DNA of 31,721 nt from a virus. The position numbers and the translations under genes were made by a program. Location: positions 1-31,721 of IMG/VR virus record IMGVR_UViG_3300047490_000165. One strand, 5' to 3'. Under the pieces are notes generated by a model. It was not told where the DNA came from. It was given only the letters and a program-made list of their open reading frames with translations, and ran no database searches. This document shows, piece after piece, positions 1-31,721 of this stretch. Within the stretch, counting starts at the first letter, position 1, and every line of letters begins with the position of its first letter.

Positions 1-93
1 ATTCATATTATACTCAAATATAACAGATGTTGCATAAGTTACAGATGTATTCTGTTCTATAGTATTTTTAGAATCATTTGCTAAAGGAATCAT
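1..93 (-). CDS. Partial minor tail gene (5' end only), unknown product
   Basis: An ATG at 91-93 opens a frame that stays open to the left edge of the window (31 codons). The peptide begins MIPLANDSKNTIEQNTSVTY. The ATG shares one base with the TAA stop of the gene upstream (TAATG), the same coupling used at several other junctions here, which supports it as a real start. It follows the tape measure gene and one small tail gene, so a distal tail or baseplate protein is expected from position. The visible residues are too few to recognise a family. Confidence 0.6.
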   Translation of the reverse strand, partial: MIPLANDSKNTIEQNTSVTYATSVIFEYNMN

Positions 94-572
94 TATACCT
101 CATCCATCGACAAAGAGACACTCCAGTGTGGTTGTAGACCTCTCTTAACAACCGTAAAATCACATGATGAAAAAACTACAGTGTAAGATTCATATCCAGA
201 TAATGATTGATCAGATCCCGTTTTAGCCAGATTTATTCTAATATTAAAACTTTGATTTCCAGCAACACTATCATAAAATGATCTTATATCTTCTGCTCCC
301 CAACCTCCATCTACAGTCAATGTTCTGTAAGATGGAAGCATATCCCATGAAACCTGAAACTTTTTTTTATCAGCAATATGGTTTTTTCTTAATGTACCGT
401 TTGATGTTCTAATAATCTTTTCAATTCTATCTGTTCCCATTTGAAAAGCACTTCTATTGTGTTCAGATACTTTATTCCAAGATTTTACAGATCCAGGAGG
501 GGTTGCCAAAAGATCTACAGCCTCTATGTACAAAATAGAGCCTCTAGGCAAACTTACGTATGGCTGTGGCAT
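93..572 (-). CDS. Putative minor/distal tail protein
   Basis: A 159-residue protein encoded directly after the tape measure gene, with start and stop touching its neighbours. The position is that of distal tail or tail-tip proteins in siphoviruses. The middle (about residues 60-115) has the pattern KKKFQVSWDMLPS, then VDGGWGAEDIRSFYD, then a beta-rich half ending in WSVSLSMDEV. This suggests a compact beta-sandwich rather than an enzyme. There is no signal peptide or membrane segment. I do not recognise a named family with certainty. The role as a tail-tip or tail-tube-associated protein rests on gene order and the beta-rich composition. It is much shorter than typical Dit proteins, so it may be only one domain of that complex. 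Confidence 0.65.
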   Translation of the reverse strand: MPQPYVSLPRGSILYIEAVDLLATPPGSVKSWNKVSEHNRSAFQMGTDRIEKIIRTSNGTLRKNHIADKKKFQVSWDMLPSYRTLTVDGGWGAEDIRSFYDSVAGNQSFNIRINLAKTGSDQSLSGYESYTVVFSSCDFTVVKRGLQPHWSVSLSMDEV

Positions 573-3500
573 TAGTACTCTCCTCCCAGTGTTCTAACTC
601 TTCCTTCTTTAGCACCAATTAGCGCCAACTCTGATTTGAACTTTCTCATTATATCATCTGCGGTCACATTTGTGCCATTTAAATCAATATCAATATTATA
701 AACAATATTGCTTGAAGAAGTAGTGGATCCGACTATTTCGTTATATTTAGTTCCAGTAGGAATATTAAATTTAGGCATTGTTGCAGCATTTGGATATATT
801 GTTCCAGAAACATTAGGAATAAATCCTTCTCCTTGAACTCCCAATGCGTTAACTCGATCATTCACAATATATTTTTTGCCAGCAACAACTGGTCCGCCCG
901 TTGCCATTCTTACAGCACTAGGATTAAACCACTCACTATCAAAACCTGTTTTAACATTATAAGACTTTCCTCCAATATTAAATTTTTCATTTTTTTGTAA
1001 CTGTTGAGATCTTATAACTAATTCACGAGCATTATCTTTTAAACTTCCATCTTTATTAAAGAATCCAGTTTTTTGCATGTCGGAAACAGATCCTTTATCC
1101 AAAAATTGATTATACTTTCCACTTGCCAAAGCCTTTTCTAGCATTTCTACAGTTACTTCTAGTCCCTTTGGAGAACCCTTGTCCAAGATCTTGTATATTT
1201 GTGCTAGTGTAACCCCGCCTGTAATTTGTGTTGCAAAATCCGACATTCCCTTTGAGAGCTGCTTAAGTTCTGTCAATGCTGATCCCTCTGGTACTATTCC
1301 TGCTGGAATCCTGCCTCTTCCGCTTACTCCTCTTAAATACTGCTCATTTGTTTTACCAGGTATAAAGTTACCCTTTTCATCTTTTTTATATTCAAATATT
1401 TCATTGCCCTGTTTATCCTTTTTGCCAGTAGATGTTCTCTCTAGGAACTGACCATAAGATTCCAGAACCTTAGGATCAGTTTTTGCAGCTTTGGCAATAT
1501 CATTAAGAGCATTTGCAAAAGCAATTTTAAAATCTTGCTTTTGCTGTTGTGTAGCAGAAGGAGCTTCTGAAAGAGTTTGTAGTTTTGCTACTCTGCCTAG
1601 TGTAGCAGCTATTGTAGATATGGTATCCATACTACCTTTAAGGTTATCTGCTCTTTTACCCTGCCTTGCTGCTCCTTCTGTAAGTGCATCTTTATATGCC
1701 TGATCTTTATCTAAAATCTTTTGCTTAGCATCTTCTTCTTTTTTAGCATTAGCATCTATCCTGGCTTCTGCCGCCTTAAGACTTGCCTCTTTTTGAATTT
1801 GTTGAATTCTAATTTGAGCAGCAGCTGCAGCTTCATTGTCTCCACGAGCAACAGCATTTTGCAAATCCAGTTTGGCTTTTTGTAATTCTAGCTCTGCATT
1901 TTCTTTATCAAATGTTTCTCTTAGGGCTCTCTTCTTTGCTTCTGCACGTTCTCTAATGGCTTTAATTTCATCTTGTATAGCTTTAATTTGTTTCTTTGAA
2001 AGTCCAGCAGAGTTTACTTTATCTGTATTCGATGCCTTGCTTGCTTTATTATATTCATCTTGTAACTCCTTAAGAGTTGCTCTGGCTTCTTCGAGGCCTT
2101 CTACTGTGCCGTCTGCCGCAACAGCTTGCGCTGATGCAGCATCTAATCCAGCAGTAAATGATGCTAAAGATTCTGCTTGAGCAGAACTTATTTTCTGTAA
2201 ATCTATTTGCACTCCTTGTAGGAATATTCTCCATTTAGCATACATTCCACCAATTGTGTCTGATTGATTTAGTATGTTTGCTAACTCAGGTCTTTGAGAC
2301 TTAAGCACAGCTAATGTTTCTGTACCTAAAGCCCTATTTTTAATTCCAGCCTTAGTCATTCTTTCAAACTGTATAGCAATTGCTCCTGCTTCATCTATAG
2401 TTTCACCGCTTGCATCTTTAGTTCCAACTAATGCCTTTACAGCAGAATCTAGAGAAGATATTGCTGAATCAACATTTGCAGCAAATGCACTTGGATCTAT
2501 CTTAGAAATATCGGTAATGTTTTTCATTAAATTCTTTAATACAAAATCTGCTGCTGTTCCCTGATCAGTAATTCCAGAAAACACACTATTTGCGATTGCC
2601 CCTACTCCTTGACCAGCTTTATTTGAAGACTCTATTAAGGCATAGATTAAATTAGTTGCATCTTCTACAGATTTTCCACTAGAAATCATTTGAGCCTTCA
2701 GATTAGCAGCCCAATCATTTACCTTAGAAGAATCAATACGATTAAGTATTTCTAAAGTTTCTGGCATATCAGCCTTTACACGTTCTTTTAATTCTTTTAA
2801 TTGTTTAATTGTAAGAGTTAGGCCACCACCAGCTACTGTATAGGATTCAAAATATGCTTTGGCTTTATCTGCTGCAAGCTTTTGTTCTTCTTTTAGTGCT
2901 TTCATTTTGTCTGTTACTGAGGTGTAAGATATTCCTAATTCTTTAGCACCCTTTTCAGACATTCCAAATAATGCAGTCTGCTCCTGCCTGGTTTCCTCAA
3001 TACCCTTTTTCCACATTTTAAATATGCTTACAATAGCTGTTATACCAACTACAGCTAATCCAATTGGTCCTGTAAAGAATTTAACTGCAGTTCCAGCAAT
3101 TCTAAATGCATTTCCAGCAACTGAACCAAATGCTTTTGCTATTCCACTAACTTTATTGAGTCCACCAATAACACTCTTTAATCCACTAAGCATTGGAAGG
3201 AACTGCATAGCCATACCAGCTGAACTCATTATTGTCCCAGCAGTTCCACCAATAGCCGATCCAGCCATTGTTAATCCCATACCACCCATAAACATTCCAG
3301 TAGAAGCCATAGGACTCATTCCCTGTCCGCTGTTTTCTCTTACTTTATTTTTAGATGTTGAAAACCCTTCTCTAAAACTTGCTCCCACCACACCCTTTTG
3401 AAAACCCATCATGTTATCTACATTGTATCCAGCATTAATTAAGTGCAATGTGCCTTCGTTGCCTTTAGTTCCCGTTTTTGTAATAACAGATTCTCCTGGC

Positions 3501-6500
3501 TCAAGAAGAGCTGGAATTATATCTCCGCCACCATATCCTGGAAGTTTTGTAACTCCATCTTTATATTTTGCTCTAGTCAATCCTCTATATCTAGAGTGAG
3601 CATCTGACCCAAATTGATTTGTCACTGGAACCATACTTGGTCTAAACCCACTTGATATTGCACGAACAGAAGCATTGTTTAAAAGTTTACCGAATGCCGC
3701 TTCATCCATTGGTCCAGGGTATGCAGCAATCTTTTGATTTAAAACATCAGCAGCTCTATCTGCAATTTGTTTAGCTGGTCCTGGTTTAACTCCCTGACTT
3801 TTTAAGAACAATAATAAGCTGACCATGTCAGATCCCTGAACTGGTCTAAAATCTAAAGCTGTTGCTGAACCAGCTCTTAATTGATCATTAAATCCTTGTC
3901 TATTTTTAATAAATTGTGTTGGAAGAATTTGTAGCGCAGAATGTTTAGATGTAGCACTAGTTAAATTAAGTGCATATTTTTCATATTCACTTTGCTGTAA
4001 TAGTGGGCCAGAACCTTGCTGCTGTAATCCCTTAGTTCTTTTTAAGAATCCTGGAACCATTCCATGAACTAAAAATTCATTATCTGCTCCAGGCATTTTT
4101 TTAGTTGGGGTAATGCCATAAGCCTGATACTCTGGATCATCATATATCCTTGACTTTCTCTTATACATTTCTCCATAAGATTCTCCAGCACCAGATTCGG
4201 CGCCAGTTCTCGGAGATCTTCTTGATGCTAATTTAACCCCACCTATCTGACTAGATCTTTTTGAAAATGCTCTAAGCATTTGAGCAGCTTTTAATGCTGC
4301 AGCAAGTGAGGTATATCCCTTGGCATACTTTTGAATTTGTACGCCACCCATAGCTAACTTTTTAGGCACTGTTGTTTCTATGTTATATCCAGCACCAGAA
4401 GTTCTTACTCCAAGTGTCCCTGCTACTCTATTAATAAAATCTCTAGTTCTTCCCTTTTTAAATAATTCTCTCATGTTTGACTTACCAGTTGGGTCTACTA
4501 CTGGCTGATTTAATGTTGGAACCATTGTTGGGTTAATTGTTCTACCCATTGCAGTTGCTTGTGCTTGAACAGTAGCTGCAATTAATCTTTCTGTTTCTAA
4601 GTTTAATGCTATAATTTTTGCTCTTGCAGCATCTAGATTTATTTTACCTGCACGAAGTTCTGCGACTATAAGTGCAGACTCTCTTGCAGCATTATTTGTT
4701 AGTACGCTAACGTGAGGCAGTATATCATCAAACTGCATCATAAATTCTTTGCTTACTGTACCAGTTGCAGCTATAGTTCTTTTTAAATTTTCAATTTCTG
4801 CTTTTGATTGCATTCCTAAAGTTGCCATCATGGTGTGCCATCTAGCAGCTTCGCTAGATACAATGCCTGTTGATGTTCCTTTAATTGTTGTAAGTCCAGG
4901 GACATCTGGCAATTGATCATTCATATAAATTTGTGGGTTTTGACCAATTTTTTGATTTACAGATATTGATCCTGGAACCATTCCAAACATAGTTTGCTGC
5001 AGTCTTTGTGCTTCTGTCATTCCAGATCTTGGAACCATATGAGAGCTTGCTCTTGTCCCCATAGCTCCAGCTAATGGGTGATTAGGATTTACTACTCTTT
5101 GTCCGCCTGCTGCCATAACTAAATTACCAGCCATTGTTGAAACTGCTGGATTTACACTCATTGCACCAGATTTTGCTTTTGCTTCTAATATAGAAAACTC
5201 ATCAATTAAATTTCCAAGTGCTTGTTTTAATACTGCAGCTGCTTTAGCGTCACTATAGAACGTCTGCTCTACTAATCTACCAGCTTTTTCAGCAGCAAGC
5301 ATCTCTGGAGTTAAGTACTTCCAGCCTTCTCCGCCCTTAAAAAATGCCTTCATGTGGAATACTCCCTTAAGAATATATCCAAAGAAGTTAGCTAGTACAC
5401 CAGTCAACATAATTACTGGTCCAAGTACTGCTGTAAATCCACCTGCCAATGCAAGCACCTGTTTTACTGGTCCTGGCAAATTATTTGCAAATTGAACTAC
5501 TTTATCAATTACTTGAATAAGAGCAGTATTAATAGTTAAGAACTGCTCTCCTACTGTTGCTAAAGAAGCTCTAAGGCTTTCTATTGCCCTACGATATTTA
5601 CCAGATGCTGATTCCGTTACTGCTGCTAACTCTCGACCAGCAACATTTGCAAGATCTTCTGAAGAGGCCTTCATAAGATCCAAAACCTGCAGCGTCTGGC
5701 TTCCTTGACGACCTAAATTTTCAAATAACGCATTAAGTCTTGAAAATTGAAACTTACCAAATAATTGTTCAATTGCTTGTTGCTTTTGCAATGGGTCTAA
5801 CCTGTCCAATGCACCCTGCAATGCCATAAGTGTACCAGTTAGGTTTCCAGCATTATTATTTACAATGCCTAAAAGATCAATACCTAAAGTTTTAAATTTA
5901 TCTACAGCAACGTCTGTTGGATTAATTAATGAAGCAAGTGCTGACTTTAATGCGTTAGCGCCTTCTGATGCATTAATTCCTCCCTCTCTCATTGCTGTTA
6001 GATATAGGGCAAGGTCCTGTACGCTTCCGCCTAAACCTTTAATTACTGGCCCAGCTTTTGGAATAGCCTCTACAAGGTCGTTAAGGGTTGTTGATGTTTG
6101 GTTTTCAACTGCGTTAAGAAAGTTAATAGATTCTGATAATTCATCTGTATTTTGTTTAAAAGCTGATTGAATTGCAAGTGTGGCTTTCATTGCTTCTTGT
6201 CTGTCTACTTCACCAAGAACTGCAAGCCTGGTTGTTTCTCTAATTGATCCTAAAAGTTCGTCGCCTTGTTTACCAGTAGCTGCAATGTCTGCTGCCAATC
6301 CAATAGTTTCTTTAAATGAAACACCCATAGCTGCAGATATTTCTTTTGCTGTTTTTGAAACATCATCTCTTACTTTACCAAGTTCTGCAGCTGATGCTCC
6401 AGCTATATCTCCATAAACTTTAGTTAAACGAACCAATTCTTGATCTGCAACTCTAAATGCATCTGCTGCTGCTTTGCCAAATGCCATGAGAGGAACTGTG

Positions 6501-7069
6501 AGACCGACTGTTAGCTGACGACCTGCCCATTGAGTATTCTTACCCCAGTTAATAAGTTGACCAGCACCATCTTGAATAACTTTATTCATGATCTGGAGCT
6601 CTTGTCTTGCTATTGCGGTTTTGTTCTTTACTTCATCAAGCCCCCTTGGAACATGCACATTGAACTGCATAAGTCCTTGTGCGTTTCTGCCTAGCGGTTG
6701 TAATATAGAGTTCTGTAGGGCAACTTGTTGTTTTGCTAAATCTCTTATTAAACCACCAGAAGTTCTTGCTTGATCTCTAAAGGCATTAAAATATTGATTT
6801 AGTTTTAATTTTCCACCATCAAGATTTTTACCAAACTTCTCAACGTCTGATTGAAGACTTACGAAATGTGTTGAGTATTGTCCAGTACTTCTTAATGTAT
6901 CGGAAAATGAACGATTCATTACGGCAATTTGATTTGCCAACATCTTATTTGAGTTAGCTAATTGCTCTTGTAATTTAGATAGGCTTGCAGTAACTCTATG
7001 CACATCTGCAATAAGAGCTGAGAAGTCGGCATTAGCGACTATTCGTGTACTGATTGTTTCTTCAGCCAT
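572..7069 (-). CDS. Tail tape measure protein
   Basis: A 2165-residue tape measure protein that would set tail length and occupy the tail lumen. Residues about 190-560 carry a TP901-type tape-measure core, seen in stretches such as KAAADAFRVADQELVRLTKV and TAMREGGINASEGANALKSA. Two hydrophobic segments lie near residues 540-570 and 1335-1360. A long charged coiled coil spans about 1655-1795. The mid-region motif DIIPALLEPGESVITKTG (near 1185) and the C-terminal GGPVVAGKKYIVNDR motif are familiar in phage tape measures. A short MVP-containing motif recurs about five times between residues 670 and 1160. At about 0.15 nm per residue, a known rule of thumb, the tail would be near 320 nm. The nearest Shine-Dalgarno, AAGGAG at 7084-7089, is 14 bases from the ATG, which is long. 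Confidence 0.96.
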   Translation of the reverse strand: MAEETISTRIVANADFSALIADVHRVTASLSKLQEQLANSNKMLANQIAVMNRSFSDTLRSTGQYSTHFVSLQSDVEKFGKNLDGGKLKLNQYFNAFRDQARTSGGLIRDLAKQQVALQNSILQPLGRNAQGLMQFNVHVPRGLDEVKNKTAIARQELQIMNKVIQDGAGQLINWGKNTQWAGRQLTVGLTVPLMAFGKAAADAFRVADQELVRLTKVYGDIAGASAAELGKVRDDVSKTAKEISAAMGVSFKETIGLAADIAATGKQGDELLGSIRETTRLAVLGEVDRQEAMKATLAIQSAFKQNTDELSESINFLNAVENQTSTTLNDLVEAIPKAGPVIKGLGGSVQDLALYLTAMREGGINASEGANALKSALASLINPTDVAVDKFKTLGIDLLGIVNNNAGNLTGTLMALQGALDRLDPLQKQQAIEQLFGKFQFSRLNALFENLGRQGSQTLQVLDLMKASSEDLANVAGRELAAVTESASGKYRRAIESLRASLATVGEQFLTINTALIQVIDKVVQFANNLPGPVKQVLALAGGFTAVLGPVIMLTGVLANFFGYILKGVFHMKAFFKGGEGWKYLTPEMLAAEKAGRLVEQTFYSDAKAAAVLKQALGNLIDEFSILEAKAKSGAMSVNPAVSTMAGNLVMAAGGQRVVNPNHPLAGAMGTRASSHMVPRSGMTEAQRLQQTMFGMVPGSISVNQKIGQNPQIYMNDQLPDVPGLTTIKGTSTGIVSSEAARWHTMMATLGMQSKAEIENLKRTIAATGTVSKEFMMQFDDILPHVSVLTNNAARESALIVAELRAGKINLDAARAKIIALNLETERLIAATVQAQATAMGRTINPTMVPTLNQPVVDPTGKSNMRELFKKGRTRDFINRVAGTLGVRTSGAGYNIETTVPKKLAMGGVQIQKYAKGYTSLAAALKAAQMLRAFSKRSSQIGGVKLASRRSPRTGAESGAGESYGEMYKRKSRIYDDPEYQAYGITPTKKMPGADNEFLVHGMVPGFLKRTKGLQQQGSGPLLQQSEYEKYALNLTSATSKHSALQILPTQFIKNRQGFNDQLRAGSATALDFRPVQGSDMVSLLLFLKSQGVKPGPAKQIADRAADVLNQKIAAYPGPMDEAAFGKLLNNASVRAISSGFRPSMVPVTNQFGSDAHSRYRGLTRAKYKDGVTKLPGYGGGDIIPALLEPGESVITKTGTKGNEGTLHLINAGYNVDNMMGFQKGVVGASFREGFSTSKNKVRENSGQGMSPMASTGMFMGGMGLTMAGSAIGGTAGTIMSSAGMAMQFLPMLSGLKSVIGGLNKVSGIAKAFGSVAGNAFRIAGTAVKFFTGPIGLAVVGITAIVSIFKMWKKGIEETRQEQTALFGMSEKGAKELGISYTSVTDKMKALKEEQKLAADKAKAYFESYTVAGGGLTLTIKQLKELKERVKADMPETLEILNRIDSSKVNDWAANLKAQMISSGKSVEDATNLIYALIESSNKAGQGVGAIANSVFSGITDQGTAADFVLKNLMKNITDISKIDPSAFAANVDSAISSLDSAVKALVGTKDASGETIDEAGAIAIQFERMTKAGIKNRALGTETLAVLKSQRPELANILNQSDTIGGMYAKWRIFLQGVQIDLQKISSAQAESLASFTAGLDAASAQAVAADGTVEGLEEARATLKELQDEYNKASKASNTDKVNSAGLSKKQIKAIQDEIKAIRERAEAKKRALRETFDKENAELELQKAKLDLQNAVARGDNEAAAAAQIRIQQIQKEASLKAAEARIDANAKKEEDAKQKILDKDQAYKDALTEGAARQGKRADNLKGSMDTISTIAATLGRVAKLQTLSEAPSATQQQKQDFKIAFANALNDIAKAAKTDPKVLESYGQFLERTSTGKKDKQGNEIFEYKKDEKGNFIPGKTNEQYLRGVSGRGRIPAGIVPEGSALTELKQLSKGMSDFATQITGGVTLAQIYKILDKGSPKGLEVTVEMLEKALASGKYNQFLDKGSVSDMQKTGFFNKDGSLKDNARELVIRSQQLQKNEKFNIGGKSYNVKTGFDSEWFNPSAVRMATGGPVVAGKKYIVNDRVNALGVQGEGFIPNVSGTIYPNAATMPKFNIPTGTKYNEIVGSTTSSSNIVYNIDIDLNGTNVTADDIMRKFKSELALIGAKEGRVRTLGGEY

Positions 7070-7080
7070 TTATATTCAAG

Positions 7081-7449
7081 TTACTCCTTGGTGTATCCTA
7101 GTCCTTCTCCAATTCCGAATCCAGCTTTAGCCGCAAACCTTCCTTGAAGTGAAACAACATCATTGGGATTAGCATTAATTCCTGCTGCTCTCAATTCTAT
7201 TTCTTCAAAACTAGAACCTTTCTTACTATCTTCTTGATAATCGCCTATATCTACTCCCTTTAAAGATGCTTGGAACTTTCTTGCGTCATGTTCCTTTTTC
7301 TTCAAAGCCTGGAAAGTATTTATAAGTTCTGGCATTGATAAATTTTCTTCTAGCTCATCGTAATTTTTCCAATGACCTAAAAGAAAAAGTTCTCCCTCTA
7401 AAGCGGCTAAGTCTAGTTCTGCCCAGCCAGAACCGCTGCCGCTAGTAGG
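7081..7449 (-). CDS. Tail assembly chaperone, frameshift extension (gpGT-like)
   Basis: This frame is open from 7458 to the TAA at 7081 and overlaps the end of the upstream chaperone gene. Read after a -1 slip at 7449-7455, it adds 122 residues to 99 residues of the upstream protein, giving a product of about 221 residues. The extension begins with a Gly/Ser linker (PTSGSGSGWAELDL) and continues through LEGELFLLGHWKNYDELEEN and LSMPELINTFQALKKKEHDA. That layout resembles the T part of lambda-type G/GT tail assembly chaperones, which bind the tape measure protein during tail assembly. The adjacent tape measure gene supports this. The in-frame ATG at 7335 would cut off the conserved LEGELFLLGHW segment and has no convincing ribosome site, so separate translation from there is less likely. 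Confidence 0.82.
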   Translation of the reverse strand, partial: PTSGSGSGWAELDLAALEGELFLLGHWKNYDELEENLSMPELINTFQALKKKEHDARKFQASLKGVDIGDYQEDSKKGSSFEEIELRAAGINANPNDVVSLQGRFAAKAGFGIGEGLGYTKE

Positions 7450-7745
7450 TTTGGGTCGTCAAGTTTAATTCCTCCGCAAACTTCTAGAATGCGATTCATT
7501 GTAGGAACATCTATTGCATCTTCAAATGCTTCTCTGTCTGCTACTAATTCTGGTAGCTGTTTTTCTAGTGCAATTGCACAAGCATCAATTAGGATGTTTA
7601 GTGTTTCATCTTCTGTCTGAGACTCGCCAGTTTTCTTAATTGCAATCATGAACTTACGAAGTTCTTTAATTGAAAGTGGCTTTAGCTTTACGGTCTGTCC
7701 GTTTTGTAGCTGTACCTCTTCTACGTCATATACTGTTGTTGCCAA
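7413..7745 (-). CDS. Tail assembly chaperone (gpG-like)
   Basis: A 110-residue protein located between the tail tube and tape measure genes, the standard place for the short tail assembly chaperone. It is mostly helical with a charged N-terminus (VYDVEEVQLQNGQTVKLKPL). The start is a TTG at 7743-7745. It is supported by a perfect AGGAGG at 7751-7756, five bases upstream, and there is no better ATG. The gene ends in KLDDPNLLAAAVLAGQN, and a -1 slippery heptamer lies 11 codons before the final residue. The expected role is to coat the tape measure protein and recruit tail tube subunits. The unshifted form should be the more abundant product. Confidence 0.85.
   Translation of the reverse strand: MATTVYDVEEVQLQNGQTVKLKPLSIKELRKFMIAIKKTGESQTEDETLNILIDACAIALEKQLPELVADREAFEDAIDVPTMNRILEVCGGIKLDDPNLLAAAVLAGQN
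7449..7455 (-). promoter_or_regulatory. Programmed -1 frameshift slippery site
   Basis: On the coding strand the heptamer is CCCAAAC. In the zero frame of the upstream chaperone it reads C CCA AAC, exactly the X XXY YYZ pattern for simultaneous -1 slippage. It lies inside the window (7413-7458) where the two frames overlap, and it is followed by a GC-rich stretch (CTAGCGGCAGCGG) that could slow the ribosome. The shifted frame encodes the conserved gpT-like extension. I did not compute a downstream pseudoknot or stem-loop. Confidence 0.8.
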
Positions 7746-7750
7746 TTTAT

Positions 7751-7756
7751 CCTCCT
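7751..7756 (-). promoter_or_regulatory. Strong ribosome binding site deciding a TTG start
   Basis: A perfect AGGAGG on the minus strand, five bases before the TTG at 7743-7745. It makes this rare start codon credible for the tail assembly chaperone. Confidence 0.85.
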
Positions 7757-7807
7757 AGGATCGTCTCAATTATTATAACATAATAGGATTATCACTACAA
7801 GTAGAAA

Positions 7808-7829
7808 GGCCCTCGAATTCACGAGGGCC
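7808..7829 (-). terminator. Terminator-like hairpin after the tail tube gene
   Basis: A perfect 8-bp stem pairs GGCCCTCG (7808-7815) with CGAGGGCC (7822-7829) around a six-base loop. In the direction of transcription it is followed by TTTCTACTT, a weak U tract. It lies 24 bases after the stop of the major tail tube gene and before the chaperone gene. This would reduce read-through from the highly expressed tube gene. Termination is probably partial, because the tail genes below it have no obvious promoter of their own. Confidence 0.8.
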
Positions 7830-7852
7830 TCTACAATTTAATTTAAATTAAA

Positions 7853-8560
7853 TTATGCTACCAATACACGGTCAATAATCTTACCGTATTCAGAACCAGC
7901 ATAGCTGGCGTCTGGAAGAAGACGGAATGTTACTGGGAATGTTGTTGGAGTTGTACGAGCAAGTGAGAATTGTGACTGTTGTACTGACAATACACGACGT
8001 GCATAATATACACGCTCAGATGATGTTGAGCTTGCTGTAGGAGCTTGTCCTACTGCGATAAGCTGACGCTCAGTTGGAGCTGCACCAAGTGCACCTGCCT
8101 CTAAACCTAAAGTGTCTTTCTTAGATGTTCCAGTTCCAGTTGTTGAAAGTGTGGATGCTGGTTGTCCAAATACTGCTGCAATGTTCTCAAGTGTACCTTC
8201 AGACATTTCTGTTGCAATCATAACTTCCATCGCAGACTTGAACAGCTTAGCTGTATCAAGCAACTGGTCAACTGTTACTGAGTCGTATGTTGGGTTGTAA
8301 GTAATTTGAAGACCATTGTTAGTAAAACCAACGTTACGATATCCAAACTTACCTGCTTCCTGATCAACGGCATTAAGTGTAGTTGTGTATGATACGCCTG
8401 TTGCAAATGCTGGGACGCCAACTGTTCCTGCGCCTGATGCAATTGCTACGCCTGCTTCTGCGTTTGCGATATAATCTGAGTCGTTAACGTCAACGGTTGA
8501 CAAGAACAACGGAGATGCACCAACGAGAATATTTTTAGCATTACCTACGGATTGTGCCAT
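7853..8560 (-). CDS. Major tail tube protein
   Basis: A 235-residue protein placed between the tail terminator and the tail assembly chaperones, the expected position of the tail tube subunit. It begins MAQSVGNAKNILVGASPLFL and is rich in Ala, Thr, Val and Gly. It contains typical tube-fold segments such as YRNVGFTNNGLQITYNPTYD (about residues 75-95) and a C-terminal beta stretch ending YGKIIDRVLVA. It has a near-perfect ribosome site (AGGAGGT, about nine bases before the ATG), its own long leader and a downstream hairpin terminator, all signs of a very abundant virion protein. It polymerises into the tube around the tape measure protein. The family call rests on order, size and composition more than on one diagnostic motif. 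Confidence 0.83.
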   Translation of the reverse strand: MAQSVGNAKNILVGASPLFLSTVDVNDSDYIANAEAGVAIASGAGTVGVPAFATGVSYTTTLNAVDQEAGKFGYRNVGFTNNGLQITYNPTYDSVTVDQLLDTAKLFKSAMEVMIATEMSEGTLENIAAVFGQPASTLSTTGTGTSKKDTLGLEAGALGAAPTERQLIAVGQAPTASSTSSERVYYARRVLSVQQSQFSLARTTPTTFPVTFRLLPDASYAGSEYGKIIDRVLVA

Positions 8561-8630
8561 AGTTTTCTTACCTCCTATATTTTAATATATATATATTTTA
8601 AAATCTTAAATAAAAGCTGGCTAGGCTTCT

Positions 8631-8685
8631 TTCCTCTTAGGACAAGTTTAGGCCATAATAGGTAAAAAGGCAAACCCTAGAGGAA
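8631..8685 (-). repeat. Inverted repeat in the leader of the tail tube gene
   Basis: The arms at 8676-8685 and 8631-8641 are complementary (TTCCTCTAGG with CCTAAGAGGAA on the transcript), giving 10 pairs with one bulged base around a loop of 34 bases. The upstream arm contains the stop codon of the tail terminator gene. The rest of the 116-base gap holds an AT-rich run including an ATATAT tract near 8586-8597. The repeat could stabilise the tube mRNA, end upstream transcription or couple translation. I see no U tract directly after it. Confidence 0.4.
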
Positions 8686-9189
8686 CCTGCCTGTGTTGTC
8701 TGTAATTCTAGAGTATTTGACCTCTAGTATGACTTCTGCTGAAAAAAATCCTTGAAGTTCTTCTGAAGGAGCCGTTGGAGATATATCTGCCACCCAAATG
8801 CTGTGGAATTTAAATTTATCTGAAAGCCCTGTCCATTTGTTTATATCCCTAGCAGACTCGTCCATCCTTCTGAACTCATCTGTCATATAGTTTCGTATTT
8901 CATTTATTTCTGATACAGAAGTAGCATATATAGTAAACAAAACTTGCTCGCAGCATATCAACCAATTATCTTCATATGACATACCAACTTTGTCATAAAC
9001 AATATGCTTTTTGCCGCTTAAAAACTGATTCATTTCAGCTGATTGCTGAATTGGAATAATTGGAATTATATTTTCATTTAGGTTGTCCGACCAGTATTCG
9101 TCTTTATCAAATATGCTACGATTATCAAGCTCTTTCCACAAATACTTACGAAGCTCTAGCATAGCATCTAGTTTATAGTTTGCAACCAT
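8677..9189 (-). CDS. Putative tail terminator protein
   Basis: A 170-residue protein located between the neck protein and the tail tube gene, where the tail terminator normally sits. This protein caps the finished tail tube and joins it to the neck. The sequence has an N-terminal helix (LDAMLELRKYLWKELDN), a central beta strand with WLICCEQVLFTIYATSVSEI, a helix NEIRNYMTDEFRRMDESARD and a final strand EVILEVKYSRI. This alpha/beta order suits lambda gpU / SPP1 gp17-type folds. The ATG shares one base with the upstream TAA, and GGAGG lies nine bases before it. The assignment is mainly from position and secondary-structure pattern. Confidence 0.7.
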   Translation of the reverse strand: MVANYKLDAMLELRKYLWKELDNRSIFDKDEYWSDNLNENIIPIIPIQQSAEMNQFLSGKKHIVYDKVGMSYEDNWLICCEQVLFTIYATSVSEINEIRNYMTDEFRRMDESARDINKWTGLSDKFKFHSIWVADISPTAPSEELQGFFSAEVILEVKYSRITDNTGRFL

Positions 9190-9971
9190 TACATTGCACC
9201 TCCAAATGAAGCTAGTACGGCTGAGTCTGCCTGAGATCTTATAGCATTTGGAGAAAATGAATATTGAACTTTTTTAATGTTATTTGGGACCCTAAGGGCT
9301 TTAGTAACACTTGAGTTAAATATTCTTTGAAATCCAGATTTTTTAATAGATTCATTAACCAACTGTCCGCTAAAAAATCTTGAGTGTGCTAGCATAAATT
9401 GATTAGTTGCTGCTGATCCTCCAGGTCTTCTTACTGTAACAGGCTGACCCTTAGGCATAAAAATTGTTTCTCCATCAAGTTCAAAAACTAAACGATCCGC
9501 ATTCCTTGGTCTAATTATTAATGGCTGACCCTTTTCCATTACTAAAGCTTTATTAGCAAACATGTGTCTGCGTCTACTGTTGGAAGAGGGAACCATAGAT
9601 TTTGATGGAAGAAACTCATGATCTACTTTAAAAGATAGTCCAACCTGTGAAATTTTATTTAACCTAAATAGTCTTGCAGATTTATCCCCAACCCTTTTCC
9701 ATTCATATACGTGATGTAATGATTTAGGCTTTGATCTAGCTAAAGAATCAATATAATTACCAAAATCTAAATTAATTTGATTAAAAAGTGTATCTACAAA
9801 CAATGATTTAAATTTAGCGCTTGATGTTAATTTAGATATTACAGACGCTTCATAATATACAAATGCTGATATCTGGGCTACTGTACTATCCTTTAGTGGT
9901 CCGTTCTGGTTTGAGAACATCATTCTTTCAAGTCCGCTTGATGCCTGAACCAGTAATGCGCTATTGTCCAA
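9189..9971 (-). CDS. Putative neck/tail completion protein (HK97 gp10-like position)
   Basis: A 260-residue protein between the head-closure and tail-terminator genes. It starts at a TTG (9969-9971), supported by GGAGA at 9981-9985 nine bases upstream, and overlaps the previous gene by 11 bases. The next in-frame ATG would remove 16 residues. The protein is basic, with clusters such as SRRRHMFANKALVMEKGQPL and QPVTVRRPGGSA, and mixes helices and strands. In siphoviruses this slot holds the HK97 gp10 / tail-completion family, which helps fix the tail to the connector. At 260 residues it is longer than typical members, so extra segments or a different family are possible. Confidence 0.6.
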   Translation of the reverse strand: MDNSALLVQASSGLERMMFSNQNGPLKDSTVAQISAFVYYEASVISKLTSSAKFKSLFVDTLFNQINLDFGNYIDSLARSKPKSLHHVYEWKRVGDKSARLFRLNKISQVGLSFKVDHEFLPSKSMVPSSNSRRRHMFANKALVMEKGQPLIIRPRNADRLVFELDGETIFMPKGQPVTVRRPGGSAATNQFMLAHSRFFSGQLVNESIKKSGFQRIFNSSVTKALRVPNNIKKVQYSFSPNAIRSQADSAVLASFGGAM

Positions 9972-10389
9972 TTTGCTGGTTCTCCGATCTCTTCATTGAT
10001 GAGTTGTAAGCAATTACACGGCCAAATGGATCTGTGATTGGTGTTGTTCCCATTACTTCAAAAACTGTTGGGGTTTCGTTTGGATAATTAATCTCATTCC
10101 AAATTGTATTTCCTTCGGAGTCTCTTATGTTAGTTACCTTTTCTCTGGCTGTTAACTTTTCTGCAGTTCTTACCTGCACAATCTGATCATTTAAATACTT
10201 ATTAGAGAATATTTGCTTATCGCTAGAGCGTGTAGTTGCAGAGTTACTAATTACACCCTTTGCATGGCATGGAATTGTTTTATAAAAATTCCATTCTCTT
10301 ACTATTGCGCCAGTATCTGGATCTTGAATTTCAGACTGTCGATATACATCTAAATTCATAGACAAAACGGAGTCTACGATACTGTTCAT
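9961..10389 (-). CDS. Putative head closure / head-tail stopper protein
   Basis: A 142-residue protein that overlaps its upstream neighbour by one base (TAATG). It is beta-rich. The N-terminal part reads LDVYRQSEIQDPDTGAIVRE and continues into WNFYKTIPCHAKG, much as small head-closure (stopper) proteins open. The C-terminal half (PTVFEVMGTTPITDPFGRVI) is also typical of these barrels. Stoppers seal the portal channel after DNA packaging and provide the surface for tail attachment. Gene order (connector, this gene, neck protein, tail terminator) agrees. There is no diagnostic catalytic motif to check. Confidence 0.68.
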   Translation of the reverse strand: MNSIVDSVLSMNLDVYRQSEIQDPDTGAIVREWNFYKTIPCHAKGVISNSATTRSSDKQIFSNKYLNDQIVQVRTAEKLTAREKVTNIRDSEGNTIWNEINYPNETPTVFEVMGTTPITDPFGRVIAYNSSMKRSENQQIGQ

Positions 10390-11372
10390 TATATAATCTC
10401 TACCTTAGTTGTAAGTACATAGTCTGCTAAAAGGTTGTCTGCATAAGAATTGCCAGTTCCAGTATATGCGTCTCCAGTGTACTCAAAATCCCAGTCAAAT
10501 GTAGATATATTCTTTACGTACTTATTTCTCCATACTGTGTCTTTAGAAAAATAATCTTTCATTAGTTCAATTCCAGCTAGCTCTACGTTATCTGGAACTT
10601 TCTCCCACCCAAATCTTCCATGAACCTTATAAGAATAATTAGACTTAAATGCTCCACCACTTAAATCATTAATGCTTGGAGGAACTAAACCATTAGCAGT
10701 ATAAACTGTATTATCAATCATTCCAGCACGATTTACTCTTAGGCCATATCCGCTTTCGCTTAATATAACGTCGTAACTCCAATTATTAACATCTTCAATT
10801 TTATCAATTAAAAGTATGTCGTTTGCATAAAGGTAGTATAATTCTGATATTTTTGCTCTTAATGGTAATATGTCGGAATCATATCCATTTACTACAAATA
10901 TGTCGTCGTACAAATAAAAGTTTTGACCAGTATACTGTTCTATTTGCTTACGAGCATATTTTTCTGCATTTAGTAAATCTTTATATGATTTATAGGAAGG
11001 ATCTGATGAGTCTGAGCTAAAACCCATTTCATCAATATGATTAAAGTCTACATATGGGGTTATAACAAAAATTTCGTCTGGTCTTTTTACGGCTACTCCA
11101 CCAACTGTATAATTCCACTCAAGTCTTAGTGTCCTATTCCTATTAGTATATTGGTATGGAATATTTACATAATAAGTGCCTGGATTATTTTCATCTAGGG
11201 TAGCCGTGAGAGTTGTAAGTAACGCAGATGGTGATATTCCAGGAGTTATAGTAGGATCCATTGTGACATCAAATAAACCTACCGTTGGTAGGGAGTCAGC
11301 GTTTGCCACATCACCGTTCCAAAAAACTCTATGCGCTACTGGTGATTGAGTGTTTATTAATATCTCTGCCAT
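10389..11372 (-). CDS. Putative head-tail connector (adaptor) protein
   Basis: A 327-residue protein following the capsid region. Residues about 1-105 look like an immunoglobulin-like beta domain (APVAHRVFW-type start, then TATLDENNPGTYYVNIPYQY and LRLEWNYTVGG). Residues about 125-300 contain a helical segment (LLNAEKYARKQIEQYTGQNF) and a later helix (ELAGIELMKDYFSKDTVWRN), the pattern of connector/adaptor proteins of the HK97 gp6 and SPP1 gp15 class. The adaptor ring binds under the portal and presents a site for the stopper. The extra N-terminal beta domain is unusual in length for this class. No good Shine-Dalgarno is visible before the ATG. Confidence 0.68.
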   Translation of the reverse strand: MAEILINTQSPVAHRVFWNGDVANADSLPTVGLFDVTMDPTITPGISPSALLTTLTATLDENNPGTYYVNIPYQYTNRNRTLRLEWNYTVGGVAVKRPDEIFVITPYVDFNHIDEMGFSSDSSDPSYKSYKDLLNAEKYARKQIEQYTGQNFYLYDDIFVVNGYDSDILPLRAKISELYYLYANDILLIDKIEDVNNWSYDVILSESGYGLRVNRAGMIDNTVYTANGLVPPSINDLSGGAFKSNYSYKVHGRFGWEKVPDNVELAGIELMKDYFSKDTVWRNKYVKNISTFDWDFEYTGDAYTGTGNSYADNLLADYVLTTKVEII

Positions 11373-11386
11373 TTAAAAGGCGTAGA

Positions 11387-11782
11387 CTAGTTGTAATACT
11401 CCTGCACTTCTCTTGGAGTTGCTAATCTAAAGCCCTCCTCCTTATCAAAAATTTCTTGCGCTTCTTCATTACTCATTGCAATAAATGGGTGCTCTTTTGT
11501 GAACGTAAATCCCATAATATCATACCTAAAATTATCTCTCGTCATTCTTACCAATACTGTATTTTCTGGCTGTTCTGCCTTTGGATCAAACTTTGGCAAT
11601 ACTTCAACTGACATGTCTTCTTCTTCCATCTTTTCCATGGTCTTGTTATATACGGACCAAGTTACACCCTCTTCTGCAAGAGCGGCAATAATATCGACTT
11701 TACTTTTTAGTCCATCTGTATCAACTGCAAAATCTTCTGCAATTTTTTTTAGTTCAGATACTTTTAATGTCTCAAATGACAT
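11387..11782 (-). CDS. Small protein with HeH/LEM- or SAP-like N-terminus
   Basis: I choose the ATG at 11780-11782 (131 residues), because AGGAG lies five bases before it. An upstream TTG at 11807-11809 would place the ribosome site inside the coding region. Residues about 3-40 (LKVSELKKIAEDFAVDTDGL, then KSKVDIIAALAEEG) match the helix-extension-helix pattern of HeH/LEM or SAP-like domains often found near phage capsid and connector genes. An acidic linker follows (KTMEKMEEEDMSVEVLP), then a small beta-containing half with FRYDIMGFTFTKEHPFIAMS. Position between the capsid and connector genes suggests a head-completion or packaging-linked role, but the function is not known to me. Confidence 0.65.
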   Translation of the reverse strand: MSFETLKVSELKKIAEDFAVDTDGLKSKVDIIAALAEEGVTWSVYNKTMEKMEEEDMSVEVLPKFDPKAEQPENTVLVRMTRDNFRYDIMGFTFTKEHPFIAMSNEEAQEIFDKEEGFRLATPREVQEYYN

Positions 11783-11833
11783 ACATGCTCCTATTTCTAC
11801 TCTAAACAATTATAGCATTACTAAATTAAAATG

Positions 11834-11867
11834 AAAAGCCCCCCAAAAATTAATTTAGGGGGCTTTT
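11834..11867 (-). terminator. Strong intrinsic terminator after the major capsid gene
   Basis: A 10-bp perfect stem pairs AAAAGCCCCC (11834-11843) with GGGGGCTTTT (11858-11867) around a 14-base loop. On the minus-strand transcript it ends in TTTT and then CATTTT, giving a U-rich tail, and an A run on the other arm makes it potentially bidirectional. It lies just after the capsid stop codon and before the next gene. It likely sets the ratio of capsid to connector and tail transcripts. Confidence 0.88.
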
Positions 11868-11888
11868 AGCAGATTTAAATCCTATTAA

Positions 11889-12938
11889 TTAGGAAGCAAC
11901 CTTAACGTCTTTAACAACGACCCATGCGTCTGCCTGCTCGATTTGAACGCCTACACGAGTATACATTGTGTACTCGATAGAGTCCTTACGTGGCTGGAAG
12001 AAGCGATAAACAGTAACATCACGCTTGATACCAATAACTACGTTATTTGGGAATGTCAAGTGGATGTCTCCGTGATCGCCAGTCTCGCCTGAGTATGTAC
12101 CATCTTGTGATTCCTTTAGCATAGGAACTTCGACAATTGGAATACCAAATGCGAATGGTGCTACATATCCTGCTGGACCGCCAAGTCCTGGTGTTGCTCC
12201 ACGGATAACGCTTGAAGCGATATCTGATGGAATTGTTTGATTTGTTCCAATGCTATTAGCATATAGGAAATCCTGGATTAGGTTTGAACCTACCAAGAAG
12301 CGAAGGTCGCCACGGCGTTGCTTATACTTACGTGGAAGTGCCTTAAGAGCCTTGTTGAAAATTTCACGAGATACTCCTGCACCTGCACCAGCTACAACGT
12401 GACCGCTAGCCTTAGCCTTCTTTACTACACCGTCAAATGACTTGTATAGGTTGTCTGATGTCAAAGATGTATTACCGTTAAGGATTACATCTTCAATATC
12501 GTTACCTGCTTGTGTTGCCATCAAGCGGGCAATGTGATCTTCTAGATCTGGACCTTCAATGTTGTCTTCTAGAGACTCAGTTGAAAGTTCCCAATTTAGA
12601 CGAAGTTTCTTTGTTGTGATTGAGATCTTTGAGAAAGTAACAGCTGCGTTTGAGCCAGTGTCATCTCCTTCAGTAGCAAGAGTCATAAGCTTCTCGCCAA
12701 CTGACATACGATCAATCTCAGCGGTATCGCTTCTCATTCGGACTGTACGTGCGACCTTACCAATTACGGTTGCGTCGAACATATAATCTAAAAAGCGGGC
12801 TGATTGTTCTGCATTTAGAAGGCCACCATTGCCAGCTTCGCTAGCTACGTGTACTCCTGCTCCACCTGTGGTAGAAGCAAAGGTTGCTGTAGCAGTAGTT
12901 CCTGCTGCAATTGCCTTTTCTAATGTTTCATTACTCAT
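11889..12938 (-). CDS. Major capsid protein (HK97 fold)
   Basis: A 349-residue capsid subunit. It follows the protease/scaffold gene by 17 bases and has a strong terminator after it. The sequence shows HK97-type layout. A flexible N-terminal arm is rich in Ala/Thr/Gly (residues about 8-40). It is followed by TVIGKVARTVRMRSDTAEID and TKKLRLNWELSTESLEDNIE (E-loop and spine-helix region), then HIARLMATQAGNDIEDVILN, and a C-terminal P-domain segment with VVIGIKRDVTVYRFFQPRKD. The GTG at 12948-12950 is part of the ribosome site TAGGTG. The ATG at 12936-12938, nine bases further on, is the better start. The expected product forms the icosahedral shell. Confidence 0.92.
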   Translation of the reverse strand: MSNETLEKAIAAGTTATATFASTTGGAGVHVASEAGNGGLLNAEQSARFLDYMFDATVIGKVARTVRMRSDTAEIDRMSVGEKLMTLATEGDDTGSNAAVTFSKISITTKKLRLNWELSTESLEDNIEGPDLEDHIARLMATQAGNDIEDVILNGNTSLTSDNLYKSFDGVVKKAKASGHVVAGAGAGVSREIFNKALKALPRKYKQRRGDLRFLVGSNLIQDFLYANSIGTNQTIPSDIASSVIRGATPGLGGPAGYVAPFAFGIPIVEVPMLKESQDGTYSGETGDHGDIHLTFPNNVVIGIKRDVTVYRFFQPRKDSIEYTMYTRVGVQIEQADAWVVVKDVKVAS

Positions 12939-12947
12939 ATTATATTT

Positions 12948-12953
12948 CACCTA
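12948..12953 (-). promoter_or_regulatory. Ribosome binding site deciding the capsid start
   Basis: TAGGTG on the minus strand, nine bases before the ATG at 12936-12938. It contains the GTG that could otherwise be taken as the start, so the shorter protein is preferred. Confidence 0.75.
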
Positions 12954-12955
12954 CC

Positions 12956-14284
12956 TTATTTAATTAATTCTGTTACGGAACCGAGGAAAGAACCGTTCCA
13001 CTTTGATTTTTTGATTGTTACTTCCTGAGACCCGCCAAGGTCTGAGGACTTCTTAATTGCAGTCTCTGATTCTACTGCATCGACACGCTTTTGTACGCCA
13101 TCAATCGTGTTCTTGATATCTTCTACAGCCTTTGAAAGTGCTGCATGTTGTTCTGCCAATTCTGAAATTCGGCCATCCACGCTCTTGCTAAAAGTCTCAA
13201 CTGTCTCTTTGATAGCTGTAACTTGTGTTGCATTTGCTTCTGAAGCCTTATTCAATGTCTCTGAGAAAAATCCTTTAAGATCGCCAAGCATCTTTGCAAA
13301 ATCAGGTTCATCAACCATAACTTCTGATACGTCGGCTGCTTTTTCTAGAGTTTCGGCAGAAGCGTCTGCTACTGCATCTGCAGGAGCCTCTTCAACAGCT
13401 GGTGCTTCCTCTGCGGGAGCAACTGCTGCTGTGTCTTCTACGGTTGCTTCTGGTGCTACTGCATCTTCTGCAACTACGTTTTCTGTATTATCTGACACTT
13501 CTGTACCTCCTTCTATGTCTGCCTGTTTTGCAATTTGTGTTTCAGGCGTCGACAATCTTGACTTTTTATGTAAATCAAGAATCTTATCTATTTCTTTTGC
13601 TTTGTTAACATCGTTTGATTCTACCCATCCGATCAATGTTGCAGGCTTACCTGTAACTGGGGAATCATATGATGACTCTGTGGAAATGAATACTGAATCA
13701 GACTCGTCACAATAAAAAATATTTTCTGTTACGATCTCTGCTGCCATTCCTTTAAATACTAGCTGACCGTTCATCTTAGATATTGATAGTATGTTGCAAA
13801 GTTCGTTTGCTGGCGAATCTACAATTGACAACTCCATTAGAGCATAGTCTTTAATAAATCTTACAGTCTTACCTGTTGCTTTGTTAACTTCATTATCTGA
13901 TTCAATAATCTTTCCGCCGATAGAGAAACCTGCAAGGGTTCCGTCTAAAACTTTTTCCCATGTATCTTGAGCGCCCTTTGAGATGTATGCATCTACATAG
14001 ACTCCATTATAAAATTCTTTTGATGCTGGATCGTAATAAGTTTCTGGTTTAAAAGAAACAATCTTACCTACTGCAATTGGTTGATGCATCTCACGAAGAT
14101 TTCCACGGAAATTTTCGAATGCTTTAATGCTTGCTTCAGAGGTGACTACATCACCAGTCTGGTCAACATTATCAAGTGTTGCAAATCCTGAGACTGTGCG
14201 TTTTTCACGGTTTACTTTAGTAAATGGCACGGACAACGTGATGTTGTCGCCATGCGAAGACCAAAGAGATTTCTCAATATTCAT
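12956..14284 (-). CDS. Prohead protease (XkdF-like) fused to scaffold domain
   Basis: A 442-residue protein immediately upstream of the major capsid gene. Residues about 15-170 resemble the XkdF-like/S78-type prohead protease: VSGFATLDNVDQTGDVVTSE, a conserved His in REMHQPIAVGK (H67), the serine segment LAGFSIGGKI (S121) and ALMELSIVDSPANELCN. H67 and S121 are the likely catalytic pair, with acidic E151 or D156 nearby. Residues about 260-330 are an Ala/Glu/Val-rich acidic linker. Residues about 330-420 look helical or coiled coil (VDGRISELAEQHAALSKAVE, then NTIDGVQKRVDAVESE), as in scaffolding proteins. No separate scaffold gene exists between protease and capsid, so the fusion probably serves both roles. 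There is no Shine-Dalgarno, and a candidate promoter lies directly before the ATG. Confidence 0.85.
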   Translation of the reverse strand: MNIEKSLWSSHGDNITLSVPFTKVNREKRTVSGFATLDNVDQTGDVVTSEASIKAFENFRGNLREMHQPIAVGKIVSFKPETYYDPASKEFYNGVYVDAYISKGAQDTWEKVLDGTLAGFSIGGKIIESDNEVNKATGKTVRFIKDYALMELSIVDSPANELCNILSISKMNGQLVFKGMAAEIVTENIFYCDESDSVFISTESSYDSPVTGKPATLIGWVESNDVNKAKEIDKILDLHKKSRLSTPETQIAKQADIEGGTEVSDNTENVVAEDAVAPEATVEDTAAVAPAEEAPAVEEAPADAVADASAETLEKAADVSEVMVDEPDFAKMLGDLKGFFSETLNKASEANATQVTAIKETVETFSKSVDGRISELAEQHAALSKAVEDIKNTIDGVQKRVDAVESETAIKKSSDLGGSQEVTIKKSKWNGSFLGSVTELIK

Positions 14285-14291
14285 ATGCTTA

Positions 14292-14320
14292 ATTTTATAA
14301 CGTTATTGTATATAAGGCAA
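14292..14320 (-). promoter_or_regulatory. Candidate promoter giving a leaderless protease transcript
   Basis: On the minus strand TTGCCT (14315-14320) is followed by exactly 17 bases and then TAAAAT (14292-14297). The ATG of the protease/scaffold gene begins seven bases later and lacks a Shine-Dalgarno. Transcription would start at or next to the A of ATG. It lies in the 54-base gap after the portal gene. Confidence 0.5.
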
Positions 14321-14338
14321 ATAACTAGTCGAGTAGGG

Positions 14339-15922
14339 TTAGTCGACCTGTCTTCCATCGCCTTGAGCATTTCTACCCTCCCCAGAAATATCTGGGGAAT
14401 TTGCAGATCGTTCAGAATCCCTAGCCCTAGTTTTTCCAGCCGTAGCTCTTATGTCTGCCTGTTGCTGTGGTTTTAATTCAACAACCTTATCTCCCCCATC
14501 AATAGGGACGAGGCCCATTCTAATTCTTACCTCATTAGGGGTAATAACCTGCATCCTTAAATATCTTTCATCAATTTTAGATTGAGTATCTTCATCAGTC
14601 AATGTTAATTCATTAAATTTAAGCAGAAGAGCATCTGTCATTTCTTCAATTATTTTATTTAATTTCTTTTCTAAATTCATTTGAGCTGGACGGCAGACCT
14701 GCTCTCTAAATGTCTTATCTGCATCTCTGGCTACTGCTAAATTAACTCCTTCTGGGGTACCAATTTTATTAATTGGTACACGGTGAGAAAGAAGAATTTC
14801 ATCTCTATTAGATTTACGATATACGTTAAATGAGGACTCTTGAGTTCCTGCCTCAATTGGCTCCATTTTAAATTCAACCTTTGAATCTGGCGAATCTGGT
14901 GGAAGTGGAATATATAAAGATCTATGATTTTTGCCCCTTAGCCCTACTTGGAAGAACTCAAGCAATTTACGTTCAGACTCTGTTGATAATTTAGCACCCT
15001 TTACGGTGATAATATATCTTGGAACCGCTTTGTTTTCAAAGTAGTCAAGGTTGTACTTTCCAGCAAACTCGTTTCCAGCCATAGCATTTGAAGAAGCTAC
15101 GATATCTGGAATACCATAATAGTTATTTGTTGGAGTGTACTTCTTAAGATGAATAATTTCGTTTGGTCTATCTAATCCGCCTGCAATTGGATTCTCTGTT
15201 TCTTGATCTCCAAAGTTACGGAAGTAGACTGCTTTTCCATATAGTAATTGAATAAAACCATCACGAAGGCGGCGCACACGCATTGTCTTTGCTGGAATAT
15301 GTCCTATATATCCAATTCGTCCAGAAGATGTTCTGCCTATTTCAATATACCCATTTCCTGTTGCCTCAACATCTGTGTAAACCTTAATAAGTGTTTCTGT
15401 AAATGTTTCTTCTTCGTTGCACTGTTCTAACCAATCGTATAAATCTTGACGTAATCTATTTAGTTTTCTACGTGCTCTTTCTAAAGATTTTTCATCAGTA
15501 ATGTTATCAAATGCCTCTTGTGTTTTGCGTGTTTCAATAAAGTCATGACCAAGTCCTACAATGTTAGAGACTTTAGCATTAATTGCTGCATAGTTGTATG
15601 GTGAAATTTCATAAATAGTTGAAAGATAATCTAAATTATACGGTGGCTCGATAAGATCGAACATGGCATAGCCAGTAATTGCTTGTGCCAATAAGTTCTG
15701 TTGTGTTTCAGTTCCTTCAATACCCTGGAATCTTTTTTGTAATTCTCTGCTCATCTTGCGACGAAATGTAGGACTAAGTCCTGATATCTTTGTTAGGTCT
15801 TCTCCGCTTACCTTAAATACGTCAGTACTTGTTTGCTCTCTTGGAGTATTAAACTTCATCCAGTCTGCAACATTGGATATTGCTATCTCTTGCGAGTTAT
15901 CATCTTCTTCGTATTGAATCAT
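14339..15922 (-). CDS. Portal protein
   Basis: A 527-residue portal protein (PBSX/HK97-type portal superfamily). Features in order: an N-terminal segment with EPPYNLDYLSTIYEISPYNY (about residues 95-115), the wing/clip region GNGYIEIGRTSSGRIGYIGH, a core segment GKYNLDYFENKAVPRYIITV (about 290-310), the helix and loop RVPINKIGTPEGVNLAVARD (about 400-420), and a C-terminal crown segment ending in a charged, Gln/Arg-rich tail. It forms the dodecameric DNA channel at one capsid vertex and docks terminase and connector. The ATG overlaps the upstream TAA by one base, with GAGGGA five bases before it. Length is normal for the family. Confidence 0.93.
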   Translation of the reverse strand: MIQYEEDDNSQEIAISNVADWMKFNTPREQTSTDVFKVSGEDLTKISGLSPTFRRKMSRELQKRFQGIEGTETQQNLLAQAITGYAMFDLIEPPYNLDYLSTIYEISPYNYAAINAKVSNIVGLGHDFIETRKTQEAFDNITDEKSLERARRKLNRLRQDLYDWLEQCNEEETFTETLIKVYTDVEATGNGYIEIGRTSSGRIGYIGHIPAKTMRVRRLRDGFIQLLYGKAVYFRNFGDQETENPIAGGLDRPNEIIHLKKYTPTNNYYGIPDIVASSNAMAGNEFAGKYNLDYFENKAVPRYIITVKGAKLSTESERKLLEFFQVGLRGKNHRSLYIPLPPDSPDSKVEFKMEPIEAGTQESSFNVYRKSNRDEILLSHRVPINKIGTPEGVNLAVARDADKTFREQVCRPAQMNLEKKLNKIIEEMTDALLLKFNELTLTDEDTQSKIDERYLRMQVITPNEVRIRMGLVPIDGGDKVVELKPQQQADIRATAGKTRARDSERSANSPDISGEGRNAQGDGRQVD

Positions 15923-16266
15923 TATTGTCCCTCTGCCCTTAAGTTTTTCATTTCGTCTTTATAGTTTCCAATATCCAAAGGATCTGGGACTAGGCCCCAT
16001 CTAAGTCTTTGTTCTTGCTCTGCGTATTCCTCATCTGTAATCTTTCGTCTAGCTGAAAGAAATTTAGGCCCGCCCTCATATATACCATATGAGCGAACCT
16101 CTCTAGCCAAAGCATTGATTCTAGATCTATTTCCTTTTTTTGACGTGACCGAAAGATAGTTGCCATCGTCATCTCCAATCCATCTGCCGTCTGGCATTTC
16201 CCACACATATATCCCTAACGGGGATTCCTCTTGCAGGATTCTTGTATTTGCTTTACTAATATCCAT
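15922..16266 (-). CDS. Conserved small phage protein of unknown function, upstream of portal
   Basis: A 114-residue protein translationally coupled to the portal gene by a 1-bp overlap. It contains VWEMPDGRWIGDDDGNYLSV (about residues 20-40), then a basic patch KKGNRSRINALAREVRSYG, and ends RRKITDEEYAEQEQRLRWGL followed by VPDPLDIGNY. I associate a similar small gene next to the portal with actinobacterial phages, but I know no assigned function. It is charged, soluble and lacks membrane segments. The position hints at a role in the packaging vertex or head assembly. It has no Shine-Dalgarno, but a candidate promoter lies immediately upstream. Confidence 0.75.
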   Translation of the reverse strand: MDISKANTRILQEESPLGIYVWEMPDGRWIGDDDGNYLSVTSKKGNRSRINALAREVRSYGIYEGGPKFLSARRKITDEEYAEQEQRLRWGLVPDPLDIGNYKDEMKNLRAEGQ

Positions 16267-16274
16267 AGAAGTTT

Positions 16275-16303
16275 ATTTTACCACCATTTATGGTCTAAGT
16301 CCA
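16275..16303 (-). promoter_or_regulatory. Candidate extended -10 promoter for the head gene operon
   Basis: On the minus strand TGGACT (16298-16303), a 17-base spacer, and TAAAAT (16275-16280) preceded directly by TGG, an extended -10. The ATG of the gene before the portal begins eight bases after the -10 and has no Shine-Dalgarno, so a leaderless transcript is likely. Confidence 0.45.
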
Positions 16304-16305
16304 GT

Positions 16306-16330
16306 ATTTTGTCACGATAGATGACAAAAT
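16306..16330. repeat. Perfect inverted repeat between the LamG gene and the head operon
   Basis: ATTTTGTCA (16306-16314) and TGACAAAAT (16322-16330) form a 9-bp stem around a seven-base loop. It begins inside the stop codon of the LamG-like gene and sits immediately upstream of the candidate head promoter. It is AT-rich and lacks a U tract, so it may be an operator or mRNA 3'-end structure rather than an intrinsic terminator. Confidence 0.5.
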
Positions 16331-18075
16331 TAAGTACTTTGTAGCACTATCCAGTCGTTATTATAAGGAATAATGTCTGATTCTGTCAGGGTAACTTGCG
16401 GTTCTGTAAGGCTTGAAACAACCCTTCCTATGTATAGTTCATAATGAGTTTCTACAATATTAGAAGTTAATTCTTTTTCATAAATAGCAATATTCTTATA
16501 TATATTGCTTGGCCCCCCAGATGTTTCATAATTTATTTGCAACACACCAGTTACTGGGGTAGTAAATACTATTACGACATGGTGTGGCTCTTCTGCATTT
16601 AAATATGAACTAATGTTTGTTTGATTAGTTACATCTACATTGTTTACATATATCTTAGCTATATTGGCTTTAGAAACCACTCCAGAGCCGTTCCAGGCCA
16701 GTCTGGTAGCAGAAGGGCTGGAAGCGTAGAAAAGGGTGTTAGCGGCCAACGTAAGGGGCGTAAAGAACATCTCTACAGACTTTATAGAAGACAATGTGTT
16801 GATATTAAATCCTGCTCCATTTTTAGCCCTAATCCCATTTGTATAATTGCGAGAAAGGATAGGATAATTTAATGATCCAAGATAATATTCGGTAGTAGAA
16901 GATATTCGGTCTCCATAATTATCAGCATATATATCTTTATTTGAATAAAATGATACACAGAAAAATGATAAGATTGGCAGATATTTGCTAGCATCTGAAG
17001 TGCTCATGGTTATTCTAATATATAGCTTACCGCTTGTATCAAACGAGTCTTTTGTATATTGAGGAATAGGCTGTCCGTTTACGCATGAGACGTATGTAGT
17101 TCCATCTATACTAGATTCTACTGTCACCCCTAAATCATTCCGCCATTCAACTTTTGATGTAACTAAATTTAATCCAGACGGTATTGTAATAAAATCATTA
17201 ATAACAAATGTTCTGGCAGTTACAGTATCTGTCTCATAAAACCCAATGTGTCCATTTACTATATCGTAGTATGTGTTGTCGTCTAAAAAAGAAGTCCATG
17301 TCTTATTGACTGGATAGGAGTAGTCAAAAGCTGGTTTTAAATTTGCATCTGATCCGCTAAATAAAACGCCTTCGTCTGGATATACAACCTGTATGGCTGG
17401 AGAAGTAATGTTTCCCATAATATAATGTCTAGCAATTGTTTGATCTGACAATGAATATCTATAAACTGCTGGAGCATCAACAGTAAACTCATCGCCTGCC
17501 GTTGTGCTTGGACCAATTTGTAAACCTAATGTTGTATTTGTAAATTTAAAAGAACTTAATGATTTAGAAGATACGGAAACTCCATCAATGTAAAGCAAAA
17601 TTGACTTGCCTGTATATTTGCCAACAAGATGAACACTTTTCTTAGAATATATAAGTGGAGATATAACCCATTCATCTGCCGAAACCTTAAACACTATATG
17701 GCCTTTATCCCAAAACAATCCTATATTGTTTGTTGTGTCACCAAATAGCGTAACTACATTGCTTGATTCGATTGATGGATATATCCATGCCTCTATTGTA
17801 AAATCGTTGTCTGAAGTATACTTTGTTCCAAAGCCTGATCCAACTGCTGCGCCATAATAGTCTTTTGTAACTGGTACAGTTATATGTGCGGTATTTGTAA
17901 TACGAGTTCCAGATATCCCGCCTGAAACCAATGGCAATATGTTTGCAGCAGGTGATCCTACATAGGTGGCATTATTTCCACATCCTGATATATCTGCAGC
18001 GGTAGTACCAGAAGACTCATCCAATGGCCAAAATCCAATTGGATGATCTTTTATTACCTTTAATTTATAGCTCAT
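16330..18075 (-). CDS. LamG/concanavalin-like tail or surface-binding protein
   Basis: A 581-residue protein. Residues about 8-220 form a LamG/concanavalin-A-like domain: PIGFWPLDESSGTTAADISG, NDFTIEAWIYPSIESSNVVT, a strand GKSILLYIDGVSVSSKSLSS and TVDAPAVYRYSLSDQTIARH. This pattern is common in phage proteins that bind glycans. Residues about 250-370 form a beta-rich middle domain. Residues about 390-560 contain a second lectin-like jelly roll (YYLGSLNYPILSRNY, then IYKNIAIYEKELTSNIVETH). It is encoded after the oxygenase operon and before the head genes, away from the tail module. A glycan-binding virion decoration or side fibre is likely. It has no Shine-Dalgarno and a perfect TATAAT eight bases before the ATG. 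Confidence 0.8.
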   Translation of the reverse strand: MSYKLKVIKDHPIGFWPLDESSGTTAADISGCGNNATYVGSPAANILPLVSGGISGTRITNTAHITVPVTKDYYGAAVGSGFGTKYTSDNDFTIEAWIYPSIESSNVVTLFGDTTNNIGLFWDKGHIVFKVSADEWVISPLIYSKKSVHLVGKYTGKSILLYIDGVSVSSKSLSSFKFTNTTLGLQIGPSTTAGDEFTVDAPAVYRYSLSDQTIARHYIMGNITSPAIQVVYPDEGVLFSGSDANLKPAFDYSYPVNKTWTSFLDDNTYYDIVNGHIGFYETDTVTARTFVINDFITIPSGLNLVTSKVEWRNDLGVTVESSIDGTTYVSCVNGQPIPQYTKDSFDTSGKLYIRITMSTSDASKYLPILSFFCVSFYSNKDIYADNYGDRISSTTEYYLGSLNYPILSRNYTNGIRAKNGAGFNINTLSSIKSVEMFFTPLTLAANTLFYASSPSATRLAWNGSGVVSKANIAKIYVNNVDVTNQTNISSYLNAEEPHHVVIVFTTPVTGVLQINYETSGGPSNIYKNIAIYEKELTSNIVETHYELYIGRVVSSLTEPQVTLTESDIIPYNNDWIVLQST

Positions 18076-18083
18076 AATATTCT

Positions 18084-18089
18084 ATTATA
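18084..18089 (-). promoter_or_regulatory. Candidate -10 element for the LamG-like gene
   Basis: A perfect TATAAT on the minus strand ends eight bases before the ATG at 18073-18075. There is no Shine-Dalgarno, consistent with a leaderless transcript. The -35 region at suitable spacing matches consensus poorly, so the call rests on the -10 and its distance from the ATG. Confidence 0.35.
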
Positions 18090-18098
18090 TACCAAATA

Positions 18099-18689
18099 TT
18101 ATCTTGGATAAAAGAAAATGGGAATCATGTATTTGGCACCAGATGTTATTGCTTCTGGATCATGAGATACATTTGCTGACTCAAAAACGACCACGCTTCC
18201 AGCCTCTGGCTTTATTTTTATGTCTAAATCATTAAAACATAACTCTCCGCCACTGTAGTCATCATTTAAATATATAACCATTGAAACTATTGGACTTTCA
18301 CCATCAATAACGGTATCGGTATGAGGCCCCATGCCTATTCCAACATCGTATTTTTTTATGTAAAAGCTTTGGGGCAAGTACCCCAGGTTAAGTCCTGTAT
18401 CTTTGCAGTAAGACTCTCCGACAGATATTGCCTTATGTGCAATCATTGAGCACAGCTTTAGATTTATCCTATCAGCAATAGTTTGGTTTCTAAATAGATT
18501 AAGCCTACATTCCTTTTTCTTACCATATATCCTTTTTTTATCAGAAGAACTCCACTCTTGCCATGAATCAATTTGTGGAAGATAAGAATCCATTAAATCA
18601 GATTCTTCTAACTCTTTTATAAAAACATATGGATCCTCAATAACATTTTTGTAATAATGTATCTTTGGATGCAGAACCTCTTTAATCAT
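18099..18689 (-). CDS. 2-oxoglutarate/Fe(II) dioxygenase, prolyl-hydroxylase-like
   Basis: A 196-residue member of the P4H-like 2OG/Fe(II) oxygenase family, which uses O2 and 2-oxoglutarate to hydroxylate protein, sugar or small-molecule substrates. The iron triad is visible as H123 and D125 in PHTDTV and H176 in NVSHDPEA, with K186 ten residues later for 2-oxoglutarate. The core strand VIYLNDDYSGGELCFNDLDI and KPEAGSVVVFESANVSH are typical. It is the last gene of the oxygenase operon. Its start overlaps the previous gene by eight bases, with AAGG just upstream. The N-terminal HPKIHYYKNVI opening resembles that of the gene ending at 19364. The substrate is unknown. Confidence 0.9.
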   Translation of the reverse strand: MIKEVLHPKIHYYKNVIEDPYVFIKELEESDLMDSYLPQIDSWQEWSSSDKKRIYGKKKECRLNLFRNQTIADRINLKLCSMIAHKAISVGESYCKDTGLNLGYLPQSFYIKKYDVGIGMGPHTDTVIDGESPIVSMVIYLNDDYSGGELCFNDLDIKIKPEAGSVVVFESANVSHDPEAITSGAKYMIPIFFYPR

Positions 18690-19389
18690 ATTTACCTTTA
18701 TATGTAGGTTCCATTCCTTGCTCTCTAGCAGCTGCCCATTCTTTGTATGTTTCTTCTTGTTCCGCTCTAGTCTGCTTTAATTCTCTCTCCCATTCAGCAA
18801 CTTGTTCTGGAGTGTAAACAGCATCGGCGTTGTCCCAAAAAGACCCTACGGTATATCTCTCTGCCTCTTTAACAGTTGTTACCTCATGCTCGTTGCCAAA
18901 GCCACCTTTAAAAAATGCTAGTCTTCCTGGCTTAGGTCTAATCACTATATCGTGATGTTTAAAGTTTAAATGTCCGCCGTCAAAATTATCATTTAGATAC
19001 ATGAACCCTGCGTACTTACTTTTATAAAATGCTGAAGGCGTTCCGTCTTCATGAGTGTTATCTGAATGAAAACTTGCAAATGCTCCTACAACCCACTTTT
19101 GTGCATGATAACTTACCTCTGATAATTCTCTTCCAAAACACTCTTCTCCTACTTTTTTAATTTTTTCTTTTAGTTGAGAAAAATAATCTCTAGGCAGTCC
19201 AAAAACAAGAAGGTTATCATCCCATGGCCAATAACCCATGGCAAAAGATCCGTAGAACGAAATTTGATTCCAGTCTAAATGACCAGCGCTAGATATTGCA
19301 TCTAAATATCTTATAATTGCATCGCATTCTTCTTTTGGAATTACATTGTCTATGACAAATACATCATCCTTTAGCTGTACAATTTCCAT
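18682..19389 (-). CDS. 2-oxoglutarate/Fe(II) dioxygenase, prolyl-hydroxylase-like
   Basis: A 235-residue P4H-like oxygenase. H108 and D110 in ASFHSDNT, H168 in GNEHEV and R178 in AERYTV form the complete iron and 2-oxoglutarate binding set. The sheet signature YLNDNFDGGHLNFKHHDIVI precedes the distal histidine. The C-terminus (about residues 193-235) is a charged helical tail (EQVAEWERELKQTRAEQEET) absent from the smaller paralogues; it may mediate contact with a partner. The start overlaps the previous gene by 26 bases, with no strong ribosome site, so expression probably relies on translational coupling. Among the six it is clearly divergent, which argues for a different target residue or protein. 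Confidence 0.88.
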   Translation of the reverse strand: MEIVQLKDDVFVIDNVIPKEECDAIIRYLDAISSAGHLDWNQISFYGSFAMGYWPWDDNLLVFGLPRDYFSQLKEKIKKVGEECFGRELSEVSYHAQKWVVGAFASFHSDNTHEDGTPSAFYKSKYAGFMYLNDNFDGGHLNFKHHDIVIRPKPGRLAFFKGGFGNEHEVTTVKEAERYTVGSFWDNADAVYTPEQVAEWERELKQTRAEQEETYKEWAAAREQGMEPTYKGKYD

Positions 19390-20245
19390 TTTGACTCATT
19401 TCTTGTTCTTGTGCTGCTTTTACAGCAAAGTCGATTTCTTCTTGGGACGGCATAACTCTTACGCCATCTTTAAAAACTATGTTTCCTCCGTATATGTCTG
19501 CAGCCATTCTTATTCTTTCCATTTCTGCCCATTTAGCTGCACCATATTTTTGCTGATTATCTAACCACTCTTGAGAACCCTTGTGTGGATAAAACATAAA
19601 ATTTCTTATTAAGTACTTATTTCCTTTTGTAGCAGTTCTTACTCCATGATAATATGGTTCTCCAGAAGGAAATACCATTATATCTCCTGCCTCTGGTTTG
19701 TATGCTGGTATAAATTCTCCGTCTACATAAAACTCAATTTCTCCACCTTCGTAGTCATCATTAATGTAAACAGTACATGTAATAAAAAACTGATCTCCAG
19801 GCATGTCTTTTTCTGTTTGTTTAAAATCAGTATGAAACTGCATAGTTAAATTATTTTTTAACGTATCAACATTTGTATGATACTTACAAAATGACGAAGA
19901 TCCAAGCTTGCAGTCTTCTGGGAGCTCAACATCATATTTTTCAATATAGTGATCTAGGGCTTTATTGTATGCATCCCATACAGTTTCTGCAGCCCAAAAT
20001 TCTTGATCAAAGGTTTCGCTTGTTCCATGAAGATCTGTTACAGCGTCTTTATGTAGAGTGCTAGAGTATGTTCCAAATGCACTCCATTTATTCCATTCAT
20101 TAAAATAGTGTTTTCCAGACTGTACATCTTCAGGTGTTAAATTTTCTGTTGATTTTATAATTTCAAAAATCTTTTTGTGATCTGGTAATAACCCCTTATA
20201 TACTTCAATTTTTGGAAACAGGGTATGCGATACTATTTCACTCAT
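19364..20245 (-). CDS. 2-oxoglutarate/Fe(II) dioxygenase, prolyl-hydroxylase-like
   Basis: A 293-residue P4H-like oxygenase. I choose the ATG at 20243-20245, which overlaps the upstream stop as ATGA and has AAGG seven bases before it. A start 13 codons earlier (20284) has less support. From this Met the triad is H138 and D140 in QFHTDFKQ and H200 in YYHGVRTA, with K210 for 2-oxoglutarate. The strand CTVYINDDYEGGEIEFYVDG is characteristic. Residues beyond about 220 form a long helical C-terminal extension (QEWLDNQQKYGAAKWAEMER) of unknown role. It is the largest of the six. Hydroxylation of a protein or glycan is expected from the family. Confidence 0.9.
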   Translation of the reverse strand: MSEIVSHTLFPKIEVYKGLLPDHKKIFEIIKSTENLTPEDVQSGKHYFNEWNKWSAFGTYSSTLHKDAVTDLHGTSETFDQEFWAAETVWDAYNKALDHYIEKYDVELPEDCKLGSSSFCKYHTNVDTLKNNLTMQFHTDFKQTEKDMPGDQFFITCTVYINDDYEGGEIEFYVDGEFIPAYKPEAGDIMVFPSGEPYYHGVRTATKGNKYLIRNFMFYPHKGSQEWLDNQQKYGAAKWAEMERIRMAADIYGGNIVFKDGVRVMPSQEEIDFAVKAAQEQEMSQNGNCTAKG

Positions 20246-20913
20246 CTCTTTTCCTTTTCTAATTTTGTAATTGTCCAAAACCATGGAGACGTATACCTAG
20301 TGCCTTCTGTAATAACGTCAACCCCGTGGATATAGTTTAAATCTCCAGGGAAAAAGTAAGCTGCTTTTCTTTTTGGCTTAAAAGCAATTTCTTGTTTTGG
20401 AAAATGCAATCTTCCACCCTCATAATCTTCATTTAAGTATATTACAGTACCAATGTCATACCAAGGGAAATTGCCAGGCTGGCCAGCATCTGGCCCTTCA
20501 TGCAATTCTTTATCGGCATGTGGCCACTGCATAGATCCTACTGGCCATCTAACTAAACATGGTCCTGTTGGATATGCTTCTACATTAAAGAAGTCTTCTA
20601 TAACAAGTCTTAGTCTTTCAATAATTTTTTCTAACATAATTCCTACTTGAGGATCTCCCTTATCTAGGGATGCTCTAGTTGCAACACGATTTGCCCAGAC
20701 GTCGTGTTGATATATTATTGTTCCATTTTCATTATGCACGTCTTGACCGCCATCCCAGATTTCATTGTTTTTTATATAATTCAATAAATACTCACACTCT
20801 TCTTCTGTGAGAAGGTCTTCTACTTCAACAATATTGTCTTTGCTGGAGCCAAAATACCCTGATGGGGTAATAGAAACCCTATGTGTTCTTAAATCAGACT
20901 CATTAACATGCAT
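20242..20913 (-). CDS. 2-oxoglutarate/Fe(II) dioxygenase, prolyl-hydroxylase-like
   Basis: A 223-residue P4H-like oxygenase. The ATG at 20911-20913 is preferred, since TAGGTG (20920-20925) lies six bases upstream and contains the alternative GTG. From this Met the iron ligands are H132 and D134 in WPHADKEL and H196 in YIHGVDV, with R206 in TRYTSPWFW, a typical P4H C-terminus. The region EVEDLLTEEECEYLLNYIKN is the usual N-terminal helix of this family, and TVIYLNEDYEGGRLHFPKQE the core strand. Of the six, this one looks closest to classic prolyl 4-hydroxylases in layout. The partner or substrate is unknown. Confidence 0.9.
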   Translation of the reverse strand: MHVNESDLRTHRVSITPSGYFGSSKDNIVEVEDLLTEEECEYLLNYIKNNEIWDGGQDVHNENGTIIYQHDVWANRVATRASLDKGDPQVGIMLEKIIERLRLVIEDFFNVEAYPTGPCLVRWPVGSMQWPHADKELHEGPDAGQPGNFPWYDIGTVIYLNEDYEGGRLHFPKQEIAFKPKRKAAYFFPGDLNYIHGVDVITEGTRYTSPWFWTITKLEKEKR

Positions 20914-20919
20914 TATTTT

Positions 20920-20925
20920 CACCTA
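20920..20925 (-). promoter_or_regulatory. Ribosome binding site deciding an oxygenase start
   Basis: TAGGTG on the minus strand, six bases before the ATG at 20911-20913. It includes the GTG at 20920-20922, which is therefore unlikely to be the start. Confidence 0.65.
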
Positions 20926-20930
20926 TCATC

Positions 20931-21659
20931 TTATTCATATTTCTTGGGAACCCAAGTCTTTTGTTTATAAACTCCAAATTTTTCATTTCCAAACTCATCG
21001 TGTCTGTATATTTTTGTATGTGCTTCATGTCTTGCTACCATCTCTTCTTCTGTAAAAAGGTTTACCTCAGAAGTCCACTCTTCTCTTTTGTATGGAAATA
21101 TCTGAGCGTAGGGGGTTCCTTTTTTAATAATACCCTGAAAAGTATTCTTTATAAAAAATGGAATAAGTCCTGGAGGCCCATACCTATCACTATCAATTAT
21201 ACCGCTTGTAGTTAAAAAAGGCAGTTCAAAATGATTTATAGGGTGAATTACTAATGCGCTATAACCTTCTGGCAAAGTAAAGCCCCAATTTGGATACCAG
21301 TGATATGACTGCTTATAATACCCATCTGGATAATGAAATTCTCCCATATGAGGTCTTCCGTCGCAAAACCCTTTAAAATCTTTTTCTGGCTGTATATATA
21401 CAACATCACCGATTTTAGAAACTGCTATATCGCATGGTGTAGTGAACATATATCCAGATGAAAAAACATCGTGTAATGCTGGACATGATTTAAATCCAGG
21501 ACCCTTTTTATAATCTGGCGGGAATGTCATAGGCTTATTATTTTCATCAGTCCAATATTTGCTAGCATCTAAAAACCATTTAGGTGTATTTTTTTTTGCG
21601 GGTGATGGAGCATTTTCATTACTATTGTAATCTCTATTAGAGTTAAAAATAATTTTCAT
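20931..21659 (-). CDS. DUF6065-like protein of unknown function
   Basis: A 242-residue protein inside the oxygenase operon. It opens with APSPAKKNTPKWFLDASKYW, then KSCPALHDVFSSGYMFTTPC (about residues 57-76), WGFTLPEGYSALVIHPINHF (125-144), ELPFLTTSGIIDSDRYGPPG (145-164) and KGTPYAQIFPYKREEW (180-195). These blocks recall the DUF6065 group and follow the same order as in the neighbouring gene that ends at 21659, so I regard the two as distant homologues. The fold is probably beta-rich, with many aromatic residues and conserved His and Asp. No catalytic motif can be assigned. It is coupled to its upstream neighbour by a TAATG overlap. Its constant company with oxygenases here suggests a related substrate or an accessory role. 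Confidence 0.7.
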   Translation of the reverse strand: MKIIFNSNRDYNSNENAPSPAKKNTPKWFLDASKYWTDENNKPMTFPPDYKKGPGFKSCPALHDVFSSGYMFTTPCDIAVSKIGDVVYIQPEKDFKGFCDGRPHMGEFHYPDGYYKQSYHWYPNWGFTLPEGYSALVIHPINHFELPFLTTSGIIDSDRYGPPGLIPFFIKNTFQGIIKKGTPYAQIFPYKREEWTSEVNLFTEEEMVARHEAHTKIYRHDEFGNEKFGVYKQKTWVPKKYE

Positions 21660-22372
21660 TATGTTAAATCTTTCACTCCTAATTTAATTGACTTAACTTC
21701 ATGCTCTCCTAAAACATTGCCCATATAATCAACTGCATCTCTATAATGATCTGTCCATGTTCCTGCCTCGTTAGCTTTTCTTACAGCTTCCATAGCGCCC
21801 TCCATGGTTAATGGTATTTTTCTTTCAATAGTTGGTGCATTTCTATCAGAATCTATATTTATAACAGAATTATTTAATTCGGATAAAGAAACTGGCATAA
21901 TGGCAATAAATGGTTCATTTGCTTTGATTGTAATTGGAGTAAAAGCTCTAGTTACTTTCCAAGCAACTGGCAAGGGGCCTTCAAAAAATGAACTACTAAG
22001 TATACTAGTAATTGCTTGTGCCCCATCAGTAAAGCTATTTGGAACAGGAAAAGATAAAAGGCTATAGTTTTTATCTGTTACAAAGCGCAAGTTGGTTTTA
22101 AAATTAATAGTTGCATGTCCTCTGCCAGTTTCACAATACTTCTCTCCCTGAATAACTTGAATGTTATATGGTGAAGTGCTGATAATTCCATCCCACATAA
22201 AGGTTATGTCTTCTGGAAAAGAAAGACCCCATCCAATCTGATTACTTAATGTTAATGGAAAACATCTATATGCATGCTTATGCATAGTCTGATCCATCCA
22301 GTCTCTTTTTCCAGAAAGTGGTGTTATGTTTGCATGAGTTTCTGATATTTTATACGCATCTAATTTAATCAA
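21659..22372 (-). CDS. DUF6065 family protein, function unknown
   Basis: A 237-residue protein. The blocks HAYRCFPLTLSNQIGWGLSF (about residues 33-52), ITFMWDG (56-62), GRGHATINFKTNLRFVTDKN (83-102), LLSFPVPNSFTDGAQAITSI (105-124) and VAWKVTRAFTPITIKANEPF (136-155) match what I recall of DUF6065. The C-terminus is helical (EGAMEAVRKANEAGTWTDHY). The start is a TTG at 22370-22372, overlapping the end of the preceding oxygenase by eight bases, with GGAAGAG seven bases upstream. There is no HxD iron motif, so it is not another 2OG oxygenase of the same type. Its role may be recognition or modification of the same substrate as the neighbouring oxygenases, but this is inference. Confidence 0.75.
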   Translation of the reverse strand: MIKLDAYKISETHANITPLSGKRDWMDQTMHKHAYRCFPLTLSNQIGWGLSFPEDITFMWDGIISTSPYNIQVIQGEKYCETGRGHATINFKTNLRFVTDKNYSLLSFPVPNSFTDGAQAITSILSSSFFEGPLPVAWKVTRAFTPITIKANEPFIAIMPVSLSELNNSVINIDSDRNAPTIERKIPLTMEGAMEAVRKANEAGTWTDHYRDAVDYMGNVLGEHEVKSIKLGVKDLT

Positions 22373-23120
22373 TTGCCAACTCTTCCGTTATTTGTTCTGC
22401 TGTTTTAAATGTTTTTCCTTCTTTAAAATGATTATAGTCGTAACTAGCTTCAATTTCTCTGTATAGTGGTGTATGTGGAGCTTCTTGATAATCTAACATA
22501 GTTACAACTGCATATTTAGTTCCTGAAGTAACTGGCATTGCTGCGTGAGAATATATAAAGGAAGAAGGGAAAAGATAGAGGTCTCCTGCTTTTGGCTTTA
22601 CCTTAACACCTAGTTTATCAAAAAATAACTCTCCGCCTTCATAGTCATCATTGATATATCCTACTGATGAAAGAACGCATACATACGAATACCCATGATC
22701 AGAGTGAACATTAAAATGTTGATTCTTTGCATACTTAATAAAATTAAATGCTTCCCAGTAATTTAATGGTGGAATCTGAAACATATTCATGTAATCATAA
22801 ACTGCCGAAAGCTGAACTTCTTTTGCTTCCCTCCAAATGCTGCGTAATTCAAATTCATCTGCTGTAAAATCTTCTGGCTGAACATGTATTCCGTTTCCTA
22901 GCATAAGACTTCCGCCTTCATTTTCTTTAATTTTAAAATCCCATGCATCTCTATAATCTTTATTTAAAGTATCATATCCTGTTTGTGCCAAATTCCAATG
23001 CTTCTTGCCTTCTGTTTTAGAAAGAACAGATTCTAGCCTACCATCAAAATTATATGATTTCTTAAACACATCCCTGTATACAATAATTCCTGGATATATT
23101 GTTTCTGCATTTGGTAACAT
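22365..23120 (-). CDS. 2-oxoglutarate/Fe(II) dioxygenase, prolyl-hydroxylase-like
   Basis: A 251-residue P4H-like oxygenase. H139 and D141 in NVHSDHGY, H192 in FIYSHAAM and K202 complete the metal and 2-oxoglutarate site. The core strand GYINDDYEGGELFFDKLGVK and KPKAGDLYLFPSSFIYSH are diagnostic of the family. It is a close paralogue of the gene before it: both open with a YPGI motif and share FPSSFIYSH, a PV.SG.KY motif and VTMLDY. The ATG overlaps the previous stop (TAATG), and AGGAG at 23129-23133 lies eight bases upstream. The C-terminal 45 residues are an extension not present in the paralogue. Confidence 0.9.
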   Translation of the reverse strand: MLPNAETIYPGIIVYRDVFKKSYNFDGRLESVLSKTEGKKHWNLAQTGYDTLNKDYRDAWDFKIKENEGGSLMLGNGIHVQPEDFTADEFELRSIWREAKEVQLSAVYDYMNMFQIPPLNYWEAFNFIKYAKNQHFNVHSDHGYSYVCVLSSVGYINDDYEGGELFFDKLGVKVKPKAGDLYLFPSSFIYSHAAMPVTSGTKYAVVTMLDYQEAPHTPLYREIEASYDYNHFKEGKTFKTAEQITEELAID

Positions 23121-23746
23121 TACTTTATCTCCTTTTTATGTTTTCTGTCAATATAGTCGTCATATTCTTTTGAATGAGCGTCATCATTATAGTCTAACAT
23201 AGTTACAAAAGAGTACTTAATTCCAGATTCTACGGGAAGGGCTATGTGTGAATATATAAATGAAGACGGAAATATAATTAAGTCTCCCGCCTTTGGCTCT
23301 ATGTGTAAATCAAACTTAGGGAAATATAATCCTCCTCCAGTATAGTTATCATTAGGATAACCCACTAAAGAAACAGCTGATTTATATGACCAACCATCAT
23401 CCGAATGCTCTTTAAAGTACTGACCTTTTCCGTATTTTACAACATTTGTCCATTCCCAAAAGTCCATTCTAATGCTGTACATGCTACAGAAATCTAACAC
23501 AGCTTCTTTTTGACAGTTATAAACATCTTTATATATATCTATATATTCTAAAGAATCATAAAGCTTTAAGTCTTGACAATCTCTATACTCTAAGTCTTTA
23601 TCTTCTAAGCAGACAGTTGCTGTTTGCCATTGCAATACTCCTGCAGAAACTTTATCCTCAATCCTTTGGATCAGGTTTAAATCGCTTGGGAAAGAATTTG
23701 GATATTTCCATATTCCAGGGTACAACTGTTGCTTATTGTATATCAT
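23120..23746 (-). CDS. 2-oxoglutarate/Fe(II) dioxygenase, first gene of the oxygenase operon
   Basis: A 208-residue P4H-like oxygenase. H114 and D116 in KEHSDDGW, H167 in FIYSHIAL and K177 are the expected iron and 2-oxoglutarate ligands. LVGYPNDNYTGGGLYFPKFD and EPKAGDLIIFPSSFIYSH form the core. The N-terminus (LYPGIWKYPNSFPSDLNLIQ) resembles that of the next gene, indicating tandem duplication. It starts the operon 27 bases after the Hint protein gene. It lacks a Shine-Dalgarno and has the best promoter match in the window directly before its ATG. The enzyme type is confident; the substrate, a protein proline, other residue or sugar, cannot be read from sequence. Confidence 0.9.
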   Translation of the reverse strand: MIYNKQQLYPGIWKYPNSFPSDLNLIQRIEDKVSAGVLQWQTATVCLEDKDLEYRDCQDLKLYDSLEYIDIYKDVYNCQKEAVLDFCSMYSIRMDFWEWTNVVKYGKGQYFKEHSDDGWSYKSAVSLVGYPNDNYTGGGLYFPKFDLHIEPKAGDLIIFPSSFIYSHIALPVESGIKYSFVTMLDYNDDAHSKEYDDYIDRKHKKEIK

Positions 23747-23752
23747 AAATAA

Positions 23753-23781
23753 ATGATATCATATTAAAAAAAGCTAGTCAA
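23753..23781 (-). promoter_or_regulatory. Candidate sigma70-type promoter of the oxygenase operon
   Basis: On the minus strand TTGACT (23776-23781), a 17-base spacer ending in TGA, and TATCAT (23753-23758). This is five of six matches at both hexamers plus an extended -10. The ATG at 23744-23746 begins six bases after the -10, and no Shine-Dalgarno is present, so the transcript would be leaderless. The -35 overlaps the stop codon of the upstream Hint gene. Confidence 0.6.
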
Positions 23782-25366
23782 CAGTATTGTCTAGGGTTTT
23801 ACATCCATTGTAGGCTAACATGGATTCTGCAATTAATAAGCCCCAAGGCTCTCTGTATATCAGATAAACCTTTGATTCTTTTTTAACAATTTCAATTTTG
23901 GTAATATCGATAACATCTAAGGAATTGTCTTTATAGGAAACAATCTTGTCACCTTCTCTTAATCTTGAGCTTGTTAGTATTTTATACTGATTTTCTCTTT
24001 TTATAAGTATCTGCTCATTTTGTGACAAATCATATTTCTCATCATCATTAATTCTCACAAGAGACTCGTAGTCTCTTGACTCGATGTCAAAGACCTTAGA
24101 CTCAATATATTGTACATTGTTTAGTTGTTGAGAATTCCATTGATCTACTAGCCTTATACAGCTTTGAGATACATTTCCTACAGTACAATCTGGATCTCCC
24201 TCTGGAATTCCATCAAAATGCACAGTTATAAGGGTATCTTGATTGGTAATATCTTTAGCTTTCTTATACCCATCTTTTGTTAGCACATTAGTATTTTCTG
24301 GAATACAAAAACCTGGAGGGCCAAAGAATCTAGGTGGAGAAAAGAATCCTGGTGGCCCAAAGAATCCTGGTGGCCCAAAGAATGATGGTGGCGCAAAGAA
24401 TCTAGGTGGGCTGAAGAACAGCGGTGGCGCAAAGAATCTAGGCGGGCTGAAGAACAGCGGTGGTACAAAGAATCTAGGTGGGCTGAAGAACAGCGGTGGG
24501 CTGAAGAATAGCGGTGGGCTAAAGAACAGCGGTGGCGCAAAGAACAGCGGTGGCGCAAAGAACAGCGGTGGGCTAAAGAACAGCGGTGGGCTGAAGAATA
24601 GCGGTGGGCTAAAGAACAGCGGTGGGCTGAAGAATAGCGGTGGCGCAAAGAATAGCGGTGGCGCAAAGAATCCTGGTGGGGAGAAAAATGTAGTTACCTG
24701 ATTAGAGGTTCTCGGAGTAGAATTTCCATTAGCATTTACAGCAACTACAGTGTAAGACTGAGTTGTTCCCATTGTTTCTCTAACATTAAGAGTTGTTGTT
24801 GCTCCATCAACTTCATATGGAGAAGATAATCCTCCTGGCTGAACTGATGTATCAGAAGAAGTAATTATATATTTTGTTAGAGGCTTACCTCCAGAAACTG
24901 AAGCTGACCAGGTAACTACATCTTGACCACGTTGTCCTGGAGTAGTTGTTTGGTTTCCTTGTGAGCTGTGTCCTGGTCCAACTGTATTAGATGTTGAAGT
25001 TACTGTTGCTGGAGCTGCTGGAACTGTTGTAAATGTAACTGAATTAGAAGCAGCAGAAGGTTCAGACTGACCATTTGCATTTGTTGCTTTTACTGTAGCT
25101 GTACCAACAGCGCCCTGTGGAATACCAATAACTGTAATTGGAGATGAAGTTCCAATTTCTGAAAAAGTTCCTGCTGCCCCACAATTTATAAGAACTGTAT
25201 AACTTATAATTGGTAGTTGGTTTGGAGGATATTCAAAAGATACTACTCCAGCTGCGTTATTAAATGGGCGATTTGTTCCAACATCTGTTAGAGTTACATT
25301 AATAGGAGGTACTGGAAGCTCAAAGTCTCCAGATAATTGGGCTCTTCTACCAACCTTTTTTGCCAT
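23774..25366 (-). CDS. Appendage protein: FN3 domains, FFxPPx repeats and C-terminal Hint domain
   Basis: A 530-residue protein with an unusual domain order. Residues about 17-115 and 116-225 are fibronectin-III-like (ATVKATNANGQSEPSAASNS and SYTVVAVNANGNSTPRTSNQ end the two domains). Residues 227-352 are 21 uninterrupted copies of a six-residue unit FFxPPx (x mostly S, A or G; then L, R or G). Cys354 opens a Hint/intein-like domain: CIPENTNVLTKDGYKKAKDI resembles intein block A, LREGDKIV is the usual GD motif, and LLIAESMLAYN-GC resembles the C-terminal block (N520, G521, C522). Only 10 residues follow. There is no homing endonuclease. The block B TxxH appears as SQNE and the penultimate His as Tyr, so canonical splicing is doubtful. 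The start has AAAGG eight bases upstream. It lies between fibre genes and the oxygenase operon. A self-processing tail appendage is likely. Confidence 0.85.
   Translation of the reverse strand: MAKKVGRRAQLSGDFELPVPPINVTLTDVGTNRPFNNAAGVVSFEYPPNQLPIISYTVLINCGAAGTFSEIGTSSPITVIGIPQGAVGTATVKATNANGQSEPSAASNSVTFTTVPAAPATVTSTSNTVGPGHSSQGNQTTTPGQRGQDVVTWSASVSGGKPLTKYIITSSDTSVQPGGLSSPYEVDGATTTLNVRETMGTTQSYTVVAVNANGNSTPRTSNQVTTFFSPPGFFAPPLFFAPPLFFSPPLFFSPPLFFSPPLFFSPPLFFAPPLFFAPPLFFSPPLFFSPPLFFSPPRFFVPPLFFSPPRFFAPPLFFSPPRFFAPPSFFGPPGFFGPPGFFSPPRFFGPPGFCIPENTNVLTKDGYKKAKDITNQDTLITVHFDGIPEGDPDCTVGNVSQSCIRLVDQWNSQQLNNVQYIESKVFDIESRDYESLVRINDDEKYDLSQNEQILIKRENQYKILTSSRLREGDKIVSYKDNSLDVIDITKIEIVKKESKVYLIYREPWGLLIAESMLAYNGCKTLDNTVD
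24311..24688 (-). repeat. 18-bp tandem repeat array, 21 units
   Basis: Twenty-one head-to-tail 18-bp units encode the FFxPPx repeats. The commonest version on the plus strand is GGTGGGCTGAAGAACAGC, with variants at the codons for x. All units keep length and frame, so gain or loss of units would not break the gene. Units near the Hint end (24311-24500) are more varied than those in the middle, which are nearly identical at DNA level, suggesting recent expansion there. Confidence 0.95.
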
Positions 25367-25380
25367 TTAAATAACCTTTC

Positions 25381-25881
25381 TTAAGCTGTTAAGTCTCCAA
25401 AGAGAAGCCAAGTGTTGGCATCTCTTTTTAAAATTGTTGCCATAGACCATTGAAATCTTAATTTTTGACCTGGAGTAAAGTTTAAAACTACACCAGCTCC
25501 TGCAACAATGGTCGTTTGTCCTGTTCCAGATTGTAAAATATCAATTGTTGTTCCAATGGGAAAATCTACAACTGAATCTGCAGGTATTGTTAAGGTATTT
25601 GCAACCTGCATTCTAATATCTATAATTGAATCTCTTTCATTTAAGTTACTAAGGGTATAGGGAAAGTACTTTACATTAATTGGAGTTAAAGAGGGTACAG
25701 CTATTCTATCCTGAATACCGTCTTGAAATCTTACTGTACCGCCTGAAAGATCAAGGTTACCCTTTAGCACGGTGTTACCAGCTAAAGTTGTTTCCCCTTG
25801 AAATCCAGCACGTTTATTTACAGATAATGAGTTAACCTGAAGGTCTTCGTCAGTATTAAACTTACCCTTATTGAGAGCCAT
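25381..25881 (-). CDS. Short beta-rich tail fibre/appendage protein
   Basis: A 166-residue protein. The first half contains triplet-like beta-helix segments (TTLAGNTVLKGNLDLSGGTV, about residues 31-50), as seen in fibre shafts. The second half, about residues 70-166, is a compact beta domain (ANTLTIPADSVVDFPIGTTI, then GAGVVLNFTPGQKLRFQWSM and ANTWLLFGDLTA) of a kind widespread at the C-termini of phage fibres. GGAG lies five bases before the ATG. It sits ten bases after the 1005-residue structural protein, so it could be a fibre tip or an adaptor between larger fibres. No enzyme motif is seen. Confidence 0.78.
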   Translation of the reverse strand: MALNKGKFNTDEDLQVNSLSVNKRAGFQGETTLAGNTVLKGNLDLSGGTVRFQDGIQDRIAVPSLTPINVKYFPYTLSNLNERDSIIDIRMQVANTLTIPADSVVDFPIGTTIDILQSGTGQTTIVAGAGVVLNFTPGQKLRFQWSMATILKRDANTWLLFGDLTA

Positions 25882-25890
25882 GGCTTCTCC

Positions 25891-28800
25891 TTATGCCTGT
25901 GCCTCTGTCCAGGACAATCGTCCGAACACTGATGCTGTTGAAGAACCAATGTTTTGAACAACAATTGTCAGAACATCTGGGCCATCTGGGTAGATGTTAG
26001 TATTAGCTGTTGTTCCACCACCACCAAGAATTGAGTTACCAAGATCTCTAACTGTTGATAAGTCTACTGATTGTGCTCCAGAACCAAGGAAGAATCCTGC
26101 AGTTATTTCTCCGCCAGCGACTGTTGTAGATCCTCCGCTATAATCTGCAATTTGAGACAATGAAGAGTTAGCAACGTTAGCAACGTTTCCTACTGCATTT
26201 GTCCAAGCTGTAGATGTAGAAGGAACGCCATTTAGGATTGCTGTAACCAAAAGGTTTGCGTTACCAGTTGATGTTGTTGCGGTTACATCTAGGGATCTTA
26301 GAGTTAGCTGCATTCTATTAATAAGCTCTCTTGCTCCAAACGTTGATGCAATACCATTGTCCACAGATGGTGCTACACGAATTGAGAACAATGCTCTTGA
26401 TTGTCCTGCTGCTACCGATGTAGAAGTTCTCTGTCCATATGTAAACACGAGAGATTTATCATCGTCGTATCTTCCATCCATAATTACTGAGGTACCCCAG
26501 TGTGAGATAGATGCTGCAAATGTTGGATATGCAAGCTCAACCATTGTTGGAGCAACGGCATCAAATGTGAATAGTTGTGCCGATGTTGCTCCCATTGGTG
26601 CTGCAATAACTCCTGTTGGGTTTGTATCGAGTGCTGCTTTGCTTGTCTTAATTGTGTTTCCATTAATGGCTGCAATAAATGTGCCTTCTGGATACAACGC
26701 ATTAATAAGTCTCATGCCAACTTGTAGATTAGCTGAGCTAGACACTGTTCCTACTGAAGAACCAACTGCTTGTGTTATGTTTATGGAAGTTTCTCCAGCT
26801 CTACCTCGTGTAAGACCAGTAAAAGATGTTGCAGATTTTCCAGAATAGTTTACGTACTCGGCTTTTGTTCCATCTCTAATTACTAGAGTACCACTTGGTG
26901 GGAAACCTGCTGTTGATCTTACAGCTAAAGCTAAATCTGTTGTTAGAACAGTTTGTGTAGTAGCTGTATATGGAGGTGTTGTTGATGACTCATAACGTCC
27001 TGGCAAGTTACCAGAGCGCATATATGCCTCTGTATTTACGTTATTGTTTGGCATCTTGTGGCAATAAATAACATCACCCTTAGGACCTCTTACACCCCAT
27101 CTTACGAAGCCAGCTCCGTACCAAGTGTAGTCAATGTAAAACATCTGCATCTTTGAAAGATCAATATTATATTGAGATGGTCCTGTTCCATCTAGCTTAT
27201 CAATATTAAATTCTGATTGCTTAATTTTTGTTTCTTGTGTTTTTGAAATAAGAGCGAACTGAGTAGTTGCACCTCTGTAAGCTGGGCTAATAGTCATTGA
27301 TGTATCATTTTGAATATCAATAACTTTATATGACTGACCTCTAATTACAATATAATCTCCTGGGATTAATTGCTTAGAGAAGAATGTTGGAAAGTATGCG
27401 CTTGACTGTGTAATGGTGGCACCACCAAAGTTAGCGTTAACTTTTCCAGAAAGCTGGAAAGTTGAATTTCTACGAACTGCCTGTAGATTTTGTCCATCAT
27501 ACTCCCAGTATAGGCCGTTTTGATTATCAAACATACCTAGTCTATTTTGGCATCCATACCATGATTCTACTGAGGCATAGAATTCTCCTGTTGCAATTAC
27601 GGATGAAGGAATAGATAAAGCATTATATTGGAACTTGTCGTCAGAAATTACACTTTGAATTTCAAATGTTCCATTATACTCAGGCTGATTACATCCGCCA
27701 ATCTTAATCATAGTGCCAGGCTGCAAGTTATGCTTTTCTTTTGTTTGAACTGTTACAACAAGTGTTCCGTTGCTTTGAATATTTTCAATTCCTGCATAAG
27801 GCTTTAGAATTGTACCAGAAGAAACTTGTAGACCCTTACCTGATTGATAACGGAAATAACGACGGGTTTGACGAATACAAGATGCATAGTTAGAAGCAGC
27901 ATTTGTTCCAAAAATAACTCCGCCATCGTTTGGTCTATGTGCAAACTGTGATTGTGGTCTTACATAAAGGAATATTCCACCACCAATAGTACCAGTTGGC
28001 GCAAGTTCAGCGTAAAAGGCAAATTGTGATGGTCCAAGAATTGAAGCAACTTCAAAGTTTCCATTTGGTGGATTGGTTGTTGCTGTTGCACCAATTACAA
28101 CAATTTCATTTCCTAGTGCAAGTCCGTGAGGAATGGTTGTGGTTACAACAACCCTTCTTCCGCTGTATGTCATTGTTGGGCTTCCACCAATAGCTGCTCC
28201 TGTAAAAACATCTCCCTGAACGACAAGTGTTTTATTTGGATCTAGAATTGATGTAATTCCACTTCGATTTACAGCGTTTGCTGTATAAGTAAATGTTGAT
28301 GACCCACCGCCAGATTCAACGATAAAGTTACCATTTGCAGCTGTCAAATATGTATCAATAACTGTTATTGAAGTTCCATTTGCTGGAGCAGTTCCAGATG
28401 ATAGCGTTATAGAAACAGTCTTTGAGTTATCTGGAAAGCTTATCGAAGCAATGTTTGGAATTGGTGTTGGGCGGGCATAAGAATATGGTCTATTGTTATA
28501 AAGTCCTAGGTTTTCCCACTTTGTTTGCTGAATACCATATTCAAAGTCGGTGTCGATTAGTGCTTGTGGCGAACTGATACGAAGTTTGTTAGTTGTATCT
28601 AACAATACTTCTGCTGGCATCATTGTTTCATTATAATCATCAATTGTAATTTGAAGTTTATCTGTAGAGGTCATTGATGCAGTGTTGTATTCTAGAACAA
28701 TTGTGGTATTTTCTACCATTGCACTGCTTGTGCTTGTGTTGTACGAAGTACATCCTAAGCTAGGATCTGAAAAATTATAAATAACTTGATTTGTTGTTAC

Positions 28801-28908
28801 GTTTGTAATCAACAAAAGTCTTTCTCTAAGAATTGTTTTCGGAATTGAAATTGTTCTTGTTGAAGGTGTAAAGGTGTAGCTTGTTTCTAGTAATACTTTT
28901 CTTGCCAT
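25891..28908 (-). CDS. Large multi-domain virion structural protein
   Basis: A 1005-residue beta-rich structural protein. The N-terminus (ISIPKTILRERLLLITNVTT, about residues 19-40) is followed by a short beta domain. At least three copies of a repeated module occur near residues 155-215, 245-310 and 385-440. Each has a VxT..HgL.pG..v.I.G pattern, then NG.F.V and F.Y; examples are IPHGLALGNEIVVIGATATT and VVTVQTKEKHNLQPGTMIKI. Near 680 lies RDGTKAEYVNYSGKSATSFT with GLTRGRAG, a module also common in phage structural proteins. The C-terminal 200 residues are Ser/Thr/Ala-rich. It has GGAG before the ATG and no catalytic motif. It is probably a side fibre, tail-tip or baseplate component that works with the adjacent fibre. 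Confidence 0.8.
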   Translation of the reverse strand: MARKVLLETSYTFTPSTRTISIPKTILRERLLLITNVTTNQVIYNFSDPSLGCTSYNTSTSSAMVENTTIVLEYNTASMTSTDKLQITIDDYNETMMPAEVLLDTTNKLRISSPQALIDTDFEYGIQQTKWENLGLYNNRPYSYARPTPIPNIASISFPDNSKTVSITLSSGTAPANGTSITVIDTYLTAANGNFIVESGGGSSTFTYTANAVNRSGITSILDPNKTLVVQGDVFTGAAIGGSPTMTYSGRRVVVTTTIPHGLALGNEIVVIGATATTNPPNGNFEVASILGPSQFAFYAELAPTGTIGGGIFLYVRPQSQFAHRPNDGGVIFGTNAASNYASCIRQTRRYFRYQSGKGLQVSSGTILKPYAGIENIQSNGTLVVTVQTKEKHNLQPGTMIKIGGCNQPEYNGTFEIQSVISDDKFQYNALSIPSSVIATGEFYASVESWYGCQNRLGMFDNQNGLYWEYDGQNLQAVRRNSTFQLSGKVNANFGGATITQSSAYFPTFFSKQLIPGDYIVIRGQSYKVIDIQNDTSMTISPAYRGATTQFALISKTQETKIKQSEFNIDKLDGTGPSQYNIDLSKMQMFYIDYTWYGAGFVRWGVRGPKGDVIYCHKMPNNNVNTEAYMRSGNLPGRYESSTTPPYTATTQTVLTTDLALAVRSTAGFPPSGTLVIRDGTKAEYVNYSGKSATSFTGLTRGRAGETSINITQAVGSSVGTVSSSANLQVGMRLINALYPEGTFIAAINGNTIKTSKAALDTNPTGVIAAPMGATSAQLFTFDAVAPTMVELAYPTFAASISHWGTSVIMDGRYDDDKSLVFTYGQRTSTSVAAGQSRALFSIRVAPSVDNGIASTFGARELINRMQLTLRSLDVTATTSTGNANLLVTAILNGVPSTSTAWTNAVGNVANVANSSLSQIADYSGGSTTVAGGEITAGFFLGSGAQSVDLSTVRDLGNSILGGGGTTANTNIYPDGPDVLTIVVQNIGSSTASVFGRLSWTEAQA

Positions 28909-28911
28909 ATT

Positions 28912-31721
28912 CTAATCTCCTAATTGTATATCCACTGCCCTAAATGGATAAATCGATTTTTTAGCGTTTTGACTCTCTGGACCCGACATATATCTACCTT
29001 CGAACTTAGATCCGACTGGTACGGGTTCTCCGAACTGTGCAAATCCGTCTTCGTCAAAGTAGTATCCATCGGAAGGAATCAAACTTAGCCAATGTCTATC
29101 TTGGTTTCCCAATATTTGTAGTATACCATTAATCGTTATCAAAAGCTTATAAGGATTTTGTGGTATAAATATATCCCCGTCATATGTTAGCTGGAATCTT
29201 GACTCTGAGCCGTCAAAAAATACTGATATATCATCTAATGGATAGATATCAGAGCCAACGGCTTGTGCTAGCTGGTTTTCCAGGTATGCCTTACTTACTG
29301 CATGCTCATCCTCTGTAGGTGTGGGTACAGGGACTGGTCCTGCTCCAAAATTAACCCCATTTATATTAACATTTGTAAGTGTTTTATTGGTAAGGGTTTG
29401 AGTATTTGTTTCAGTAACAAGATTATTAGATGTAGTTGCATTAATTCCTAGTCCTGGAATTCTAAAACTTGTTATTAAGGAGTTTCCTAATACAATTTGA
29501 TTATTTGTATTTGTAGAGGTAGTTGCTGCGTTAAATCCAATTACAATGTTATTTGAGCCAAAGTCTAGCGTGTTTGCAGCGGAGGTTCCAACTATAACGT
29601 TCTGACTTCCACTAAGCAATAACGAGCCAGCACTAGATCCAATTGCAACGTTATTAATACCATCTTGAAGTGCATTTAATGCATCTTGACCTAAAGCAGA
29701 GTTGTTTGTTCCAGTAGTTAAATTTCTTAATGCATAGTATCCAATACCTGTATTATTATTAACTGAATCTACTCTACCATATACTATTCCCTGTGTGTCA
29801 GGATCTGCAGCCAATATTTGAAAAGAACCGCCAAGACTTACTGTAGTATTAACACCATCTACAGACATTGTAATTGATGAATTTGCTAATTTATTATTTG
29901 CAATTGATCCAGTTTCGATCATTTCATTTGTTATTGTGCCATTTGGAAGACTTACTGTTCCTGTAAATATTGGTGAGTCTACAGGAGCTTTAAGATTTAA
30001 AGCAGTTTGAGTTGCTGTAGAAATTGGTTTATTAGCATCAGAAGTATTATCAACATTTCCTAAACCAACCATAGCCTTTGTAATACCAGTAGCAGTTCCA
30101 GTAAATGCAGGATTTGATATTGTTGGAGAGTTTATTGTTGGAGAAGTAAGTGTTTTGTTAGTTAAAGTTTCTGCTCCAGCACGTGTTGTTAATGTATGAG
30201 ATCCGCCACCAATTGGAAGTGTTGTTGTATTACCACTATGGTTAAACTGAATATTACCTGAATTTAACTGTATTGATGCCGCATCCAGATATAGAGTTGT
30301 TCCAGAAAGATAAAGGTCTCTAAACTTATTAGCTGAGGATCCAAGATCGTACGTGGCATTTGTTGATGGAATTAAACTGCCGCCAATAGTTGCGCCATTA
30401 ATTATTGGAGAAGTTAAAGTTTTATTGGTTAAAATTTGTGATGTATTTAGATCTACGGTTGTTCCAGTATTAATACTGAATGTATTACCAGTAAGATTTA
30501 ATCCGTTACCTGCAAGGTACGTGCCAGCACCTGAGAACTGTGTAAATGCAATTGGGTCTGTTCCAATAGTGGCTGGACGATTTGTTTGTACCCACCCAGT
30601 GCTAGCATTTACTGTTCCTGAATATACGAATACGAAGTCACCACTGTCAACCTCTGTTGCGGTATCAAAATCTGTTGCACGTACTGGTTGACCTGAGGCT
30701 TGTACTACATAAATACCGTTTTCTGATGTAGTTGTTTGATTCTTAACAAGAATGCGGTTGCCAGTTGCAAGCGTTACTCCATCAAGAGTGTCTCCATTTT
30801 CAAGAGCTGTTGCAAGGTCTACGTTTGTTGTTGTTGCTGCAACTACAGATTCATGAATATGTAGACCTTCTGTTGCTGAGTCTACATAAGCCTTTGTTGC
30901 TGCATCTGTACTTGCTGTTGGTGCTCCAAGATTTGTAATCTTGTAGGTAGCCATGCTTACATCGCCAGTTGGTGCTCCAACTGCGTTTAACGCAAATTCG
31001 GATGGGTCAACAGATATTGCACCTGTATTATCATCATAATCAAGACCATTACCTACTGCATTACCGACTGCATCTTGTGCATTTTCATCTGTATAAGTGA
31101 CTGCACCAGTTAATGAAATTGCATTTGTTGCATCATCATATCCAACTGTAATGTTTGTATGGGTTCCATTTGCAAGAGCCTGTGCAACTGCATCTTGTGC
31201 TCTTTCATCTGTAAAATACTTATTTGTTGAGCCTTCTACAAGATTGTCCGTGGTTGAATCTGCAACACCATTTTCCGCAGTAATTGTTAAACCATTTTTG
31301 TCACCAGTAATAGTGATATTAGATTTTGTAGCGTTTGTTAATAATTCTGCTGCAAACGTTTTGGTGGCTAGCTCAGATGTATCAGAAATCCCATGGATAC
31401 CAGTTGTGTCTGAAGCATGGTTAGTAAGATCTGTTGATGATGCTTTAGAATCTAATTGTGTCTGGATTGCTGATGTTACTCCATCTACATAATTTAATTC
31501 AGTTGTAGAAGCTGTTATTCCGTCTAAAACGTTAATTTCGGTTGCTGTAGCAGTTACAGATACATCTTCATTAATTTTAGGTGAAGTTAAAGTTTTATTT
31601 GTAAGAGTTTGTGTTGCATCTGTTACAACAAGTTTTGATGTATCTGCAATTCCGTGAATGTTTGTTGTATCTGATTCGTGATTAGAAAGATTTGTTGCAA
31701 CTGTTGTGAAGAATGCTGGAT
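28912..31721 (-). CDS. Long tail fibre protein, 5' end beyond the window
   Basis: The frame is open from the TAG at 28912 to the right edge with no stop, giving 935 visible residues. The ATG at 30952-30954 is internal: the reading continues upstream as NAVGAPTGDVS before MATYKITNLGAPTASTDAAT. Upstream residues contain repeated fibre motifs: two NH.SDTT.IHGI.DTS copies (about 31340-31430 and 31625-31690) and STNKYFTDERAQDAV. The LTNKTLT motif occurs four times in the visible part. At about 29465-29765 lies a run of AIGxxAG / IVIGxNAA repeats resembling the YadA-type trimeric adhesin head. The C-terminal domain (about residue 815 of the visible part onward) contains IFIPQNPYKLLITINGILQI and SDGYYFDEDGFAQFGEPVPV. 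The protein is probably a trimeric host-binding fibre. Confidence 0.9.
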   Translation of the reverse strand, partial: PAFFTTVATNLSNHESDTTNIHGIADTSKLVVTDATQTLTNKTLTSPKINEDVSVTATATEINVLDGITASTTELNYVDGVTSAIQTQLDSKASSTDLTNHASDTTGIHGISDTSELATKTFAAELLTNATKSNITITGDKNGLTITAENGVADSTTDNLVEGSTNKYFTDERAQDAVAQALANGTHTNITVGYDDATNAISLTGAVTYTDENAQDAVGNAVGNGLDYDDNTGAISVDPSEFALNAVGAPTGDVSMATYKITNLGAPTASTDAATKAYVDSATEGLHIHESVVAATTTNVDLATALENGDTLDGVTLATGNRILVKNQTTTSENGIYVVQASGQPVRATDFDTATEVDSGDFVFVYSGTVNASTGWVQTNRPATIGTDPIAFTQFSGAGTYLAGNGLNLTGNTFSINTGTTVDLNTSQILTNKTLTSPIINGATIGGSLIPSTNATYDLGSSANKFRDLYLSGTTLYLDAASIQLNSGNIQFNHSGNTTTLPIGGGSHTLTTRAGAETLTNKTLTSPTINSPTISNPAFTGTATGITKAMVGLGNVDNTSDANKPISTATQTALNLKAPVDSPIFTGTVSLPNGTITNEMIETGSIANNKLANSSITMSVDGVNTTVSLGGSFQILAADPDTQGIVYGRVDSVNNNTGIGYYALRNLTTGTNNSALGQDALNALQDGINNVAIGSSAGSLLLSGSQNVIVGTSAANTLDFGSNNIVIGFNAATTSTNTNNQIVLGNSLITSFRIPGLGINATTSNNLVTETNTQTLTNKTLTNVNINGVNFGAGPVPVPTPTEDEHAVSKAYLENQLAQAVGSDIYPLDDISVFFDGSESRFQLTYDGDIFIPQNPYKLLITINGILQILGNQDRHWLSLIPSDGYYFDEDGFAQFGEPVPVGSKFEGRYMSGPESQNAKKSIYPFRAVDIQLGD

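Follow-up and report, generated by a model that had tools for sequence, protein, structure and literature searches.

The window analysed here is a stretch of viral DNA of 31,721 nucleotides, and all of its features described below lie on the minus strand unless stated otherwise. An open reading frame at 23774..25366 encodes a protein of 530 amino acids with the layout FN3-FN3-(FFxPPx)21-Hint. It comprises two FN3-like domains (residues ~22-226; 24689..25303), 21 FFxPPx units (residues 227-352; 24311..24688), a junction made by Phe353 at position -1 and Cys354 at Hint position 1 (24305..24310), a Hint domain recognised by profile, AlphaFold2 model, Foldseek and column analysis (residues 354-520; 23807..24307) and the decapeptide GCKTLDNTVD after Asn520 (23777..23806). 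The first-pass annotation of this DNA had named the N-terminal part FN3 domains. This assignment is fair, though below threshold: the Pfam fn3 match (E 0.0043) scored 17.7 bits against a curated cut-off of 25, whereas the protein matched the FN3 domain 1uey (phmmer E 3.8e-5) and the full-length model has two beta-rich regions in this part, both with high pLDDT. A plus-strand ORF at 24243-24701 reads the repeat in antisense (GGxKN) and was taken as an artefact.

Three genes upstream of the repeat gene (25381-25881, 25891-28908 and 28912-30954) gave matches to virion structural, tail and head decoration PHROGs. With tail-fibre-like and virion-structural PHROGs as its neighbours, the repeat protein is likely to be located in the virion as well. 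We found no relatives of the 530-amino-acid protein among the named phages in the collection. The portal protein is nearest to those of Streptomyces phages (58%), a large virion protein is nearest to those of cyanophages (46%), and the GC content is 35-38%; a freshwater actinobacterial host is our guess. The gene product is a probable surface-fibre protein of an environmental tailed phage.

The FFxPPx pattern runs through residues 227-352 as 21 consecutive units without interruption, and the strict aromatic/proline periodicity noted earlier is thus perfect throughout. At the DNA level the units comprise 13 different 18-mers, and the codons of the fixed Phe and Pro residues vary synonymously. 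This variation indicates that the pattern is preserved at the protein level, and that more than a recent DNA repeat is involved. In a monomer model of the full-length protein, the repeat had a pLDDT below 50 and was given no structure. Viral sequences were scanned for the FFxPPx pattern, and 154 distinct ORFs containing it were examined among the matches listed.

The identity of the C-terminal domain was examined by profile comparison and structure prediction. Searched from the window sequence alone, the domain gave no significant Pfam match and matched NCBIfam intein_Nterm only with E values of 0.024-0.18. A profile of the family, built from an alignment of 33 C-terminal domains, matched bacterial intein-like 2lwy (E 1.4e-5), 2jmz (E 2.3e-4) and 6qaz (E 1.3e-3) in the PDB, with several inteins among the matches, and single members of the family matched Hint_2, Intein_splicing or PT-HINT. 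An AlphaFold2 model computed with this alignment as input reached a pLDDT of 91.3 and a pTM of 0.87. In Foldseek searches, the model retrieved BIL2 (E 6.6e-6), Hedgehog (E 3.3e-5) and mini-inteins, all with a probability of 1.0 and with TM values up to 0.62/0.76. The model displays the horseshoe-shaped all-beta fold of the Hint superfamily, and the family profile shows significant similarity to its members. The C-terminal domain almost certainly has the Hint fold, and the comparison with Hint folds that had been proposed as a check on its identity bore out the earlier reading.

The Hint domain begins where the repeat ends: Cys354 occupies the place of the second Phe of unit 22, directly after Phe353. 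Exactly ten residues follow the terminal Asn520, so that both the abrupt junction and the short remainder described in the first-pass annotation stand. Active-site positions were mapped by alignment and are named as in PMC4031507. The window has Cys354 at A:1, Ser448 at B:7, Glu451 at B:10 (codon 24014-24016), Leu502 at F:4, Tyr519 at G:6, Asn520 at G:7, Gly521 at +1 and Cys522 at +2. Compared with a canonical domain, Cys1 and Asn520 are kept, whereas Glu451 replaces the block B His, Leu replaces the F:4 Asp and Tyr replaces the penultimate His. The window domain also lacks a nucleophile at +1 (Tyr519-Asn520-Gly521).

Class 1 inteins are defined by Cys or Ser at position 1, T-x-x-H in block B, a residue at F:4 that is most commonly Asp although Cys or Trp also occur, and a C-terminal His-Asn followed by Cys, Ser or Thr at +1. 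The window has Cys354 at the first of these positions, but S-Q-N-E in block B, with Glu throughout a clade of 21 members, Leu502 at F:4 and Tyr-Asn-Gly at the C terminus. Class 1 splicing was rejected on these defining residues. The Gly at +1 agrees with type A BIL domains, since the lack of a +1 nucleophile is a hallmark of BIL domains (PMC4031507). The His-Asn of type A BILs is Tyr-Asn in the window but occurs in 20 other representative members. As the defining residues of neither class are complete, we class the domain no more narrowly than as a variant Hint domain, which may act like the N-terminal cleavage domain of a BIL or Hedgehog protein. Sterol transfer of the Hedgehog kind was rejected, as the domain has no sterol-recognition region and only ten residues follow Asn520.

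The junction and active-site columns are strictly conserved. Among 16 relatives forming the window subclade, with ~40-75% identity to the window Hint domain, Phe353, Cys354, Thr359, Ser448, Glu451, Leu502, Tyr519, Asn520, Gly521 and Cys522 are all invariant; in the same sequences, invariance extends to only 30 of 178 columns overall. Both Phe353 and Cys354 are invariant across the whole 21-member Glu clade, and F:4 is Leu in the window subclade but Asp or Glu in its sister. The dN/dS of the Hint part (0.10-0.20) is as low as that of the FN3 part. The remodelled active site looks constrained, and the strict invariance of these columns speaks against mere decay, even though a structural role could have the same effect. 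Two cysteines in an insertion of the Hint domain, C394 and C403 (residues 394-403; 24158-24187), do not vary among the 14 full-length relatives that were aligned; a disulfide hairpin between them is possible.

The residue at -1 varies with that at block B. Phe(-1) was found in 21 of 21 domains with Glu, in 1 of 14 with His and in 3 of 19 with Gln. On the tree, the Glu clade arose only once; its 21 members are therefore not independent events, a test of independent pairs is without power, and the association is a mechanistic lead rather than statistical proof. In inteins whose block B His has been changed to Ala, bulky residues at -1, among them Phe, bring back both the N-S acyl shift and N-terminal cleavage (Friedel et al. 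2018, PMC6333167). By analogy, the chemistry of the window clade could involve the final Phe of the repeat, and such a role would account for the junction being exactly in phase there. Alternatively, Phe(-1) may be conserved by the repeat itself.

Other lineages of the family differ at these positions. The 54 representative Hint tails fall into the junction types (position 1/block B/C-terminal pair) Cys/Glu/Tyr-Asn (20, plus one Asn-Asn), Cys/Gln/His-Asn (15), Cys/His/His-Asn (5), Cys/Gln/Ile-Ala (3, plus one truncated) and Ser/His/Phe- or Tyr-Asp (9). Position 1 is Cys or Ser in 54/54. Cys, Ser or Thr at +1 is essentially absent (one Ser), and ordinary splicing is therefore not expected. The junction is not exactly in phase in every lineage, as linker residues occur in others and Ser replaces Cys in one branch. 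This Ser branch (L110, L127, L061, L055, L067 and L025) has an intact S/T-x-x-H, and Phe-Asp or Tyr-Asp replaces its His-Asn. A further subtype (L139:369-1652 and L136:4051-5271) ends in Ile-Ala without a terminal Asn and with nothing after it, and its middle also matches PDZ (PF00595, 3e-6).

The module that follows the repeat was found to be exchangeable. Among the matches listed, the 154 distinct ORFs carry a Hint domain, a small Cys-rich tail, an "FK" ending, a short tail or an S74 module after the repeat, with about 72 distinct long-tail cases of Hint. Some relatives end just past the repeat, with ...PPAFK ("FK") or FGSRFIRSY. In a single relative (L130:9634-10341), a peptidase_S74 chaperone (PF13884, E 1.7e-10) occupies the position of the Hint domain. 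FN3 parts that are ~65-71% identical bear either a Hint domain or a different tail. The natural ends after the repeat look like the product expected if a Hint domain cleaved at F353|C354.

These observations bear on whether the Hint domain is still active. With B:10 His, F:4 Asp and G:6 His substituted and no +1 nucleophile, the chemistry may be dead, and the domain could then terminate the repeat fibre as a folded cap or an oligomerisation chaperone. The loss of the three helper residues fits such a role, as does the use of the same place by Cys-rich or short tails in other lineages and by an S74 chaperone in one. A structural cap would not need Cys354, Ser448, Glu451, Asn520, Gly521 and Cys522 to be all invariant, however, nor Cys or Ser at position 1 in every representative tail, and we regard this explanation as possible but doubtful. 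Cleavage at F353|C354 is plausible and slightly favoured. The proposal of the first-pass annotation that the layout forms a dedicated processing device is thus borne out in part: the conservation of the remodelled site, the relatives ending in ...PPAFK and the S74 module in place of Hint speak for it, whereas most canonical catalytic helpers are missing in the clade and the in-phase junction is confined to some lineages. Attachment of the repeat end to another molecule, also suggested there, is speculative.

The largest clue, absent from the earlier reading, lies directly downstream of the repeat gene, where a co-operonic battery of prolyl-hydroxylase-like oxygenases occupies 18099-23746. It consists of six tandem 2OG-Fe(II) oxygenase genes and two others. 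In order from the repeat gene, these are oxygenase 1 (23120..23746; PF13640, 2.8e-10), oxygenase 2 (22365..23120; PF13640, 8.2e-12), a DUF6065 protein (21659..22372; PF19541, 4.1e-32), a protein matching phrog_7084 (20931..21659; 4.4e-32), oxygenase 3 (20242..20922; PF13640 at 1.6e-5, slightly below the cut-off, and phrog_61, 2.5e-16), oxygenase 4 (19364..20284; phrog_61, 8.1e-19), oxygenase 5 (18682..19389; PF13640, 5.7e-10) and oxygenase 6 (18099..18689; phrog_61, 5.2e-20). The HxD...H iron triad with a downstream Lys or Arg is present in 6/6. The solved structures nearest to the oxygenase profile are the prolyl 4-hydroxylases 3itq and 5hv0 (E 9e-12), followed by a prolyl 3-hydroxylase and EGLN1. 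The oxygenases are thus prolyl-hydroxylase-like, and their linkage to the repeat gene suggests peptidyl-proline as a candidate substrate.

We explored how general this linkage is. Among the matches listed, a same-strand 2OG oxygenase lies downstream of the FFxPPx gene in 114/119 cases where 4 kb or more of sequence follows the gene, and upstream in 1/89; the homologue and pattern sets share contigs, and these counts are not fully independent. By distinct protein type, a downstream oxygenase accompanies 54/54 FN3, 13/16 PASTA-like and 0/3 long multi-domain proteins. At least two of the three long exceptions (L182 and L197) belong to phages that carry another Phe/Pro-repeat gene as well.

An independent sample was drawn by portal protein, blind to repeat or oxygenase, and comprised 39 loci, each 11.5 kb or longer. 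Ten of the 39 had at least three oxygenases, five of them with FFxPPx and five without, and the latter five (L279, L280, L315, G045 and G052) carry a different Phe/Pro-repeat gene beside the cluster. A Phe/Pro repeat was present within the locus in 8/10 cluster loci and 0/29 cluster-free loci (Fisher P 7e-7); the 0/29 refers to the DNA available, some of these loci being too short on one side. Extension upstream past two truncated locus ends revealed the repeat genes of G045 and G052, so that 10/10 contigs have a repeat beside the cluster. The repeat proteins of L315 and G045 likewise end in a Hint domain.

Repeats of the FFPPYFP, FFPYFPP and FFPPHFPP types adjoin 2OG clusters in phages without FFxPPx. 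Such genes were located at L279:718-1626, L280:1004-1627, L315:1192-2571, L346:4527-5807 and L347:2007-2930; their repeats reach 41% Phe and 32% Pro, and two of the five end in a Hint domain. The arrangement of repeat and 2OG cluster also occurs in large phages where the portal of the window was not found (G010, G018 and others), and it is therefore not the synteny of one lineage. A search for the T4 portal family gave no match anywhere, controls included, and was discarded.

Gene linkage alone does not establish the substrate of the oxygenases. They could be auxiliary metabolic genes with unrelated substrates that are adjacent by chance, since aquatic phages commonly carry 2OG oxygenases, which are usually classed as metabolic genes. 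The linkage is one-sided, however; it spans different Phe/Pro repeat types and N-terminal architectures, and portal-matched phages without the repeat have no clusters. We consider chance adjacency unlikely. From the gene arrangement, the oxygenases probably act on the Phe/Pro repeat.

Two other functions of the Hint domain were weighed. A disulfide between Cys354 and Cys522 might serve as a redox switch or covalent lock in place of cleavage. In Hint folds, the position two residues past the terminal Asn sits close to residue 1. Cys522 holds this position in every member of the 16-member window subclade, and Cys-rich tails stand at the same place in other family members; the +2 Cys is missing from every other Hint lineage of the family, however, so that a disulfide cannot be the general function, and we judge this reading improbable. 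Splicing or ligation, in which a class 1 intein or type A BIL would join the flanking segments, is highly improbable: the Hint fold, Cys1 and terminal Asn are present, but G:6 is Tyr, +1 Cys, Ser or Thr is missing, and with only ten residues after the domain the outcome would merely append a decapeptide.

From the observed architecture, fold, conservation, module exchange and linkage, we propose that the 530-amino-acid protein is a C-terminally processed fibre or adhesin, in which two FN3-like domains would be followed by a long Phe/Pro repeat stalk. The six downstream oxygenases would hydroxylate the stalk, most likely on prolines. The variant BIL-like Hint domain may activate the Phe353-Cys354 bond as a thioester through Cys354. 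It would then release itself or be intercepted, and the repeat would form the end of the remaining fibre chain. The missing block B His may be replaced by Phe(-1), which would strain the scissile bond, as in the Ssp DnaB M86 intein. The exchangeable C-terminal modules would trim, cap or anchor the chain end. We give a processed, enzyme-hydroxylated Phe/Pro fibre, as the best overall explanation, about an even chance. The Hint fold, oxygenase action on the repeat and cleavage at F353|C354 would hold jointly with somewhat less than even probability. The fullest version, a hydroxylated fibre with a terminal Hint domain that liberates or activates the end of the repeat and uses the last Phe in place of the catalytic His, is offered only tentatively.

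The proposed system resembles several known ones in part. BIL domains (2lwy from Clostridium thermocellum and 6y75, Tetrahymena BIL2) share the Hint fold, Cys1, the lack of a +1 nucleophile and the type of self-processing module; in the window clade, by contrast, B:10 is Glu, F:4 is Leu and the C-terminal pair is Tyr-Asn rather than His-Asn, and the domain caps a Phe/Pro repeat at a chain end in phage genomes. The Hedgehog autoprocessing domain (1at0; Foldseek E 3e-5) is likewise a C-terminal Hint and cleaves its N-terminal partner via a thioester, but the window domain has ten residues and no sterol-recognition region after it. The M86 mini-intein G(-1)F/H73A (6fre) combines a bulky Phe(-1) with the absence of the block B His and still performs the N-S acyl shift by experiment (PMC6333167). 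It is an engineered, true intein with a +1 nucleophile, whereas in the window the Phe comes from a natural repeat and B:10 is Glu. The window clade would allow this laboratory result, the replacement of the block B His by a bulky -1 residue, to be tested in a natural protein.

A virus-encoded prolyl hydroxylase with viral protein sequences as likely substrate has a parallel in the prolyl 4-hydroxylase of chlorovirus PBCV-1, which acts on viral peptide substrates, and PBCV-1-type viruses are reported to make hydroxyproline (Eriksson 1999, as cited in PMC9301287). PBCV-1 is an algal virus, whereas the present phages are tailed and have 3-6 tandem enzymes beside one Phe/Pro repeat gene. Viral use of prolyl 4-hydroxylase has been called cryptic (PMC9301287). 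We found no report of virus-made hydroxyproline or of a Hint-capped fibre in bacterial viruses, which is weak evidence given incomplete coverage of the literature; in a search for Hint domains in virion or tail proteins, the phage-genome papers examined mentioned only true inteins in non-fibre proteins. If the proposal is true, it would describe a hydroxyproline fibre in a bacterial virus together with natural extein-assisted Hint catalysis, and many phage 2OG oxygenases would shift from host metabolism to virion maturation. The one-sided linkage offers a concrete and testable substrate for the 2OG-Fe(II) oxygenases of aquatic phages, which are common "auxiliary metabolic genes".

The peptidase_S74 chaperone of phage tail spikes and fibres is also a C-terminal module of fibre proteins and takes the position of Hint in L130. 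It self-cleaves, yet its fold and chemistry are unrelated to those of Hint. The Hint domain is possibly a new self-trimming module alongside the S74 chaperones. Some phages encode two different FFxPPx proteins several kb apart, and the two often share their C-terminal module (L139, L140/L184, L182 and L126/L186); L147 is an exception in that its two proteins differ in this module. The Hint domains of L140/L184 are 78% identical to each other, compared with 70-71% to their counterpart in L165.
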